From NCBI GenBank assembly GCA_030425705.1, contig JAUHZU010000009.1:62001-126000 (forward strand): a stretch of DNA of 64,000 nt. The letters are read 5' to 3'. Shown piece by piece: positions 1 to 64,000 of this stretch. The position numbers and the translations under genes are program-made. Every line of letters starts with the position of its first letter. Within the stretch, counting starts at the first letter, position 1. A model generated the notes under the pieces. That model did no database searches and was not told the origin of the DNA. It was given only the letters and a program-made list of their open reading frames with translations. Source of the DNA: Phycisphaerae bacterium. Lineage in GTDB: Bacteria; Planctomycetota; Phycisphaerae; Phycisphaerales; Phycisphaeraceae.

Positions 1-312
1 GGAGATGGACTGGCAGACCCAGACGGTGTACTTGCCGCGGGGCTGGAGGAAGAACTCTTCGTAGAACGTCGCGGTGTCCATCACGGCCGAGGCGGGGATG
101 CCCAGGAACTCGGCGGCCTCCTCCATCGCCTGGACGGGCAGCCAGTTGTGGTCGTGCTGGATCGCGTGGAGCAGCGGGATCGTCGCCGCCTGCCGGGTGG
201 GGTAGCGCGGGATGATCTCCCGCTCGAAGTGGTCCTTGGTCTCTTGGGAGAGGTAGGGCGTATCGGTGCGATCTGCGATCGGGGCGGACGAGTTTTTAGT
301 GATCCAGGCCAT
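1..312 (-). CDS. nuoE: NADH-quinone oxidoreductase subunit E (NuoE), C-terminus beyond window
   Basis: Peripheral-arm subunit of respiratory complex I, carrying a [2Fe-2S] cluster next to the NuoF NADH site. The visible 104 residues begin MAWITKNSSAPIADRT and continue through the helical NuoE segment (FEREIIPRYPTRQAATIPLL, then LPVQAMEEAAEFLGIPASA and TFYEEFFLQPRGKY). They end at VWVCQSIS, where the Cys is the expected first ligand of the cluster; the other ligands lie left of base 1. The ATG at 312-310 is the only reasonable start. It lies 33 bases after the stop of a small ORF that overlaps nuoD, so nuoD, the small ORF and nuoE look like one transcript. Family assignment is by motif recognition. 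The truncation is only the window edge. Confidence 0.9.
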   Translation of the reverse strand, partial: MAWITKNSSAPIADRTDTPYLSQETKDHFEREIIPRYPTRQAATIPLLHAIQHDHNWLPVQAMEEAAEFLGIPASAVMDTATFYEEFFLQPRGKYTVWVCQSIS

Positions 313-345
313 TATCTGACTACTTAGTTAAGGAACTCGTGAACA

Positions 346-537
346 CTAGTCCTTCTTTGGTCGGTCAATCGATGCGCCCAACAATGCGACGCCAAGCAAA
401 ATCAGTATCCATCCACCGAAAGGTTGTTCCCAGATCATGTCGCCAGCGTTACCGGGTCCAGAGTGACCGGCGTACATGCCGGTGCCCCAAGCAAGCAATC
501 CCATGCCAAACGCAAATCCCCATTTCCCACCGATCAT
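346..537 (-). CDS. Small two-helix membrane protein translationally coupled to nuoD
   Basis: A 63-residue hydrophobic protein of unknown function. Two membrane segments are visible, about residues 3-23 (GFAFGMGLLAWGTGMYAG) and 41-56 (GGWILILLGVALLGAS), with a basic tail DRPKKD. Its ATG overlaps the nuoD TGA (ATGA on the minus strand), which suggests translational coupling, and the reading frame fills most of the nuoD-nuoE gap. I do not recognise a family. Being inserted between two complex I genes suggests an accessory, assembly or merely co-transcribed membrane protein, but that is inference. It is unlikely to be random because it has a coherent two-helix profile and an exact coupled start. 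Confidence 0.6.
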   Translation of the reverse strand: MIGGKWGFAFGMGLLAWGTGMYAGHSGPGNAGDMIWEQPFGGWILILLGVALLGASIDRPKKD

Positions 538-1817
538 CGATCCAGCTCCGCCGCGATGATGTTGATCGAGCCGAGCACCGCGACGGTGTCCGCCAACAGG
601 TGGCCTTCGAGCATCTTCGAGAAGCAGGCGTAGTTGATGAAGCTCGGCGGGCGGGTGCGGGCACGCCAGGGCCTCGGCCCGCCATCGGCGACGATGGTGT
701 AGCCCAGTTCGCCGTTGGCGGTCTCGACGCAGCCGTAGACCTCGTTGACGGGCGCTTCCCAGCCCCGGTTGGTCATGACCAGCTCGAAGTGCTGGATCAG
801 CCCCTCGATCGAGCCGTACACCTCGGCCTTGCTGGGCTTGACGGCCTTGCCGTCCGCGACGGTGTTCATCGGGCCGCCGGGGATGTTCTCGATGAGCTGC
901 TCGATGATGTGGACCGACTGCTTGATCTCCTCGACGCGGACGAGGAACCGGCCGAGCACGTCGCCGGTCGTCGCAAGAGGGACCTTGAAGTCCACGGGCG
1001 AGGCGCCCTGGCCGTCCCAGTTGTCTTGGTAGCAGAGATAGGGCTCGTCCTTGCGGATATCACGCTTGACGTTGGAAGCGCGGGCGAGCGGGCCGGTGAG
1101 CGACCAGTTGATGGCCTCTTCCTGGGTGACGACGCCGATGCCCTCCGTGCGGTCGCGGAAGATGCGGTTCTTGTTGAGGAGGCCTTCGAGGTCGTCGATC
1201 GCGGGCGGGAGCTGCTCGCGGATGAAGGTAGTGACCATCTTGACGAACATGGCCTCGTCGGGCAGCTCCTGCATGGTCCCGCCGACGCGGGTGTAGTCAG
1301 GGTGGAACCGCTGGCCGGAAACGTAATCGATGATGTCGTAGATGCGTTCGCGTTCGTTGAAGCCGTAGAGGAAGCCGGTAAAGGCCCCGAGGTCGAGCGC
1401 CGCCGCGCCGACGCACATGAGGTGGTTCTGGATCCGGCCCAGCTCGGCGAGGATCGTGCGCACAGCCTTACACCGCGGGGTGATGTCGATGTCGAAGAGT
1501 TTTTCGACGGCGTGGTGCCAGGCGATGTCGTTGGCGATGGGCGAGACGTAGTCCATCCGCGAGACGATGGTGACGTACTGGTTGTAGTCGAGGGCCTCGC
1601 CGAGCTTCTCGAACCCGGAGTGGAGGTAGCCGATGTGGGGGGTGGCCCGGGCGACGCGCTCGCCGTCGAGCTCCATGACGATGCGGAGGGTGGTGTGGGT
1701 CGCCGGGTGCTGGGGCCCGAAGTTGAGGGTCCAGCGGTCGCCGGCGAGGTCCTCGCGCCCTTCGAGGTAGGGGGTGGTTTCGACGTCGAGGTCGATGGGC
1801 TTGAGGTCGTAAGGCAT
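534..1817 (-). CDS. nuoD: NADH-quinone oxidoreductase subunit D (NuoD, 49 kDa)
   Basis: Complex I subunit that forms much of the quinone-binding cavity with NuoB. The protein has 427 residues, a normal length. The family signature is clear: LNFGPQHPATHTTLRIVMEL near residue 31, then PHIGYLHSGFEKLGE, YNQYVTIVSRMDYVSP, and the C-terminal RARTRPPSFINYACF segment. The His of PHIGYLHSGFEK and the Asp/Tyr region around MDYVSP are the quinone-site elements. It is not fused to NuoC, which is not in the window. The stop overlaps the start of a small membrane ORF, and nuoE follows, so this is the upstream gene of a minus-strand complex I operon fragment. queG starts divergently about 130 bases away. 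Confidence 0.97.
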   Translation of the reverse strand: MPYDLKPIDLDVETTPYLEGREDLAGDRWTLNFGPQHPATHTTLRIVMELDGERVARATPHIGYLHSGFEKLGEALDYNQYVTIVSRMDYVSPIANDIAWHHAVEKLFDIDITPRCKAVRTILAELGRIQNHLMCVGAAALDLGAFTGFLYGFNERERIYDIIDYVSGQRFHPDYTRVGGTMQELPDEAMFVKMVTTFIREQLPPAIDDLEGLLNKNRIFRDRTEGIGVVTQEEAINWSLTGPLARASNVKRDIRKDEPYLCYQDNWDGQGASPVDFKVPLATTGDVLGRFLVRVEEIKQSVHIIEQLIENIPGGPMNTVADGKAVKPSKAEVYGSIEGLIQHFELVMTNRGWEAPVNEVYGCVETANGELGYTIVADGGPRPWRARTRPPSFINYACFSKMLEGHLLADTVAVLGSINIIAAELDR

Positions 1818-1947
1818 GGCGGGCTCGGGGCGCGTCCGTGGGGAATCCGAGGGGCGGCCGGGTAGGCAACCGTTGGTCGGATTGTAGTTTACGGGGTTGG
1901 GGCGTCCAGTGCGGGGGGCATGGGCTCAAGGGGGCTACACTCTGCAG

Positions 1948-3162
1948 ATGGGTGATTCGGACCGCGATCCCGACCCGAACGATCCGAAGGAAGTCTTCGC
2001 GGCGGTGCAGACGCTGGCGGACGGGCTGGGCTTTGCGCTGAGCGGTGTCGCCCCGGCGGAGCGGTCGGCGTATGCGGGCCACTTCGAGCGGTGGCTGGCG
2101 GACGGCAAGCACGGAGAGATGGGCTACCTCGCCGACCACGCGGCGGTGCGGGTGGACCCGGGGCAACTGGTGCCGGGGGCGAAAGCGGTGGTCGTGGTCG
2201 CGGATGCGTATCCGGGGGGTGAGGGGCCGAGGGGTCAAGGGGCCGAGGGGCCAAGTGAGGGGAAACGAAACACTCCAGGCGCGCAGCACTCGGCCCCTTG
2301 GCCCCCTGACCCCTCGGCCCCTTCGGGCCGGATCGCCAAGTACGCGCACGGCGGCGACTACCACAAGACCATCAAGCAGCGCCTGCACGCCATGGCCGAC
2401 GCCTTACGCGAGGCCTACCCCGGCCATGACTTCCGCGCGACGGTGGACACCGCGCCGATCTTCGAGCGCGAGCTGGCGACCCAGGCCGGGCTCGGCTGGA
2501 CGGGCAAGCACACGCTGATGATCCACCCGCGTCACGGCTCGTACTTCCTGCTGGGCACGCTGGTCACGACACTGCCGATCACGACCAGCGAGACGCTGGG
2601 CTACCCCGCCCCGCTGTCGCCGCCGACCGACCACTGCGCGGCGTGCACGCGGTGCATCGAGGCATGCCCGACTGACGCGATCGCGGCCGAGGGCTACTCG
2701 GTCGATGCCCGGCGGTGCGTCAGCTACCTGACGATCGAACACCGCAGCGCGATCGACCCGTCGCTGTTCGCCGGGATGGGCGACTGGCTCGCGGGGTGTG
2801 ATGTGTGCCAGGACGTGTGCCCGCACAACCGCCGACGGCTGGCGGGCAACGACCCGCCCGGTCCCGACGGCCGGCCGCTGCCGATCCACCCGCGTTACAT
2901 GGCGGGCAGCCGTCCGACGCTGCGGCTGATCGACATCCTCCGCTGGACCGAGGAGGATCGCCGACGCGTCCTGCAGGGGTCGGCGCTCAAGCGGATCAAG
3001 CTCGCCATGTGGCATCGCAACGCGCTGATCGCGGCGGGCAACGCCCTGCGGTCGTGCGACGACGCGGCGCTGCGCAGACGCATCGCGGCGATGGTGGATG
3101 ACACAGCACTGGCCGAGATGGTGCGAGAGACCGCACGCGAGGTGTTAAAGCAGCTCGGCTAG
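1948..3162 (+). CDS. queG: Epoxyqueuosine reductase QueG
   Basis: Cobalamin-dependent enzyme that reduces epoxyqueuosine to queuosine in tRNA, the last step of Q synthesis. The protein has 404 residues from the ATG at 1948; an in-frame upstream start at 1897 adds a non-conserved leader. Visible motifs are RIAKYAHGGDYHKTIKQRLH, the substrate/corrin region DTAPIFERELATQAGLGWTGKH, and two [4Fe-4S] Cys clusters, CAACTRCIEACPTDAI and CDVCQDVCPHNRR. The C-terminal part (GSALKRIKLAMWHRNALIAAGN) resembles the HEAT-like tail. Residues 92-126 (EGPRGQGAEGP... to ...PSAPSG) are encoded by a palindromic insertion at 2221-2323 in a loop just before the conserved RIAKYA block; this stretch is Pro/Gly-rich and not expected in the family. 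Confidence 0.95.
   Translation: MGDSDRDPDPNDPKEVFAAVQTLADGLGFALSGVAPAERSAYAGHFERWLADGKHGEMGYLADHAAVRVDPGQLVPGAKAVVVVADAYPGGEGPRGQGAEGPSEGKRNTPGAQHSAPWPPDPSAPSGRIAKYAHGGDYHKTIKQRLHAMADALREAYPGHDFRATVDTAPIFERELATQAGLGWTGKHTLMIHPRHGSYFLLGTLVTTLPITTSETLGYPAPLSPPTDHCAACTRCIEACPTDAIAAEGYSVDARRCVSYLTIEHRSAIDPSLFAGMGDWLAGCDVCQDVCPHNRRRLAGNDPPGPDGRPLPIHPRYMAGSRPTLRLIDILRWTEEDRRRVLQGSALKRIKLAMWHRNALIAAGNALRSCDDAALRRRIAAMVDDTALAEMVRETAREVLKQLG
2221..2323. repeat. 103-bp palindromic element inserted in frame in queG
   Basis: Two 37-base arms (2221-2257 and 2287-2323) are inverted copies matching at 33 of 37 positions; all four differences are transitions. They flank a 29-base loop. Each arm is built from the words GAGGGGCC and AAGGGGCC. 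The element starts exactly on a codon boundary of queG and adds about 34 residues without a stop. It resembles, in behaviour, palindromic elements known to insert in frame in protein genes (such as Rickettsia palindromic elements), but I cannot assign it to a named family. Confidence 0.85.
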
Positions 3163-3226
3163 CCGCCGCGTCACACGCGGTGGTTTTTCACACAGGCAGC
3201 GCCCCGCCGCGTGTGACGCGGCGGCT
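3161..3226. terminator. Perfect 20-bp inverted repeat, probable bidirectional terminator
   Basis: The 20-base arm at 3161-3180 (AGCCGCCGCGTCACACGCGG) is repeated as an exact reverse complement at 3207-3226, with a 26-base loop that contains TTTTT. It begins one or two bases inside the queG stop codon and is followed by AAAA. It sits between two convergent genes, so a shared terminator is the simplest reading. The length and perfection of the arms also fit a dispersed repeat unit. Confidence 0.65.
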
Positions 3227-3259
3227 AAAAGCATGTGCGTTGCGGCCTTGACCCCACCC

Positions 3260-4504
3260 CTACTGTGCGAGCTGACGGCGCAGCAGGTCCCGCTCGCGAT
3301 CGCTCAGCCCTTCGCGATTCAGGTCCAGTGTCACCGCCGGTAGCCAGAACCCGCCGACGGCGTGGTAGCCGAGCTGCTGATACATCCGCTCTTCGAGGTC
3401 GGCCATATGCCCCGCCCCGTAGAACACCGCGATCGATCGTGCCTCGGTCCCCTCCGCCTGCAGCGCGAGCAGGTCGTCGACCACCGCCTGGTTCCGCAGG
3501 TCGATAATGACGGTCTCAAACCCCTCGCCTAGCGCCGTGCCCGCCTGGGCCATGGGGTTGTCGTCGCCCAAGGTCCGCACGAGCATGACCTTGACCATCG
3601 TGCGCATCATCGGCGAAGCGCTGAGGAACTGCTCCATGCCCTGCAGCGCCATCGCGATCATCGGGTCTTCGCCGTTCAGCAGCCCCTCGAGCATCGCGCG
3701 GGTCTGCGGGTCGCTCTCGTCGAGGGCCGCGGCGACCTCGTCCCACGACATGTCGCTGTTGACCCAGGACGGCTGGTCGGTGAGCATCCGCTCGCCCTGC
3801 GACGCGAAGCCGAGCGCTGCCGCGATGGTGTCGTACACCGCCGGCGTGTGCTCCGCCTCCGGATCGATCTCGACGGTCTGATCCGCGTCAACGCCTTCGC
3901 CGCCGGTCTGCCCGTCGGCACCGAAGCTGGTGATGCTTACGATGCCGCGGCCGTCCTCGCTGACCACCGACAGCCCGCTGCCCCACGCGTCTTCGGATGC
4001 CACCGCCAGCTTGCGCTGCAGCACCGCATCGAACACGTCTTCCTCGGCCGACAGGAGCGCGTCCAGCCCGGCCGGAGGCGAGCCCGTGTGATCGGTGTAC
4101 CGACCGACCATCGCCACCAGGAACTGCAGCCGGCGGTCGGTCCGGCGGGCTTTGTCCGCATCGCTGCCGGGCTCGATGCCGGCCTCGCCCGGCCCACCAA
4201 CACCCTCGAACAGCACCAGGTCCTGCGCGTCCAGGAAGCCCTGCAACGCCTCGTAGTACAAAGCATCCCCGATGTGCACCGCACCAACGAGCGCGATGGT
4301 CGGCCCCTCGCCGTCGATCGGCACAAAGAACCGTGTCGCGATGTCCAGGCGGTACCGGTCCTCGTCGGCCGAGACCATCCGTGTCCACGGGCCGGTCGGC
4401 TCGAAGCCGTCGGCGTCCTGTGCGTGACCCGGGGTCGTGAGAAGCGTCGCGGCGGTGAGAGCCGTGCAGAACACGGCGGGTCGCGTCAGGCGCAGGGTCG
4501 GCAT
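3260..4504 (-). CDS. Secreted TraB/PrgY/TIKI-superfamily protein
   Basis: A 414-residue protein with an N-terminal signal peptide (hydrophobic core about residues 11-27, cleavage likely after GHAQ). After the signal, TIALVGAVHIGDALYYEAL and, near the C-terminus, SIAVFYGAGHMADLEERMYQ supply the two G-x-x-H motifs typical of the TraB/GumN/TIKI superfamily; VLFEGVGG supplies the conserved Glu. These proteins have an erythromycin-esterase-like fold and include metalloproteases and pheromone-shutdown proteins. The specific substrate cannot be read here. The start has a clear ribosome site (GAGAGGAA) six bases upstream. It is convergent with queG and appears monocistronic. Confidence 0.75.
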   Translation of the reverse strand: MPTLRLTRPAVFCTALTAATLLTTPGHAQDADGFEPTGPWTRMVSADEDRYRLDIATRFFVPIDGEGPTIALVGAVHIGDALYYEALQGFLDAQDLVLFEGVGGPGEAGIEPGSDADKARRTDRRLQFLVAMVGRYTDHTGSPPAGLDALLSAEEDVFDAVLQRKLAVASEDAWGSGLSVVSEDGRGIVSITSFGADGQTGGEGVDADQTVEIDPEAEHTPAVYDTIAAALGFASQGERMLTDQPSWVNSDMSWDEVAAALDESDPQTRAMLEGLLNGEDPMIAMALQGMEQFLSASPMMRTMVKVMLVRTLGDDNPMAQAGTALGEGFETVIIDLRNQAVVDDLLALQAEGTEARSIAVFYGAGHMADLEERMYQQLGYHAVGGFWLPAVTLDLNREGLSDRERDLLRRQLAQ

Positions 4505-4609
4505 GGGGTATTCCTCTCGGGTGGATTGGCTATAGGGTACTACGCCTTAGGACCGCTCGGGGTTGCCGGTTTCCATAACCAATAGCGCGAAGCCGTCTAC
4601 AATCCGGCG

Positions 4610-5914
4610 ATGCCGAAGCGTGTCGCCGTGCTGAACGTGGTCGGGCTTTCTCCATCGCTGCTGCCGCATGCCCCGCGGATCAGCGCGTTGGGTGCCCACG
4701 CATCGCTCACCCCGGTGCTCCCGGCCGTGACCTGCTCGGTACAGTCGTCCATGCTCACGGGGCTGCCCGTCTCGGGGCACGGCATCGTCGGCAACGGCTG
4801 GTTCAACCACGAGCAGCAGGAAATCCAGTTCTGGAAGCAGTCCAACAAGCTGGTGCAGGGCGAGAAGGTCTGGGAAACGGCCCGACAACGTGACCCCTCG
4901 GCAACCTGCCTGAACATGTTCTGGTGGTACAACATGTATTCCTCGGCCGACTGGTCGGTCACCCCCCGACCGCAGTACAAGGCCGACGGGCGGAAGGTGC
5001 CCGACTGTTACTCAAGCCCGCCTGGACTACGCGACGAGTTGCAAGCAAAACTCGGCACGTTTCCGCTGTTCAGGTTCTGGGGCCCGCTGGCGGATATCGA
5101 GAGCACCCGCTGGATCGCCGAAGCGACGAAGCTCGCGCACGGCAAGTACGACCCGACGCTGACGCTCGTGTACCTCCCGCACCTGGATTATGGGTTGCAG
5201 AAGCTCGGGCCGGCGCACCCGGACATCCCGCATCATGTGGCCGAGGTCGATGCGGTGGTCGGCGACCTGATCGACCACTTCGATCAGCGCGATACGCATG
5301 TGATCGTCGTCAGCGAGTACGGGATCGAGGGCTGCGTACCGGGCGACGGGGCGATCGCAATCAACCGGCACCTCCGGGAGGCGGGCCTGCTCGCGGTCCG
5401 GCGCGAAGGGCCACACGATCTGCTGGACGCCGGGGCGTCGCGGGCCTTTGCGGTTGCGGACCATCAAGTCGCGCACGTCTATCACGGTGCCGATGTGGAT
5501 CTCCCGGACATCCCACACTGCACCACCACGGCGATCGATCACGAACGCGCCGGCCGGACCGTACTCTTCGCCGACCCCGGCTACTGGTTCACCTACGACT
5601 ACTGGCTGGACAACGCGCACCGACCCGACTTCGCCAACACCGTCGATATCCACCGCAAACCGGGCTACGACCCGCGCGAGCTGTTCTGCTCGGCATCGAA
5701 GCCCGTGATCGCGTGGAAGCTGCTGAAGAAGAAGCTGGGGTTTCGGCAGCTGATGGATGTCATCCCGCTGGACACGGCGCTGGTCCGCGGGACGCACGGC
5801 CGGGTGGACAACCCGCCGGAGCTGCAGCCGGTGATGCTCGGGGCCGGCCACGCCGGAGAGGCCCTGCCGTGCACCGCGGTGCGCGATGTGATCCTCGACG
5901 CGATGTTTGGCTAG
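4610..5914 (+). CDS. Alkaline-phosphatase-superfamily phosphodiesterase (nucleotide pyrophosphatase-like)
   Basis: A 434-residue cytoplasmic enzyme (no signal peptide) of the type I phosphodiesterase / nucleotide pyrophosphatase branch. The N-terminus MPKRVAVLNVVGLSPSLL is followed by LTPVLPAVTCSVQSSMLTG, where the Thr is the probable nucleophile, and GHGIVGNGWF. Metal-site candidates are LPHLDYGLQKLGPAHPD, and VSEYGIEGC in the place where SDHG-type motifs usually stand. FADPGYWFTYDYWLD and ALVRGTHGR lie in the C-terminal half. Substrate is not evident from the neighbours: it is next to a TraB-like gene upstream and convergent with a metallohydrolase six bases away. Superfamily placement is confident; activity is not. 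Confidence 0.8.
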   Translation: MPKRVAVLNVVGLSPSLLPHAPRISALGAHASLTPVLPAVTCSVQSSMLTGLPVSGHGIVGNGWFNHEQQEIQFWKQSNKLVQGEKVWETARQRDPSATCLNMFWWYNMYSSADWSVTPRPQYKADGRKVPDCYSSPPGLRDELQAKLGTFPLFRFWGPLADIESTRWIAEATKLAHGKYDPTLTLVYLPHLDYGLQKLGPAHPDIPHHVAEVDAVVGDLIDHFDQRDTHVIVVSEYGIEGCVPGDGAIAINRHLREAGLLAVRREGPHDLLDAGASRAFAVADHQVAHVYHGADVDLPDIPHCTTTAIDHERAGRTVLFADPGYWFTYDYWLDNAHRPDFANTVDIHRKPGYDPRELFCSASKPVIAWKLLKKKLGFRQLMDVIPLDTALVRGTHGRVDNPPELQPVMLGAGHAGEALPCTAVRDVILDAMFG

Positions 5915-5920
5915 CCCGGT

Positions 5921-6886
5921 CTACGCCGACACGAGGCAGAGCTGCCGGCGGAGCACCTGCCGCAGCGGGCGGACGCGCACCCAGCGGGTGCGTCGGCGCT
6001 GCTGGGTCTGGATCGTGCGCCGAGCGAGCGCCGGGTCGCGCTCGAAGACCCGGCGGACCTTGGTCGGGTGGTTACACTGCGACGAGCGGTGGAGCAGCAC
6101 GACGTGGCGCGGGTTGCCGTGCGGGCTGCGGTCGCGGATCGCGCAGACGGCCTCGAAGCTCTGCTCGTTGCTGAGGTGGCCCGAGTCGGAGAGGTTGCGG
6201 CGGTTGACCCAGACCGGGCGGGAGGAATTGATCGTCATGCGTTCGTCGTAGTTGCTCTCGATGCAGAGCACATCGACGCCGGCGAAGTGATCGATCAGCG
6301 TGGGCGGGGCGTGGCCGAGGTCGGTCGCGAGCCCGACGTCCCCGAAGCGGGTCGACAGCCGGTAGCCGATGGTCCCCTGCCGGTCGTGCTGGAGGCGGGT
6401 GGTCGTCGCGGTCACGCCAGGCATCGGCACGAACAGCCCGTCGCCAAACGGCTCGACCAGGCCGGCATCGAACAGCGCCTGGCTGCCGCGCATCTTCGCG
6501 AGGTCGGGGACGTGCCAGTGGTGGCAGAACAGCCGGATGCCGTAGTCGGCCATGGTCTTGCACATCGCGGGCTTGAAGTGGTCGTGGTCGAAGTGGGTCA
6601 CGCAGACCGCACGGAGGTCGCCAAACCCCATGCCTACCTCGGCGAGTTTGCGGGCGGTGCGTCGCATCCCGAAGCCGGCATCCAGCAGCAGCGCATCGTG
6701 TTGCCCGTCGGCCCCCGTCACCCGCAGGACGGTGCAGTTGCCGCCCGACCCGCTGCCCAGCACGCACAGCGATAACCCGGCCACCGATTGCAGCGTCTCC
6801 GGCCGGGTTCGGCCTGCCTGAGACGGCGGTGCCGATCCTGCCGACTCGGCAAAGAGGCGCTGTTGTCCGGCGGGTCGGCCCGGCAT
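5921..6886 (-). CDS. MBL-fold metallohydrolase, WalJ/YycJ-like
   Basis: A metallo-beta-lactamase-fold hydrolase of 321 residues. The start at 6886 has AAAGG about eight bases upstream; an in-frame ATG at 6994 adds a basic non-conserved leader. The fold begins LSLCVLGSGSGGNCTVLRV, as in YycJ/WalJ exonuclease-like proteins. The metal motif reads VTHFDHDHF, i.e. H-x-D-x-D-H-like rather than the common H-x-H-x-D-H. Later ligand regions are ATDLGHAPPTLIDHF, CIESNYDERM, SDSGHLSNEQSF and VVLLHRSSQCNHP. The last 40 residues are unusually Arg-rich. Function in DNA or cell-wall metabolism is a family-level guess only. Confidence 0.8.
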   Translation of the reverse strand: MPGRPAGQQRLFAESAGSAPPSQAGRTRPETLQSVAGLSLCVLGSGSGGNCTVLRVTGADGQHDALLLDAGFGMRRTARKLAEVGMGFGDLRAVCVTHFDHDHFKPAMCKTMADYGIRLFCHHWHVPDLAKMRGSQALFDAGLVEPFGDGLFVPMPGVTATTTRLQHDRQGTIGYRLSTRFGDVGLATDLGHAPPTLIDHFAGVDVLCIESNYDERMTINSSRPVWVNRRNLSDSGHLSNEQSFEAVCAIRDRSPHGNPRHVVLLHRSSQCNHPTKVRRVFERDPALARRTIQTQQRRRTRWVRVRPLRQVLRRQLCLVSA

Positions 6887-7153
6887 TCTTACCTTTCGTG
6901 GGGATTGGACCTCGCCCCGCCGCCGACTAAAATCGACGCTTCCTACCAGTGCGTGGCGGCTGCGTATCGTCGCCCACCGGCCGAGAGCCGTCAACGCTCA
7001 TGCTGACGTAACCGGCCACCCCCCACCGCGTCCTTTACCCCCTGATCACCGGCCGATAAACACGGCCACGGTTGACTGGCTGTGCCGGTCGGGCCGATCC
7101 GCCGATGACGGGGAGGACGCTTCCGCAGACTCTTGCGGGCCGTTGGAGAACGC

Positions 7154-7375
7154 ATGCGACCGATGACCAAGACCCCCGCCGCCCTGCTCGCCCTGACCGG
7201 TGCCGCCGTGCTGCTCACCGGCTGTGCGACCCAGGGCACCCCCCGCCAGAGCATCGAGCCCACGTGGACCTATCACGACACGGCCGACCCCATGGCCTAT
7301 AGCGACGTCTGGCAGCGGCCCGGCCGGGTCGGCGAGGTGCACCTCGTCAGCGCGGACGCCGACCTGCAGCGCTAG
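7154..7375 (+). CDS. Small putative lipoprotein
   Basis: A 73-residue protein starting at the ATG at 7154, preceded by GGAGAA at 7145-7150. The N-terminus is basic and hydrophobic and ends in LLTGC, a good lipobox (cleavage before Cys at about residue 24), so the mature protein would be about 50 residues anchored in a membrane. The mature part contains WTYHDTADPMAYSDVW and ends in SADADLQR. I know no family. The adjacent gene on the other strand also encodes a small lipoprotein, but there is no sequence similarity to suggest a shared function. Confidence 0.6.
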   Translation: MRPMTKTPAALLALTGAAVLLTGCATQGTPRQSIEPTWTYHDTADPMAYSDVWQRPGRVGEVHLVSADADLQR

Positions 7376-7396
7376 CGGCCTCTCCGCGTCCCAACC

Positions 7397-7849
7397 CTAC
7401 TCCGCATATGTCCAGCCGCAGAGCTGGACCCCGCCCTCGCGCTCGACGGCGAAAAGCTCGTACCGCTCGGGCTGGGCGTTCTGGTCCAGCGGCTCGAACA
7501 CGATCTTGATCCGGTGTGTCGGCTCGGTCGCAAGCTCGATCGCCTTGCCCTCGTACGCGCGCGTGTCGTCGATCGAGACCTCGTAGGCGACCGCCTCGGC
7601 CGAGCGGATCTCGCGGTACCCCCCGTCGGGGTAGACCGATGCCTTTGTGTACTCGCGCAGTTCCTCGTCGATCCCGTGCCAGTCGATCATCAGCAGGATC
7701 GCCTCGCGGTCGCGCGCTTCGTATGCCGCCTGGTAGCCGTCGAGAAAACCGGCGACGACCTGCGGGTCCGAGGCCTTCTTGGAGCCGCAGCCGAACGCGC
7801 AGACCAGCAGCGCGGCGAAGAGTCCCAGTTGGGCAAGCCGGATCGTCAT
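7397..7849 (-). CDS. Putative lipoprotein of unknown function
   Basis: A 150-residue protein with a lipoprotein signal peptide (TIRLAQLGLFAALLVCAFGC; lipobox CAFGC). The mature domain has DPQVVAGFLDGYQAAYEARD, then a beta-rich stretch, reminiscent of small SnoaL/NTF2-like nuclear-transport-factor folds in its predicted helix-then-sheet order; that is only an impression. The start has AGGGGAC upstream. It lies downstream of nuoG in the same orientation with a 59-base gap, so it may share the transcript, but nothing ties it to complex I. Confidence 0.6.
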   Translation of the reverse strand: MTIRLAQLGLFAALLVCAFGCGSKKASDPQVVAGFLDGYQAAYEARDREAILLMIDWHGIDEELREYTKASVYPDGGYREIRSAEAVAYEVSIDDTRAYEGKAIELATEPTHRIKIVFEPLDQNAQPERYELFAVEREGGVQLCGWTYAE

Positions 7850-7908
7850 GACGGGTCCCCTGTCGTCGACGGAACGGGCAGTAAATGAATCGGTGAGCCG
7901 ATGTACCG

Positions 7909-9549
7909 CTAGAGCGCGACGTACGACACGTCGCTGCGCGACTCGGCGGAAGCGGACGGGTGATGCACGTCGGTCGTGAACGCGCCGCCCATCGCGGCAC
8001 GGGTAGCGTCGGCGTCGTAGACGGCGCGGTCGCTGCCGGTGGCGAAGTGCAGCAGGTCCAGCGCGGTCTGCGCCTCGGGCCGGGCAAACTCGACGGCCGG
8101 GACCGCGGGCCCGAAGCTCTGCAGCCGGTGGTTGACGTTCTCGAAGGTGCCGGCCTTCTCCGCCCAGGTCACGCTGGGCAGCACGACATCCGCCGCGGCC
8201 ACGAGTGCGCCGGGAAGCGTGTCGAGCAACACGGTGAACTTATCGCGGACCAGTTGTGTCAGCTCCGGGGTCGCCCAGTCGCTGGGGTAGTTGCCGGTTA
8301 GGATCAGGGAGGAGAACTCGCCCTGCTTTGCGAGGAGTTGGTCGAACTCGAGGACGTCGCCGACGACCAGCCCGAGGGCACGGCGGACGCCGCGGGCGTT
8401 GGGGGCTTTCTCGGCGTAGATCGTGTAGTTGCCCGGGAACGTCTTGTCCTCGCCGTGGAACGGTACGGGGCCGACCGCGAGGTGGGCGTTCGGGTCGATC
8501 TCCCTAGCGAGTTTCGCCAAGAGGTATGCGTCCTCGCAGGTCAGCATCGGGCTGACGACCAGCGCCAGCGAGCCGGCCCCGAAACGGTCGGCCACGTCGC
8601 GCAGCCCGCCCGCCGCCGCGGCGAGCCCCTCGTTCCAGTTCACCGCTCGGCGTCCGTCCAGGTCCGAACCGCTGTCGGGCGGCAGCGACGGCGAGGTGAG
8701 CCGGTCCTCCGCGTGCACGAACTTCCAGCCGTAGCGGATCTCGTCGCTGGTCCACCACTGGTTCACGTCCAGGTTGGTGCGCGGCTTGAGGCGGTAGATC
8801 GTGCCCTCGTTGTGCTCGAGCACGATGTTGTCGCCCGACGCGGTGATGCCGTCGATGCTCGGGGTGCTGGTGAGGTTCCAGACCCGCATGGACATCAGGA
8901 AGTCCTTGTCGAGGAACGCGCCGACGGGGCAGATGTCCACGACGTTGCCCGCCAGTTCGTTGTCCAGCGGCTTGCCGGGGAAGACATCGATCTGCTCGGA
9001 CGAGCCGCGGCCGAAGATGCCGATCTCGTTTGTGCCGGTGACTTCCTGGGTGAAGCGGACGCACCGGGAACACATGATGCAGCGGTCGGAGTAGAGCAGG
9101 ATCGTCGGGCCCATATCTTTCTTGGGCTGCTTGATCTTGTTCTCTTCGAAACGGGACGCGCCGCTGCCGTATTTGTAGGAGTAGTCCTGGAGGAGGCACT
9201 CGCCGGCCTGGTCGCAGACCGGGCAGTCCAGCGGGTGGTTGATGAGCAGGTACTCCATGACCGCGCGCTGGTTGGCGATCGCCTTGGGGCTCTGGGTGTG
9301 GACCTCCATGCCGTCGGCCGCGGGCGTCTGGCAGGTGGGCACGAGCTTGGGGATCAGCTCGACCTTGTTATCGTTGCGGGGGTTGGGCGAGGCGACCTCG
9401 GCCAGGCAGATGCGGCAGGAGGCGGCGACGCTCAGCCCGTCGTGGTAGCAGTAGTGCGGGATCTCGATGCCGTTGTCCAGGGCGACCTGGAGGATGTTCT
9501 TGTTCCCCTCGAAGTCGCAGGGCCGGCCGTCGATGGTGATGGTGGGCAT
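7909..9549 (-). CDS. nuoG: NADH-quinone oxidoreductase subunit G (NuoG)
   Basis: Iron-sulfur subunit of the complex I peripheral arm. The 546 residues show the full N-terminal cluster set: a [2Fe-2S] ferredoxin domain (YCYHDGLSVAASCRICLAE and later PTCQTPAADG), the H-x-x-x-C-x-x-C segment HPLDCPVCDQAGECLLQ, and the [4Fe-4S] motif RCIMCSRCVRF with NVVDICPVGA. The C-terminal molybdopterin-oxidoreductase-like domain is short (about 330 residues), so the protein is toward the small end for NuoG; this part normally lacks cofactor. The gene stands apart from nuoDE and nuoJKLMN. The usual followers nuoH and nuoI are absent downstream; a small lipoprotein gene follows instead. Confidence 0.95.
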   Translation of the reverse strand: MPTITIDGRPCDFEGNKNILQVALDNGIEIPHYCYHDGLSVAASCRICLAEVASPNPRNDNKVELIPKLVPTCQTPAADGMEVHTQSPKAIANQRAVMEYLLINHPLDCPVCDQAGECLLQDYSYKYGSGASRFEENKIKQPKKDMGPTILLYSDRCIMCSRCVRFTQEVTGTNEIGIFGRGSSEQIDVFPGKPLDNELAGNVVDICPVGAFLDKDFLMSMRVWNLTSTPSIDGITASGDNIVLEHNEGTIYRLKPRTNLDVNQWWTSDEIRYGWKFVHAEDRLTSPSLPPDSGSDLDGRRAVNWNEGLAAAAGGLRDVADRFGAGSLALVVSPMLTCEDAYLLAKLAREIDPNAHLAVGPVPFHGEDKTFPGNYTIYAEKAPNARGVRRALGLVVGDVLEFDQLLAKQGEFSSLILTGNYPSDWATPELTQLVRDKFTVLLDTLPGALVAAADVVLPSVTWAEKAGTFENVNHRLQSFGPAVPAVEFARPEAQTALDLLHFATGSDRAVYDADATRAAMGGAFTTDVHHPSASAESRSDVSYVAL

Positions 9550-9698
9550 GGTTGCGGTTCCGAGGTCGGCGTCCGTGCGTGGCGGTCGGTCCGGTGCAGT
9601 TTAGGCCCATGGCTGGCGCGGATCAAAACCGGGCCGACGCTAGGCCCCGCTGTGCATCGGGTTTATGATGGACCGGCCCCACCATAAGGAACGACGCC

Positions 9699-10625
9699 AT
9701 GCCGATCACCCTGCCCCCGATGACGCGACGACAGATGCTCCAGGCCGCCGCGGCGCTGGCCGGCTCGGCCGCGCTGCCCGCCCTGGCCCGGGCCCGGCAG
9801 GACGGCGACGCCCGGCCCGATCCACACCGTGTCGCGCTCTTCTCCGATACCCACATCGACCTCAACCCCGCCACGACCGCCGGCCGGGACAACATCAACA
9901 TGACCGACTACCTCAACCGCTGCATCGAGCAGGCGATGGCCGACCGCCCGCCCGCGCACACGATGTTCTGCGGGGATGTTGCGTACCTGATCGGCAAGAC
10001 CGAGGACTACGACCAGTTCCTCGCCCTGGTGATCCGCCTGCTCGAGGCCGGCGTGCCGGTCCACTGCGTCCTGGGCAACCACGACAACTACGACAACTTC
10101 TTCGACGCGGGCATCGCGCAGCGGCCCGAGGCCCCCCCCGTCGCGGGCAAGCACGTCGGCGTCGTCCGGACCGAGCGGGCGAACTGGCTGCTGCTCGACT
10201 CGCTGATCGAGACCGACACGGTGTATGGTCAACTCGGCGAGGCGCAGCAGGACTGGCTGGTACGGACGCTCGACGGGCTGGACGACAAGCCGGTGCTGGT
10301 CATGGTCCACCACAACTTCGACTGGATCCAGCGCGACGGCTCGGACTGGGGCCTGCGCGATGCCGGGCCGATGTTCGAGACGCTCTCGCAGCGGCAGAAC
10401 GTCAAGGCCGTGTTCTACGGCCACTCGCACGACTGGAAGCACAGCCGGCGTGACGACGGGCTGTATCTGGTCAACCTCCCCCCCACGGCGTACGTGTTCG
10501 CTCCGGGCAAGCCCAACGGCTGGGTGGACTGCCGGCTGGCCGAGGACGCCGCGACGCTGACGCTCCACTGCATCGATCCCCGGCACGAGCAGCACGGCGA
10601 GGAAGTCGAGTTGGCGTACCGCTAA
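9699..10625 (+). CDS. Tat-exported calcineurin-like metallophosphoesterase
   Basis: A 308-residue protein with a twin-arginine signal, MTRRQMLQAAAALAGSAALP, preceded by a short N-terminal extension. The phosphoesterase signature follows in order: LFSDTHID (D-x-H), FCGDVAYL (GD), LGNHDNYDNF (GNHD), MVHHNFDW (H) and FYGHSHDW (GH-x-H). These bind the two metal ions of the calcineurin-like fold. Substrate is unknown. AAGGA at 9686-9690 is the ribosome site. It is divergent from nuoG and upstream of the GH15 gene with a gap of about 170 bases, so probably transcribed separately. Confidence 0.85.
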   Translation: MPITLPPMTRRQMLQAAAALAGSAALPALARARQDGDARPDPHRVALFSDTHIDLNPATTAGRDNINMTDYLNRCIEQAMADRPPAHTMFCGDVAYLIGKTEDYDQFLALVIRLLEAGVPVHCVLGNHDNYDNFFDAGIAQRPEAPPVAGKHVGVVRTERANWLLLDSLIETDTVYGQLGEAQQDWLVRTLDGLDDKPVLVMVHHNFDWIQRDGSDWGLRDAGPMFETLSQRQNVKAVFYGHSHDWKHSRRDDGLYLVNLPPTAYVFAPGKPNGWVDCRLAEDAATLTLHCIDPRHEQHGEEVELAYR

Positions 10626-10792
10626 GCCAGTTCGTGCGGGCCGCTGGTGGGCGTGATCACGGACGGGGCAGGTGCGGGTTGATACAATTAAAACGGTTAA
10701 CGCCAGGCCAGTGGAAGGCCGATCAGTTACCAGCATGGCCCGGCAGGTGTTGCCCGGGCCTTTGATGTTGTCTCACCGAGCCCGGAGCACGG

Positions 10793-13021
10793 ATGCCACG
10801 CGATATCCCCGTTGGAAATGGTCAGATGCTGGTCGCGTTCGACGACCGGTACCAGATCCGCGACCTCTACTTCCCGCACGTGGGGCAGGAAAACCACGCC
10901 GGCGGCCAGCCCTGCCGCTTCGGCGTCTGGGGCGAGCTCCCGACGAGCCGGGTGAAGGACGGCGACCGTCGGCGGTCCCGCGTCTACTGGACGGATGCCG
11001 GCTGGACCCTCTCCCGCCGGTACCAGCCCGACACGCTGGCGACGGATGTCACCCTCGACTGCGAGGAACTGGAGGTCCAGCTCCGCTGCACGGACGTGGT
11101 GGATTACCACCGCCCGGTGATGGTCCGCCGGATCGAGGTCATCAACCAGACCGACGAGGACCGCGAGGTCCGGCTGGTCCACCACCACGACTTCCAGATG
11201 TACGGCACGAAGGTCGGCGACACGGCCTACTACGACCCGCAACTGCGCAGCGTCGTCCACTACCGCAAAGAGCGGTACATCATGGCCAGCTTCTACCTCG
11301 ACGGCGAGCAGCAGACCGACGAGTACGCCACCGGCACGTCGGGCTTCGGCGGCGCGGAGGGCACCTGGCGCGACGCCGAGGACGGCAAGCTCGGCATGAA
11401 CCCCATCGCGCAGGGCGCGGTCGACTCTACCATCCTCTGCTCGGTCCAGCTCCCGCCCGGCGGCAAGCGGGTCGCGTACCTGGTCATCGGCTGCGGCTAC
11501 AGCTACAACGACTGCGACGACCTGCACCGCTTCCTCCACCGCGAGGGGCCGCAACACGTCATCGACCGCACGGCGGCGTACTGGAAGCTCTGGCTCACGG
11601 CGGCCAAGGGCGGCGACGGGGCCGGGTCCGACGACACCGGGCTCAGCCCCGAGGTGATGGACCTCTACAAGCGGTCGCTGCTGGTGGTCCGCACGCAGAT
11701 CGACAACGGCGGAGCCATCATCGCCGCCAACGACAGCGATTACCTGCAGTTCAACCGCGACACATACTCGTACCTCTGGCCGCGCGACGGCGCGTTCGTG
11801 GCCGACGCGATGGACGCGGCCGGCTTCCCCGACGTCTCGCGCAGCTTCTACGAGTTCTGCGCGAAAGCGATCAACAAGCGCGGCATGTTCATGCACAAGT
11901 ACTGCCCGGATGGGTCGCCTGCGTCGAGCTGGCACCCCTGGGTCGACGGCAAGGGCAAGCCGCAGATGCCGATCCAGGAGGACGAGACCGCGCTGGTCGT
12001 CTGGGCGCTCTGGCGGCACTTTGTCCGCAACCGCGATATCGAGTTCGTCCGCCCGCTCTGGGTGAAACTCGTCCAGCCCGCCGCGGACTTCCTGTGCAAG
12101 TACCGCGACCCGGACTCGGGCCTGCCGCTGCCCAGTTACGACCTGTGGGAGGAACGCTGGGGTGTGCACGCGTTCACGGTGGCGACGGTGTATGGCGGGC
12201 TGGAGGCAGCGGCGCGCTTTGCAGAGAGCTTCGGCGACACCCACCGGGCGAAGAAGTACGCCGAGGCCGCCGACGGCGTCCGCGAAGCGTTCTGCCGGTA
12301 CCTGTGGTCCGAGGAGCACGGCCGGTTCCTCCGCCGGATCGACCCGGTGGATACCGACCGCGTGGCGGAGTTCATGGCCGACCTGTTCGACGGGCGCGAC
12401 CCGCGCGCGTCGCTGCCGGGCGTGATCGAGAACCTGCCTGGCACCACCGGGGGTGGCGAAAGTTCATCGGCCGAGCCGGTGAAGTACCTGCCGGACGACA
12501 ACCCGGACGCGTCGATGTTCGCGATCTTTGCGATGGGTCTGCTGCCGGCCGATGACGAGCGTGTGCAGGCGACGCTCAAGGCGGTCGAGGACCGGCTGAC
12601 GGTGAAGACCAAGGTCGGCGGCGTCGCGCGTTATGTGGATGACTACTACCACCAGGTCAGCCGGGACACGCAGAATATCCCCGGCAACCCGTGGTTCATC
12701 TGCACGCTCTGGATGGCGGACTACCGCATCGCGCAGGCGACCACCGAGGCGCAGCTCCGCGAGGCGGTGGGCTACCTGGACTGGGTCGCGGCCCGGGCGC
12801 TGCCCTCGGGCGTGCTGGCCGAGCAGGTCCACCCCGAGTCGAACGCGCCGCTGTCGGTGAGCCCGCTGACGTGGAGCCACGCGACGGTGGCGGCGACGGT
12901 GGTGAGCTACCTGAGCAAGCGCCGGGCGATCCTCGAGGCCGAGCGGCGCGGCACGCCGGTCGTGCCCGGCCCACCCGCGCCGATCTCCCACAACGAGCGG
13001 CTCGCCGACGCGCCGGCCTAA
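10793..13021 (+). CDS. Glycoside hydrolase family 15 protein (glucoamylase/glucodextranase-like)
   Basis: A 742-residue cytoplasmic enzyme with no signal peptide. The first 250 residues are the beta-sandwich N-terminal domain (VGNGQMLVAFDDRYQIRDLY, then FPHVGQENHAGG); the (alpha/alpha)6 barrel follows. Catalytic-barrel motifs are YSYLWPRDGAFVADAMD, SYDLWEERWGVHAFTVATVY (likely general acid Glu) and SGVLAEQVHPESNAPLS (likely general base Glu). The family releases glucose from alpha-glucans, trehalose or dextran-type substrates from non-reducing ends; without a signal peptide the substrate is probably internal, such as glycogen or trehalose. GGAG lies seven bases before the ATG. It is followed by nuoJ with a promoter-like sequence between. 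Confidence 0.88.
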   Translation: MPRDIPVGNGQMLVAFDDRYQIRDLYFPHVGQENHAGGQPCRFGVWGELPTSRVKDGDRRRSRVYWTDAGWTLSRRYQPDTLATDVTLDCEELEVQLRCTDVVDYHRPVMVRRIEVINQTDEDREVRLVHHHDFQMYGTKVGDTAYYDPQLRSVVHYRKERYIMASFYLDGEQQTDEYATGTSGFGGAEGTWRDAEDGKLGMNPIAQGAVDSTILCSVQLPPGGKRVAYLVIGCGYSYNDCDDLHRFLHREGPQHVIDRTAAYWKLWLTAAKGGDGAGSDDTGLSPEVMDLYKRSLLVVRTQIDNGGAIIAANDSDYLQFNRDTYSYLWPRDGAFVADAMDAAGFPDVSRSFYEFCAKAINKRGMFMHKYCPDGSPASSWHPWVDGKGKPQMPIQEDETALVVWALWRHFVRNRDIEFVRPLWVKLVQPAADFLCKYRDPDSGLPLPSYDLWEERWGVHAFTVATVYGGLEAAARFAESFGDTHRAKKYAEAADGVREAFCRYLWSEEHGRFLRRIDPVDTDRVAEFMADLFDGRDPRASLPGVIENLPGTTGGGESSSAEPVKYLPDDNPDASMFAIFAMGLLPADDERVQATLKAVEDRLTVKTKVGGVARYVDDYYHQVSRDTQNIPGNPWFICTLWMADYRIAQATTEAQLREAVGYLDWVAARALPSGVLAEQVHPESNAPLSVSPLTWSHATVAATVVSYLSKRRAILEAERRGTPVVPGPPAPISHNERLADAPA

Positions 13022-13075
13022 CGAAACCCGCGGCCGACCGGCCCTGTGGACACCCCGCTCGGGCGGCCTCACAAC

Positions 13076-13104
13076 TTGCTCGCGCTGCGCCCGCCGTCTA
13101 TCCT
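13076..13104 (+). promoter_or_regulatory. Candidate sigma70-type promoter for nuoJKLMN
   Basis: TTGCTC (13076-13081) and TATCCT (13099-13104) are separated by exactly 17 bases, 105 bases before the nuoJ start. This is a moderate match; GC-rich flanks make chance matches less likely than usual, but it is not proven. Confidence 0.4.
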
Positions 13105-13208
13105 GTCTGCCCACTGGGTCAGGGCAAGGACGCCCACCGATCAGGGGTCGATTCCATCGGCACCGGCACCGCCCAGCGGTTTTCTAATCCCGGCTGCCAC
13201 GGCCACTT

Positions 13209-14102
13209 ATGTCCACCCCTCTGCTGCTCTACATCGCGTCGGTGATCGGGGCGATTGCTCTGATCCTGATGATGCCCAGGCCCGAAGGGACCCCGGCCAG
13301 CCGGCTCACGCCGATCGGGGCGCTCCTCGGGGCCGCCGCGCTCGGGGGGCTCTGGCTCGCAATCGCGTTCAAAGCCGACCTGGTCACACCCGACGCGTTC
13401 AAGGGGGTGGTCGGGCTACCCGCAACGACGTTTGCGTACTTTTATGTCTTCAGTGCGATCGCGGTCGCCGCGGCCGTGCGCGTCATCACCCACCGCCGGC
13501 CGGTGTACTCGGCGCTGTGGTTCATCATGGTCGTCCTCGCTTCGGCGGGGCTGTTCCTCACGCTCTCGGCCGACTTCATGGCCTTCGCCATGGTCATCAT
13601 CTACGGCGGAGCGATCCTGGTGACGTACATGTTCGTCATCATGCTCGCCAGCCAGCCGCGCGAGCCGGGCCGCGAAGACCAGGCCCCGGAGTACGACCGG
13701 GTCAGCCGCGACCCGCTGTGGGCGTGTGTCGCGGGGTTCCTGCTGCTGGCGGTCTTGCTGACGGTGTGCTTCAACGCCGACGGCACGGTCCAGCCGAACC
13801 CCGCCGCGGCGATGGCCAGCGACGCGGAGGTGATCGCGACGCAGCTCACCGACCGCGGTCTCGACGCAGAATCGGCCGAGCAACTCGGCTCATCGCCCGA
13901 GTATGCCGCGGACGGTGTGAGCAACGTTGAACGCGTCGGTCTGGACCTGTTCGAGTCGCACCCGCTCGCGATCGAGCTGGCGGGGGTGATCCTGCTGGTG
14001 TCGCTCATCGGCGCGGTGGTGATCGCCAAGACGCGGGTCGAGGACCTGTTCCACGCGGGCCGACCGGTCCAGCCGCAACCGGCCGAAGGCGAGGTGGGCT
14101 GA
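13209..14102 (+). CDS. nuoJ: NADH-quinone oxidoreductase subunit J (NuoJ)
   Basis: Membrane subunit of complex I next to NuoK and NuoA. The 297 residues contain about five membrane segments; the central ADFMAFAMVIIYGGAILVTY is the highly conserved NuoJ helix with the pi-bulge. The protein is long for NuoJ: an extra N-terminal helix pair before residue 70 and an extracytoplasmic loop of about 75 residues (NADGTVQPNPAAAMASDAEV and on) before the last helix. It heads a plus-strand run nuoJ-K-L-M-N; nuoK starts one base after its stop. Confidence 0.92.
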   Translation: MSTPLLLYIASVIGAIALILMMPRPEGTPASRLTPIGALLGAAALGGLWLAIAFKADLVTPDAFKGVVGLPATTFAYFYVFSAIAVAAAVRVITHRRPVYSALWFIMVVLASAGLFLTLSADFMAFAMVIIYGGAILVTYMFVIMLASQPREPGREDQAPEYDRVSRDPLWACVAGFLLLAVLLTVCFNADGTVQPNPAAAMASDAEVIATQLTDRGLDAESAEQLGSSPEYAADGVSNVERVGLDLFESHPLAIELAGVILLVSLIGAVVIAKTRVEDLFHAGRPVQPQPAEGEVG

Positions 14103-14103
14103 C

Positions 14104-14424
14104 ATGCCGGAGACCCTCACCGCCCTGGGGCTGTCGCACTACCTGATGACCGGCGCGGTCCTGTTCGTGCTCGGGTTGATCGGGTTCGTGACCCGCCGCA
14201 ACCTGATCATCATGTTCCTGTGCACGGAGATGATGTTCCAGGGCGTGGCGCTGTCGCTGGTCGCGGGGGCGAAGTTCCACGCGAACGTGACCGGGCAGAC
14301 CTTTGTGATTTTTGTGCTGACGATCGCCGCGGCCGAGGCCGCGCTGGCCCTGGGCCTGGTCGTCATGATGTTCCGCCGCCGTGGCACGCTCGATGTCGAT
14401 GCGTGGCAGGCGATGAGCGGGTGA
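14104..14424 (+). CDS. nuoK: NADH-quinone oxidoreductase subunit K (NuoK)
   Basis: Small MrpC-like proton-channel subunit of complex I, 106 residues with three membrane helices. LSHYLMTGAVLFVLGLIGFV leads, and the conserved Glu residues lie in MFLCTEMMFQGVALSL and LTIAAAEAALALGLV, which form the half-channel. The ATG follows the nuoJ TGA after a single base, consistent with coupled translation. Confidence 0.95.
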   Translation: MPETLTALGLSHYLMTGAVLFVLGLIGFVTRRNLIIMFLCTEMMFQGVALSLVAGAKFHANVTGQTFVIFVLTIAAAEAALALGLVVMMFRRRGTLDVDAWQAMSG

Positions 14425-14440
14425 CCCTGTAGGACGCACC

Positions 14441-16723
14441 GTGACCGGACTTGAACTCGCCAAACTCATCCCCTGGATCGCCGCGCTGGGCGCGGTGGTG
14501 TGCGGGCTGTTGTGCGCGAGGCCCGCGCTCAAGGGGCTCGCGGGGTGGGTGTGCGTCCTCGCGATCGCCGCGGGCTTCGGGCTCACCTGCGCGGCGGCGA
14601 TGCCCTGGGTCACCGGCGATCAGCACTTCGAGACCTTCGACCACTCCGAGATCACGCGGGGCGAGGTTGTCACCCTCGCGCGATGGATCAGCGTCGGCGG
14701 GAGCTACGACACACAGACCGGCGAACAGACCGGCATGGAGCACGGTTTCAACGTCGACTTCGGCTACTACTTCGACGGGCTGACGTTTGTCATGCTCTTT
14801 GTCGTCTGCGGCATCGGGATGCTGATCGCGGTCTACGCGGTGGGCTACATGCGGGGCGACCCGGGGGTCGCGCGGTTCTTCGCGGCGATGGCGCTGTTCA
14901 TCTTCGCGATGACCACGCTGGTCATGGCCGACAACCTCGTGCTGCTGTTCCTGGGCTGGGAGGGTGTCGGGCTCTGCTCGTACCTGCTGATCGGCTACTA
15001 CTACAGCAAGGACACGGCGGTCGCCGCGGCGAAGAAGGCCTTTATCGTCAACCGCATCGGCGACTTCGGCTTCCTGATCGGCATGTTCCTGTGCTTCCAG
15101 GTGTTCGGCTCGCTGCAGTTCGCGGACATCCTGCCCGCAGTGCAGGCGAAGCTAGGCCTGATCGATCCGTACCTGCTGACCGGCGGCGCGGCGATCGCCT
15201 ACGAGCGGTTGTATGAGGTCCTGCAGACGACGAACGCCAGCAGCCCGTGGCTGTTCTACGCCATCCCCTTCTGCCTGATGGTCGGGGCGTTCGGCAAGTC
15301 GGCGCAGATCCCGCTGTTCGTCTGGCTGCCCGACGCGATGGCCGGCCCGACCCCCGTCTCCGCGCTGGTCCACGCCGCGACGATGGTCACCGCCGGGGTG
15401 TACCTGATCGCGCGCTGCATGCCGCTGTTTGTCCTCGGCCACGAGCACGCCGTCGCTGTGTCGTCGCTCTCGCCGCTGCATTTGGTCGCGGCGGTCGGCG
15501 CGGTCACCGCCCTGTTTGCCGGGACGATCGCGCTGACCAACAACGACCTCAAGGGCGTCTTCGCGTACTCGACCGTCTCCCAGCTCGGCTACATGTTCCT
15601 CGGGTTGGGCGCGCTGTCCTCCACCGCGGCGGTGTTCCACCTCGTGACCCACGCGTTCTTCAAGGCGCTCCTGTTCCTCACCGCCGGCAGCGTGATGCAC
15701 GCCCTGGCCGGGACGCTGGACATCCGCAAGATGGGCGGCATGGGCAAGCACATGCCCGTGACCAAGTGGCTGATGTTCGCCGGGTGCCTTGCCCTGGCGG
15801 GCTTCCCGTTCACCGCCGGCTTTTTCTCGAAGGACGAGATCCTCGCCGCCGCGATGATCAAGGGCACCGGCGACCACGGGAGTTGGTTCTACCTCGTCCT
15901 CGCGATCCTCGGCCTGGCTACCGCGTTCCTCACGGCGTTCTACACGTTCCGACTCTGGTGCATCGTCTTCACCGGCGAAACGAGGTACGAGATGGGCGAT
16001 GAGCACCACAGCGAGGACGACGACGGGCACGGCGACCATCACGCCCACACGCCGCACGAGATGCCGTTCTGGCCGATGAACGCCCCGCTGGTGGTGCTGC
16101 TAATCGGGGCGCTGGCGGCGGGCTTCCTGCTCGCGCCGCCGAAGATGCTGGTCGGTGACGCGCTGCCGCAGCGGATGCACATCGCGATGCACGAGTCCTC
16201 GGCCTACATCCCTGAGCAGGGAGCGCATGCCGGGTCGCACACGGCCGACACAGCGCAACCGGACGATGCACATGCTGAAGAGGCCCACGCCGATCACGGG
16301 CACACCGAACACCACCACGAGATTGCAGGGCTCGACGCCCACCTGTTCATGATGATCCTCAGCAGCATCATCGCGATCGCCGGCATCGGCCTGGCTTTCC
16401 TGTTCTACAGCGTCAACCGCTCGCTGCCCGCCAAGGCCGCCGCCGCGTTTGGTTCCTTCACGCAGACCCTCCGCGAGAAGTACTACATCGACGAGTTCTA
16501 CGACCGCGCGGTCGTCCAGCCGCTAAACGTCATCAGCCAGGTCCTCTTCGTCGTGGACCAGTTGGTCGTACACGCCACGGTGATGGGCGTCGGCCTGCTG
16601 CCCGGCAACGTCGGCCGACAACTCCGCCGGACACAGACCGGGAAGCTGCAGGGCTACGGCCTGGGCATGCTCGTCGGCGTCGCGGCCGTCGCCCTGCTCC
16701 TGTTCCTGCTGCTCAACCGCTAG
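14441..16723 (+). CDS. nuoL: NADH-quinone oxidoreductase subunit L (NuoL) with His-rich loops
   Basis: Distal antiporter-like proton-pumping subunit with its long lateral helix. The GTG start at 14441 has AGGAC upstream. The core is typical: WEGVGLCSYLLIGYYYSKD, IPLFVWLPDAMAGPTPVSAL, VHAATMVTAGVYLIARC and AYSTVSQLGYMFLGLG. At 760 residues it is longer than usual. The excess is in two hydrophilic insertions near residues 519-540 (HHSEDDDGHGDHHAHTPH) and 595-627 (HAEEAHADHGHTEHHHE), both rich in His and acidic residues, lying in a loop before the C-terminal lateral-helix region. nuoM follows after about 40 bases. Confidence 0.95.
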   Translation: MTGLELAKLIPWIAALGAVVCGLLCARPALKGLAGWVCVLAIAAGFGLTCAAAMPWVTGDQHFETFDHSEITRGEVVTLARWISVGGSYDTQTGEQTGMEHGFNVDFGYYFDGLTFVMLFVVCGIGMLIAVYAVGYMRGDPGVARFFAAMALFIFAMTTLVMADNLVLLFLGWEGVGLCSYLLIGYYYSKDTAVAAAKKAFIVNRIGDFGFLIGMFLCFQVFGSLQFADILPAVQAKLGLIDPYLLTGGAAIAYERLYEVLQTTNASSPWLFYAIPFCLMVGAFGKSAQIPLFVWLPDAMAGPTPVSALVHAATMVTAGVYLIARCMPLFVLGHEHAVAVSSLSPLHLVAAVGAVTALFAGTIALTNNDLKGVFAYSTVSQLGYMFLGLGALSSTAAVFHLVTHAFFKALLFLTAGSVMHALAGTLDIRKMGGMGKHMPVTKWLMFAGCLALAGFPFTAGFFSKDEILAAAMIKGTGDHGSWFYLVLAILGLATAFLTAFYTFRLWCIVFTGETRYEMGDEHHSEDDDGHGDHHAHTPHEMPFWPMNAPLVVLLIGALAAGFLLAPPKMLVGDALPQRMHIAMHESSAYIPEQGAHAGSHTADTAQPDDAHAEEAHADHGHTEHHHEIAGLDAHLFMMILSSIIAIAGIGLAFLFYSVNRSLPAKAAAAFGSFTQTLREKYYIDEFYDRAVVQPLNVISQVLFVVDQLVVHATVMGVGLLPGNVGRQLRRTQTGKLQGYGLGMLVGVAAVALLLFLLLNR

Positions 16724-16765
16724 CCCCCGACCGAGACCCGAAACCCCAGACCGAAACCCGCTTCC

Positions 16766-18577
16766 TTGCTCCCCGAACACCTGACCATCCCGTTCCAGCT
16801 CATCCTCCCCGCGATCTTCGCGATGGGGCTGCTGCTGCCGTTCAAGTTCCTCGGGACACGCAAGGGGGCGTGGGTCTACTCCGCGACGACCTCGACCCTT
16901 TCGTTTGCGTTCTCGCTCTACGTCGCCTTCGGTTTCGACTGGGCCAACCCCGGCCAGCTCCACTACGTCGGCACGATCCCCTGGGTCCCCGCGTTCGGCC
17001 TGGAGTTCAGCTACGGCATGGACTCGATGTCGCTCTGGCTCGTCCTCCTGACCACCTTCTTGATGCCGATCGTCGTCATGGGCTCGCTGGTCGAGGTCAA
17101 GGGCGACATGCGCACCTTCCACTTCTGGCTGCACATCCTCGAGGCCGCGCTGATCGGCACGTTCATCGCCCGTGACATCATCTTCTTCTACGTCTGCTTC
17201 GAGTTCACCCTCATCCCGCTGTTCTTCCTCATCGGGATCTTCGGCCACGGCGAGAAGCTCAAGGCCGCCAAGGTGTTCTTCTTCTACACCTTCACCGCGT
17301 CGCTGCTCACGATGGCGGGCGTGCTGTACGTCGCGTGGTTCAACACGACACTGACGCCGAGCACGCCGGGGCTCGCCGAGGTCTACAAATCGATCGCGAT
17401 CGACGTTCCCGGAGATTTCCACGGCAACGCGACCAGCTATGCCCTGTCGCACTACGCCGGGCAGTGGACGTTCAATATCAAGGCCCTCTGGGCCGCGGGC
17501 CGGATGATGCCCCTGGAGCAGCAGCTCCTGGTGATGCTGTCGCTGCTCGCCGGGTTCGGGGTGAAGACGCCGCTGTTCCCGTTCCACACCTGGCTGCCCC
17601 TCGCGCACACCGAGGCGCCGACGGCCGGGTCGGTCGACCTCGCGGGGCTGGTGCTCAAGCTCGGGCCGTACGGCCTCCTGCGGCTGGGCATCCCGATGCT
17701 GCCGCTGGCGGTGCTGGCCGTCGCGCCCTATGTCGGCGCGATTGCGGTGATCGGCGTGGTGTACGCGGCGCTCGTCTGCTGGGTCCAGCGCGACGCGAAG
17801 AAGCTCGTTGCCTACTCCTCCGTGTCACACATGGGCTTCTGCATCCTCGGGCTGTTCGCCTTCGACCGCGGCAACATCGGCGCAACCGGCGCGATGATCT
17901 ACATGATCTCTCACGGACTGGCGACCGGTGGGCTGTTCCTCTGCATCGGCATGCTTTACGACCGGTTCCACACCCGCGAGATCGAGCGGATGTCCGGCCT
18001 CGCCAAGATCATGCCGCTCTGGGCGTTCTTCTTCTGTGTCTTCGTCTTCGCCAGCGTCGGCCTGCCGGGGCTCAACGGCTTCGTCGGCGAGTTCCTGACC
18101 ATGCTCGGCACGTTCAACTCCCGCGAGTACCTGGGCGAGCCGATCCTCGGGCCGTGGTACGCGATCATCGCCGGCACGGGCGTGATCCTCGCGGCGATCT
18201 ACCTGCTCTACCTCGTGGGCAAGATCGTCTTCGGCCCGGTCGTCCTGCCCCACTGGGAAGACACCGGCGAGACGGGCATCGGCGGCAAACACGAGCACGA
18301 CCTGTCCTACCGTGAGGCGATCACGATCGCCCCGCTCGCGGTCGCGTGCCTGGTCATCGGCCTGTTCCCCTTCCCGATCCTGCGGTCGCTCGAGCCGTCG
18401 GTCGGCGTGATGAACGAGGCGGTGCACCAGCAGATCGAAGAAGAGAACGAACAGGCCCTGCGGACGGGAATCGAACAAGTGCAGCCGCAGTCTTCATTCG
18501 CCAATATTGAGATGTCCTGGGGAACGGTTTACGACATCGAACCGGCTGAGCCGCACGCCGAGGAGGGCAGACCATGA
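16766..18577 (+). CDS. nuoM: NADH-quinone oxidoreductase subunit M (NuoM)
   Basis: Antiporter-like proton-pumping subunit, 603 residues from a TTG at 16766. The TTG is chosen because later starts would lose the first membrane helix (LTIPFQLILPAIFAMGLLLP), but no clear ribosome site precedes it, so the start is uncertain. Signature segments are FYVCFEFTLIPLFFLIGIFG (with the key Glu), PLFPFHTWLPLAHTEAPTAG and VAYSSVSHMGFCILGLFAF. The tail after about residue 545 is hydrophilic and acidic. The stop overlaps the nuoN ATG by four bases, so nuoM and nuoN are translationally coupled. Confidence 0.95.
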   Translation: MLPEHLTIPFQLILPAIFAMGLLLPFKFLGTRKGAWVYSATTSTLSFAFSLYVAFGFDWANPGQLHYVGTIPWVPAFGLEFSYGMDSMSLWLVLLTTFLMPIVVMGSLVEVKGDMRTFHFWLHILEAALIGTFIARDIIFFYVCFEFTLIPLFFLIGIFGHGEKLKAAKVFFFYTFTASLLTMAGVLYVAWFNTTLTPSTPGLAEVYKSIAIDVPGDFHGNATSYALSHYAGQWTFNIKALWAAGRMMPLEQQLLVMLSLLAGFGVKTPLFPFHTWLPLAHTEAPTAGSVDLAGLVLKLGPYGLLRLGIPMLPLAVLAVAPYVGAIAVIGVVYAALVCWVQRDAKKLVAYSSVSHMGFCILGLFAFDRGNIGATGAMIYMISHGLATGGLFLCIGMLYDRFHTREIERMSGLAKIMPLWAFFFCVFVFASVGLPGLNGFVGEFLTMLGTFNSREYLGEPILGPWYAIIAGTGVILAAIYLLYLVGKIVFGPVVLPHWEDTGETGIGGKHEHDLSYREAITIAPLAVACLVIGLFPFPILRSLEPSVGVMNEAVHQQIEEENEQALRTGIEQVQPQSSFANIEMSWGTVYDIEPAEPHAEEGRP

Positions 18578-20274
18578 ACGTCTTCATGGACAAGCTGGCG
18601 CTGCTTTGGCCCGAGGTGGCGATGATGCTCGGGGCGGTCGCGTGCCTGCTGGCGGGGCTGTCGAGCCGGCAGTCGCTGCGGAAGGCGACGCCCGCCGTGG
18701 CGATGCTCGCGCTGGTCGTGGCCGCGGTGCTGGTGCGGCTGGTGCCTAACGCGCAAGGTGCCTACGACCCGGGCGTCGATCCGTCGCACTTCCTTGGGCT
18801 GGGCGGCATGGTGCCGTTTGTGAAGATGTCGGTCCTCGCGCTTGGGCTGATCCTGGTCATGGTCGCGTCGGGCACGCCCGAGGCGCTGCGGCAGGTGATC
18901 GCCGCCGAGGCCAAGGAGGGCAAGGCGTTTGAGCCGGGCGACTGCTTCCGCGGCGAGTTCTACGCGTTCATGCTGTTCTCGCTGACGGGGGTCATGCTGT
19001 GTGCGGGGGCGTCGGACCTGGTCTGGCTGTTCCTGGCGTTGGAACTGACCTCGCTGCCGACGTACGTCATGGCCGCGACCTCGCGTGACAAGCCCGCGGC
19101 GCAGGAGTCGGCGGTCAAGTACTTCTTTCTGGGCGCGATGTCGGCGGCGGTGTTCCTCTACGGCTTCGCGCTGATCTACACGGCGACGGGGCTGACCGAG
19201 TTCGGCCCGATCGTCGCGTACGTCGAGCAGAACGGTGTGTCGCCGATGATGCTCACCGGCGTGGTGCTCGCGGTGGTCGGCATCTGCTTCAAGATCGCCG
19301 CGGTGCCGATGCACTTCTACACCGCCGACGTCTACGAAGGCGCCGCGACGCCGGTGACGGCCTTCCTGGCGTTCGTCCCCAAGACCGCGGGCTTCGTCTC
19401 GCTCATCGGCATCCTCGGGCTGGTCGGCTGGGGCGAGAGCCACGGCGGGACCGCCAGCGAGCTGCCCGAGCCCCTGGTCTACCTGCTCGCGCTGATCGCG
19501 GTGCTGACCATGACCGTCGGCAACGTGCTCGGGCTCATGCAGCAGCGCATCAAGCGCGTCCTGGCCTACTCCTCGATCGCCCACTCCGGGTACATGCTCG
19601 TCGGCCTGCTCGTCGGGCCCGAGGCGGTCCACGCGGCCACCGGCAGCAACACGCTCCTCTCCAACGGCCTCGCGGCGGTGCTGTTTTACCTCGTCGCGTA
19701 CGGACTGAGCACCGTCAGCTCGTTTGCCGTGGTCGCCTGCATGTCGCGTGCCGACGGGTCCGAGGTCGAGACGTATGACGACCTCGCGGGTATGCGGCAG
19801 CGCCACCCGTTCCTGTCGGGCGTGCTCCTGGTCAGCGTGATCTCCCTGGTCGGGCTGCCGCCGCTGGTCGGCTTCCTGGGCAAGCTGTACCTGATCGGCT
19901 CGGCCTACGCCGCGGCGAGCGCGGGCTCGGCCACGGCCTGGGTCTACCCGGCGGTTGTGGTCGCGATGGTGCTCAACTCCGCGATCAGCGCGGGGTACTA
20001 CCTGCGGATCGCGGCGGTCGCCTTCTTTGGCACGGACAGCGGCCAGACCGTCGAGCTGGACCTGCCTACGCGCCGGTGGGGCGCGGCGATCGCGGCAGGC
20101 GCGGCGCTGCTGCTGGGCGGGCTCCCGGGCAACCTGCTCGTGGAATCTTCCCGCAAGGCCGCGGAGCCGCCCCTGCCCAACGCGGTCCCGGGCGCGACGC
20201 TGGACCGGCAGAACGCGGACGACACCCCGCCGCGCGAGACGGCCGAGGCCGGCCCGGCATCGGCCCCGCACTAA
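18574..20274 (+). CDS. nuoN: NADH-quinone oxidoreductase subunit N (NuoN)
   Basis: Third antiporter-like subunit of complex I, 566 residues. Recognisable blocks are LVWLFLALELTSLPTYVMAA (conserved Glu), ESAVKYFFLGAMSAAVFLYG, FKIAAVPMHFYTADVYEGA and RVLAYSSIAHSGYMLVGLL. The last 45 residues form a Pro/Ala-rich hydrophilic tail without family similarity. The ATG overlaps the nuoM stop. It ends the nuoJ-N run; ten bases later comes the convergent HAD gene, with no visible terminator between. Confidence 0.95.
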   Translation: MNVFMDKLALLWPEVAMMLGAVACLLAGLSSRQSLRKATPAVAMLALVVAAVLVRLVPNAQGAYDPGVDPSHFLGLGGMVPFVKMSVLALGLILVMVASGTPEALRQVIAAEAKEGKAFEPGDCFRGEFYAFMLFSLTGVMLCAGASDLVWLFLALELTSLPTYVMAATSRDKPAAQESAVKYFFLGAMSAAVFLYGFALIYTATGLTEFGPIVAYVEQNGVSPMMLTGVVLAVVGICFKIAAVPMHFYTADVYEGAATPVTAFLAFVPKTAGFVSLIGILGLVGWGESHGGTASELPEPLVYLLALIAVLTMTVGNVLGLMQQRIKRVLAYSSIAHSGYMLVGLLVGPEAVHAATGSNTLLSNGLAAVLFYLVAYGLSTVSSFAVVACMSRADGSEVETYDDLAGMRQRHPFLSGVLLVSVISLVGLPPLVGFLGKLYLIGSAYAAASAGSATAWVYPAVVVAMVLNSAISAGYYLRIAAVAFFGTDSGQTVELDLPTRRWGAAIAAGAALLLGGLPGNLLVESSRKAAEPPLPNAVPGATLDRQNADDTPPRETAEAGPASAPH

Positions 20275-20283
20275 ACCCGCCGA

Positions 20284-20973
20284 CTAGATCAACGCCAGCA
20301 GCGGGCCGGGGTCCAACAGGTTGTCGACGACTATGTCCGCACCGTGCTCCCGGAGCTCCGCCGCGGACGCCCGTCCGGTCGCGACCGCAAAGGCAACGCA
20401 GCCGTTGTCTTTCGCGCAGTCGATATCGCGCGGGGTGTCGCCGATGACGATGGTCCGCTCCGGGTCCGCGGGCGAGCCGTAGGCCGCCTCGTACTGCAGC
20501 ATCGCGCGGACGACGAGCCCGGCCCGGGTCGGGGCCTGGTCGCCGAAGCCGGTGAACCGGAACGCTGCGGGGTCGAGCCCCGCGTGGCGCAGCTTCAGGT
20601 CGGCGGCGCCGGGGTAGTTGCCGGTGACCATCCCCAACGCAGAGCGCTCGGGTTCCGCCATCAGCCGGCCGAGCAGTTCCCGGATGCCCGGCAGCAGCGT
20701 CTGCCCCGGCGCGAGCGTCTGTAGCTCGGTCGCCAGCGCGGGCAGGTAGGCGTCATGGAAGCGTTGGTGGTGTGTGTCGGCGTCGGTGAGCCCGCCGTGG
20801 AGCGCGGCCTGAGCAAAGATGTCCGGGTCGAGCATCCCGCCGAAACGGATCGGGTCAAAGTTGAGCCGGCCGGCAAACTCACGCTCGCCCACCGTGCGCA
20901 TCACGCGCCGCCCGACCCCGCCGGTATCCAGCAGCGTCCCGTCGATGTCAAAAAGCAACAGCGTCGGCGGCAT
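20284..20973 (-). CDS. HAD-superfamily phosphatase (phosphoglycolate phosphatase-like)
   Basis: A 229-residue haloacid-dehalogenase hydrolase. The start is set at 20973, where the fold begins MPPTLLLFDIDGTLLDTGG, the DxDxT nucleophile motif. Motif II is MVTGNYPGA (Thr), and motif III/IV is ERTIVIGDTPRDIDCAKDNG with a Lys/Asp pair. A helical cap domain lies between residues 20 and 100. Substrate is not determined. It starts eight bases after the stop of the large secreted protein gene, so it is probably cotranscribed with it. Confidence 0.85.
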   Translation of the reverse strand: MPPTLLLFDIDGTLLDTGGVGRRVMRTVGEREFAGRLNFDPIRFGGMLDPDIFAQAALHGGLTDADTHHQRFHDAYLPALATELQTLAPGQTLLPGIRELLGRLMAEPERSALGMVTGNYPGAADLKLRHAGLDPAAFRFTGFGDQAPTRAGLVVRAMLQYEAAYGSPADPERTIVIGDTPRDIDCAKDNGCVAFAVATGRASAAELREHGADIVVDNLLDPGPLLALI

Positions 20974-20981
20974 GGTTCCAT

Positions 20982-23453
20982 TCAGGGCCGGGTGCCGGCC
21001 CCGCCGCGCTGCTGTTGTTCGAGTTGCTGCTGCTGGAGACGCTGAGCCTCTTCCATCTCCTGCTGCATCCGCTCGCGTTCGATCACCGCTTCGCGCAGGG
21101 CCCGGCGGTAGGTCTCGGCAAACGCCGCCACTGTCGCAAGGTCCTGCCGGCGGATCGCCTCCCGCAGCATCTCCGACTCGGGGTCTTTCACCTGCCGGGC
21201 GAGGTAGGCCAGCCACACCCGCTGTGAATCGCTCTGCCGGACCCACTCGGCCGCAACCGGGCCGTAGGTCGACTCGGTATCGTCGGCCATGCGGAGAAAC
21301 AGCATCGCCCAACTCGCGGTGTTCTCGTCCCAATCGGCCAGCTTCTCGGCCATGACCTCACGCAGACGCGTCTCGGTCGCACGGGTCAGCAGCTCGGGCG
21401 AGCCGGCCCGGTTCAGCGACGCCACGCGGGCGATCGCGCTGAAGCGTTCCCGCGGCGAACCGGTCTCCATCTGGGTCAGCCAGTTCTCGATGGACTGCTC
21501 CGTGGGTGGGGCACCCTGGACGATGCAGTCGCGTACGGAGCTCACCCCGCCGGTGGCGGAGGGGATGAACGCGCCGGTGTTGCCGATAACGGGGTTCACG
21601 ATCAGCCGGGCATCGAACAGGATGCCGTACCCGGGGTTCAGCGAGCGGAGCGTTCCGAAGTTGTGGTAGTCGATGCGGGTGTCAAAGATCAGCCGTTCGC
21701 CGGGCCCGAGCGTGAGCTTGCGTCCGAGGTCAACGACGACCGGCCCGAAAGGCGGGAGGGGCTGGCCCTGGACGTTGGCGTTGATCTGGATGATCGCTCG
21801 GGGGCGGATGAACTCCTGCTCGCCGATGGCGATCGGGAACCGGGTCGTGTTCCAGAGGGTGATCTCAGCGGAGATCGGTTCGAGGTGGTTAAACCGCGCG
21901 GGCGTGATGCGCATCCGAGCGTCCAGCCAGGGATTGCGGGTGACGTCGACCAGCCAGAGCGACTCGGTGAACTTGGACATCCGTTCGAGCAGCGCCTGGC
22001 CCACTCGGGTCGGGGGCAGCGGACGGCCGTCGCGCGAGAGCTGCCGGCCCGCGGCGAGGGCCGCGAGGGTGCCCGGCGCGGTATGGACCACCTCCTGGTA
22101 CCGGCGGGCACGGCCCGCGTCGTCGTCGACTTCGAGCATCGCCAACCCGCACGCCGCCAGCGGCTGAGACCCCGCCAGCGGGTTCAGGATGGAGCGTGCC
22201 GCGTCCGCGTCGCCCGACCGTGCCGCGACCCAGCCGAGGGCCAGGGACCGGTTGACCTCGTCCTCGGGCAACGCCTCGGCCAGCGCGCGGGCCTTGTCGA
22301 GGTCTGGGCCAAACACCGCGGCCACCAGCGCCAGCCGGCCGGCGTTGTCGCCTTCGGTGTCTTGCGCGTAGTCGTCCTCGATGCGCTCGAAAGACGCCGC
22401 GGCGGCCTCCGCGTCCGAGGGGCTGTCGAGCACCGCGAGGCGGACCATCTCCAGCTCCGTGGGCAGGTGCTCGGGCATCGGGGTGATGTCGGCCGGGTCG
22501 GTGCCCTGCTCGACCGCGAGGTTGGCGGCCTGGTTGTAGGCGTTGTAATACTCTTCGAGGGCTTGGATGATCTGCAGCGCGAGTGGGTCGTTGCCGGTCG
22601 TCGCGAGCGTGGTCAGCCAGGTGCGGTAGGCCTCGGCGGGGAGCAGCTGGCGGAAGACCTTGTCGCCCAGGACAAACGGCGAGCTGCCGATCCAGCTATC
22701 GACGAGCTGGTACTGCTGAGCCGCGCGTTCGTATGCGCCTTCGGACGCGAGGAGGGCCGCGAGGTCCAGCCGCGTCCACGGGTCCATCGGGCTGGCACGC
22801 ACGACGTTGATCATCGCGGTGCCCCGGCGGAGCGTATCGCCGCCGCGCTCGGTCACGATCTCCAGGAGCATGCCCGCGGCCTCGGCGTTGGCGGGGTCCA
22901 GCCGGGCGGCCTCGACCACCCAGCGGGCCTGGGCGTCGGGGTCGACCAGTTCCTGCGCCAGCGACGCGGCGTAGGACGCGAGCCGGGAACGCAGCGGGTC
23001 GGAGAGACGCTGCGCTCCTTCGGAGTTGAGCAGCTGCTCGAGGGCGCGGTACTGCTCGTCGAGCGTCTGGTGCTTGGCCAGGCGCAGCCGGATGAGGTCG
23101 AGCTGCGCTTTGTCGTCGACGATACCCGTGCGGAGGTAGCCGGTCAGCGCGGCCTCCAGCGCGACATCGTCGGACATCTGCTGGGCCAACTCGGAACGGA
23201 AGACCCAGAGCTGGCTGTTGGTCGGGTCCAGCGCGATGGCCTGGTCCAGCAGGACGGCCGCGAGGTCGAGTGTGTAGCCGTGGTCCCCGGTCTGGGGCAA
23301 CGAAAGCATGGTCAGGGCGGAGCGGGCGAACTCGTCGGCCAGCAGCGCGTCGGCCGCGGGCACGGCGTCGCTCGTCGCGGGCTGGGCCAGGGCCGGCATC
23401 GGAGCCGAGGCGACCAGCGAGACCGTCAGCATCAGGGCGTAGATTGGTTTCAT
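20982..23453 (-). CDS. Large exported repeat protein of unknown function
   Basis: An 823-residue protein with a clean signal peptide (about residues 1-24, KPIYALMLTVSLVASAPMPA, cut after ALAQ). The mature protein is mostly amphipathic helices with TPR-like spacing (for example VLLDQAIALDPTNSQLWVFR, WVVEAARLDPANAEAAGML and LEVDDDAGRARRYQEVV), then a beta-rich part around residues 500-610 (RMRITPARFNHLEPISAEIT and on), a second helical part, and a Gln-rich coiled end (QQEMEEAQRLQQQQLEQQQ). I do not recognise a specific family. The architecture suggests a periplasmic scaffold or a large-complex organiser; this is inference. Confidence 0.65.
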   Translation of the reverse strand: MKPIYALMLTVSLVASAPMPALAQPATSDAVPAADALLADEFARSALTMLSLPQTGDHGYTLDLAAVLLDQAIALDPTNSQLWVFRSELAQQMSDDVALEAALTGYLRTGIVDDKAQLDLIRLRLAKHQTLDEQYRALEQLLNSEGAQRLSDPLRSRLASYAASLAQELVDPDAQARWVVEAARLDPANAEAAGMLLEIVTERGGDTLRRGTAMINVVRASPMDPWTRLDLAALLASEGAYERAAQQYQLVDSWIGSSPFVLGDKVFRQLLPAEAYRTWLTTLATTGNDPLALQIIQALEEYYNAYNQAANLAVEQGTDPADITPMPEHLPTELEMVRLAVLDSPSDAEAAAASFERIEDDYAQDTEGDNAGRLALVAAVFGPDLDKARALAEALPEDEVNRSLALGWVAARSGDADAARSILNPLAGSQPLAACGLAMLEVDDDAGRARRYQEVVHTAPGTLAALAAGRQLSRDGRPLPPTRVGQALLERMSKFTESLWLVDVTRNPWLDARMRITPARFNHLEPISAEITLWNTTRFPIAIGEQEFIRPRAIIQINANVQGQPLPPFGPVVVDLGRKLTLGPGERLIFDTRIDYHNFGTLRSLNPGYGILFDARLIVNPVIGNTGAFIPSATGGVSSVRDCIVQGAPPTEQSIENWLTQMETGSPRERFSAIARVASLNRAGSPELLTRATETRLREVMAEKLADWDENTASWAMLFLRMADDTESTYGPVAAEWVRQSDSQRVWLAYLARQVKDPESEMLREAIRRQDLATVAAFAETYRRALREAVIERERMQQEMEEAQRLQQQQLEQQQRGGAGTRP

Positions 23454-23628
23454 AGCGTGTTCATCGTGCCGATCCGGGGGCCGGCTTGGCTAAAACGGGG
23501 CGGGAGAGGGCACCCCATTGTAAAGGACGGCACCGCGGCAGCGAAGATACACCGCGACCGCCCTGCCAGTAGCGCAGGCCGCGTCCTATATCTACCGCGA
23601 TCAAAACTCGCCGCCGACCGGTCGGGGT

Positions 23629-24450
23629 TCAGCCCACGCCGACCGAGCCGATCAACCCCGAGGCCAACGCGCGGGTGAACCGTTCGGCTTCGTCGGCGGG
23701 GTCGCCGCCCTGCTCGGCCGCGTCGTGGAGCCGGCGGACCATGGCCGAGCCGACGATCGCGGCGTCGGCGACCGAAACAACCGAACGCACGTGCTCGGGG
23801 CTCGACACGCCGAAGCCGACCGCCAGCGGCGTGTCCGTCGCGTCGCGCAGCGTCTGCAGCCGTTCGGGCAGCCCGGCGGGGAGGGTGCTGCCTTCGCCGG
23901 TGATGCCGCCGCGCGAGACGACATAGACAAACCCGGTGCAGGCCTGCGCAATCCGGCGGGCACGGTCGGCGGGCGTACTCGGCGAGACGAGCATGCTCAG
24001 AGTCAGCCCCGCCTCGCCCGCGGCGTCGCGGGCCGGCTGCGCCTCGTCGATCGGCAGGTCGGGGAAGATCAACCCGTCGAAGCCGGCCTGTCCCGCGTCG
24101 CGGACGAACGCGTCCAGGCCGTTGCGGTAGACGATCGAGTAGCTGACCATCGCGACCAGCCCGAGCCGGGTGTTGGGTCGGAGCGCGGCGATGGTCTCGA
24201 AGATGCCCGACAGCCGGGTGCCGGCGTCAAGCGCGCGGGTCATCGACGCCTGGATCACCGGGCCGTCCGCGATCGGGTCGGAGAACGGGATGCCGATCTC
24301 GCAGACCGACGCGCCGCCGCGTTCGAGCGCGGGGATCACCCGGGCGGTCGTGTCCAGCCCGCCGTCCCCGGCCGTGACGAAGGGCATCAACGCCTTGGCG
24401 TCACGGCCGCGCAGGTCAGAAAACAACTCGTCGATCCGGTTCATCGCCAC
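23629..24450 (-). CDS. trpA: Tryptophan synthase alpha subunit (TrpA)
   Basis: Cleaves indole-3-glycerol phosphate to indole, which passes to TrpB. The protein has 273 residues. The catalytic Glu is in GGASVCEIGIPFSDPIADGP, the catalytic Asp in GFDGLIFPDLPIDEA, and phosphate-binding segments are GFVYVVSRGGITGE, AVGFGVSSPEHV and ADAAIVGSAMV. Other trp genes are not in the window. It lies 15 bases after lptG in the same direction and may be read from that transcript. Confidence 0.95.
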   Translation of the reverse strand: MAMNRIDELFSDLRGRDAKALMPFVTAGDGGLDTTARVIPALERGGASVCEIGIPFSDPIADGPVIQASMTRALDAGTRLSGIFETIAALRPNTRLGLVAMVSYSIVYRNGLDAFVRDAGQAGFDGLIFPDLPIDEAQPARDAAGEAGLTLSMLVSPSTPADRARRIAQACTGFVYVVSRGGITGEGSTLPAGLPERLQTLRDATDTPLAVGFGVSSPEHVRSVVSVADAAIVGSAMVRRLHDAAEQGGDPADEAERFTRALASGLIGSVGVG

Positions 24451-24465
24451 AGGATAGCAACCGCC

Positions 24466-25578
24466 TCAGGTCTCGATCGTCGTCACCAGCCAGAACGAGA
24501 CCGGCAGGTAGAAAATCACCGGGAGCCACGCCGCCGTCACCGGGTTCATCCCGCCGACCTGCAGCAGCACCAGCCCGCCCGCCCAGGCCCCCACCGTGAT
24601 CCCCGCCGCCTTCGTCGCGTTCATCAGCACGTTGCCCGGCACACGCGACAGGAAGTACGGCAGGCCCATCAGCAGGATCAGCACCGACAGCACGATCGTG
24701 CTGAACCGGCTCCAGATGATCTGGGTCACCCGCCCGCGTGTCTTCTCGCTCAAGGACGGGTTCTCGCGCATCCCCTCGAGCTGACGCATCGACAGCAGCC
24801 GCAGGTAAAGCGACGCCTGCCGGACGATCAGGACTTCCGGCGAGAGCTTCGTCACGTACGACGCGACCGGCGTGCCCTGCAGCGCCGACACGTCCGAGGG
24901 GTCGGCGTTCGGATCAAAACGCACCCCACCCTCCAGCCGCCAACGCTGGCCGGGCTCGTCCCACACGGCCTTGTCGGCCTTGGTCAGGGAGACCTGCCGG
25001 CCGTCGTCGTCCAGCCGGATGATGCGCACGCCGACCATCTCGCCGCGCTCGGCGCTGAACGACGATGCGCTCACCAGCGCACCGCCCTGGTCGAGGACGT
25101 AGTAGACCGGCTTGTCCTGGATCGTCTTCGAGCCGGCCTGCGATTTGGGGCGGACGATCTTCTCCGCGAGCGGCGGGATCAAAAGCTCCTGCACCGGCAT
25201 GGAGATGAGGTTGAAGAAGAAGCCGGCCACGAGGATCGGCGCGGCGACGCGGTAGAGACTCACCCCGCCGGCGAGCAGCGCGGTCAGCTCGCGGTTGCGC
25301 TGCATCTGCGAGACGGTAAACCCCATCGCCGCGACGACGATCAGCCCCGACATCGCGATGTAGACCAAAAGCAGGAACGGGCCGTAGTAGTCGCCCAGCA
25401 CCCAGAGCGTCGCGGGGACCGTCCCGCCGTGCTGATCGGCCAGTTCCTTGCCGGCGTCGAGGAACTCGTCCAGGTCCACGATGAGGTCGACCAGCACATA
25501 CAGCCCCATCATCACGACGCTCAGGATGACGAAGTTGATGACGAACTGCTTGATGATGTAGCGGTCGAGTGTTTTCAC
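24466..25578 (-). CDS. lptG: LptF/LptG-family permease (LptG position)
   Basis: Inner-membrane component of the LptB2FG transporter that extracts lipopolysaccharide for export. The 370 residues begin MKTLDRYIIKQFVINFVIL, the typical YjgP/YjgQ start with its first helix. Three N-terminal helices, a beta-jellyroll-like periplasmic domain (about 120-250) and three C-terminal helices (from about 285) fit the fold. It starts two bases after lptF stops. The F/G assignment rests on order and on its compact length, so it could be swapped. Confidence 0.85.
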   Translation of the reverse strand: MKTLDRYIIKQFVINFVILSVVMMGLYVLVDLIVDLDEFLDAGKELADQHGGTVPATLWVLGDYYGPFLLLVYIAMSGLIVVAAMGFTVSQMQRNRELTALLAGGVSLYRVAAPILVAGFFFNLISMPVQELLIPPLAEKIVRPKSQAGSKTIQDKPVYYVLDQGGALVSASSFSAERGEMVGVRIIRLDDDGRQVSLTKADKAVWDEPGQRWRLEGGVRFDPNADPSDVSALQGTPVASYVTKLSPEVLIVRQASLYLRLLSMRQLEGMRENPSLSEKTRGRVTQIIWSRFSTIVLSVLILLMGLPYFLSRVPGNVLMNATKAAGITVGAWAGGLVLLQVGGMNPVTAAWLPVIFYLPVSFWLVTTIET

Positions 25579-25580
25579 AT

Positions 25581-27320
25581 TCAGGTCCGTGCGATCCAGC
25601 AGTATTCGCGGCCGATGACGACCAGGGTCAGCAGGTTGCCCGCCCAGAGGATGGCCAGCCCGATCATCTGGGCCCAGTTCGGTCCGCCGGTTGCGAGGAA
25701 GTCCTCATCCAGACTGGTGGCCATGTTCTGGCCGGTGTAGACCATCAGCAGCGTCAGCAGCGCGAGCAGGAAGCTCCAGAAGAAGACGACCAGCGGCATC
25801 CGCCCCTTGAGCCGGATCGCCAGCACCGCGCCCAGCACGATCAGCAGCAGGCACGCCACCGCGGTCGCCGCGCGGGTGTGCGCCTGCCCGCTGATCTTCA
25901 GCGACAGCGACATCATCTCGTGCGCCAGCCGGGCCTTGGCCTCCCGCACGCCGACCGAGCCGTAGTACGGCTGCTGCTCGGACAGGTCGCCCAGCTCTGC
26001 CGACGACATCCGGTCGATGCCCGACTCGGCCATCAGGTCGCCGTCCCAGCCCATCGGCGCGAAGACGTGCTCGGTTTTCTCGTTGACCGAGTCCTGCAGG
26101 ATCGGGTCCAGCACCCGTACGCCCCGCAGGGTGAGCTGGACCTCCGGCTCGCCGGTGAAACCGCTGGTCGCGATGGTGACAATGCCCAGCTCCGCCTCGA
26201 ACCGCAGCTCGGGCTCGCCGGCCAGCGCCGCATTGTTGTAGCGATCCACCGTGATTCGCAGCCCGTCGGCCGAACGCAGGAACAGCTCGGGGTCCTGCCA
26301 ATCGACACGCGGCGCAGAGAGCATGTAGTGGTCGCCACGGATACCGCCACGAAGAACGACAAACCCCTCGCCCGGCCGGCCGGCGGTCAGGGCTTCCTGC
26401 AGCGACACCCGCAGTTCCTGCCGCAGGATCGCCTGGGTTAGCTGTGCCTTGGCGACACGGACCTCGTCGAACCGGTCGGGCTCGTTCCAGAGCTGAATCA
26501 GCTCCTGGAAGGTGAAGAATACGGCCTCGTCTTCGACGGGGTTGGGCAGGTAGATCGGGTCCGAGTCGATGCGGCCGAAGCGGGCGGTGTCGCTGCGCAG
26601 CTCGCCCGTGGCGGCGTTGTAGAACACCGGGTCCTGGAGGCGGAGCGTGACGAACGAGCGGTCGGTGAGCTGGTCGCGGACGAGAAGGACGCCGGCCCGG
26701 CTGGCGGTGGTGTCGTTGAAGACCTCGCCGGTGTGCGGGTCGAACTGCCCGAACGCGACGCCGCGCAGCTCGATGTACTGCTCCGGGGTCAGGCCGGCGA
26801 CGGTCTGGTCCTGGTCGGGCGGGCGTTGCCTGGCCGACTGGGCGTAGAGGACGTAGCCCTCGTCGCGGAAGATGTAGGGCTGGTTCTGGTTGAGCTGGCC
26901 GACGAGGACACCCAGCACGTCGCCCTCGACGGTGCGTTTCGCGGCCCGCCAGAAGCCGGGGATGACGGTGTTGGAGAGGATCAGCATCGCCACTGTCAGC
27001 ACGAGCCCGAGGAGGAACGCGGGCATCAGGATGCGCTTGTAGCTCAGCCCGCTCGCCGAGCACGCCAGCACCTCGTTATCCGAGACCAGCCGGGTAAACA
27101 CCAGCGTCGCGGCGAAGGCCCCGGCGAACGGCAGCGCGAAGCTCAGCACCGTCGGCATCGTGAACAGCACAAACCGCACGAGCGACTCGGGCCCGAGCAG
27201 GCCGTCCTGCATCGGCTTGATCGCCGCGCCGAAGCTCATCACCGTCACCAGCACGGCGGTGGTCAGCACGAGGATCTTCAGCAGCTCACGCAGGATGTAG
27301 CGGTACAGGGTCCAGGGCAT
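25581..27320 (-). CDS. lptF: LptF/LptG-family permease (LptF position), enlarged periplasmic domain
   Basis: Partner permease of the LPS export transporter. The start is set at 27320 (MPWTLYRYILRELLKILVLTT), matching the family N-terminus; an in-frame start at 27368 adds 16 residues. At 579 residues it is longer than the usual 360-390. The excess lies in the periplasmic domain between about residues 120 and 480, with the terminal helices kept (MSFGAAIKPMQDGLLGPESL near helix 2, and CLLLIVLGAVLAIRLKGRMP at the end). Long variants occur in planctomycete-type genomes. The downstream lptG is nearly contiguous. Confidence 0.82.
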   Translation of the reverse strand: MPWTLYRYILRELLKILVLTTAVLVTVMSFGAAIKPMQDGLLGPESLVRFVLFTMPTVLSFALPFAGAFAATLVFTRLVSDNEVLACSASGLSYKRILMPAFLLGLVLTVAMLILSNTVIPGFWRAAKRTVEGDVLGVLVGQLNQNQPYIFRDEGYVLYAQSARQRPPDQDQTVAGLTPEQYIELRGVAFGQFDPHTGEVFNDTTASRAGVLLVRDQLTDRSFVTLRLQDPVFYNAATGELRSDTARFGRIDSDPIYLPNPVEDEAVFFTFQELIQLWNEPDRFDEVRVAKAQLTQAILRQELRVSLQEALTAGRPGEGFVVLRGGIRGDHYMLSAPRVDWQDPELFLRSADGLRITVDRYNNAALAGEPELRFEAELGIVTIATSGFTGEPEVQLTLRGVRVLDPILQDSVNEKTEHVFAPMGWDGDLMAESGIDRMSSAELGDLSEQQPYYGSVGVREAKARLAHEMMSLSLKISGQAHTRAATAVACLLLIVLGAVLAIRLKGRMPLVVFFWSFLLALLTLLMVYTGQNMATSLDEDFLATGGPNWAQMIGLAILWAGNLLTLVVIGREYCWIART

Positions 27321-27583
27321 GGGCAAGCGGCTCGATCCGCGCGGTCCGTCGCGTGCGCCGGTCGGCACGCCATCAGCGGCGCCGCCGACGCGGGGTGGAT
27401 GAGCCCTTAGGATACCGGCCGCTCACGACACACGCCCTCACCGCGACACGTTTGTCCGGGCACGCGGGCCAGCGATCGGTGCCTGTTGTGTTCTTGCCCG
27501 TGTTTCGGCCGCGGGGTAGCATCCGGGCCGACGCGGCCACGCCCAGCCCTTTCTCTGTTTCCCCGGCCGACACAGGAGCATCG

Positions 27584-27921
27584 ATGCACGACGCCCCGCC
27601 CCCGCCAACACCCCAGGCCCCCACCCCGCCGCCCGACGACCCGGCCGTCCAGGCCGCGTTGAACCGTTACTGGCGGACCAACCTGACGATCATGGCGGTG
27701 CTGCTCACGGTCTGGGCGGTCGTTGGGCTCGGCTGCGGCGTGCTGCTCGCGGACTGGCTTAACCAGTTCAAGCTCGGTGGCTACCCCCTGGGCTTCTGGT
27801 TCGCGCAGCAGGGGTCGATCATCACCTTTGTCCTCATCATCCTCACCTACTGCATCCTGCTGAACCGGCTGGACAAGAAACACCACGAGGAAGTCAAGGC
27901 GATCCGCAACGGGGGGTCGGC

Positions 27922-27925
<4 letters not shown>
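27584..27925 (+). CDS. DUF4212 small subunit of a sodium/solute symporter
   Basis: A 113-residue membrane protein that accompanies VC_2705-type SSS transporters. The start at 27584 has AGGAG six bases upstream. After a Pro-rich leader, the family blocks are RYWRTNLTIMAVLLTVWAVV and GGYPLGFWFAQQGSIITFVL, followed by LIILTYCILLNRLDKKH, giving two membrane helices. Its stop overlaps the start of the large symporter gene (ATGA), so both are made together. Confidence 0.88.
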
Positions 27926-29886
<1,961 letters not shown>

Positions 29887-29952
29887 CGGGGCTCGGGGCG
29901 GAGCGGGAACGGCTCCTGTGGCCCCTGCGGGGCGTTCAAGGCGGTTGATCGC

Positions 29953-29981
29953 TTGACGTTTTGCACCCCACGGGCTATTTT
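29953..29981 (+). promoter_or_regulatory. Sigma70-type promoter before rpmF
   Basis: TTGACG at 29953-29958 and TATTTT at 29976-29981 with 17 bases between them, about 80 bases upstream of the rpmF start. The match is good in a region of otherwise high GC. It probably drives the rpmF-plsX-fabH transcript. Confidence 0.6.
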
Positions 29982-30059
29982 GTACGGCTCGCCGGAGCGT
30001 CCCGAGACGGGGTGCCCAGCCCAAACCACGCCCCACCGACCCGCTGTAGGAAGCCCGCC

Positions 30060-30245
30060 ATGCTGCCCGTCCAACGCCAGAGCCGTACCCAAGGCCGCAA
30101 CCGCCGCTCGCACGACGCCCTGACCGCCCGCAAGGCGGTGGTCTGCCCGAGTTGTGGTTCGCCGAAGCTGCCCCACGCCGCCTGTGCCGAGTGTGGCTAC
30201 GTCCGCCCGGGCCTGAAGCTGTCGGTGTCGCGCGACAACGACTGA
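30060..30245 (+). CDS. rpmF: 50S ribosomal protein L32
   Basis: A 61-residue ribosomal protein. The start is set at the ATG at 30060, giving MLPVQRQSRTQGRNRRSHD, a slightly divergent form of the usual L32 N-terminus (MAVPKR...). The zinc-ribbon cysteines are intact in VVCPSCGSPKLPHAACAECG. The position just before plsX is the classical arrangement. Confidence 0.92.
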   Translation: MLPVQRQSRTQGRNRRSHDALTARKAVVCPSCGSPKLPHAACAECGYVRPGLKLSVSRDND

Positions 30246-30285
30246 TGCACTCACGCCACCCGGGCTGACCACAGGGGCACCGCAC

Positions 30286-31362
30286 GTGCGAATAGCTGTC
30301 GATGTGATGGGCGGGGACAACGCGCCGGACGCGATCCTCAAGGGCGCGCTCAGCGCGATCAAGCTGCTGAGCGCCGGCGACCGGCTCGTCCTCGTCGGCG
30401 ATGAAGCCATCATCAACGAGGCGGTCGAGGAAGAAGGCCTCGTCGGCGATCCGCACATCGAGGTCCTCGGCACGACTCAGGTCATCGGCATGGGCGACCC
30501 GCCCGTCTCCGCGCTGCGCGAGAAGACCGACAGTTCGATCGTGAAGTGGGCCTGGCTGGGGTCCCGCCGGGCCAAGGACGAGGTCTGCGACGTCATCATC
30601 TCCGCCGGCAACACCGGGGCCTGCGTCGCCGCGGCGCAGATGACGATGCGTCGCCTGCCCGGCGTGCACCGCCCGGGCATCGCCGTCACGATCCCCACGT
30701 TCTACGGCCCGGTCGTCGTCTGCGATGTCGGTGCGAACCCCGAGCCGCGTCCGACCCACCTGCACCAGTACGGGCACATGGGCACGATCTTCGCGGAGCG
30801 GGTTCTGGATATCGAAGACCCGAAGGTCGCCCTGCTGTCCATCGGTGGGGAGGAAGGCAAAGGCAACGCGCTGACCCGCGGGACGCACGACCTGCTGAAG
30901 TTCGACGACACCCTCAACTACGTCGGCTACATCGAGGGCCGGGAGATCTTCGAGGGCAAGGCCAACGTCATCGTCACCGAGGGGTTCACCGGCAACGTGG
31001 TGCTCAAGCTCGCCGAGGGGCTGAGCAAGGGCATCTTCAAGACGATCGCCCACGAGGCGTTCGAGATCGACCCCGACCTGGCGATGAAGCTGCAGCCGGT
31101 CGTCGAGAGCATCTACGCCAAGCACGACTACCACGAGTACGGTGGTGCCCCGCTGATGGGTGCCAACGGCATCTGCCTGATCTGCCACGGCTCCTCACAG
31201 CCGCGGACGATCCACAACGCGATCCGCAACGCGCTGAAGTATGCCGAACTGGGCGTCAACGAGCAGGTCTCCGAGCGCCTGCTCGCGGCCGAGGAGCTGC
31301 TCAAGTCGCGCAGGTCCGGCGAGCCCGCCGCGGTCGGGGGCGACGCCGAGGGTTCGGCATGA
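30286..31362 (+). CDS. plsX: Phosphate acyltransferase PlsX
   Basis: Converts acyl-ACP to acyl-phosphate for phospholipid synthesis. The GTG start gives MRIAVDVMGGDNAPDAILKG, the classical PlsX N-terminus, with AGGGG upstream. Other blocks are ISAGNTGACVAAAQMTMRRL, VVCDVGANPEPRPTHL and VIVTEGFTGNVVLKLAEGL. The protein has 358 residues, slightly longer than average because of the C-terminal tail. The TGA overlaps the fabH ATG. Confidence 0.95.
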   Translation: MRIAVDVMGGDNAPDAILKGALSAIKLLSAGDRLVLVGDEAIINEAVEEEGLVGDPHIEVLGTTQVIGMGDPPVSALREKTDSSIVKWAWLGSRRAKDEVCDVIISAGNTGACVAAAQMTMRRLPGVHRPGIAVTIPTFYGPVVVCDVGANPEPRPTHLHQYGHMGTIFAERVLDIEDPKVALLSIGGEEGKGNALTRGTHDLLKFDDTLNYVGYIEGREIFEGKANVIVTEGFTGNVVLKLAEGLSKGIFKTIAHEAFEIDPDLAMKLQPVVESIYAKHDYHEYGGAPLMGANGICLICHGSSQPRTIHNAIRNALKYAELGVNEQVSERLLAAEELLKSRRSGEPAAVGGDAEGSA

Positions 31363-32366
31363 CACGGCCCGGCTTGATCCGGCCGGCGGGGGTACGGTTT
31401 GCCGGTGTGGGCACCGCGCTGCCGCCCCGCGTGCTGACCAACGACGACCTCGCGAAGCTCGTCGATACCAACGACGCGTGGATCACGCAACGCACCGGGA
31501 TCAAGACCCGGCATATCGCCGACGCCCCAACGACGACCCGCGACCTCGCGGTCCAGGCGCTGCGCGACGCATTGGACGACGCGGGCATGGACGCGGCGTC
31601 GCTCGACCTGGTGATCGTCGCCACGATGACGCCCGAGATGAATTGCCCCTCGACCGCGGTCCGTGTCGCGGCGGAGGTCGGCGCGAAGCCGGCCGGGGCG
31701 CTGGACCTCAGCGCCGCCTGCTCGGGGTTTGTCTACGGCATTAACCACGCGGCCGCGCTGATCCAGACCGGGCACTACCGCCACATCGCGGTCATCGGGG
31801 CCGAGACCCTCTCCCGCGTCGTCAACTACAACGACCGGCGGACGTGCATCCTCTTCGGCGACGCGGCCGGGGCCGCGGTGCTCAGCGCCAGCGACAACGC
31901 CGCGCAGGGCTGCCTGCACCAGACCATGCGCTCCGATGGCGACCGCTGGGGCGACATCTTTGTGCCCCGCAGCGAGAGCGACCTGCCCGAGGGCTCGCCT
32001 GTCGGCGTGGACCAGCTCCACGCGATGCACATGAACGGCCAGGAGGTCTTCAAATTCGCAGTGACCCAGACCCAGCAGGTCATCGACGAGACCCTCCAGG
32101 CCGCGGGCGTCACCGCCGAAGAGCTCACCGCGGTCATCGCCCACCAGTCGAACAAGCGCATCCTCGACCTGATCCAGAAGCGGCTGGGCTTGCCGCCTGG
32201 CAAGCTGGTCATCAATATCGACCGCTACGGCAACACGTCCGCCGCGAGCGTACCGCTGTGCCTGAACGAGAAACGCCGGGCCGGCGAGCTGAGCGAAGGC
32301 GACCTAGTGCTCTTCGTCGCCATGGGTGCCGGCATGTGCTGGACCACCTCGCTCTGGCGGCTGTAG
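31359..32366 (+). CDS. fabH: 3-oxoacyl-ACP synthase III (FabH)
   Basis: Initiates fatty acid synthesis by condensing acyl-CoA with malonyl-ACP. The protein has 335 residues starting at the ATG that overlaps the plsX stop. The active-site Cys-His-Asn triad is visible as LDLSAACSGFVYG, AVIAHQSNKRILDL and YGNTSAASVP. WITQRTGIKTRHIA is the usual N-terminal CoA-site motif. A longer upstream frame exists inside plsX but is a shadow. Confidence 0.95.
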   Translation: MTRPGLIRPAGVRFAGVGTALPPRVLTNDDLAKLVDTNDAWITQRTGIKTRHIADAPTTTRDLAVQALRDALDDAGMDAASLDLVIVATMTPEMNCPSTAVRVAAEVGAKPAGALDLSAACSGFVYGINHAAALIQTGHYRHIAVIGAETLSRVVNYNDRRTCILFGDAAGAAVLSASDNAAQGCLHQTMRSDGDRWGDIFVPRSESDLPEGSPVGVDQLHAMHMNGQEVFKFAVTQTQQVIDETLQAAGVTAEELTAVIAHQSNKRILDLIQKRLGLPPGKLVINIDRYGNTSAASVPLCLNEKRRAGELSEGDLVLFVAMGAGMCWTTSLWRL

Positions 32367-32446
32367 TCCCATCTCCGTAAGGCAAGGCACGCCCGATCGA
32401 TGGCGGTCGGCTTTTCAATCCCCGCACCCTCCGCTAAAACAGAGCC

Positions 32447-33376
32447 ATGAGCAACGAGCACACCATCATCCTTTGTCCCGGGCAAGGCGCACAGGCCGTC
32501 GGCATGGGCAAGGGCTGGCACGACGCGTCCCCTGAAGCGAAAGCGGTGTTCGACGAGGCCGATGATGTGCTCGGCTTCGACCTGGCGAAGCTCTGCTTCG
32601 AGGGCCCGGACGACGAGCTGAACCGTACGGACAACGCCCAGTGCGCGATCTACACGGCCTCGGTCGCGTGCTTCCACGCTCTGAAAGCCAACGGCACCAT
32701 CGATGCATTCACCGCGACCGCCGGGCTGTCGCTGGGTGAATTCACCGCGCTGCACCTGGCGGGCTGCTACAGCTTCGCGGAGGGGCTCAAGCTGGTCCGG
32801 CTCCGGGGCGAGGCGATGCAGCAGGCCGCCGAGGTCGCGCCGTCGTCGATGGTCGCGATTACCGGCGACGTCACCGAAGCGGGGATCGAACTGATCTGCG
32901 ACAAGGTCAACGACGCGCTGCCACGCGAAGCGGTCATGGTCCCAGCCAACTACAACTCGCCGATGCAGGTCGTGGTGAGCGGGACGCTGGACGCCTGCGA
33001 GGCGGTGGTTGGCGAGGCGGAGGCCGCGGGCTTCCGCGCGACGCCGCTGACGGTGGCGGGCGCGTTCCATTCGCCGATCATGCAGCCGGCCGCGTTGAAG
33101 CTGGCCGACGCCCTGGAGCAGGTCGATTGGAGCGAGCCGAGTTGCACCGTGCTCAGCAACGTCACCGGCGAGCCGCACGTGTCCAACCCGATGCTCATCA
33201 AGAAGCGACTGGTCGAGCAGCTCACCAACCCGGTGCGTTGGAGCCAGTCGATGCAGTACGCGGCGAAGGAACTGCCCGGCCGGTACATCGAACTGGCCCC
33301 GGGCAAGGTGCTCAGCGGGCTGATGCGCCGCACCGACAAGTCGGTGAAGGTCGAGAACTACAGCGAGCCGAAGTAG
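32447..33376 (+). CDS. fabD: Malonyl-CoA:ACP transacylase (FabD)
   Basis: Loads malonate onto acyl carrier protein. The 309 residues begin with the typical ILCPGQGAQAVGMGKGW, and the nucleophile Ser is in TAGLSLGEFTALHLAG. Next come RLRGEAMQQAAE (substrate Arg), VSGTLDACEAVVGEAE, AGAFHSPIM (active His) and ELAPGKVLSGLM. It lies 80 bases after fabH in the same direction. Confidence 0.95.
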   Translation: MSNEHTIILCPGQGAQAVGMGKGWHDASPEAKAVFDEADDVLGFDLAKLCFEGPDDELNRTDNAQCAIYTASVACFHALKANGTIDAFTATAGLSLGEFTALHLAGCYSFAEGLKLVRLRGEAMQQAAEVAPSSMVAITGDVTEAGIELICDKVNDALPREAVMVPANYNSPMQVVVSGTLDACEAVVGEAEAAGFRATPLTVAGAFHSPIMQPAALKLADALEQVDWSEPSCTVLSNVTGEPHVSNPMLIKKRLVEQLTNPVRWSQSMQYAAKELPGRYIELAPGKVLSGLMRRTDKSVKVENYSEPK

Positions 33377-33456
33377 ACTGGCCGCAACTCTAAAAAAACA
33401 GCCCCCTGCATGAGCAGGTTGGGTTCGACAAGAATCGATCAGACAGGACCCTAGCC

Positions 33457-34206
33457 ATGGCAGACAAAACCGAGAAGCGCGTCGCGATCATCACCGGGGC
33501 CTCCCGCGGGATCGGTCGGGCCTGTGCGCTCGCCCTCGCGGCCGACGACCGGCACGTGGTGTGTGTCGCGCGGAACGTCGACAAGCTCAACGAGGTCCAG
33601 GCCGAGATCGAGGCCGCCGGGGGCTCGGCCTGTGTCGCGACCTGCGACATCGGCGACCAGCAATCCATCGAAGCGATGATCGACAAGGTCTTCGCCGACC
33701 ACGGCCGGCTGGACATCCTGGTCAACAACGCCGGGATCACGCGGGACAACCTGCTGCTGCGGATGAGCGACGAGGAGTTCGACGAGGTCATCCACACCAA
33801 CCTTCGGAGCGTGTTCGTCGCCTGCCGTGCCGCGATCAAGCCGATGATGCGGGGCAAGTGGGGGCGGATCATCAACATCGGCTCGGTGGCGGGCGTGGTG
33901 GGCAACCCCGGGCAGGCGAACTACGCCGCCGCCAAGGCCGGGCTCGCCGGCTTCAGCAAGTGCCTGGCCAAGGAGATGGGCGGCAAGAACCTGACGGCGA
34001 ATGTCATCGCCCCGGGGTTCATCGAGACGGACATGACCGACGTGCTGCCTGACGCGATCAAGGACGGCGTGAAGACGATGACGGCCCTCCGGCGGATGGG
34101 CCGGCCCGAGGAGATCGCCTCCGCGGTCGCGTTCCTGGCCAGCGAGGGGGCGAGCTATGTCACCGGTCAGGTACTGTGCGTCGACGGCGGCATGACGATG
34201 TGCTAA
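33457..34206 (+). CDS. fabG: 3-oxoacyl-ACP reductase (FabG)
   Basis: NADPH-dependent reduction of 3-oxoacyl-ACP. The 249-residue short-chain dehydrogenase has the cofactor motif [13 protein letters not shown], the NNAG strand motif [11 protein letters not shown], and the catalytic Ser-Tyr-Lys in [20 protein letters not shown] followed by KAG. The C-terminal [14 protein letters not shown] is typical. AGGA precedes the ATG. Confidence 0.95.
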
Positions 34207-34276
34207 CCCACCGCCGGACCGGCGGTTATCAGAGCGTTTCCGGCCGAGACGGGCCCGCCGGATGGGCCTCCTCGGC

Positions 34277-34305
34277 TTGTGAGAGCGTGCGAGGCACGCT
34301 ATATT
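34277..34305 (+). promoter_or_regulatory. Candidate sigma70 promoter for acpP-fabF
   Basis: TTGTGA (34277-34282) and TATATT (34300-34305) are separated by 17 bases, 85 bases before the acpP start. The spacer holds a palindrome listed separately. A separate promoter here would allow high acyl carrier protein levels independent of fabDG. Confidence 0.5.
34284..34300. promoter_or_regulatory. Palindrome in the acpP promoter spacer, possible operator
   Basis: AGCGTGC GAG GCACGCT is a perfect 7-base inverted repeat with a 3-base centre, lying between the proposed -35 and -10 elements. The position would block polymerase if a regulator bound it. No regulator is identified in the window. Confidence 0.4.
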
Positions 34306-34390
34306 CCCGCGAGATACGCTGGCCCACCCACGGCCCCAGCTCAACCGCGAACACCGAACCCCCGCCGTGGCGGGCACAGGAGCACCGATC

Positions 34391-34633
34391 ATGGACGAAA
34401 AAGAGATCGAAGAAAAAGTCATCGATATCGTCGCCGAGCAGATGGGCGTCGACAAATCCGAGGTTTCGCGCGACACCTCGTTTGTCAACGACCTGAACGC
34501 CGACTCGCTCGACACCGTCGAGCTGGTCATGGAGTTCGAGGACGTGTTCGAGACCTCGATCCCCGACGAAGAAGCCGAGAAGATCGACACCGTCGGCAAG
34601 GCGATCGACTTTATCAAGGCCAACAACGGCTAA
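34391..34633 (+). CDS. acpP: Acyl carrier protein
   Basis: An 80-residue acidic carrier of growing fatty acyl chains. The start is set at 34391 ([19 protein letters not shown]), with AGGAG nine bases upstream; an in-frame upstream start is not needed. The phosphopantetheine Ser is in [17 protein letters not shown], the invariant DSL motif. Helices and length are normal. Confidence 0.97.
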
Positions 34634-34767
34634 GCCCGCCGGCTCCGCCGGCCACCCGTAGCGCTGCCCGGGATACGCCCCGAGGCCGACCGGGGCAGCC
34701 ACCAGGGACACCCTGTCGCGCCGCCTCATCCCCGGGGCGGCGCTTCTCATAGGACGATCACGCAACC

Positions 34768-36015
34768 ATGAGCCATCGACGCGTTGCCATCACCGGGCTC
34801 GGCTGGGTCACCAGCCTGGGCACCTCGGTCACCGGGGTCTGGGACCAACTGGTCGCCGGGACCTCGGGCATCAAGCCCATCACACGCTTCGACACCACCG
34901 ACTACACCACGACGTTCGGTGGGCAGGTCGATGACTGGGAGGGCCCGCCCAACTTCGACGAGAACGAGCGCAAACGTTCGCTCAAGAAGCTGGACCGCTT
35001 CGCACAGTTCGCGATCAACGCATCGATCGATGCGGTGAACGACGCGGGCCTCGCCTTCGCCGACGAAAACCCCTGGCGGTGCGGCAGCATCATCGGCTCG
35101 GGCGTCGGCGGCATGGAGGAGTTCGCCGAAGGGCACAAGAAGCTCTTGGAGAAGGGCCCGTCGCGTGTCAGCCCGTTCATGGTCCCAAAGCTGATGTGTA
35201 ACGCCGCGGCCGGCCACGTCTCGATCCACTACGGCATTAAGGGCCCCAACTCCGCGGTCGCGACCGCGTGCGCCTCCGCCGGCCACGCGATCCTGGAGGC
35301 CGCCGAGGCCATCCGCCACGACGCCGCGGACATCATGATCGCCGGCGGCTCCGAGGCCGCGCTTACCCCGCTGGGGACCGCCTGCTTCATCGCCCTCAAG
35401 GCGCTGTCCAGACGCAACGACGAGCCGACCAAGGCCTCCCGCCCGTGGGACGCCGACCGCGACGGCTTCGTCCTCGCCGAGGGCGCGGGCATTATCATCC
35501 TCGAGGAAATGGAACGGGCCAAAGCCCGAGGCGCGAAGATCTACGGCGAGATGCTTGGTGCCGGCCAGTCCGCCGACGGCTCGCACATCACCGCCCCGCT
35601 CGAAGACGGCGCAGGCGCCGCCTACGCGATGTCCGCCGCATTGAAGGACGCCGGCAAGAACCCCGGCGACGTCAGCTATATCAACGCCCACGGCACCTCA
35701 ACGGGCCTGGGCGACCTCGCCGAGACCCACGCCGTCAAACGCGTCTTTGGCGACGATACCAAGGTGCCCGTCTCGTCCACCAAGTCCATGCTCGGCCACT
35801 CGCTCGGTGCGGCCGGTGGCATCGAGGCGGTCATCTGCGCCAAGGTCCTTGAGACCGGCGTGATGCCCCCCACGATCAACCTGGACAACCCCGGCGAGGG
35901 ATGCGACCTGGACTACATCCCCCACACCGCCCGCGAAGGCCACATCGAGGCCGTCATGAGCAACAGCTTCGGCTTCGGCGGGCACAACGTCAGTCTGCTC
36001 ATGGGCAAGGTCTAG
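34768..36015 (+). CDS. fabF: 3-oxoacyl-ACP synthase II (FabF)
   Basis: Elongating condensing enzyme, 415 residues. The N-terminus HRRVAITGLGWVTSLGTSVT is standard. The active-site Cys is in NSAVATACASAGHAILEAAE, the two His in YINAHGTSTGLGDLAE and KSMLGHSLGAAGGIEAV, and the C-terminal SNSFGFGGHNVSLL closes the fold. It follows acpP after 134 bases, completing the plsX-fabHDG-acpP-fabF order. Confidence 0.95.
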   Translation: MSHRRVAITGLGWVTSLGTSVTGVWDQLVAGTSGIKPITRFDTTDYTTTFGGQVDDWEGPPNFDENERKRSLKKLDRFAQFAINASIDAVNDAGLAFADENPWRCGSIIGSGVGGMEEFAEGHKKLLEKGPSRVSPFMVPKLMCNAAAGHVSIHYGIKGPNSAVATACASAGHAILEAAEAIRHDAADIMIAGGSEAALTPLGTACFIALKALSRRNDEPTKASRPWDADRDGFVLAEGAGIIILEEMERAKARGAKIYGEMLGAGQSADGSHITAPLEDGAGAAYAMSAALKDAGKNPGDVSYINAHGTSTGLGDLAETHAVKRVFGDDTKVPVSSTKSMLGHSLGAAGGIEAVICAKVLETGVMPPTINLDNPGEGCDLDYIPHTAREGHIEAVMSNSFGFGGHNVSLLMGKV

Positions 36016-36236
36016 CCCAGCCAGTTGTTTTCATCTGAAGATCAAGACGACGCTTTTCTCCACACGGAGCCATAATGGCCCATCGGGGCTCGTAAGCCTC
36101 GATTACCCACCTGGCGTGTAACGAAGCTGGCCATCCCGGTGTCTATCTGCAATAATAAACCCCGCTGGATGCGTTTGTCCCAGACGCCTAGAATGTTCCT
36201 GCAAGCACCACCCACCGGCCCCGCCGGGAGAAACCC

Positions 36237-36521
36237 ATGAATACCCCCGACCTGCTCGCCCTCATCGGCCCCATCGGCTGGCCCGAGATGCTCATCATCG
36301 GCATCATCGGCGTCCTTATCTTTGGCAAGCGCCTCCCCGAGGTCGGCAAGTCCATCGGCAAGGGTATCGTCGAGTTTAAGAAGGGCCTCGCCGGCGTGGA
36401 CGACGAGGTCGACGCCGCGGTCCAGCGCCAGAAGAAGCTCGACGCAAAGCCCGCCGACACCACCACCATGGACACCTCCGCCGAAGCCCCGGCCAACGCC
36501 GGCCCATCGGCTCAGGCCTGA
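36237..36521 (+). CDS. tatA: Sec-independent translocase protein TatA
   Basis: Pore-forming component of the twin-arginine translocase. The 94 residues show a single N-terminal membrane helix (IGWPEMLIIGIIGVLIFGKR) with the family LPEVGKSIGKGIVEFKKGL amphipathic helix straight after it, then an acidic/Ala-rich cytoplasmic tail. tatC is not in the window. The transcript ends at a strong hairpin 23 bases downstream. The Tat signal seen on the metallophosphoesterase shows that the pathway has substrates here. Confidence 0.93.
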   Translation: MNTPDLLALIGPIGWPEMLIIGIIGVLIFGKRLPEVGKSIGKGIVEFKKGLAGVDDEVDAAVQRQKKLDAKPADTTTMDTSAEAPANAGPSAQA

Positions 36522-36543
36522 TCCATCCCGAAACCTCAACCCG

Positions 36544-36574
36544 CAGCCGCCCCGCGACCCGGGGCGGCTGTTCG
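36544..36574 (+). terminator. Rho-independent-type hairpin after tatA
   Basis: An 11-base perfect stem (36544-36554 with 36560-36570) closes a five-base loop and is followed by TTCG. The tail has few T, so strength is moderate. Confidence 0.6.
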
Positions 36575-36575
36575 C

Positions 36576-36589
36576 GTTAACGCGTTAAC
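36576..36589. promoter_or_regulatory. 14-bp palindrome GTTAACGCGTTAAC, possible operator
   Basis: A perfect 14-base palindrome formed by two tandem copies of CGCGTTAA (36573-36588), located 77 bases before the start of the unknown gene at 36667 and just after the tatA terminator. Its AT-rich GTTAAC ends stand out in a GC-rich sequence. A related word GGTTAACGCC lies upstream of the GH15 gene near 10694. Regulator unknown. Confidence 0.4.
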
Positions 36590-36666
36590 ACGATGCCCCA
36601 CTTCTGAGACCGTTGCTCATGCCCGCGTTCACTATCGGCCGATCTCAGACAGGCAAGGACCACACC

Positions 36667-37371
36667 ATGAACAACCCCGATACCGGCACCCCTTCCCAGG
36701 TCTTCGATGGCGAAATCACCGGCATGCTCGACGGGCAGGCCGCGGCGGATCGCATCACGATCGTGCCCGACACCGCGCCGTCGTCCACACCGGACACCAG
36801 CCCACGGATCCGCATCCAGTGGGGCCAGCACCTCATGGACGACCTCGTCGCGGGCCGGTACCGCTCGCTGGTCTGTGCCGTGAACTCCGAGGACAACAGC
36901 CACGGCCTGATCGCGCACCTCGCCGACCAGTTGCCGACCAGCCAGTGGGACAACCGCACGATCACCGAGCACGCGGGCCGGCACGCGCGGTCGGGCCGGG
37001 TGACGATCCTCAAGGTCGACCTGGACACCGTCGAGGTGCTCGCGCTGCTGCGTCCGAGCGGGCAGGACGCGCTGTACCTGGCCGACCTGCACGAGGGGAT
37101 GCGCATGATCACGGAGATGGTCCGCCGCAAGCCCCAGAGCCGGCAGCCCGTCGCGGCGGTGAGCTTCCTGGGGTCGAAGGCGAACAAGCTCATCGACCGC
37201 TCGACCGACCAGGAGCCCACGCTGGAGACCGTGCTGCGGACGATGCACGACGCGGGCTTTACCGGGGACGTGTACCCCCCGCCCGCGTTGTGGCAGGACG
37301 CGCCCGAAGCGGTCTTCGCGCGGTACCCGTTCCCCGAGAGCCTCGACGAGATGCGGGCCGGCGGGTTCTAG
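36667..37371 (+). CDS. Protein of unknown function
   Basis: A 234-residue soluble protein, no signal peptide or membrane segment. The start at 36667 has AGGAC upstream. The N-terminal 45 residues are low-complexity (Pro, Thr, Ser, Asp). The core begins RIRIQWGQHLMDDLVAGRYR and contains SLVCAVNSEDNSHGLIAHLA, SGRVTILKVDLDTVEVLALL, DALYLADLHEGMRMITEMV and AAVSFLGSKANKLIDRSTD, an alternating alpha/beta pattern. The end YPPPALWQDAPEAVFARYPF with PFPESLDEM looks conserved in style. I do not recognise the family. A palindrome upstream suggests regulation, and it is not part of the downstream secretion operon by sequence. Confidence 0.75.
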   Translation: MNNPDTGTPSQVFDGEITGMLDGQAAADRITIVPDTAPSSTPDTSPRIRIQWGQHLMDDLVAGRYRSLVCAVNSEDNSHGLIAHLADQLPTSQWDNRTITEHAGRHARSGRVTILKVDLDTVEVLALLRPSGQDALYLADLHEGMRMITEMVRRKPQSRQPVAAVSFLGSKANKLIDRSTDQEPTLETVLRTMHDAGFTGDVYPPPALWQDAPEAVFARYPFPESLDEMRAGGF

Positions 37372-37430
37372 CCCACATCGATCTCAACACCGCCTCAGTG
37401 TTTCCCTGAGCGTCGCCCGCCCGTAGACTT

Positions 37431-38570
37431 GTGCGGATGATGAAGCTGTGGCTGCGTCAACACGAAACCGAGCCGGCGGGGCAGGCCGCGCGGGAGCAGG
37501 TCCACGCGCTGCTGGCCGAGGCGGTCAGCCGCAACGCCTCGGACCTGCACCTCGAGCCGGTGGCCGCGGGGTATGAGCTGCGATTCCGGGTGGACGGCGC
37601 GCTGTCACCGGTCCGGCAGTATTCGGCCGAGGAAGGCGGCTCGCTGGTGAACCGGCTGATGGTGGCGGCGCAGCTGCTGACCTACCGCCGGGGCGTGCCA
37701 CAGGAAGGACGGGTCACCGTCCAGTTGACCGCGGATGCAGCCCAGGGAGGTGCCGAGCGGCAGCTGGACCTGCGGCTTTCGGTAATGCCAACCACGCGGG
37801 GCCTGCGCGCCGTGGTCCGCCTGCCGGCTGAGCTCTACCAGCCGCGTGCGCTGGACACGCTGGGCCTGCCCGAGCCGGTCGTCGCACGCCTCCAGGCGTT
37901 CATCGCGGCCGACAGCGGGATGCTCATCCTCTGCGGGCCCGCGGGATCGGGCAAGACAACGACGGTGTATGCCGTGCTCGAAGCGATTGTCCGGCAATGC
38001 CCGGGGCAGAGCATCCTCTCGCTGGAAGACCCCGTGGAGCGAGAACTGCCTGGCGTGACGCAGATCGAGGTGCAGCCGTTCGGGGAACTGACGTTTGAGA
38101 CCGTGCTCCGGAGCGTGCTGCGCCAGGACCCGCAGGTGCTTGCGATCGGCGAGGTGCGTGACGCGCAGACAGCGCGGATCGCGGTGGGCGCGGCGCTGTC
38201 GGGCCACCGGTTGGTGACGTCCCTGCACGCCGCTTCGCCGCAGCGTGCGCTGGTCCGGCTGATGGAGATGGGCGTCGAGCCGTACCAGGCCGCCAGCGCG
38301 GTGTCGGGCGTGCTTTCGCTCCGGCTGATGCGTCGGCTGGACCCGTCGGGCCCGAGCTATGCCGGCCGAGTGCCGCTGGCGGAGTACCTGGCTGTGGACG
38401 ACGCGGTCCGTTCGGCGGTCCTGGCTCGGGCCGACGCCTCGGCGATCCGCCGCGCAGCCGAAACGCAGCCCGGCTGGGCGACGATGCGTCAGCATGCCGA
38501 CGCGCTGGTCGCCGCACACATCACCGACACGGCGGAGGCCGACCGCATATTGGGCTCGGCGGCGGGCTGA
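37431..38570 (+). CDS. GspE/PilB-type secretion ATPase, compact form
   Basis: Hexameric motor ATPase of type II secretion or type IV pilus systems. The GTG at 37431 or the ATG at 37437 could start it; 379 residues with the former. The N2-domain region (ASDLHLEPVAAGYELRFRVDGALS) leads to Walker A GPAGSGKTTTVYAVLEAI, the Asp box LSLEDPVERELPG, Walker B VLAIGEVRDAQTAR and the His box GHRLVTSLHAASPQRAL. It lacks the N1 domain and the four-Cys zinc loop usually found in GspE, so it is a minimal motor. It leads an operon with two GspF-like proteins. Confidence 0.9.
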   Translation: MRMMKLWLRQHETEPAGQAAREQVHALLAEAVSRNASDLHLEPVAAGYELRFRVDGALSPVRQYSAEEGGSLVNRLMVAAQLLTYRRGVPQEGRVTVQLTADAAQGGAERQLDLRLSVMPTTRGLRAVVRLPAELYQPRALDTLGLPEPVVARLQAFIAADSGMLILCGPAGSGKTTTVYAVLEAIVRQCPGQSILSLEDPVERELPGVTQIEVQPFGELTFETVLRSVLRQDPQVLAIGEVRDAQTARIAVGAALSGHRLVTSLHAASPQRALVRLMEMGVEPYQAASAVSGVLSLRLMRRLDPSGPSYAGRVPLAEYLAVDDAVRSAVLARADASAIRRAAETQPGWATMRQHADALVAAHITDTAEADRILGSAAG

Positions 38571-38656
38571 ATCATCCGGACACGGCGTGCGTCTAACCCG
38601 TAGGATACGGATCACGGCCTTGCACCCGCAGACCGCGGCCGGCCCCGGGAGACCGC

Positions 38657-39964
38657 ATGGCGATGGAAAACGAAGAGCCGCCGAACGACCCGGCTCCGGC
38701 CGCAGCGCAGGACCACGCGGCGGGCACCGACGTGCTGCCCGGCCGGGTTGCCAGCTACCGCTTTACCGCCCAGCCGATCTACGCGGCGGCGCCCGAGGCC
38801 GAGACCGGCGTATCCACCCACACCGTGTCGGGCGCGATCGACGCGGCCGACGCGACCGCCGCGCAGGCATCGCTCGCCTCGATGGGGCTGCGCGTGTTGT
38901 CGCTCGAGCCAGCCGAAGAAACGGGCCGGCCCCGCGCGGTCAAAGGCAGCAGCTTCCTTGCGTTCAACCAGCAGCTCGCCTACCTCACCGAGGCCGGCCT
39001 GCCGATGGAGCAGGGGCTTCGGCTGATCGCGCAGGACATGAAGCGTGGCGGGCTGGCGGTCACGATCCAGCAGGTCGCCGACGAGTTGCAGGCCGGCAAG
39101 GGGCTGGCCGAGGCGTTCGCCACGCACCGCGGCGCGTTCCCGCCGCTGTACGGCGCAGTGCTCGAATCGGGGGTACGAACGGGCAACCTCCCGGCGGTGC
39201 TGCTCGGGCTCGGCCGACACCTGGAACTACTGCAGCGCCTGCGGGCCGCGGTCTGGCGCGCGGTCGCCTACCCGCTGGTCGTATTCTTCGGCGTGCTGCT
39301 GATGCTCGGCATCCTGGGTGCGGTGGTGGTCCCGCAGTTCCGCGAGATCTTCGAAGACTTCGACACCGACGTGCCGGCCCTGACCAAGCTGGTGCTGACG
39401 GTCTCGCAATACATGCCGGCGATCGTGATCGCGCTGGTGGTGTTCGCCGTGCTGCTATTCGCCGGTATGGCGTTGATGCGGGCGGGTGGCAAGGGCCAGG
39501 TGCTGCTGGACCTCCTGCTGAGGGTGCCGCTCATCGGACCCGCGATCCGGTTCAACATGCTCGGCCGGTGGTGCGACGCTCTCCGGCTGGGGCTGCACGC
39601 GGGACTGGACCTGCCCGCGGCCCTGGGGATGGCGGCGGACACGCTGCGGTCCGGCCCGCTGGACGCCGACACCCGGCTGATGATCCAGACCGTCGAAGCG
39701 GGGCAGAGCATTAGACAGAACGTCCGCCTGCGTTTCGTGCCACAGGCCGTGCCCGCGGCGATCGAGTTGGCCGCTCATGCCGACGATCTGCCGGGCATGC
39801 TCGAGAATCTCGCCGCGATGTACCAGCAGCAGGCAGAGGCCCGCGTCGCTGCGTTGCAGACCGTGCTCGGCCCGCTCATGCTCGTGCTGGTCGCGCTCAT
39901 CATCGGTGTCGTCGTCACGGCGATGTTCCTCCCGCTGGTGCGGGTCATGCAGTCGGTGATGTAA
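38657..39964 (+). CDS. GspF/PilC-type inner-membrane platform protein, first copy
   Basis: Inner-membrane protein that sits under the pseudopilus and is coupled to the motor. At 435 residues it includes an N-terminal GspF extra domain (YRFTAQPIYAAAP, then GAIDAADATAAQASLASMGL) before the two GspF repeats. Repeat 1 has FNQQLAYLTEAGLPMEQGLR and AYPLVVFFGVLLMLGILG; repeat 2 has RWCDALRLGLHAGLDLPAAL and PLMLVLVALIIGVVVTAM. Its TAA overlaps the ATG of the second GspF-like gene, so the two are made together. Confidence 0.88.
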   Translation: MAMENEEPPNDPAPAAAQDHAAGTDVLPGRVASYRFTAQPIYAAAPEAETGVSTHTVSGAIDAADATAAQASLASMGLRVLSLEPAEETGRPRAVKGSSFLAFNQQLAYLTEAGLPMEQGLRLIAQDMKRGGLAVTIQQVADELQAGKGLAEAFATHRGAFPPLYGAVLESGVRTGNLPAVLLGLGRHLELLQRLRAAVWRAVAYPLVVFFGVLLMLGILGAVVVPQFREIFEDFDTDVPALTKLVLTVSQYMPAIVIALVVFAVLLFAGMALMRAGGKGQVLLDLLLRVPLIGPAIRFNMLGRWCDALRLGLHAGLDLPAALGMAADTLRSGPLDADTRLMIQTVEAGQSIRQNVRLRFVPQAVPAAIELAAHADDLPGMLENLAAMYQQQAEARVAALQTVLGPLMLVLVALIIGVVVTAMFLPLVRVMQSVM

Positions 39965-41301
39965 TGGCTGAGGACTCCCCATCCCAATCCGGTTCCGCAC
40001 CGCAGACAACGCCTTCTCGGAGGCCTGCCGGCGCTGAAGAACACCCGCGGATCCCGGGGCTCGGCCGGTTTACGATCAGCGTCATCGGCGTCTTTGCGTT
40101 GGCCGTGCCCGCGGTCGGCCTGATCATCATCACCTCCGCCGTGGTCTCCGGATTGACCGGGTTCTTCGCGTATCTCTTCGGTTTTGTCGCCGTGATCGCG
40201 CTCGTTCTGATCGCGTCGGCGGTGCGCCGGATGCGCGATGAACAACAGGGCCGGCTGCTGGGCTACCTGGAGGTCGCGACCCGGCTGAACCTGCCGCTGC
40301 CCGAGTTCCTGGACACGCTGCGGGCGGGCGAGGGCCGGGCCATCGGCATGCGCGCCGGCCGGCTCGCCGAGGACATGCGGCTGGGGATCGGGCTGGGCGA
40401 GTCCATGTTCGTGCGCACCCCCGAGGTCCCGGTGCATCAGACCACCCTGATCTGGCGTGGCGAACGCGCGGGCCGGCTCCGCGAGTCCGTCGCCCGGGCC
40501 GCGGACAACCGCCGCCGCGCGATACGCGACAGCCGAGTGTCCGAGAGCGGATCGGGTATGCAGTACGCGCTGACCGTGATGGTCGTGCTGCTGGGCCTGG
40601 TCGGGCTGGTCGGCACGTTGATCATCCCGAAGTACATCGAGATCTTCGAGGACTTCGAGACCGAGCTGCCATGGGTGACGCGCATGATGTTCGAGTGGGC
40701 CGGCGTGTTCGGGCCCCTGCTGGTGCTGGCCGGGGGTATCGCGATGCTCGGCATCATCGGCTGGTCGACCTACGGCCTGTTCCACTCCGGCGAAAGCGTG
40801 GCCGGCCCGCTGCGCCGGTGGCTCGAGCCGGTCTGGTGGCACGTGCCGGTGCTGTCCAACTCGACCCGCAGCCAGGCGCTGGCGGATGCGTGCTTCACGG
40901 TCGAACAAGCAATGCGAGCCGGCCGGCCACTGCCCAAGGCGATCGATGCGGCGCGTCACCCGGCACAAAGCGGTGTGCTTGATCGCCGGCTGCGTCGGCT
41001 CACCGAGGGGCTCCGCCAGGGCAAGCCGCTGGCCGAGGCCGCCCGCGCAGCGCGGCTGCCGGCGCTGGTGGTCGGCATGCTGGGTACCGCGAGCGCGGCG
41101 AGCGACCCGGCGGATGTGTTCGCGTTCCTCTGCCGGTACTACACCCACCGTGTCAGCCCCGCCGAGGCGGTGCTGCGTGCCGCGGCGCTGCCGGTGCTGA
41201 CGCTGGTGATGGCGACCGCGGTCGCGTGGTTCGTCTTCGCGGTCTTCTACCCGCTGATCGTGTTGATCGAGCGGTGCATTGATCTCACGGGGTACGCATG
41301 A
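39964..41301 (+). CDS. Second GspF-like protein, divergent
   Basis: A 445-residue membrane protein that starts within the stop of the first GspF copy. It lacks the extra N-terminal domain; instead, after a Pro-rich leader, a hairpin of two membrane helices (FTISVIGVFALAVPAVGLII, FGFVAVIALVLIASAVRRM) precedes two GspF-like cores: EVATRLNLPLPEFLDTLRAG and ADACFTVEQAMRAGRPLPKA, each with a hydrophobic hairpin. Similarity to the first copy is weak but the architecture matches. Two such proteins may form a hetero-oligomeric platform. Confidence 0.78.
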   Translation: MAEDSPSQSGSAPQTTPSRRPAGAEEHPRIPGLGRFTISVIGVFALAVPAVGLIIITSAVVSGLTGFFAYLFGFVAVIALVLIASAVRRMRDEQQGRLLGYLEVATRLNLPLPEFLDTLRAGEGRAIGMRAGRLAEDMRLGIGLGESMFVRTPEVPVHQTTLIWRGERAGRLRESVARAADNRRRAIRDSRVSESGSGMQYALTVMVVLLGLVGLVGTLIIPKYIEIFEDFETELPWVTRMMFEWAGVFGPLLVLAGGIAMLGIIGWSTYGLFHSGESVAGPLRRWLEPVWWHVPVLSNSTRSQALADACFTVEQAMRAGRPLPKAIDAARHPAQSGVLDRRLRRLTEGLRQGKPLAEAARAARLPALVVGMLGTASAASDPADVFAFLCRYYTHRVSPAEAVLRAAALPVLTLVMATAVAWFVFAVFYPLIVLIERCIDLTGYA

Positions 41302-41723
41302 ACCGACCCGCCTCCACCCGCCGTCCGTGCCGCCGCCGTGGACTGATCATCACCGATCTGGTGATCGGGCTGTCGCTGGTCGCGGTGCTGCTGTCGATCA
41401 CCGCAGTAACGCTCGGCCACGACCAGCGTGCCACCCGCGCCGCCGCACGCCACCGCCAACTCACACACGCCGCGGAAGCCGCCCTGCTCGCGCTGCAGTA
41501 CGGCCAAGCTCCGGACAACCCGACCGACCCGGCGATCCGGGTCACGCTCACGGTATTGCACGAGGACGAAGCCCCCGCGGGCTACCGCTGGGTAGGTGCC
41601 GAGTCGAGCGGGTTCGGCCAGCGGATCGAAGTCCTCGGTGTCGTCCCGGCCGGTGCCGCTGACGCGATCGAGCCGGGCGGTGCTGGACAAGCCGACGATG
41701 CCAACACGGGGGTGGCGGAATGA
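41298..41723 (+). CDS. Pseudopilin-like protein, first
   Basis: A 141-residue protein with a type IV pilin-like N-terminus: positively charged leader ending RRRG, then LIITDLVIGLSLVAVLLSI. If cleavage falls after the Gly, residue +5 is Asp where Glu is nearly invariant. The following helix and small Ala-rich domain fit a minor pseudopilin (GspH/I size). It overlaps the upstream GspF-like gene by four bases and the next gene by four bases. Confidence 0.7.
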   Translation: MNRPASTRRPCRRRGLIITDLVIGLSLVAVLLSITAVTLGHDQRATRAAARHRQLTHAAEAALLALQYGQAPDNPTDPAIRVTLTVLHEDEAPAGYRWVGAESSGFGQRIEVLGVVPAGAADAIEPGGAGQADDANTGVAE

Positions 41724-42232
41724 AACTCAATAGACCCGATCACGCCCGTCCGCCCTGCTCTCGGGCCGCACTCCGGCAGCGTGGCTTGACCCTCATGCAT
41801 GTCCTGGCGGCGATGCCATTGATCGCGGTCTTCCTCGTCATCGCGTCGAAGCTGTTTATCACCAACAACACGATGCTTAAGGTATCGGTCGCGGACCAGG
41901 AACGGCTCGGCCGCACCGATATCGCCGTCCATCAACTCCGCCGGGATGCGTGGACCGCCGACCAGGCCACCATCGAACACGACCGGCTCTCCCTGCGTCA
42001 AGGCCCGACCACGACTCTGTGGCGGGTGGAAGACGATGGACTGCTGACACGGACCGCGCCAGAGGCGGATGGTGATGCCAACCCGGTCCGTCGCTACGAG
42101 GGGCTGGGCACGATCACGTTCGAGCGCGTCCCGGGCGGGGTCGTGCTGATCCTGGATGATGAGCGATACCTGTGTCCGCTGGCGGCCGCCGATGGCATCG
42201 GTCATGACGAGAACGGGGAAATCGGTGACTAA
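41720..42232 (+). CDS. Pseudopilin-like protein, second
   Basis: A 170-residue protein with leader ending RQRG and then LTLMHVLAAMPLIAVFLVIA, so +5 is His instead of Glu if the Gly is the cleavage residue. The globular part (AVHQLRRDAWTADQATIEHD, LSLRQGPTTTLWRVEDDGLL) resembles the GspJ style of minor pseudopilin with a beta-rich domain. The start overlaps the previous gene. A frame-overlapping start serves the next gene. Confidence 0.68.
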   Translation: MKLNRPDHARPPCSRAALRQRGLTLMHVLAAMPLIAVFLVIASKLFITNNTMLKVSVADQERLGRTDIAVHQLRRDAWTADQATIEHDRLSLRQGPTTTLWRVEDDGLLTRTAPEADGDANPVRRYEGLGTITFERVPGGVVLILDDERYLCPLAAADGIGHDENGEIGD

Positions 42233-42644
42233 GAAAAACATATCTTCACCGCGCCGCCGGGGGTTTGCCAGTTTCACGGCCGTGGTCCTGATCGGCACAT
42301 CGGCGATCGCACTGACCGCTGTCGCCGGGGTGACGATCCGTCAGGCACAGCGCACACGCGATGCCGCGGCCGACGCGCAATTGCGTCAGCTCCTCCTCGC
42401 CGGGCTGGCGCACCTCGCAGAGGTCTCACCGGACGACCAGGGGTTCTTCGATGAATACACGCCGGCCCTGCCCGACCGGTTTGCGGGGGATGACGCAACC
42501 TTACTGATCCGGGCCGGCCAAGACGGGCCTTCCCTTGTCACCGCAACGGTGACCGCGGAGTGCCGCGGCCGAACCGCCTCTCAGACGCTCGCCTACCACC
42601 CCGACGCCGGGGCATGGCGGGTGACCGAAGTGCAGATGCCTTGA
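42225..42644 (+). CDS. Pseudopilin-like protein, third (GspK-like)
   Basis: A small protein whose start is placed at the GTG at 42225, which has GGGG six bases upstream, overlapping the previous gene by eight bases; ATG at 42204 is an alternative and would add seven residues. The leader SSPRRRG is followed by FASFTAVVLIGTSAIALTAV, then VTIRQAQRTRDAAADAQLRQ, the RT/AA pattern seen at the start of GspK. +5 is Thr, so no conserved Glu, as GspK also lacks. The 139-residue length is too short for a full GspK. Confidence 0.62.
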   Translation: MTKKNISSPRRRGFASFTAVVLIGTSAIALTAVAGVTIRQAQRTRDAAADAQLRQLLLAGLAHLAEVSPDDQGFFDEYTPALPDRFAGDDATLLIRAGQDGPSLVTATVTAECRGRTASQTLAYHPDAGAWRVTEVQMP

Positions 42645-42687
42645 GTCTGCTGCCGCATAGGTCTGTCGGCGGCCGTTGACTGACCGA

Positions 42688-44121
42688 CTACTCGGCGGGG
42701 GCAGACGGTTCGACGTAGTCCGGGTTGGGTTGATCAGGGATCGGCGCATCAAGCGCGTCCAGCCAGGCCTCGAGCAACGCGGCGAGTTCGGCATGCTTGT
42801 CCGGCCGGTCCTGCCGCAGGTCGCGCGTCTCGCCGGGATCGTCCGCGAGGTGGTAGAGCGCATCGCGGCCGGTCTCGTAGTCGCGGATGAGTTTCCACGC
42901 GCCAGCCCGGACCACACTGCACGGCGTCGCGCGCCACCCCCGGCGGTGGCTTTCCTCCTGCATCCCGCGGTAGCCCTGCAGATACGCGGGAAAGTGCCAA
43001 TACAGCGCATCGCGTCCGAGTGATGCGCCGCTCTCGCGGAACAGCGGCAGCAGCGAAAGACCGTCTATTGGCTGGCCCTCGGGCATGTGACCGTCCGCCG
43101 CCTCAACCAGCGTCGGGTAGAAGTCCAGCGTGATCACGGGTTCGCTGCTGCGTGTCGCTGCCGCGGTCACGCCCGGCCAACGCACGATCAGCGGGACCCG
43201 GGTGCCGCCTTCGTAAACCATCCCCTTCGAGCCGCGAAGGGGCGCGGCATCGGTCTGCGGGCTCATCCCGCCGTTGTCGGACGTGAAGACCACCAGCGTT
43301 CGGTCGGACAGTTCCAGTTCATCCAGCGCCGCGAGCAGCCGGCCGATGTTCTCGTCCAGCGCCTCGACCATCGCCGCATACCGCGCGTGGGTATGCAGCG
43401 TCCCGGGCGGCCGGGCCTCGGCCGCAGCGAGCAGGTCCGCACGGGGCTGGATCGGCGTGTGCACGGTGTAGTACGGCAGGTAGAGGAAGAACGGCTTGTC
43501 CCGGTTGGCCTGCATGAACCCGATCGCTTCGTGGGTCAGCCGGTCGGTCAGGTACTCGCCCGGTGGCCCGTCCTCCAGGTCGGGGTTGCGGTAGGGGCTG
43601 TGGTAAGACGCCGGATGGCCGCGGTGGTTGCCCCCGATGTTGACATCAAACCCCTGCGCCAGCGGGCCGGCCTCGCCCTCGCCCAGGTGCCACTTGCCGA
43701 AGTGCCCGGTGGTGTAGCCCGCGGACTGGAGCGACTCCGCGAGCGTGACCACCGCGGGGTCGAGCGTCGTGGTGTTCAGCACGGGGACCACGCGGTGTGC
43801 ACTGCTGGGCCCGCGTGCCGAACTGCCGACGGTGTAAACCCCGGTCCGCGGTGCGTACATGCCGGACATCAACGCCGCCCGCGTTGGTGCACAGTTGGCG
43901 CAGTTCGCATACGCGTCGGTAAACAACATCCCCTGCTCGGCCAGGCGGTCAAGGTTAGGCGTCTGATACAGGTCGCTGCCCATACAGCCCAGGTCGCGCC
44001 ACCCCAGGTCGTCGGCAAGGATAAAGACGATGTTCGGACGGCCGGGCGCGTCGTTGGGCAGGCCCTTTTGAGCCGTGGCAGGGGCCGCAAGCAACGCGGA
44101 GAAAAGCAAGAGCAGAGTCAT
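42688..44121 (-). CDS. Cys-type sulfatase, exported
   Basis: A formylglycine-dependent sulfatase of the alkaline phosphatase superfamily, secreted. The start is set at 44121 (477 residues), giving signal peptide TLLLLFSALLAAPATAQ; a GTG at 44136 would add five residues with an Arg. Metal site NIVFILADDLGWRDLGC, active motif NCAPTRAALMSGMYAPRTGV (C-x-P-x-R), TGHFGKWHLG and FTSDNGGMSPQTDAAPLRG. Sulfatases of this type remove sulfate from polysaccharide sugars. It is divergent from the ECF sigma fusion gene, whose regulation may involve it. Confidence 0.9.
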   Translation of the reverse strand: MTLLLLFSALLAAPATAQKGLPNDAPGRPNIVFILADDLGWRDLGCMGSDLYQTPNLDRLAEQGMLFTDAYANCANCAPTRAALMSGMYAPRTGVYTVGSSARGPSSAHRVVPVLNTTTLDPAVVTLAESLQSAGYTTGHFGKWHLGEGEAGPLAQGFDVNIGGNHRGHPASYHSPYRNPDLEDGPPGEYLTDRLTHEAIGFMQANRDKPFFLYLPYYTVHTPIQPRADLLAAAEARPPGTLHTHARYAAMVEALDENIGRLLAALDELELSDRTLVVFTSDNGGMSPQTDAAPLRGSKGMVYEGGTRVPLIVRWPGVTAAATRSSEPVITLDFYPTLVEAADGHMPEGQPIDGLSLLPLFRESGASLGRDALYWHFPAYLQGYRGMQEESHRRGWRATPCSVVRAGAWKLIRDYETGRDALYHLADDPGETRDLRQDRPDKHAELAALLEAWLDALDAPIPDQPNPDYVEPSAPAE

Positions 44122-44619
44122 CACTCGAGCATTCACTCTTCGGTGTCCGTCGGCGAACTCAGCACGGCGGCCCCCCGACGCGCCGATCGTTGTCAGGTCC
44201 TCATCCAAGGGTACGGCGACGTCGGGATCGGGCAGAGGCATCGAGACTCCGGGGAGGGATCGCACCGGCAGGCGATGATGGTATGGCCGGGACCGCCCAA
44301 GACTATCCCCAAACCCGCTCAGAATCCAGACCCCATCGGGGGCCAACACATGTGCGAAACCGGCTGTTCCTGGTCCGCGTCCGGCTCAGTGGTAAAAAAA
44401 GATGAGGATCGATGACAAAACCAGCTCGCGGCGCATCTCATCCATAGTGGGCTCCGCCGTCCATGATCGGCCATGGACAAACTGCTGGGCCGCGTCGGAT
44501 GCGGCGGTTGTCCTGACGGTGAAAGGTGCCCCATGGAGGCGATCATACACGCACCCCCCGTATCGCATGCAGGAACGCCGGCGCGTACCTTAGTGACTCA
44601 CCAAAGGGAAATGCGGTTC
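44122..44619. other. Noncoding region between the sulfatase and the ECF fusion gene
   Basis: About 500 bases between divergent genes. No protein frame with a convincing start and codon pattern is seen. It holds an A-rich patch at 44393-44409 and a perfect 20-bp palindrome (44459-44478). I find no clear sigma70 promoter; an ECF-type promoter cannot be recognised by eye. Confidence 0.6.
44459..44478. promoter_or_regulatory. 20-bp inverted repeat, possible operator
   Basis: GTCCATG ATCGGC CATGGAC, perfect 7-base arms around a six-base centre, about 140 bases before the ECF fusion start. A candidate binding site for the XRE-cupin regulator encoded two genes on, or for another dimeric repressor. 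Confidence 0.45.
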
Positions 44620-46095
44620 ATGGGCATCACACTGGAAGAGGTTGAACGCCGCTGGGAGGAGGTCCGCGCGGGCGTCTCGGCGGGCGATGAATCTCTCGCG
44701 GGCGAGGTGGTGCTGGTGTTGCGGCCAGTGGTTGGCCGTATCTGCAAGGCGGCCGCCGGGCCTGGCGTAGAAGTGGACGATCTGGTGCAGGAGGTGCTGG
44801 ACCGATTCCTGCACCGCGTCGAAACCATCGAACACGGGCTGCTCGGCTGGCTGCGGCAGACCGCAAGAAACCTGGTCGCTGAGCACCACCGGCGACGTAA
44901 GACCCAGGGGCAACATGCCGTCCGCCTGGCGACGTATCAACAGTCCCAGCAGCCCTCACGTATCGCCGAGGCGACTCTGCGAGAGACCGGGGCGGCGTTG
45001 CGTCGTCTGCCCGCCGAGCAACGGGCGTTGATCGTGACCCGCTTTATCGAGGGCAAGCCGCTGCGGGAAATCGCGGCATCAACCGGGTCCTCAATCTCGA
45101 CCTGCACTAGGCGGATCCAGGACGCGCTCGACCAACTTGTTTCGGTGATGCCCAGCGAACTCCAGGCATACGCCGGGCAGGAAGACACCATCGAACCCGC
45201 AGCGCTCGACACGGCCGAGTTGCGGCTCTTCCGCGACCGTGATGACCTGCACGCCGCCGCCCAGTTCGTATCAACGGCCAGCCGGTCTGGCAGCCATGAA
45301 CACGGAGCGTTACCCGGACGGGAACTCATCCGGGTCGGTGTTTTGGTCAGCCACTACGCCACCACAGTCCCGCAATACCAAGGGTTTTTCCAGTCCTTTG
45401 ACCAGGGGGTCGCCACCCTCGGGAACCTCAGCGACCCGCGGATCGAACTGGTCGCGGTAGTCGAACCCGACTCGCTCGTCCGGCCAAACATCGAGGCGGT
45501 CATCCGCGACTACGCTGTGCTCGGCGGCATGCTGGATGTGACAAACACCGAAGACCTGAAGTCGCTCGACCTGATCCACCTTGGCGATACATTCGCGATC
45601 CTCCCTGCAGCGCTCGACGCGATTTGTGAGGCCGTGCGTTCGGGTGTGGGGCTCTACAACGAAGCGTGGCTGGGCTCGGTCGTACCGGGCTATACCGATC
45701 GTCGGGTCCTCGACCTCCTGCTGACCGATCGTGCCGGCAGCTACCACGTCCCCGAAGGGCATGACCTGCCCCGACCCGGGACGGTCCTGCGTGAACACCC
45801 GCTGATCCCCGGCTTGGCGAAAGGGACAAAGCTCACGGTAGGCGGGTGCGGCCCGGTCTATGCCACAAAGCCCGACGCCGTAACAATCATCAAGCAGGAC
45901 GGATACTACCAGTCGAATACTTATCTCGATCGTGGGACGGTCCGCGGCACGATCCCCGTCCTAGTCGCGGGCACGCTCGGTCGAGGGCGTGTCGTTTCCT
46001 TGAACCAGAACACCCCCGAACCCATCGCGACCCACCCCGCCCTCAGGGGGCACTTCATGTCTCATGTCTACAGTTGGCTCACGCGACGTTGCTAG
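44620..46095 (+). CDS. ECF sigma factor fused to a class I glutamine amidotransferase-like (ThuA-type) domain
   Basis: A 491-residue protein from ATG 44620 (GGG ribosome site 11 bases upstream; ATG 44611 is possible). Residues about 20-100 form sigma2 (AGPGVEVDDLVQEVLDRFLH, LGWLRQTARNLVAEHHRRRK), and about 125-180 form sigma4 (RRLPAEQRALIVTRFIEGKP, LREIAASTGSSISTCTRRI). After a linker, about 225-490 is a second domain beginning ELIRVGVLVSHYATTVPQYQ, with LIHLGDTFAILPAALDAICE and VLVAGTLGRGRVVSLNQNT, the profile of a ThuA-type Rossmann domain that lacks the amidotransferase Cys (AVRSGVGLYNEAWLGS at the elbow). Probably a sensor, not an enzyme. Confidence 0.8.
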   Translation: MGITLEEVERRWEEVRAGVSAGDESLAGEVVLVLRPVVGRICKAAAGPGVEVDDLVQEVLDRFLHRVETIEHGLLGWLRQTARNLVAEHHRRRKTQGQHAVRLATYQQSQQPSRIAEATLRETGAALRRLPAEQRALIVTRFIEGKPLREIAASTGSSISTCTRRIQDALDQLVSVMPSELQAYAGQEDTIEPAALDTAELRLFRDRDDLHAAAQFVSTASRSGSHEHGALPGRELIRVGVLVSHYATTVPQYQGFFQSFDQGVATLGNLSDPRIELVAVVEPDSLVRPNIEAVIRDYAVLGGMLDVTNTEDLKSLDLIHLGDTFAILPAALDAICEAVRSGVGLYNEAWLGSVVPGYTDRRVLDLLLTDRAGSYHVPEGHDLPRPGTVLREHPLIPGLAKGTKLTVGGCGPVYATKPDAVTIIKQDGYYQSNTYLDRGTVRGTIPVLVAGTLGRGRVVSLNQNTPEPIATHPALRGHFMSHVYSWLTRRC

Positions 46096-46226
46096 CCCGA
46101 ACGCTTGTAAATCACTACCCAAGATCGCCACACATGATAAAAGCCCGGACCCAATCACGAAGCCGCCGGTCGACGGTCTCCCAAACATCGGCCCAGCCAC
46201 GAAACCCACAACGAGTTCCTAAGAAT

Positions 46227-46823
46227 ATGGTGTCGCCGCAACAAGACAGCGAACCCGAGAGGCAACCCGGACTCGGAATCGGACCACGCCTGCGTTACCA
46301 CCGGAGCCGTCAACGGCTGACGCTTGACCAACTCTCGAAGATGTCAGGCGTATCCAAAGCCATGCTTTCCAACATCGAGCACAGCAAGGCGAACCCGACC
46401 GTTGTCATCCTTCACAAGATCGCCGCTGCGCTCCAATGCTCCCTGATCGATCTCATCGAAGAGCCCTCTCCGGAAAGGTACTTTGCGATCGTGAACGCAG
46501 AATGCCCTGCAGACCCGTCCGGCCGAGACATCCGGCGGTCGGCAAAACGCCTTACACCGCTTCAGCTTGAGAACGAGGTACAGGCCTTTGATGTCGAGTT
46601 GCCCGGACAGACTTGCCGGCGGGTGCCCGCGTTCGAGACCGGCACACTCGCACTCGCGACGGTGATGGTCGGCCGGGTCGAGGTTTCGATCGAAGGCGAT
46701 AAGCGCTGTCTCGTGGCCGGCGATTCGGCCACCTACAGGGCCGACTGTGAACACCTTGTCGCCAACCCGGATTGCGAGCCCGCACGCATCCTCCTCTTTT
46801 TCTCGATGCCCACACTCCACTAA
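46227..46823 (+). CDS. XRE-family regulator with C-terminal cupin domain
   Basis: A 198-residue regulator from ATG 46227. A helix-turn-helix at about residues 18-70 (LRYHRSRQRLTLDQLSKMSG, VSKAMLSNIEHSKANPTVVI) is followed by a cupin at about residues 110-195 (GTLALATVMVGRVEVSIEGD, RCLVAGDSATYRADCEHL). The usual metal His residues are only partly visible. Such proteins bind promoters and sense a small molecule. The start could be further upstream in frame (ATG 46134), which would add a basic extension. It follows the ECF fusion by 131 bases and may be co-expressed. Confidence 0.82.
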   Translation: MVSPQQDSEPERQPGLGIGPRLRYHRSRQRLTLDQLSKMSGVSKAMLSNIEHSKANPTVVILHKIAAALQCSLIDLIEEPSPERYFAIVNAECPADPSGRDIRRSAKRLTPLQLENEVQAFDVELPGQTCRRVPAFETGTLALATVMVGRVEVSIEGDKRCLVAGDSATYRADCEHLVANPDCEPARILLFFSMPTLH

Positions 46824-46981
46824 GCCAGTGGACTGGCTCAAGCGATCCACTAATCGCGTACGCAATGCCTGCCGCAATCGTCTGCTCGGCGTTCCGGTGC
46901 CGTCCATAACGAGTGGCGAGCGACCGGGTAAAAGTTTTCGTTCACAAACTGGGACATGGGGAAATCTAAGTCGGCGCAGAA

Positions 46982-47012
46982 AACAACCCCGGCCAATCGG
47001 CCGGGGCTGTTT
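46982..47012. terminator. Bidirectional hairpin terminator
   Basis: AACAACCCCGGCC and GGCCGGGGCTGTTT pair around AATC. It is followed by TTTT on the minus strand, where it ends the PEP-CTERM gene, and it also lies about 160 bases after the XRE-cupin stop. The stem is strong. Confidence 0.7.
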
Positions 47013-47041
47013 GGAGGAACATGGATCAGAGCCGCAAGGGA

Positions 47042-47827
47042 TCAGGCGCGGCGGCGGCGGAGCACCGCGAGGCCACCCAGGCCGAGCAGCGCCAGCGAGC
47101 CGGGCTCGGGGACGGTTTCGAGCAGGATGTTGTCGAAGTGAGCACCGCCACCAGCACTCGACAGGTCGGAAGGACCGCCAAGACGGATGGCATTAAACCC
47201 ACCGGCCCCAGCGACAGCAGCGACAGATGCCGTCGCGTTGATGTTACCATCGCTGTTCAGGTCGAGCGTAAAGTCGACTGAGTTCGCGCCGACAGTCACC
47301 GTGTAAGTGTGCCAACCCTCGACCGAGGAGTTACCGATGGCGGACCCACTATCGTCAACGATGTTATCGAACGCGACCCAACTGGGGTTTGCGCCACTGC
47401 CATCAAACAGGATCACGCGGTAGCAGTAAAACGCGTTTGCGATCTGGTTGTAGTGCCCCATCTCAATGAGGTTTGAGCCCGCATTGTCGCGGAGGCCGAT
47501 ACTGACACGCTCGTTCCCGCTGGTGCCGTCATCGTAGATCATGCCTGTGAGGAACAGAGGATTGGCATCCGAAGGATTCACGGTCGAGAATGAGAACACG
47601 TTCGTGTTGCCACCGGTAAACGAGCCCGCCGTCCCGGGGTGGAACATGCTTTGACCGGGGTTGCCAAAGGCAGTATCGAGGGTGGCGGTGCCACCATTGG
47701 CCCACACAGCGTTCATCGCGGTCGTATCCGCGTAGGACTCAAAATCTTCATCGATGATCGGTGCGGCGGTAGCCAGACCAGCAATCGAGAGGGCGGCGGT
47801 GGCGGCGATCAGGTGCTTGCGATCCAT
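47042..47827 (-). CDS. PEP-CTERM exported protein
   Basis: A 261-residue secreted protein. The start is at 47827 (strong GGAGGAG ribosome site). Signal peptide KHLIAATAALSIAGLATAA. The mature domain is a beta-sandwich type (FESYADTTAMNAVWANGGTA, WHTYTVTVGANSVDFTLDLN). It ends [18 protein letters not shown] with RRRRA, the PEP-CTERM sorting signal recognised by exosortase: motif, helix and basic tail. No exosortase is in the window. Function probably adhesion or matrix; unknown ligand. It may be linked to the flanking ECF/XRE regulators, without proof. Confidence 0.85.
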   Translation of the reverse strand: MDRKHLIAATAALSIAGLATAAPIIDEDFESYADTTAMNAVWANGGTATLDTAFGNPGQSMFHPGTAGSFTGGNTNVFSFSTVNPSDANPLFLTGMIYDDGTSGNERVSIGLRDNAGSNLIEMGHYNQIANAFYCYRVILFDGSGANPSWVAFDNIVDDSGSAIGNSSVEGWHTYTVTVGANSVDFTLDLNSDGNINATASVAAVAGAGGFNAIRLGGPSDLSSAGGGAHFDNILLETVPEPGSLALLGLGGLAVLRRRRA

Positions 47828-47960
47828 GGGTAACTCCTCCGAGTTGGTGAGAAATCGACTTGACGAACGATTCGGCAAAGCCGACCAAAAACATCAGGTG
47901 AACGCCCGACGCGCTCTACCGGACAAAAGGCCAGCCATCGAGCCAACCTTATATAACAAT

Positions 47961-47988
47961 ACTATACCCGTCTACCCTTCGACTGCAA
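47961..47988 (-). promoter_or_regulatory. Promoter candidate for the PEP-CTERM gene
   Basis: On the minus strand TTGCAG (47988-47983) and TATAGT (47966-47961) with 16 bases between them, within the only markedly AT-rich patch of the region (TTATATAACAATACTATAC). It is 134 bases from the start codon. Confidence 0.45.
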
Positions 47989-48059
47989 GGGGCAATCCGA
48001 GAAAACGTCTCGTTCCCGTTTCTTGGCGCTGAAAACGCCGTCTTGCCCAGCTTGACAGA

Positions 48060-48839
48060 TCAGGCCGGGTTATGTCGCCCGCACATCCCGCACGCCGGGT
48101 CGGCATAGGTCTTAACGGTCCGGACACGCATCTCCCGCAGGTTGAGGCGGATCATCCGTCCGAACAAGGGCTCGCCGAGGCCCGAGAGGAGCTTGACCGC
48201 CTCCATCGCGCCCATGCAGCCGACCGTCCCGCTCACCGCGCCGAAGACCGGGAACCGGCGTTTCCAGGCCGGGGGCACCTCGGGCACCAGGCACCGCAGG
48301 CATGGGCCCCCGCCCGGGGCAAGGGTCGTGATCGTCGCCTCCAGATCGTACATCGCGCACTCGACCATCGGCTTGCCCTGGGCGACCGCCTGATCGTTCA
48401 TCGCGAAGCGCTCCTGGAACATCGGCGCGGCATCGACCACGACATCCGCCAGCCCCACCAACTCGGCCGCGTTGTCGTCGCTGATGTTCTCGCCGATCGG
48501 TGTGATCTTCAGGCGGGGGTTGAGGTCCTTCAGCCGACGCTCGATCGTCTCGATACGCGGCTTGCCTAGCCACGCGTGGGTCATAAGCAGTTGCCGGTTG
48601 AGGTCCGAGTGCTTCACCACCCCGCCGTGGGCGATGACCAGGTGCCCGACCCCCGCGGCGGCGAGCTCGTACGCGACGACGCTCCCCAGCCCGCCACAGC
48701 GCGAGATGAGGACGGTGCTGTTCTTGAGCCGCCGCTGGCCCTCTTCGCCGAAACCGGGCGACCACATCTGCCACTCGTAGGTGGCGCGTTCTTCATCGGT
48801 CAGCGCGTCGGCGAGGGGTTTGGGGAGGTTCTGATTCAT
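48060..48839 (-). CDS. E1/MoeB/ThiF-family adenylating-type protein
   Basis: A 259-residue member of the ThiF/MoeB/HesA family, which activates sulfur-carrier or ubiquitin-like proteins. YEWQMWSPGFGEEGQRRLKN leads; the nucleotide loop is LISRCGGLGSVVAYELAAA, and HSDLNRQLLMTHAWLGKPRI matches the S/D-NLNRQ and K-fold motifs. VVDAAPMFQERFAMND, CLRC and CGMC (zinc ligands) are in place. The usual D-F-D at the ATP site reads AHGGVV. It starts inside the stop of the ModC-like gene, so it belongs to the transporter operon. Role in molybdenum or tungsten cofactor synthesis is inferred from context. Confidence 0.8.
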   Translation of the reverse strand: MNQNLPKPLADALTDEERATYEWQMWSPGFGEEGQRRLKNSTVLISRCGGLGSVVAYELAAAGVGHLVIAHGGVVKHSDLNRQLLMTHAWLGKPRIETIERRLKDLNPRLKITPIGENISDDNAAELVGLADVVVDAAPMFQERFAMNDQAVAQGKPMVECAMYDLEATITTLAPGGGPCLRCLVPEVPPAWKRRFPVFGAVSGTVGCMGAMEAVKLLSGLGEPLFGRMIRLNLREMRVRTVKTYADPACGMCGRHNPA

Positions 48840-49480
48840 GCCGTGTCCTCTTGGATGCCGCCGTTGACCAGCCGGAACAGGTGCGTGCCGAGCTGCTCGG
48901 CCTCGGACGAGCTGTGTGTCACGTGCAACGCGGTGACGTGTTCGTGCCGTTGCACGCGTTTCAAGAGCTCGATCATACGGCCGCGGGTTTCTTCATCCAA
49001 GGCACTGAGCGGCTCGTCCAGGCACAACACCTCCGGCCGAAACGCCAGCGCACGCCCCAACGCGACCCGCTGCCGCTCGCCGCCGGACAGCCCGCGCGGC
49101 TTGCGCTTCAGCAGGTGCCCGATGCCCAGCAGCTCGGCCAACTCCTCGATGCGCTGCTGCTGCTTCGCCTTGTCCCACTTGCGGAGCTGCATCGCAAAAG
49201 CGAGCTGGTCGCGGATCGTCATCGTCGGGAACAGCGCGCCGTCCTGCGGGACATAGCCGATGCCGCGCTCGCCGGGACGCACGCGGGTGATGTCCCGGCC
49301 GTGGAGTGTGACGGTGCCCTGCCTAGTCTTGCGAAGCCCGCAGACGGCCTCGAGCAGCGTCGTCTTGCCGCAGCCGGTCGGACCCATCAAGATGCCGTAG
49401 GCGTTGTCGGGCACGGTAAAAGAAAGGCCCTTGAGCGAAAAGCCGGGCACAGCGATGCCAAGATTCCGCACCTCGATCAT
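48836..49480 (-). CDS. ABC transporter ATP-binding protein, ModC-like
   Basis: A 214-residue ATPase without the C-terminal regulatory TOBE domain of full ModC. Walker A is MGPTGCGKTTLLEAV, the Q loop is YVPQDGALFPTMTI, signature LSGGERQRVALGRALA, Walker B VLCLDEPLSALDEE and switch VTHSSSEAE. ATG 49480 overlaps the permease stop and the gene ends overlapping the E1-like gene start; four-base overlaps on both sides. Tungstate, molybdate or similar oxyanion transport is likely by similarity with its partner. Confidence 0.87.
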   Translation of the reverse strand: MIEVRNLGIAVPGFSLKGLSFTVPDNAYGILMGPTGCGKTTLLEAVCGLRKTRQGTVTLHGRDITRVRPGERGIGYVPQDGALFPTMTIRDQLAFAMQLRKWDKAKQQQRIEELAELLGIGHLLKRKPRGLSGGERQRVALGRALAFRPEVLCLDEPLSALDEETRGRMIELLKRVQRHEHVTALHVTHSSSEAEQLGTHLFRLVNGGIQEDTA

Positions 49481-50352
49481 CAGACCACCTCCCGCCCCAC
49501 GCCGAGCAGGCGCGTGACCAGCAGCACCACCATCGCCAGCGCGACCATCAGCATCGAGACCGCCACCGCCCCGTGGATGTTGCCGATCGAGAACTCGAGG
49601 TACACACTCGTCGACAGGACCTCGGTCTTCATGCGGGTGGTGCCCGCGAAGATGAGGATCGGGCCGAACTCGCCGAGCGACCGCGCCCAGGCGAGGGTGA
49701 AGGCGGCGGTCATCCCGCGGTAGGCCTGGGGCAGCGCGACCCGGGAGAACGCCGAGGCGTGCCCGGCGCCTAGCGTCAGAGCGACACGCTCGGGCCGTGG
49801 GTCGATCTGCTCGAACGTCACGCGCATCGTCCGCGTCGCGAACGCCGCGGCGACCGTGAACTGCGCCAGCACCACCGCCGGGACCTCGTAGGTGATCCCT
49901 CGGATGCCGTCGGCACCGATGAGCTTCATCAGGTCGCTGAATGTGGTGTCCATCCACCGCCCCGCCGGGGTCTGGAACAGGATCAGCAGCGAGATGCCGA
50001 TGACCAGCGGCGGCAGGACGATCGGGATATCCAGCACCGTGTCGATCAGCTTCTTACCCGGGAAGCGGTAGCGCGACATCAGGTAGCCGATGGGTACCGC
50101 GACCCAGACGGACAGGATGGCCGAGATCGTGCAGGTCAGCAGCGAGAGCGTGATAGAGAAGCGGATCGCTTCATCGCTCAGCGCCTTGCCGATCTCCGCG
50201 AACGAGGTGAACCGCCAGTCGGCCCAGAGCATCGCCAGGATCAGCGCCAGGTAGCTCGTGCCGATCGCGACCATCACCGTGAAGAACGGGACATCGCTGC
50301 GCACCCGTCGGGGCGCGGTCTCGCTCGGCGGTGTCGGCGGGGTGTCTGGCAT
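49480..50352 (-). CDS. ABC transporter permease, ModB/CysTW-like
   Basis: A 290-residue permease with six membrane helices after a Pro-rich leader. LLTCTISAILSVWVAVPIGY and DIPIVLPPLVIGISLLILFQ form the core, and the coupling helix is ALTLGAGHASAFSRVALPQA (EAA-loop type) followed by GMTAAFTLAWARSLGEFGPI. This is the family of molybdate, tungstate and sulfate permeases. ModC-like ATPase overlaps its stop. Confidence 0.87.
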   Translation of the reverse strand: MPDTPPTPPSETAPRRVRSDVPFFTVMVAIGTSYLALILAMLWADWRFTSFAEIGKALSDEAIRFSITLSLLTCTISAILSVWVAVPIGYLMSRYRFPGKKLIDTVLDIPIVLPPLVIGISLLILFQTPAGRWMDTTFSDLMKLIGADGIRGITYEVPAVVLAQFTVAAAFATRTMRVTFEQIDPRPERVALTLGAGHASAFSRVALPQAYRGMTAAFTLAWARSLGEFGPILIFAGTTRMKTEVLSTSVYLEFSIGNIHGAVAVSMLMVALAMVVLLVTRLLGVGREVV

Positions 50353-50385
50353 GCGTATGGTCGGCGGCGGGGTGCGCGGTACAGC

Positions 50386-52056
50386 TTAACGCGAGGCCCG
50401 CCAGTGGAAGCCCGCCGACTCGAACCGTTGCCGGCTTTCCTCACTGCGGAGCGCTAAGAACAGCCGCTCCATCAGCTGCTTGTGCTCGGACATCTCCGCG
50501 ATCGACCAGGGCTGGACCGCGCGGGCCAGGCCCGATTCCCCATCCTGGATCTCGACGACTTCCAACTCATCGAGGTTGGCGGCGCTGGACATCACGTTCG
50601 AGCGGTAGACGATCACGGCATCCAGCCCCCCCGCCAGGATCTGGCTGACCAGCGTGGGGCCGACATCCACCTCGACCGACTTCTGTGCCTGGACCCGGCC
50701 GTAGATGTTGTTGAACCGTTCCGAGGAGAGCATCTGCCGCGTCAGCGTGCCCAGCGCCGACTCGGTCGGGTGGCAGACCCCGACGCGGACGCCGGGCTGC
50801 AGCAGGTCTTCGGGCGTGCGGATGTCGTGCGGGTTGCCCTTGGCGACGGCGATGACGATGTCGTTCTCGGAGACAATCGTGCCTTCGCCGAAGATCCGTT
50901 GGCCGCTGTACTCGTGGATCGAGTCGTAGAACTGTACATCGCAGGCCAGATACGCCGAGGGGAACCGGTCCGGCTCAACACCCGACTCCAGGAGCGCCGT
51001 CATCTGTGCGACCAGCTTCCCGCAGCCGGCCCACTGCGGGTCGATGGTCACGCCCTCGCGTTCGCAGAACTCGGCGATCGTGTCCTCAAACACCGCGCGG
51101 AACATCGACCCGCAGTACAACACGATCCGGGGGTCTTCTTCCCACACGTCTCCATCCACGACCTCGAAGCCGTCGCTCTCGAACATCGCGAGCCCCGCGT
51201 CCCGCGCGGACAGGAACCGCGCCAAACGGAGCGCTTCCGTCGGCCGTTCGGTGGTCGCGACCACCGCGATCCCGATCCTGCTGACGTGCTCCCGGAACGC
51301 GGGGTGCGGGTCTTCAATGATCTCGACACCGTCGGTCATCATCGCGATGGTGTCCCAGACCACCGCGGCGTCCAGCGCACCCACGCGTACCGCATCGACC
51401 AGCGCGACGACGGTCTCCTGCTCGGTCTTGCGGCGCTGCTCGATGGCGTCGAGGATGCCCATGTCGCGGGCGATCGCGCGGGTCTTCTTGCCGACCGCGG
51501 CGCCCTCGTTGGCGATACCGAAGTCGATATCACTGGCGGGTTCGGCGAGGTCCGCAAGCGAGGAGATGCCCCGCGGGTTACCCGGCGCGACAATCAGCAC
51601 GGGGCGCTGCACGCCGATCGGGATGACCTCAGCGATCGTGCCGTCCGACCGACCCTGGTCGAGGTAGCTGTCCTCGGCGGTCAGGTAGAGGTCCGGCGCG
51701 GTGCCGAGTTCGACCTCGGTCTTGATCTGGCCGTAAAGGGTGCCCGAGCCGTGGGCGTGGACTTCAACCCGGACGCCGTAGCGTGTTTCGTAGTCTGCAA
51801 GGACCTTTTCGACAGTCGGCCGAACCCCCGCGGCGCAGTACAGGCGGAGCGGGGCTGTGTCCGCACGCTTGTCCTCGGTCTGGATCAGTGGCGCTTCGCC
51901 ACGCAGCGTCAGGACCGCGACCACCAGCACAACAAGCACGGCGGCCGACGACATCGCGAGGATCGCAGCCGCGTTCGCCGCGCCGAAAGCGCGGCGTCGG
52001 ATCAAGCCCAGTGAGCGGTGGACGTCCTGAGGATTCGATGGCGAGAGCAGATTCAC
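50386..52056 (-). CDS. Membrane-anchored tandem substrate-binding protein (two ModA-like domains)
   Basis: A 556-residue protein with GTG start 52056. One N-terminal helix (about 32-52, AILAMSSAAVLVVLVVAVL) anchors two similar periplasmic domains. Domain 1, about residues 68-305: LRLYCAAGVRPTVEKVLADY, AHGSGTLYGQIKTEVELG, TAPDLYLTAEDSYLDQ. Domain 2, about 310-555: IVLYCGSMFRAVFEDTIAEF, GCGKLVAQMTALLESG, PSAYLACDVQFYDS. Both start with the LYC motif and resemble extracellular solute-binding proteins of the ModA type, but the two copies differ, suggesting two ligands or one duplicated site. It lies between a LolD-like ATPase and a ModB-like permease. Confidence 0.82.
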   Translation of the reverse strand: MNLLSPSNPQDVHRSLGLIRRRAFGAANAAAILAMSSAAVLVVLVVAVLTLRGEAPLIQTEDKRADTAPLRLYCAAGVRPTVEKVLADYETRYGVRVEVHAHGSGTLYGQIKTEVELGTAPDLYLTAEDSYLDQGRSDGTIAEVIPIGVQRPVLIVAPGNPRGISSLADLAEPASDIDFGIANEGAAVGKKTRAIARDMGILDAIEQRRKTEQETVVALVDAVRVGALDAAVVWDTIAMMTDGVEIIEDPHPAFREHVSRIGIAVVATTERPTEALRLARFLSARDAGLAMFESDGFEVVDGDVWEEDPRIVLYCGSMFRAVFEDTIAEFCEREGVTIDPQWAGCGKLVAQMTALLESGVEPDRFPSAYLACDVQFYDSIHEYSGQRIFGEGTIVSENDIVIAVAKGNPHDIRTPEDLLQPGVRVGVCHPTESALGTLTRQMLSSERFNNIYGRVQAQKSVEVDVGPTLVSQILAGGLDAVIVYRSNVMSSAANLDELEVVEIQDGESGLARAVQPWSIAEMSEHKQLMERLFLALRSEESRQRFESAGFHWRASR

Positions 52057-52068
52057 AGCGGTTTCGTC

Positions 52069-52767
52069 CTAAACATGGATCGATTCATGAACCGTGTCGG
52101 CCACCACGCCGCCACGTAGTGTCACCACGCGGTCGGCCTGGTCGTGGTGCAGCGTCGAGTGGGTCGCGACAAGCACGGTGCCGCCTGCGTCGGCGAAGGC
52201 ACGCAACGCGGCGAAGGCGGCGTGGGCGTTGTCCGGGTCCAGGTTGCCCGAGGGCTCGTCGGCGAGGATGACCTTGGGGCCATTGAGCATCGCCCGCGCG
52301 ATCGCGACGCGCTGCCGCTCGCCCTGGCTGAGTTGGCGGGGCTTGTGGTGCAGGCGGTCCGCGAGGCCGAGGTCTACCAGACGTTGTTCCGCGCGTTGGC
52401 GTGTCTCGGTCTGGCCGGCCCCACGCGGGGTGGCGGCAAGCAGGACGTTCTCAAACGCGGACAGGTACGGGATCAGTTCGAGCGTCTGGAACACAAACCC
52501 GATATGCGCTGCGCGGAAGCGGGCGCGTTCGGCGGCAGTTAGCGCATAAAGATCGTCACCGCCGACCCGGACCGTGCCTTCCGTCGGCCGACGCATCCCG
52601 CCGACCGCGAGCAGCAGCGTGGTCTTGCCCGAACCGGACGGCCCGGTGACGAGCGCCAACTCGCCGGGTCGGAACGACAGTGACACGGCGTTTAGCGCAT
52701 CAATACGCCCCTGCTTCCCGGTGTAGCGGTGCGAGACCGCGTCGATCTGAATCATCGCATCGGCCAA
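52069..52767 (-). CDS. ABC transporter ATP-binding protein, LolD/MacB-like
   Basis: A 232-residue ATPase for type VII (MacB/LolCDE-like) transporters. The start is a TTG at 52767 because GGGAGGA lies just upstream; ATG 52755 is an alternative. Walker [20 protein letters not shown]-loop [19 protein letters not shown], signature [16 protein letters not shown], Walker [16 protein letters not shown], His switch [10 protein letters not shown]. The gap to the permease upstream is one base, which pairs these two. Confidence 0.87.
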
Positions 52768-52768
52768 G

Positions 52769-53965
52769 CTAATCCTCCCGCATCGCGTCCGCGGGGTGCT
52801 GGGTCACTGCCCACACGGCCGGAAGAACCGCGGCAAGCGCCGCAAACAGCGTGGCCCCGGCGACCACGGATACCAGTAGCACAGCGCCCGGCCGGAGTGA
52901 ATCTGTGCCGACTTCAAACACGCCCGGGCCCCTGAAAACCACAAGCATCCAACCGGCCGCAACGCCGAGCAACGCGCCGAGCAGCGCCAGAAGCAGCGCC
53001 TTGCCAAAGAACAGCACACCCACGGAGATCGAGCCCTTGCCGAGGGCACGGAGCACGCCGATCTCGCCGCGGCGGTCGCGGACGTTCAGCACGGTGATCG
53101 CACCGATTACGATCGGTACGCCGATGAGGATCACCGGCAGCATGACGCCGTGGAACCGCTCGATGACGCCGGACTGCTGCGCGAGCACGGACCGCTGCAA
53201 CACCCGGGCGTTGGCGACGTCGGCCTCCCGCTGCACCTGCAGCTCCGGCGCGACTGATGCCAGCTCCGTCCGGAGGATGGTCAGCGCCTCCTGCTCGGGG
53301 TCCTGGCAGCTCACGCAGTCGAGCGCCTCGATCTTGTTGATCTGCCCGGGCCGATCCAGCAGGCGCTGGGCGTCGGCGAGGTCGGCGTAGACCCGCAGGT
53401 CCTCGGCCGTGCCTTTGGGGACATACACCAACGCCACACGCATCGTCTCGCCCAAAACCTCGACGCTGTCGCCGGTCGCGACGCCGAGCGCCTCGGCCAC
53501 CGCGCTGCCCAGTTCGAGCGTGCCGGGTTCAACCCCGTCGTTCATCTTCTTCTTGGGCCGGCCCGGGGTGTGCTGCGACGCGGCGATGCCCGTGAACAGC
53601 ACCGGCCGACCGGCCAACTCGACCCGCGCCTCGAGCATCAGGATCAGGTGGTTCATCGACACCGCGTCCTGGGCGACCAGGCGGTCGATCACCGAGTCCG
53701 CGACCGTGTCGGGCGAGACCCCGCCGGCGTCGTAGTAGTCCGCCAGGTCGGTCGACGCCGGGATCAGCGTCAGGTTCGAGCCCATCGCCTTCTGGATGCG
53801 GCGGGTGGCGTCCTCGGCCTGCGCCGCGTGTTCCGACAGGGCGCTGGCACCGGACTGGTAGAACACGACCAGCCCGCTCGCGGCCGCGACGGTCAGCACG
53901 ATCAGCGCCGCGTTCACCGGCCGAAACCGCAGTTCCTTCAGGATCAGCGCGCAAACGCCTGGCAT
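52769..53965 (-). CDS. FtsX/MacB-like ABC permease with a Cys pair in its extracytoplasmic domain
   Basis: A 398-residue permease with the FtsX fold: one helix near residues 15-35 (NAALIVLTVAAASGLVVFYQ), a large periplasmic domain (about 38-265), and three C-terminal helices (from about 270: VMLPVILIGVPIVIGAITVL and on) with NVRDRRGEIGVLRALGKG as the cytoplasmic coupling motif. The periplasmic domain carries EALDCVSCQDPEQE near residue 218, a C-x-x-C pair not usual in MacB. Begins one base after the upstream gene stops. Confidence 0.85.
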   Translation of the reverse strand: MPGVCALILKELRFRPVNAALIVLTVAAASGLVVFYQSGASALSEHAAQAEDATRRIQKAMGSNLTLIPASTDLADYYDAGGVSPDTVADSVIDRLVAQDAVSMNHLILMLEARVELAGRPVLFTGIAASQHTPGRPKKKMNDGVEPGTLELGSAVAEALGVATGDSVEVLGETMRVALVYVPKGTAEDLRVYADLADAQRLLDRPGQINKIEALDCVSCQDPEQEALTILRTELASVAPELQVQREADVANARVLQRSVLAQQSGVIERFHGVMLPVILIGVPIVIGAITVLNVRDRRGEIGVLRALGKGSISVGVLFFGKALLLALLGALLGVAAGWMLVVFRGPGVFEVGTDSLRPGAVLLVSVVAGATLFAALAAVLPAVWAVTQHPADAMRED

Positions 53966-53966
53966 C

Positions 53967-55226
53967 TCAGCGGCCTCCCCGTGAACGCAGGACCAGCAGC
54001 GTCGCGGACACGGCTACGACCAGCGCAAACCCGCCGAGCACCAGCAGCACGGTCTGGACCGGTTTCGGGCCGTCGGACACGGCCGCAGCGGTGGCGGGGA
54101 CAGGGGCTGCTCCGGCCGAGCGATCCCCGGGCGTGTCCGCTGCGCGCGGTTGTACCGCCGCATCGCGAGTTGGCGTGTCGGCGCTTGGCGTGGGCGGCAC
54201 GGTCGTCGCGGGGTCGCTCAGGTCGTGGATCGTGAGCCCCGGGATCCCGATCTGTGTCCCGGCGTCCTCGGTAAACGGGTCTCGGATGTCTACCCCCGCG
54301 CCGGGGCCGCGCTCCAGGATGCGGGACACGGCCGCGCGGGTCGCGGCGCTTTCGGGGTCGAAGCCCAGCGCGTCATACGCCCGGCGGCGCAGGGCGTCGT
54401 CCCAGACCAGCGGGACCGATGTGCCGTAAAGCCAGCCGCGGTCCAGGTCGCACTCGCAGTCGCGGGCGACAACGCTGAGCATGGTGAACAGCGCGTGATC
54501 GGTGAGCTTGTGGCCGGTGAGCACGTCGCCGAGGCGGCGGCCCTTGCCGTAGAGCACGGCGACGGAGGGCATCGGCTCGTCGGCGTCGGTGATGCCCAGC
54601 GACCAGAGCAGCCAGCGTTCCGCTTCACGCTCGTCCACCGGGATAACGCGCAGCGCTGGGCCGACCTCAATCACTCGGTCGAACCCGGACTTTACCGCAT
54701 TGATGCGCTGGATGGCGGCCTCCGCGAGTTCGCGCGCGGCATCGTTGGCACCGTCGTCCGTGCCTTCGACGAGCAGGACCGTCGCGTAGCCGTCGATGAG
54801 CGCGGCGGCGAGGCCATCGCGCGCCGGGGAACGGGTCAGCGCACCGATGGTTGATACGAGTCCTCGTCGGTCGCCACCGGGCGAGGTGCCCAGGAGTTCG
54901 TTCCTGCCATCGGGCGCATACACCACCGCGGCGGGGAGGTCGCCCCCGGCTCGGTCCACAACATCCGCAAACTGCGTCCCCTCCCCTGCCGAGCCGAGCG
55001 TCACCACCACATTGCCCGGTCCGATCGCGGCACGCGCCTCGGCCAGCACACTGTCTCGCTCATTCGCATCGGCTGTTGCTGGCACCGCGATCACCACGCG
55101 GTACGGCCCGCCATGCAGCGGCACAAACCCCACCTCGCGCACGCAATACTCACACGCACCCGCCAGCGCGGCGGGCAACAGCATCAGCACGAACGCGGCG
55201 AGCAATCGGGAAAGTCGTAAGTGCAT
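53967..55226 (-). CDS. Secreted, C-terminally anchored Cys-rich protein
   Basis: A 419-residue protein with a signal peptide (HLRLSRLLAAFVLMLLPAAL) cleaved near AGAC; the AGAC end could also serve as a lipobox. The mature protein opens with CEYCVREVGFVPL (C25-x-x-C28) and has VVARDCECDLDRGW in the middle. The N-terminal 240 residues are alpha/beta (YRVVIAVPATADANERDSVL, ATVLLVEGTDDGANDAAREL), a Thr/Pro-rich linker follows, and one membrane helix (about 395-415, TVLLVLGGFALVVAVSATLL) anchors it. Family not recognised. It heads the operon of ABC genes, so it is likely a periplasmic partner of the FtsX-like permease. Confidence 0.78.
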   Translation of the reverse strand: MHLRLSRLLAAFVLMLLPAALAGACEYCVREVGFVPLHGGPYRVVIAVPATADANERDSVLAEARAAIGPGNVVVTLGSAGEGTQFADVVDRAGGDLPAAVVYAPDGRNELLGTSPGGDRRGLVSTIGALTRSPARDGLAAALIDGYATVLLVEGTDDGANDAARELAEAAIQRINAVKSGFDRVIEVGPALRVIPVDEREAERWLLWSLGITDADEPMPSVAVLYGKGRRLGDVLTGHKLTDHALFTMLSVVARDCECDLDRGWLYGTSVPLVWDDALRRRAYDALGFDPESAATRAAVSRILERGPGAGVDIRDPFTEDAGTQIGIPGLTIHDLSDPATTVPPTPSADTPTRDAAVQPRAADTPGDRSAGAAPVPATAAAVSDGPKPVQTVLLVLGGFALVVAVSATLLVLRSRGGR

Positions 55227-55319
55227 CAGGTTCGGGGCTTCGCTAGGAGTGCTTACCCGCCAGGGCAGGATTGTTACATGATAGACCCGGCGGATCGATC
55301 GGCTGCAAGAAACGGGGGA

Positions 55320-58300
55320 TCAGTCTGACGCCTCGGCCTGCCCCGCCCGCTCACTGGTCGCTTTGGGCATCCATCCCAGCGAGGTCTCGATCCACGAGCC
55401 GCACGAGCACCCCCCGCCGCCCTCCGGCGAGAGCACCATGCCCCCTGCCGGGATCGTGCTGATCCAGCAGTCCGGGCGGTGCCGGTCCCACCGGCTGATC
55501 TGTTCGTCGTTCACGCTCCACATCATCGTGTCGCCCGCGCGGGCGAACAACGCGTTGCGGGTCAGCGTGTACGTCCCGCACTGGTGCCCGTCGGGGAAGT
55601 CCAGGTCGAATTGGCTGCCGGTCTCCAGGTCCATGACCTTTGGCCGCATGAACACCAGGTTGCCAACGACCGCAGGCCTGACGAGGTGCTTGCCGTGGTG
55701 GTCCGCCTGCCACGCAAACCGCGTGTCCCAGACGGGGCTGCCATCACTCGCTTCGAGGCAGTAGAGGGCAAACTCGTTGTCCGCCGAACTGGACAGCAGC
55801 AGCTTGCCCTGCGAGTGGACTAGGTAGAACGCGGTCACGCCGGGCATCGGGTCGATCGGCTTCTCGTAGAGCGTACGGCCGCTGAACGCGTCCACCGCGA
55901 CGAGGTAAAGGTCCCGCCACAACGCGTCAGACTGCAGCCGGCGGGTCGCGCCGCGCACCACTTCGGTGTTGCGTGCTTCGACGAAGTAGAGCACGGTCCG
56001 GCCGTCTTCATTTTCGCCGACCGAGAGGGTCGCGTTCAGGGCCAGCCCCTCGCTACGTCGCCAGAGTTCCCGGCCGGTCTCGGGGTCGACCGCGAAGAGC
56101 GCATCCGACGCGACTTTCCCCGCCAACTCGCCGTCGTGCTGGTCGTACCAGTTCGTCCCGCCCCACCAGTCGGTGAAGATCGCCCCGGGCCGGACGCTGG
56201 AGCCCAGCAGCACACCCGCCCGATCACCGGTCTGCCCGGCCCGGGCGACAAACCCCCAGTCCCAGGCGCGCTCGGCGTCCCGGTTCCCCGCGGCGCGGAA
56301 CCGCTGGAGGATCTCGCCGGTTCGGCCATCAATCTGCAACATCTCGTCGAGTACCGCGACGTACAGGTGCCTGTCGTCGGCACACCAGTTCGCACTGTCG
56401 CGCGGGACGTTCCACCGCATCATCTCGGGGACCTCGACCGACCAGAGGATCGTGCCGTTGTACTGGTCACAGCAGATGATGCGTTGCAGCCCCTGCATGT
56501 AGAGGCGTCCGCCCGCCGCGAGCGGCGCGGGCTTGCGGGTCTGGCGGTCCGACTGGTATCGCGGGCCCGGCCGACCGACCCACTGCACCTCGAGGTCGTC
56601 GGTCGATGCGGCGTCGGCCAGCGCTTCCCCGCCAAAGGAGGAGTTGTCGGCCCCGCCGTACATGTGCCCCCAGTCGCCGCTGCCCTCGATCGGCGGCGCG
56701 GTCCAGACAATCTCACCGTCCTGCACCAGCACGCCACCGGGCTGGAGAAACCGGCGGACCTGATCGCGGGTGATCCTAAGCGTCTCCCGGCCTGCCACGG
56801 GGTAGACCACCACATTGGCAAAAAGTTCCGGCAATGGAAGGTCGGCCAGCGTTACGGCGTGGAACACCGTGACGCGCCGGCCGTACACCCCGCTTGCAAC
56901 CAACCGACGGCGGTGATCGGCCACTTCGGCGGAGTCCTCCAACACACAGATAACATGCAACGCGGTCGCATTGGACAAGGCATACGCCTCGCGCGCGGCA
57001 TCCGCCCCAAACACAAGCGCGAACCCACGGTCGGTTGGGAGTCGCTCAGTCAAAGAACTCGCCGCCAGCGTATTGGGCAGGTTGCTGCCATACGGCTCGT
57101 CGTGCTGCGGCCAGCCGGTGGTGTAGTTAAAAAACGTGTCGCACTCGAAGCTGCGGGTCGTGCATTCGTCCGAGCCCGACCGCGTGGTGATCTGGTACTG
57201 GTACACCGCATGGGCCTGCAGCCCGCGGATCGTGACGGCGTGCTCGGTACCGCGGTGGCCGCTCTCGGCCGTAATCGTCTCGCCATCACGCACGAAGGTG
57301 ATGCTTCCTGTGGTCGGCCGATCGGTGGCCCACTGCACGACCGCCTCACCCGGCGCGGTGAAGCGCAGGTAAGGCCCGAACGCCAGGAAGTTGCCGGCGG
57401 CCTCGGCCGGCAGTTCGGGGTCGGGGAAGTTTTCCGCCTTAGCACGGAACAGCGCGGTGATGTCGCGGTCGCGCAGCACATTCGTGTAGACACGGACCTC
57501 GTGGATCATGCCCTTGAGGCGGAAGTCTTCGTTCTCGTCCTTGTACGCGCCGATGACGTAGTGCACCGCATCGGGGTAGCGGATGTCGCCGCCCTGAGCG
57601 TCGGAGGAGGTCTCGTACCGGCCGTTGATATAGAGCCGCATCGTCTCGCCGTCGTAGGTGCCGACAACGTGGGCCCACCCGCCGGGGGTGAAGGGGTGGT
57701 TGGCGGATATGTAGGTCAGCGCGCCGCCCTGCTCGGTGCTGAGCCCGAAGCAGAACTTATCGTCGCGGAACCCCAGCAGCCAGCCCTGCTCATCGCTGCC
57801 GTTGTCCCGGACACAGCCGACGATCCCACCCCAGGCCATCGGCTCGTCGACGCGGACCCACGCCTCGACACTGAACTCCCGCCGAGGGAGGTTCGCGTTC
57901 CGGGGATCGGTCGCGAGTTCAACCAGCGTGCTGCCGCCGAAGCGCATCGCCTCCAGATTGCCGATCCGTTCGGTCGCGCCCGCGCCGACCAAGCGCCCGT
58001 GCAGGTCTTGCGACTGGTCGCGGACCAGGATGTCCCTGAAGCTCGCCGAGTCCACGCTCTGCCCGTCCGCATCACGCATCGCGCTGCGGTGAAAAACCCA
58101 CCGCCCCACCAGCCCGCGGGCCCGCACACGCTCCACCTCGGGCGACGCGATCAGCCCGTCGTCGCCTTCATGGATGCCGCCTTCCGCAACAGGAGGCACC
58201 GGCTGGTCACTCTCGCGGTAGCAGTAAATCCGCCCGCTGTCCGTGCTCACCAGCAGCGCTCCGTTGGCGACGACCAGGCCGTGAGCCGTGCCCTCGATGC

Positions 58301-59444
58301 CCGCCGACCAAGTGCGGTCGCCCGTCAGCGCGTCGTACGCGGTGACATTCCCGCGGCTGCCGACATACAGCGTCTGTCCCGCGAGGATCAGGTCGGCCGG
58401 CCCCTCGAGCTTGTGCCGCCAGAGCTCCCGCCCCTCCGCGAGGTCCAGCCCGATGACGGACTCGAGGTCCAGCAGGAACCCGAAGTTGCCGGATACCACC
58501 AGCGCGTGCCCCCGGCTGTACTGCGCCACCTGATCGTGCCCCACCAGCCCGCCCGCGCGGGCCTGGCCCTGCCGGAGGATGTGCTGGTCGGCGGTCATGA
58601 CCACGAACACCCCGCCGCCTCCGCCCAGGGAACCGAGTGACGCGCCGGCCCCGCAGTCGTAGCGCATCGGCGCGACGCGTCCCTGGGGCAGGATCAACTC
58701 GCGGTCGGTCGCGAGCATCGCGCCCTCCATCGTCTGCCGATCAAACCGCTGGCGGAACGTGCCCGCGCCGGCCTGCTCACCGGTCTCGGCGTTCACCGCG
58801 ACCAGGTACGACTCCTTCCAAGGCAGCAGCGACGCGCCGAAGTACGCGAGCCCGTCGCGCACGACAACGCCGGTACGCACCGGGTGGAACGAGATCGCCC
58901 GGCCGTTGTTGAGTACAAGGCGTTCGCCCTCGGTCGGGTGGTGCCGCCAGACCAGTTCTCCCGACGCCGCATCGACACAGTAGGCCGCGCCGTCGTCCGA
59001 CCCGAAGTAGACCCGGCCGTCCTCGACCATCGGTGCGATACGCACCGGCCCGCCGGTGGTAAACGTCCAGACGACCTCGCCGGTCTCGGCGTCGACCTTG
59101 TAGACCGAGTCGTCGGTCGATGAACCGAAGTAGACCGCGTCGCCGACCGCGACGGTGTGGTAGCACGGGTCGTAGTTCCGCATGGACGGCAGGTCTTTGA
59201 TCCCGGCGTAAGCATCCCAACGCGCAGGCCCCGGCCACGCGGGGAGCGGCGGCTCCGCGGCCGCATACACCCACGCCTCGGCCAGCCGTGCCGTATCGAG
59301 TTGCTCCGCCGTCGTGCCCGTCCGCGAGACATCGTGCCGGTAGGTCGGCCAGTCCTCGGCATGCACCGGCTGCACCATCGCGAGCGCGAAAAACAGGGCC
59401 ACGCCACACACGAGTACGAGCCGATGCGACAGTGTTTGCTGCAT
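55320..59444 (-). CDS. Giant exported protein: PQQ propeller, LamG, FN3-like, Rossmann-like and second PQQ propeller
   Basis: A 1374-residue secreted protein. The start is placed at ATG 59444 (GGGA nine bases upstream); a TTG at 59459 adds five residues. Signal peptide up to about residue 29 (VQPVHAEDW). Domains by position: PQQ-type propeller blades about 35-420 (DWPTYRHDVSRTGTT, VYKVDAETGEVVWTF); LamG about 445-670 (EFSVEAWVRVDEP, WAHVVGTYDGETMRLYINGR); purple-acid-phosphatase-like FN3 about 685-765; a Rossmann-like segment about 800-900 (ALHVICVLEDSAEVADHRRR); a second propeller about 945-1350. No catalytic motif is evident. Substrate binding or matrix role likely. Confidence 0.8.
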   Translation of the reverse strand: MQQTLSHRLVLVCGVALFFALAMVQPVHAEDWPTYRHDVSRTGTTAEQLDTARLAEAWVYAAAEPPLPAWPGPARWDAYAGIKDLPSMRNYDPCYHTVAVGDAVYFGSSTDDSVYKVDAETGEVVWTFTTGGPVRIAPMVEDGRVYFGSDDGAAYCVDAASGELVWRHHPTEGERLVLNNGRAISFHPVRTGVVVRDGLAYFGASLLPWKESYLVAVNAETGEQAGAGTFRQRFDRQTMEGAMLATDRELILPQGRVAPMRYDCGAGASLGSLGGGGGVFVVMTADQHILRQGQARAGGLVGHDQVAQYSRGHALVVSGNFGFLLDLESVIGLDLAEGRELWRHKLEGPADLILAGQTLYVGSRGNVTAYDALTGDRTWSAGIEGTAHGLVVANGALLVSTDSGRIYCYRESDQPVPPVAEGGIHEGDDGLIASPEVERVRARGLVGRWVFHRSAMRDADGQSVDSASFRDILVRDQSQDLHGRLVGAGATERIGNLEAMRFGGSTLVELATDPRNANLPRREFSVEAWVRVDEPMAWGGIVGCVRDNGSDEQGWLLGFRDDKFCFGLSTEQGGALTYISANHPFTPGGWAHVVGTYDGETMRLYINGRYETSSDAQGGDIRYPDAVHYVIGAYKDENEDFRLKGMIHEVRVYTNVLRDRDITALFRAKAENFPDPELPAEAAGNFLAFGPYLRFTAPGEAVVQWATDRPTTGSITFVRDGETITAESGHRGTEHAVTIRGLQAHAVYQYQITTRSGSDECTTRSFECDTFFNYTTGWPQHDEPYGSNLPNTLAASSLTERLPTDRGFALVFGADAAREAYALSNATALHVICVLEDSAEVADHRRRLVASGVYGRRVTVFHAVTLADLPLPELFANVVVYPVAGRETLRITRDQVRRFLQPGGVLVQDGEIVWTAPPIEGSGDWGHMYGGADNSSFGGEALADAASTDDLEVQWVGRPGPRYQSDRQTRKPAPLAAGGRLYMQGLQRIICCDQYNGTILWSVEVPEMMRWNVPRDSANWCADDRHLYVAVLDEMLQIDGRTGEILQRFRAAGNRDAERAWDWGFVARAGQTGDRAGVLLGSSVRPGAIFTDWWGGTNWYDQHDGELAGKVASDALFAVDPETGRELWRRSEGLALNATLSVGENEDGRTVLYFVEARNTEVVRGATRRLQSDALWRDLYLVAVDAFSGRTLYEKPIDPMPGVTAFYLVHSQGKLLLSSSADNEFALYCLEASDGSPVWDTRFAWQADHHGKHLVRPAVVGNLVFMRPKVMDLETGSQFDLDFPDGHQCGTYTLTRNALFARAGDTMMWSVNDEQISRWDRHRPDCWISTIPAGGMVLSPEGGGGCSCGSWIETSLGWMPKATSERAGQAEASD

Positions 59445-59502
59445 ATCAAACGATCCCAAAAAACGAGGCCGCGATCAACCCGATCTGCCGGCTCATGCGG
59501 AA

Positions 59503-59526
59503 ACGGCCCGCAACCGTACGGGCCGT
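59503..59526 (-). terminator. Hairpin terminator after the first H-x9-DG prepilin gene
   Basis: ACGGCCCG and CGGGCCGT pair perfectly around an eight-base loop, followed on the minus strand by TTCC. It lies 82 bases past the stop of the gene at 59608 and just upstream of the giant gene start, so it would separate their transcripts. Confidence 0.55.
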
Positions 59527-59607
59527 CTCCGGCGGGAACCTGTCAACCCTGAATGCCTGTCCGCTGACACGGCCGCTGCGTTATCACGAAATGGGGCTCA
59601 TCGCGGT

Positions 59608-60405
59608 TCAGTGCGGATCCTTCTGGAGGTCCCAGTCACACGCATCGGTCGAGCACTCGATGTCGCGGGCGTCGGTGCTCGCGACGTGGCCGTCCAGGTA
59701 GGTGTAGTTCGCGGTGTACCGGTCGCCGTGACGCTCCAGGCCCTGTTCACCCACACCGCCCGCGACGGCCGAGCGGTCGTATCCGGGCGACGCGACCGCC
59801 GTCAGCTTCTCGATCCAGAAGCTGTCCTCGGCATAGGCGATGAAGTTGCCGTCGGCGTCGTAGGAGCTGCTGCCCTCGGCGAAGCTGGGGGTCTCGGCCG
59901 CGGCCTGGGCCACGTCGAGCTTGGAGATCGGCAGGGCCGTGCCGTTGGGCGGGTTGTCGTAAGGTGGGCGGCGGCCGTGCGGGGGCATGAACCCCGCGGA
60001 ACGCCAGTGCACGTTCACCGCACCGGTCCCGCTGCGGAGGTACGTCTCGCCCGGCGTGACCTGGCCCTGGTCGTCGAACGCACCCGCGGCGTAGCTCGCC
60101 TCGCTTTCTTCAGGGCAGTCGTAGATGTCCGGCGTCTGGCTCGCGTAGTCCTTGTACAGGATCCCGCGCCACGACCACTCCACGCCGTCCACGATCCGCT
60201 GCATATCGACCAGTTCCCCCTTGTTGTCCGCGACGAACGCGTGCTCCATGATCCCGACCTGGCGCTGCCGGGACTTACAGCTGATCTCGCGGGCGGACTT
60301 GCGTGCCGCGCCGAGCGCGGGCAGCAGGATCGCGATCAGCAGCGCGATAATCGAGATCACAACGAGCAGTTCGATCAGGGTAAAGCCGGTGCGTTGGGGT
60401 TTCAT
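59608..60405 (-). CDS. Prepilin-type protein with H-x9-DG-like C-terminus, first
   Basis: A 265-residue protein with a perfect type IV pilin N-terminus: leader KPQRTG, then [20 protein letters not shown], with Glu at +5. The helix continues [20 protein letters not shown]. The globular part has Cys pairs ([17 protein letters not shown]), and [17 protein letters not shown] near the end resembles the H-x9-DG motif of planctomycete prepilins, with 11 residues between His and Asp. Likely an extracellular pseudopilin of an envelope-secretion system. Function unknown; many copies are typical of such genomes. Confidence 0.85.
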
Positions 60406-60440
60406 GGTGGGCCTCGTCGGGGTGTCTACAGGCTGGATGC

Positions 60441-60472
60441 AAAACCCTCCGCCCGCGTCGGCGGCCGGAGGG
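60441..60472 (-). terminator. Hairpin terminator of the LamG PEP-CTERM gene
   Basis: CCCTCCG (60445-60451) pairs with CGGAGGG (60466-60472), extended by inner GC pairs. On the minus strand the stem is followed by TTTT, 20 bases after the stop of the gene at 60491. Confidence 0.65.
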
Positions 60473-60490
60473 AAGAAGAGGAGGACCGGT

Positions 60491-61258
60491 TCATCCGCGC
60501 CGACGGCGGGCGATCAGCAGCCCGCCGAGGCCAAGCAGCGCCAAAGACCCGGGCTCGGGGACAATGGTCGTGCCCACCACACCCAGCCCGGCAACCTGGC
60601 CGTCGGTCAGGGCCTCGTCGAAGATGGCGAGGTTGGAGACATTCAGCGGCGCGTCGTCGCCGTCGTTATCCGCGAGGATGTTGAGCACCGGATCGAGCGA
60701 GAACCGCCCATCGGTCCCCTGGGCGTCGCCGTCCACCCACAACACGCCATCGACGTAGGTGTGGTGGAAGCCGGCGTTGTCCACGGAGAACACGACGCGG
60801 TACCAGGTCTCGGCATCGAGCGTGTTGGTCGAGTAGCCCGTCGCACCCACGCCAACCGCGCCGGTCGGGCTCGAGGGCCGGATAAAGCCGTCGCCGTCGT
60901 TCGAGTTGCTGGTGTTGGTCTGGTAGAAGGTCAGCCACGAACCGAAGCTGGCCTGCGGGATCTGGATATCCATCACCAGCGACCACTGGTTGACGAAGGA
61001 CCCGCCGCCGTTGGGGGCGATGCCGTGCGTCATCGTGTAGAAGCTGCCGACCCCGAGCTGGGTCGCGCCGGCGTCCGCCCCACCGCTGCCCGCGACGGCC
61101 AGGTCGCTGCCCGTGAGCGCGAGGTCGATGCCCGTCGTCGCGGCGGTCAGGTCTCCGCTGTTCTCAAACTCCCAGAGCCCCACCAGCTCGGCCTGGGCCG
61201 AACCGGCTCCGACCACCAAACCGCCGGCCACCAACGCCTTTGCCACTGCTGCCTGCAT
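60491..61258 (-). CDS. LamG-domain PEP-CTERM exported protein
   Basis: A 255-residue secreted protein, start 61258 with AGGAGAA upstream. Signal peptide [20 protein letters not shown]. The mature domain is a LamG/concanavalin-like sandwich: [72 protein letters not shown] and [18 protein letters not shown]. The C-terminus [18 protein letters not shown] followed by RRRRG is a PEP-CTERM signal. Probably a sugar-binding or matrix protein. Divergent from the XylR-like regulator. Confidence 0.88.
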
Positions 61259-61450
61259 CACAATTCTCCTGGTAAAAATCCAATCATTGGCGAGAAACAT
61301 CAGACCACGCGTCCGACGCTTTGATGGGCACCAGTATGCAGGCCCCCCGGGTGCCCCGGTAGTCGAACGAGCGCAAGATTCCTGTCTTTATGCGCAATCG
61401 CTTACCGCATTTGCACGCTGTAACCCACTTTTATAGATTCGCTAACCGAA

Positions 61451-61478
61451 GATTTGCGTTGTGTCTCCTTCGCAAATC
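61451..61478. promoter_or_regulatory. Inverted repeat GATTTGCG / CGCAAATC, operator candidate
   Basis: Perfect 8-base arms (61451-61458 and 61471-61478) with a 12-base spacer, ending 14 bases before the regulator start. The centre-to-centre distance of 20 bases (two helical turns) suits a dimeric AraC or LacI-type protein, so autoregulation by the neighbouring gene product is plausible. Confidence 0.5.
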
Positions 61479-61492
61479 CAGATAATGAGCCC

Positions 61493-62647
61493 ATGCCTGA
61501 GATCGCACTGCTGGTCGAGACGTCGACGTCCTGGGGGGTGGACCTGGTCAAAGGGATCGGCGGATATGCGCAGCACAAGGAAGACTGGCTGCTGGATATC
61601 GTCCCGCGTGGGAAGTACGAGCCGTGCCGGCTGGCCGAGGGGCAGCCCTGTGACGGAATCATCACCCGGATCACGGACACAGAAAGCCGCGACTACTTCC
61701 GGTCCCTGAGGGTCCCCGTCGTCAACGTGGCGAGCTACCTGTTCACACTCGACAATATCCGTACCTGCACGACCGACGACCTGACGACCGGCGAGATGGC
61801 GGCGGACTATTTCCTCAGCCGGGGGTTCCGGCACTTCGCCTACGTGCCGTCCTCGCGGCCGCGGTCTGGGTACCTCGACCTGATGAAGCAGGGCTACTCG
61901 GACCGGCTGACCCGCGCGGGTTACCGCGTGGCCGACCCGTTCGATGGGCCGGCACTGGATGCCTCCGCGCCGTGGTCCGCTCAGCGCGAAGGGATGACGG
62001 ATTGGCTGGCTCAACGCTCGCAACCGCTTGCGGTCTTTGTATGGGACGACACGCGCGGGCGGCAGATCACCGAGGCTTGTCGATTGGCGGGGCTACGTGT
62101 GCCCGAGGATGTCGCGGTCCTATCGACCGGCGCGGACGAGGTGACCAACACGCTTTCGGACCCGCCGCTCTCGTCGATCGCACTGGATGGTCGGCGGTGC
62201 GGGCGGCGCGCCGCGGAGATGCTCGACGACATGCTCGATGGCCGGTTCCCCGACGCACCGGTCCTGATCCGCCCGAGCACGGTCATCACGCAGAAGTCGA
62301 CCGATTTCTACGCGCTGCAGGACGATATGGTCGTCTCCGTGGTCCGTCACATCCACCAGCACGCCTGCGAGGGGCTGGACGTGGACCGCCTGGTGAGCCG
62401 GGCCAAGTGCAGCCGACGAACCCTGGAGATCCGGTTCCGTGAGGCGCTGGGCATCACCCCGGCTCAGGAGATCCGCAGGACCCAGCTCGAGCAGGCCCGC
62501 TTGCTGCTGGAAGAGACCGGCCAGGGCGTCGCGCAGGTCGCTAAAGCCGTCGGTTACCGTTCGCCCGAGGTGTTCAGCAAGAACTTCGCGCAGCGCTTCG
62601 GCTGCCCGCCCCGCATCTACCGCCAGCGGCTGGCGGAGACGCGGTAG
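61493..62647 (+). CDS. XylR-like regulator (LacI-type sensor plus AraC HTH)
   Basis: A 384-residue transcription factor, start 61493 (MPEIALLVETSTSWGVDLVK). The N-terminal 270 residues are a periplasmic-binding-like sensor (YFLSRGFRHFAYVPSSRPRS, DVAVLSTGADEVTNTLSDPP), and the C-terminal 100 residues contain two AraC helix-turn-helix units (LDVDRLVSRAKCSRRTLEIR, GVAQVAKAVGYRSPEVFSKN) with FAQRFGCPPRIYRQRL. This is the XylR/RhaS-type arrangement. The ligand is probably a sugar. Upstream operator-like repeat and divergent LamG/PEP-CTERM gene suggest that it controls that region. Confidence 0.9.
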   Translation: MPEIALLVETSTSWGVDLVKGIGGYAQHKEDWLLDIVPRGKYEPCRLAEGQPCDGIITRITDTESRDYFRSLRVPVVNVASYLFTLDNIRTCTTDDLTTGEMAADYFLSRGFRHFAYVPSSRPRSGYLDLMKQGYSDRLTRAGYRVADPFDGPALDASAPWSAQREGMTDWLAQRSQPLAVFVWDDTRGRQITEACRLAGLRVPEDVAVLSTGADEVTNTLSDPPLSSIALDGRRCGRRAAEMLDDMLDGRFPDAPVLIRPSTVITQKSTDFYALQDDMVVSVVRHIHQHACEGLDVDRLVSRAKCSRRTLEIRFREALGITPAQEIRRTQLEQARLLLEETGQGVAQVAKAVGYRSPEVFSKNFAQRFGCPPRIYRQRLAETR

Positions 62648-62656
62648 CCGGCCTTG

Positions 62657-63427
62657 TTAGGAGTGCGGGTCGTACTCGACCGACCACCAGCACTCGTCGG
62701 GGTTGCAGGGGATGTCGTCGTTGTCGAGGGTCTCGACGTGGCCGTCCGCGAAGGCGTAGTTCGCGCGCTCGCTGTGGCGCTGGTTGCCGACATCGATCGC
62801 TTCGACATCGCGGCTGTAGCCGGCCGTATTGCCCGCAGCGAAGTCGCTCCAGATCCACCACTGGTAGAAGTCCCCTGCCGAGGCGGTGTAGCCGTCGCCG
62901 AACATGATGCACTTGGTGGGCGAGCGGACACGCCCGTCGCTGCGCTCGTTGCCCGTGCTGCGGCCGAAGCAGGATTCCGCGCCGTCGTTGCTGACCCAGT
63001 GGACCCCGGCCGCGCCGTAGCCGCCGTCGAGGTAGACCTCTTCATCCACGAAGCTGTCGTTGAGGATGTCGTCGGCGGACCGGCCGTTGTACCCCTCGGA
63101 GAACCGGTGCTCGGCCTCTTCGGGGCAGTCGTACATCTCTGGGGCCTTGCCCGTGTACTCCCAGATCTGCTCGCGCCAGGTGCGGTAGAACCCGTCGGCA
63201 TCCGAGACCCACATGTACGGGTAGTTCTCTTTGTGGTCGCTCTGGTGCATCAGGCTCGCCATGCCGAGTTGCCGGACGTTCGAGGCGCACTTGATGGCCC
63301 GGCTCGACCTGCGGGCCGCGCCCAACGCGGGCAGCAGGATCGCGATCAGCAGGGCGATGATGCTGATGACAACCAGCAGTTCGATGAGCGTAAAAGCGTG
63401 TGCTCGGTGGGCGGCACGGTGGTTCAC
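62657..63427 (-). CDS. Prepilin-type protein with H-x9-DG motif, second
   Basis: A 256-residue prepilin-like protein. The GTG at 63427 is chosen because AAAGGGAA lies four bases upstream and the leader is short ([11 protein letters not shown], cleavage before [12 protein letters not shown]). Ala rather than Gly precedes the Phe, a tolerated variant. The motif [15 protein letters not shown] has exactly nine residues between His and DG. Cys residues CPEE and CNPDECWW recur as in the first prepilin, which is a paralogue. Convergent with the XylR-like gene, nine bases apart. Confidence 0.85.
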
Positions 63428-63589
63428 GGCGTTCCCTTTCGTAAGGTATCCAGGCACGGGTCGAGGGTGAATCCCGAGGCCCGCCAAGCGGCCGGCCTCT
63501 ACAGATACTTATCCCTGCCGTCCGTTTCCTTACAGCGAGGAACATATGAAAATGCTGTTTTTCTCGCCCCATCCCACGCGGGCCGTTGC

Positions 63590-64000
63590 CTACTCCGGGA
63601 GACGCTCTCGGAACGCCATGTAGCGGTCACGAACCGCCTGGGCATCCATCGCACCGCGGTAGATCGCCGCGTAACCGAGTGCCCCCGAGACGGGGTAGGC
63701 CTCGTTGTCGTCACGGTAGGCCCCCAGCACCAGCCAGCCCGTGGGCATGTGCGCGATCGGACCCACTTGGTCATCGCTGGTTCCGACGGCCTGACCGTTG
63801 ACATAAAGAGTCATCGCCGCGCCGTCGTAGGTCGCTACGAGGTGGACCCATTCCCCGGGCGTTAGTGGTTCGTGAGCGTGGAGGTAGGTGATCCGGTTCG
63901 TGGACTGGCTGGTGAGCCCGAAGACGGGCTTGTCCTGGTGTAGCCCGAGGAGCACGCCCCGCTCGTAGCTGCCGTTGTCCTGGAGCGCGCTGATGAGCCC
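63590..64000 (-). CDS. LamG-domain protein, N-terminus beyond window
   Basis: The last 136 residues of a LamG/concanavalin-like protein, open through the right edge. YERGVLLGLHQDKPVFGLT, THEWVHLV-type strand WVHLVATYDGAAMTLYVNGQ, GWLVLGAYRDDNEAYPVSG and YAAIYRGAMDAQAVRDRY are the sandwich strands. It resembles the LamG domain of the giant exported protein, especially GWLLGFRD / GVLLGLHQD and VVGTYDGETMRLYINGR / LVATYDGAAMTLYVNGQ. Ends in FRERLPE. Upstream domains cannot be seen. Confidence 0.8.
   Translation of the reverse strand, partial: GLISALQDNGSYERGVLLGLHQDKPVFGLTSQSTNRITYLHAHEPLTPGEWVHLVATYDGAAMTLYVNGQAVGTSDDQVGPIAHMPTGWLVLGAYRDDNEAYPVSGALGYAAIYRGAMDAQAVRDRYMAFRERLPE

Follow-up and report, generated by a model that had tools for sequence, protein, structure and literature searches.

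A palindrome lying in frame within a planctomycete queG gene is one of a dispersed octamer-array family with probable ties to intervening-sequence protein elements

The queG gene of a Phycisphaerae bacterium contains a palindromic segment which stays in frame and recurs across the bacterium's own genome (G000). The segment is very probably one copy of a mobile, MITE-like palindrome without a transposase, which would be translated with its host gene in the manner of the Rickettsia palindromic elements (RPE). Comparison of sequences also makes it fairly probable that this family descended from elements carrying the gene of the 23S rRNA intervening-sequence protein (IVP, S23p). The two propositions held together, a mobile translated palindrome and IVP descent, are favoured to the same degree.

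In the window (the whole stretch of 64,000 nucleotides that was analysed) queG, encoding epoxyqueuosine reductase, was identified from the ORF list at 1948-3162 on the plus strand, and its product scores as QueG with TIGR00276 (269.8 bits). The left arm of the palindrome (2221-2257, plus strand) consists of four RAGGGGYC-type octamers (2222-2253) followed by AGTG (2254-2257). It is separated by a spacer of 29 nucleotides (2258-2286, plus strand) from the right arm (2287-2323, plus strand), which is an inverted copy of the left arm, starts with CACT (2287-2290), continues with four octamers and reads QHSAPWPPDPSAP. The end of the spacer together with the start of the right arm forms GCGCAGCACT, the spacer mark of the family. 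As stated in the first-pass annotation, 33 of the 37 bases of the arms are complementary, the four mismatches are all transitions, position 2221 is the first base of a codon in the frame starting with the ATG at 1948, and this frame remains open across the palindrome. The mismatches are confined to transitions because the octamer consensus RAGGGGYC varies at R and Y. A repeat finder returned arms of 36 nucleotides (2222-2257 and 2287-2322, 92%), and as single-stranded DNA the segment was predicted to fold with -43 kcal/mol (z = -5.5 relative to shuffled sequences). Partner octamers of the left and right arms did not resemble each other more closely than non-partner octamers within the element did (permutation p = 0.41). 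There is therefore no sign of active upkeep of arm pairing, and maintenance of the arms by pairing was rejected as an explanation.

The insert lies between a stretch ending in ADAY and the RIAKYA block of QueG. In the solved QueG structure 5d08 the gap matching this site is located approximately at residues 108-122. The element, with its length of about 105 bp, corresponds to 35 codons, but the loop is longer by only about 23-24 residues than in two other members of the genus, G002 and G003 (53 residues in the compared stretch of G000, 29-30 in those of G002 and G003). Since the gain in loop length is smaller than 35 codons, part of the native loop seems to have been deleted or exchanged at the insert.

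The canonical form of the element is about 105 bp long and is composed of GA, four AGGGGYCN octamers, AGTG, a spacer of about 29 nucleotides, CACT, four NGRCCCCT octamers and TC. Within the family the spacer varies between about 9 and 45 nucleotides and often has the end GCGCAACACT. The complete genome of another member of the genus (G001) contains many more copies than G000: a pattern of three octamers gave 163 matches there, compared with 4 for the reversed control. In the loci fetched from G000 and G001 there were 54 element-like places. A sister type is built from the octamer AGTGGYCN, and G001 contains both the GGGG and the GTGG type; the matches listed for G000 were of the GGGG type, and those in the more distant G030 were nearly all of the GTGG type. 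Like MITEs, the elements are short, dispersed, bounded by terminal inverted repeats and free of a transposase ORF. No transposase was seen between the octamer arms at the loci examined; IVP genes do occur there. At one locus of G001 (L144:2060-2250 and 2525-2670) an octamer element lies within the spacer of another, and two such composites are found in a single ORF. In G000 a copy is located in the RNase P RNA gene, where the class A model places about 90 extra nucleotides in the terminal loop of P12 (L005:1503-1591, 241.6 bits). Rfam matches to the element hairpins were, RNase P itself excepted, confined to microRNA families and fell below threshold.

The distribution of the octamer pattern is patchy: 22 of 400 genomes of the order had at least six matches, and most had none. 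The proposal that the element might represent a new family of planctomycete type restricts it too far, as octamer arrays of a similar kind were detected in Nitrospirae, Deltaproteobacteria, Thermodesulfovibrionia and others. The exact pattern including the spacer mark had no matches in the genome and viral collections scanned. The broader octamer pattern also catches plain tandem octamer repeats (e.g. in Nocardia), and these were excluded from the elements.

In G000 and G001 together, 31 copies lie within ORFs, and in none of them is a stop codon read. The hosts of most copies were recognised by family models (PriA, MutS, HscA/DnaK, acetate-CoA ligase, LeuRS, ValRS, RuvB, glutamate synthase, SNF2 helicase, PutA, NadA, AtpG, Tgt, PurL, a RarA-like AAA protein, chorismate synthase, Mfd, MiaB and QueG); three host ORFs had no family name. 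The encoded peptides are alike across copies: their left-hand portion reads, for example, GPRGQGAEGPSE, and their right-hand portion QHSAPxPLDPSAP. In 22 of 25 copies the outermost T of the right arm falls on the third codon position, and of the three exceptions two may be artefacts of how the ends were located; the left arm occurs in all three codon phases. Among 24 marked copies 20 are oriented one way, two (one of them weakly marked) the opposite way, and two are undecided. The p-values for phase and orientation overstate independence, as the copies in ruvB, priA, mutS, putA and perhaps queG are shared by descent between G000 and G001. Stop codons do not account for the bias in phase and orientation because the other frames are open about as often. 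Since the octamer period renders the arm peptides nearly equal in every frame, the phase lock is more likely due to selection acting on the peptide of the spacer, or to the manner of insertion at the right end. The same reading of the right arm was found in G030 in CarB (two cases), a pseudouridine synthase, an SNF2 helicase and queG. The segment had originally been taken for a protein-tolerated palindromic element of the Rickettsia type, and the search for further copies, which were found in G000 and its relatives, many of them in genes and in the same phase, supports this assignment.

As anticipated, the queG genes of the close relatives G002 and G003 lack the segment, and element-free sites were also found in other genes. 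In acs, leuS, valS, nadA, tgt, rarA and purL the segment is absent in G000 and, where the gene was found, in G002 or G003, and the second site of mutS is filled in G000 and empty in G002 and G003. Next to the inserts, the native loop usually lacks a few residues. No target-site duplication was definable among these relatives, which are diverged by approximately 20-25% and have rearranged loops. The nesting at L144 and the presence or absence of elements across the genus argue for mobility.

The QueG loop, which varies across the order, is an insertion hotspot. It carries GTGG-type elements in G001 and G030, an unrelated GGGAGAGGG-type palindrome, also in frame, in G013 (L038) and G057 (L050), and a heptamer array in G019. 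The queG insertion of GGGG type in G000 and that of GTGG type in G001 may be either independent or shared: their spacers align, but other copies of the family elsewhere have that spacer too.

Arms of the same kind surround IVP genes. In G001 (L136, 3147217-3147673) two GTGG arms enclose an ORF of about 120 amino acids, which is a 23S rRNA intervening-sequence protein (PF05635, 123.5 bits; TIGR02436, 118.5 bits). This protein has a weak match to the retroelement protein Avd, and its nearest solved structure is 2gsc. An IVP gene between such arms was also found in another member of the Phycisphaerae (L207), in a deltaproteobacterium (L243, with the unit AGGGGTC) and at L265. A stretch of 20 nucleotides starting from AGTG in L243 is identical to the mutS element of G001; this single match between the spacers and IVP elements is short and A-rich, and is suggestive of a common spacer origin.

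Inverted flanking arms with a score of at least 18 were detected at 29 of 43 distinct IVP loci (loci with enough flanking sequence, mostly from this order). Nearly all had a period of 7 or 8, and the unit varied by locus (GGGAGTC, AGGCACGA, AGTTTCG, GAAGTGAC and others). None of 1500 random window intervals used as controls scored above 15.5. Among control ORFs of similar size 24 of 2016 reached 18, and all 20 of those listed were loci of RAYT (REP-associated tyrosine transposase) genes, which are themselves mobile. IVP genes were present in 21 of 22 octamer-rich genomes, compared with 153 of 378 others (p = 1.7e-7, with genomes counted irrespective of relatedness). A second array family behaves similarly: the heptamer GGGTYTN flanks two IVP genes of G000 on both sides and, in a less exact form, one IVP gene of G001, and it is dispersed, with 106 matches in G000 and 164 in G001 versus 6 and 17 for the reversed control. 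In the window, outside the queG element, it is represented by a one-armed degenerate array just after a stop codon (16730-16753, minus strand). As octamers and GGGTYTN were both found in both settings, at least two array families of the genus occur with and without IVP. The queG copy has no IVP ORF between its inverted termini, and none of the IVP genes of G000 has AGGGGYC arms. The occurrence of IVP elements in frame within host proteins was considered and rejected, as the long ORFs examined have an IVP domain at their end, the part upstream of it being read-through.

A mobile translated palindrome could also be unrelated to IVP, if IVP genes merely prefer or generate similar arrays. This is a possible but doubtful alternative, to which the prevalence of octamer copies without IVP and the wide differences between the arm units of IVP elements lend some weight, and the shared architecture could come from a general mechanism building palindromic arrays. 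It does not sit well with the occurrence of the same octamer unit with and without IVP in G001, L207 (G199), L243 and L265, with the same behaviour of the GGGTYTN unit in G000 and G001, or with the much higher frequency of IVP in octamer-rich genomes. That the palindrome is of the REP type and is moved by RAYT is rather improbable. RAYT genes are present in G000, G001 and their relatives, and REPs tagged with GTAG or CGTC are known from within ORFs, DNA repair and tRNA-related genes being prominent among their hosts, with an insertion in recB at about the same site in two species (PMC3733652). However, neither tag is found at the foot of the octamer hairpins, most of which have the termini GGAAGGGG and CCCCTTCC; octamer arrays flanked none of the 11 RAYT loci examined, some of which have different inverted flanks of their own; and G002 and G003 possess RAYTs but almost no octamers. 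RAYT was rejected as mobiliser of the octamers, since none of the RAYT loci examined has flanking octamers.

Two further explanations would dispense with translation of the insert or with mobility. The insert might be missing from the mature product, either because ribosomes bypass it or because an RNase III-type activity cuts the hairpin out of the RNA, as happens to the intervening sequences (IVS) of 23S rRNA. The stem is long and well paired enough for RNase III, IVS elements are cut from 23S precursors (PMC4990558), and the RNase P copy could be processed in the same way, but excision without rejoining would destroy an mRNA, and neither process requires that all 31 copies in protein genes be in frame and stop-free with one phase preferred, which makes this explanation very improbable. 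Hardly to be credited is a local origin, in which a native low-complexity loop expanded by slippage and template switching into a palindrome: although the arms are tandem octamers and the QueG loop varies across the order, the unit, the AGTG inner boundary and the spacer mark are found again at dozens of otherwise unrelated loci, whether in genes, in intergenic DNA or in an RNA gene, and elements are nested in one another.

The favoured reading, a mobile translated palindrome derived from IVP elements, suggests the following course of events. The palindrome would have inserted into a permissive loop of QueG and would be translated as a segment of about 35 residues, rich in Pro, Gly, Ser and Ala and probably unstructured, which the enzyme presumably tolerates. 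Copies in genes would persist only where length and frame fit, damaging insertions being lost; the spacer, which gives a hydrophilic peptide in its favoured frame, has probably had an additional influence on orientation and phase. The octamer family would most likely be the non-autonomous form of elements that hold the gene of the IVP/S23p four-helix bundle (PF05635) between like arms, and these IVP-bearing elements would be relatives of the 23S rRNA intervening sequences. Mobilisation may occur in trans by IVP or, perhaps, by host functions acting on palindromes; both this step and the derivation from IVP elements are less certain than translation and tolerance of the insert.

Three known systems bear comparison with the family. 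The RPEs (Ogata et al. 2000, 2002; summarised in PMC10969869) are in-frame palindromes of Rickettsia. By their description they resemble the present copies in size (about 100-150 bp), in lying in frame within many unrelated genes and in encoding a conserved peptide; they differ in host phylum, and the regular tandem-octamer arms and the link to IVP genes are features of the elements described here. The IVS of Coxiella burnetii, long suspected of being mobile, combines an S23p ORF with a terminal stem of 28 bp and heptamers of the sequence GACAGAT (PMC4990558). Points of likeness are the inverted terminal stem, the IVP ORF (here in the full-length relatives), the tandem heptamers upstream of the Coxiella ORF and an insertion site in the helix loop of a structural RNA, which in the present case is P12 of RNase P. 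In contrast, the queG copy lacks an IVP ORF, the present copies are situated in protein genes, between genes and in RNase P, and the arms are tandem arrays of 7-8 bases whose unit changes between elements. The intragenic REPs of Opitutus terrae, Rickettsia conorii and Xanthomonas (PMC3733652) share the location of palindromes in ORFs and the insertion at the same site in related genes, and the lists of host genes (DNA repair, tRNA-related) look alike on inspection; they are distinguished by the GTAG or CGTC tag and the RAYT association, neither of which applies to the much longer octamer-period arms.

Descriptions of in-frame palindromes in core proteins have so far come chiefly from Rickettsia and from a small number of REP-rich bacteria. 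Such palindromes are now seen in planctomycetes of the Phycisphaerales type in about twenty core genes, with element-free sites within the genus, and annotators should be aware that such proteins carry foreign loops. It is the IVP connection that would surprise specialists, as it bears on a decades-old question: what IVP does, where the 23S rRNA intervening sequences come from and whether they move. The question becomes testable because a concrete element (arms, spacer and IVP) and non-autonomous copies can now be assayed. In the literature covered, which was partial and thus weak evidence of novelty, no report was found that joins IVP genes to dispersed palindromic arrays of 7-8 bases or to palindromes in genes. 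A wider proposition is put forward only tentatively: IVP/S23p genes and palindromic arrays of 7-8 bases might constitute one widespread class of transposase-less mobile elements, in which the unit changes while period and palindromy stay, IVP acts as mobility factor, and copies without IVP have colonised both proteins and structural RNAs across several phyla, the 23S rRNA intervening sequences being a special case.

Some observations were made alongside. In valS of G001 (L123:2787-6728, minus strand) the reading frame of valyl-tRNA synthetase includes a whole RAYT domain (NF047646, with the HVH motif kept), which has GGCACAGGCATCCTGCCTGTG-type hairpins of its own at its flanks. A RAYT domain occupies the same loop of ValRS in four genomes from two families (G001, L123; G352, L167; G338, L174; G334, L175) and belongs to at least two RAYT lineages; the ValRS of G000 and G002 is without it. 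Reading by eye revealed a further insert, TSRDREGADPG...LPDGRGSS, at about residues 827-872 of the G001 ValRS, which seems to be an in-frame palindromic repeat of yet another, third kind within that protein. In the window, a GC-rich inverted repeat (GCCGCCGCGTCACACGCGG...) lies directly 3' of the queG stop codon at 3161-3226 and is possibly a terminator or a further repeat family; the spacer of L014 holds a similar motif.

Follow-up and report, generated by a model that had tools for sequence, protein, structure and literature searches.

The window, a stretch of 64,000 nucleotides from a Phycisphaerae bacterium (contig JAUHZU010000009.1), contains a gene that encodes an ECF sigma factor joined to a predicted glutamine amidotransferase (GATase)-like domain, and a divergent sulfatase gene (Table 1). 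The fusion gene was translated to a single terminal stop with no internal stops. Its in-frame alternative starts are ATG 44611 and ATG 44473, and the ORF from 44473 encodes 540 aa. Through Pfam searches, we found Sigma70_r2 (E=3.4e-7) and Sigma70_r4_2 (E=3.1e-9) in the fusion protein, both above the curated cut-off, and the NCBIfam sigma70-ECF model TIGR02937 also matched above its cut-off (5.8e-16). The sigma-region profile built from the family itself covered residues 19-178 with 176 bits. The protein has the sigma2 and sigma4 regions and lacks sigma1.1 and sigma3, as expected of an ECF sigma factor (group 4 of the sigma-70 family), so the complete sigma2-sigma4 pair that the earlier note had read at the N-terminus is backed by Pfam, NCBIfam and the family profile alike. 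No model of Pfam or NCBIfam was recognised in the remaining ~300 residues, including the C-terminal domain (C-domain, residues 232-491).

Table 1. Features of the fusion gene and its divergent neighbour, in window positions.
Feature	Position	Strand	Extent or residues	Basis or remark
ECF sigma factor–GATase-like fusion gene	44620..46095	+	491 aa plus stop	possible start also ATG 44611
Sigma2-sigma4 part	44674..45153	+	residues 19-178	Pfam, family sigma profile; helical in model
Sigma70_r2; Sigma70_r4_2	fusion protein		residues 35-94; residues 124-173	Pfam
Linker	45154..45312	+	residues 179-231	low model confidence, without transmembrane helix
Predicted class I GATase-like / ThuA-like C-terminal domain	45313..46092	+	residues 232-491	3RHT profile, model, Foldseek, VIA
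His393 codon (HPLIPGL motif)	45796..45798	+		invariant, 26/26 C-domains
Cys410 codon (GGCGP motif)	45847..45849	+		Cys in 19/19 soluble sigma-fused, 0/7 membrane-type copies
Divergent sulfatase	42688-44349	-		

A missed stop or a frameshift had been named beforehand as what would reduce the fusion to an artefact. The GC content at the three codon positions was 0.74/0.47/0.76 in the sigma part, 0.74/0.50/0.74 in the linker and 0.68/0.45/0.76 in the C-domain, which is the same coding pattern, and stops are present in the other reading frames across both the sigma part and the C-domain. Because the frame is open, the coding pattern is shared and the other frames contain stops, a missed stop or frameshift was excluded, and homologous fusions in other genomes confirm that the gene is real.

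Of 121 related genomes searched at the protein level, 13 had true C-domain homologues, the window's own genome among them; running a profile over 397 genomes of the class brought in one more (G174). The count of homologues that the earlier note had proposed as a check came to 20 soluble sigma-GATase genes, spread over 14 genomes of Phycisphaerae: one is the gene of the window, and the other 19 lie in 13 further genomes. An N-terminal ECF sigma factor was present in every copy with an available, intact 5' part; L008/L062 and L012/L066 are each interrupted by what seems to be a frameshift in the draft assembly, and L017 is truncated at the end of its contig. The identity of the C-domains to the window copy was ~25-42%. 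The fusion was missing from all four genomes of the same genus, so its distribution is patchy. When genome contigs were scanned with the single C-domain, no relatives were found, and a five-sequence alignment recovered three; tblastn against plasmids and phages gave no C-domain relatives. Two candidates, L019 and L024, were dropped from the C-domain homologues on account of a ligase-like frame and an aldehyde-dehydrogenase-like frame. Weak profile matches elsewhere in the class or phylum were set aside as general GATase-fold proteins, and comprised VWA-type membrane proteins, ThuA-like and GATase1-like proteins, and a GH42-like N-terminal part. Tandem copies were found in G009 (three), G038 (strain ZRK32, CP066225.1; four) and G041 (two). 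At L058:5920-11953 (ZRK32, CP066225.1) and L064:7655-12050, three to four full-length sigma-GATase paralogues lie head to tail, some overlapping or only a few bases apart, an arrangement that is rare among sigma factor genes.

Using the family profile to search solved chains, we obtained one match, 3RHT (E=5e-5 over 160 columns), a 'GATase1-like protein' from Planctomyces limnophilus. The AlphaFold2 model of the C-domain alone, made with 7 sequences, had a mean pLDDT of 83.5 and a pTM of 0.87. Its top Foldseek matches were STM3548 (1.4e-7), a ThuA-like protein (1.8e-7) and STM1381 (1.8e-7), together with GH42 beta-galactosidases and 3RHT (1.7e-6), and VIA-align gave Z scores of 16.6 (5XB7), 15.9 (3SOZ), 15.8 (2GK3), 15.0 (4PXY), 14.6 (1T0B) and 14.3 (3RHT). 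The full-length model agreed with this fold assignment; its pTM was 0.53, residues 182-232 were below pLDDT 50, and the packing of the sigma part against the C-domain is of low certainty. The C-domain thus has the alpha/beta fold of GATase-like proteins, as judged by the models, and resembles the ThuA-like structures 4PXY and 1T0B, and it lacks the catalytic elbow Cys. At the elbow the window copy reads GVGLYNEAWLG (GVGL-[YFL]-N-E-x), no Cys was found there in 18 aligned copies, and the copies share no other nucleophile at this position either (NE, SE, HK, NV and SQ all occur). The Pfam ThuA model (PF06283) did not match the window copy and stayed below its cut-off throughout, the best value being E=0.2 in one of 18 members. 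By structure prediction, the C-domain is a degenerate class I GATase-like / ThuA-like fold. The fold and the missing Cys that the earlier note had read from one sequence hold, the latter family-wide in the alignment.

The solved structures resemble the C-domain to different degrees. 3RHT is also planctomycete and also without the elbow Cys, and has 21% identity to the C-domain, but it is a stand-alone 259-residue chain with no sigma factor and matches the conserved residues of the family only partly. The ThuA-like proteins (1T0B, 4PXY, 4JQS) and STM3548/STM1381 share the fold over ~200 residues (Z 14.6-15.9), whereas their identity is 13-15% and the Pfam ThuA model fails on the C-domain. The middle domain of GH42 beta-galactosidases is the best VIA match (5XB7, 204 residues), but with ~10% identity, and there it is a single domain within a glycosidase, whereas the C-domain stands behind a sigma factor.

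The same domain was also found on membrane-anchored proteins, which come from other families of the class. Behind a transmembrane helix it is carried by five ECF sigma factors, namely L073 (G013), L076, L080, L169 (G209) and L078 (G228), by the zinc-ribbon Ser/Thr protein kinase L075 (G183; L075:9075-11177), where the GATase-like domain is C-terminal, and by two short membrane anchors, L079 (G213) and L168 (G209); a further copy, L077 (G218), is cut by a contig end. Over 19 residues, hydropathy peaked at 2.06-2.72 in the membrane forms that were measured and have a complete N-terminus, whereas no soluble form exceeded 1.60. No free soluble protein or enzyme was present among the strong full-length C-domain matches. 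As the domain is common to ECF sigma factors and a kinase, and is predicted to be extracytoplasmic when anchored, it behaves like a sensor, and the sensor role suggested in the earlier note gains support from these membrane-anchored proteins. The C-domain most likely serves as the built-in sensor of the sigma factor, and its reuse across outputs is the pattern to be expected of a portable module. We consider evenly balanced the proposal that the C-domains are a so far undescribed family of GATase-like sensors which Phycisphaerae use as such a module, extracytoplasmic behind a membrane helix on ECF sigma factors and on a Ser/Thr kinase, but cytosolic, without the helix and with a Cys in every copy examined in one ECF lineage. 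If it is true, one fold would sense both inside and outside the membrane and serve different output machineries. Other domain combinations were also seen: L141, L142 and L143 (G209) are ECF sigma factors joined to apparent ankyrin-type repeats, and in L144 an ECF sigma region is followed in frame by an apparent ATP-synthase-like domain.

In the tree of sigma domains, 26 C-extended ECF sigma factors formed one clade against 18 other ECF sigma factors (100/99), and within it the 18 soluble fusions formed one clade (99/96). Adjoining this clade were L073 and membrane-anchored ECF sigma factors with other C-terminal regions, including L002 from the window's genome, while the sigma domains of L076 and L078 branched separately. 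The 19 soluble copies were also a single clade in the tree of C-domains (88/93), where six of the remaining seven grouped with each other (96/91). Judged from these trees, the soluble fusion is of single origin, and the sister position suggests a transition between the membrane-anchored and the cytosolic state, the direction of which we infer rather than observe. A single clade for all GATase-fused sigma factors was disfavoured, although the AU test (p 0.058) did not reject it at the 0.05 level; more than one fusion event is thus likely, if unproven. The sigma part of the window copy has a long branch (1.86), so its sigma function may be altered or reduced. The closest sigma relatives of the soluble clade, the membrane-anchored L002 (G000 C16:529467), L146, L147, L149 and L150 of the Phycisphaerae, which come from the same genomes, differ from it in having a transmembrane helix and assorted C-terminal regions unrelated to the C-domain.

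We compared the ORFs around 21 loci all against all, and only the fusion itself was common across genera, with the exception of the synteny between G009 and G038 and a few families shared by two or three loci. The immediate neighbours scanned at the other fusion loci included MmgE/PrpD, a MobA-like transferase, a phosphoribosyltransferase, a radical SAM protein, a subtilase, LysR, aconitase, a histone-deacetylase family protein, PhzF, a class II tRNA synthetase, a beta-eliminating lyase and peptidase M90, which are unrelated housekeeping genes. No anti-sigma factor or conserved partner gene was seen in the locus comparison or among the scanned neighbours; the extra domain is thus conserved across the homologues without a conserved anti-sigma gene. 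By eye, no shared promoter was evident upstream of 14 fusion genes.

We favour, with some reserve, the reading that the protein is a cytosolic signal switch contained in one chain, whose degenerate GATase fold gates the fused sigma part. Its direct basis is the fusion, the fold, the lack of a Cys at the elbow, the evidence that the soluble form arose once, the reuse of the domain and the absence of a conserved anti-sigma or partner gene. The N-terminal sigma2-sigma4 pair would be the output that directs RNA polymerase, and the C-domain, presumably no longer an amidotransferase, would be the on-board sensor that replaces an anti-sigma factor and acts directly on the sigma part. The trigger may be a small cytosolic ligand, perhaps a carbohydrate or nucleotide as the earlier note proposed, or an alteration of the conserved site with His393 and Cys410. 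It would shift the packing of the C-domain on sigma2/sigma4 across the flexible linker, and promoter recognition would be switched; the default state, on or off, and the steps from binding to gating are likewise part of the model and not of the observations.

A more specific version of this switch is a thiol or metal sensor, in which Cys410 and His393 with the nearby H376 and H381 would bind metal or be oxidised and thereby switch the sigma part. In the alignment, all 26 C-domains have His at column 162 (H393), whereas Cys at column 179 (C410) is common to all 19 soluble copies and absent from all seven membrane-type ones. Cys also occupies column 150, which is H381 in the window copy, in 12 of the soluble copies but never outside them. 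The cytosolic sensors may accordingly work through a thiol or a metal, and metal-sensing C-terminal extensions are known in the CorE-type ECF238 (PMC8999054). However, the copies within each group are related, so the split at C410 may reflect one evolutionary event, the remaining Cys/His positions vary, and the Cys may be structural. We therefore regard this version as possible but doubtful.

It is unlikely, in our estimation, that the C-domain serves for assembly or interaction, locking the sigma part into an inactive oligomer or docking it to a partner protein that reads the signal. The middle domain of GH42 enzymes, which is among the best structural matches, is an assembly domain. The C-terminal extensions of ECF42 and ECF57 are also thought to act via protein contacts (PMC8999054). 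Yet no conserved neighbour gene offers itself as the partner, and the invariant E292, R296, D317, H393, C410 and R457 fit a ligand-binding or active-site-like pocket at least equally well.

An active enzyme, with its catalytic residue elsewhere and the sigma part as fused regulator of the same pathway, seems improbable. GATase-fold enzymes of other chemistry (homoserine O-succinyltransferase, dimethylformamidase and N-acyl-phenylalanine acylase) are among the structural matches, so the absent elbow Cys alone is no proof of inactivity, but the variable residues at the elbow speak against this reading, and three different signalling or membrane contexts for one domain would be unusual for an enzyme.

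Sensors fused to the C-terminus of ECF sigma factors are well documented, and ECF41 (SnoaL) and ECF238 (CorE) are precedents for an on-board sensor (PMC8999054). The present fusion is like them in that sigma2-sigma4 is followed by a soluble domain, no anti-sigma factor is adjacent and the whole would act as one protein; unlike them, it has a 260-aa GATase/ThuA-like fold as its extension. A review of ECF sigma factors does not mention a GATase-like extension, and the word 'amidotransferase' is absent from it (PMC8999054). The literature searched, which did not extend to the 2021 ECF reclassification and two planctomycete surveys that may list the group, contained no paper that describes an ECF sigma factor fused to ThuA or to a glutamine amidotransferase. 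The sensor common to ECF and kinase outputs is the more surprising part of the finding. ECF sigma factors are a main pillar of bacterial signalling, and the sensor-fused ones are the least understood. A dead-enzyme fold that senses in the cytosol as well as outside the cell, for sigma factors and for a kinase alike, would be a sensor of a new class, and the C-domain family would annotate planctomycete proteins that are now listed without a C-terminal domain. The fusions would also offer compact switches encoded by one gene each, with up to four of them in natural tandem, and their specificity for ligands and promoters is directly testable.

The earlier note had also suggested a one-component switch for the divergent sulfatase, which we consider very improbable: the two genes are divergent at one locus, that of the window, and both have a low third-position GC (0.82 for the sulfatase and 0.76 for the fusion, against mostly 0.87-0.94 nearby), but three same-genus genomes keep the sulfatase (74% identity in G001, 59% in G003 and 59% in G002) with no such sigma factor nearby or elsewhere, and the scan of genes directly next to the other fusions turned up no sulfatase, so a dedicated link is unsupported. 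The sulfatase, fusion, XRE-cupin and PEP-CTERM genes at 42688-47878 have a third-position GC of 0.72-0.82, whereas most surrounding genes have 0.87-0.94. Together with the patchy distribution of the fusion, the low third-position GC suggests that this block may have been acquired. The genes that flank the locus in the window are far apart in G001 and were not found in G002-G004. Directly 3' of the fusion gene, at 46230-46823 (+), lies an XRE-family regulator with a C-terminal cupin (Pfam HTH_3 2e-10, Cupin_2 4e-6). Further along, the gene at 50386-52056 (-) has, by reading of the sequence, two apparent ModA/TupA-like substrate-binding domains, and is followed by an ABC permease and an ATPase.
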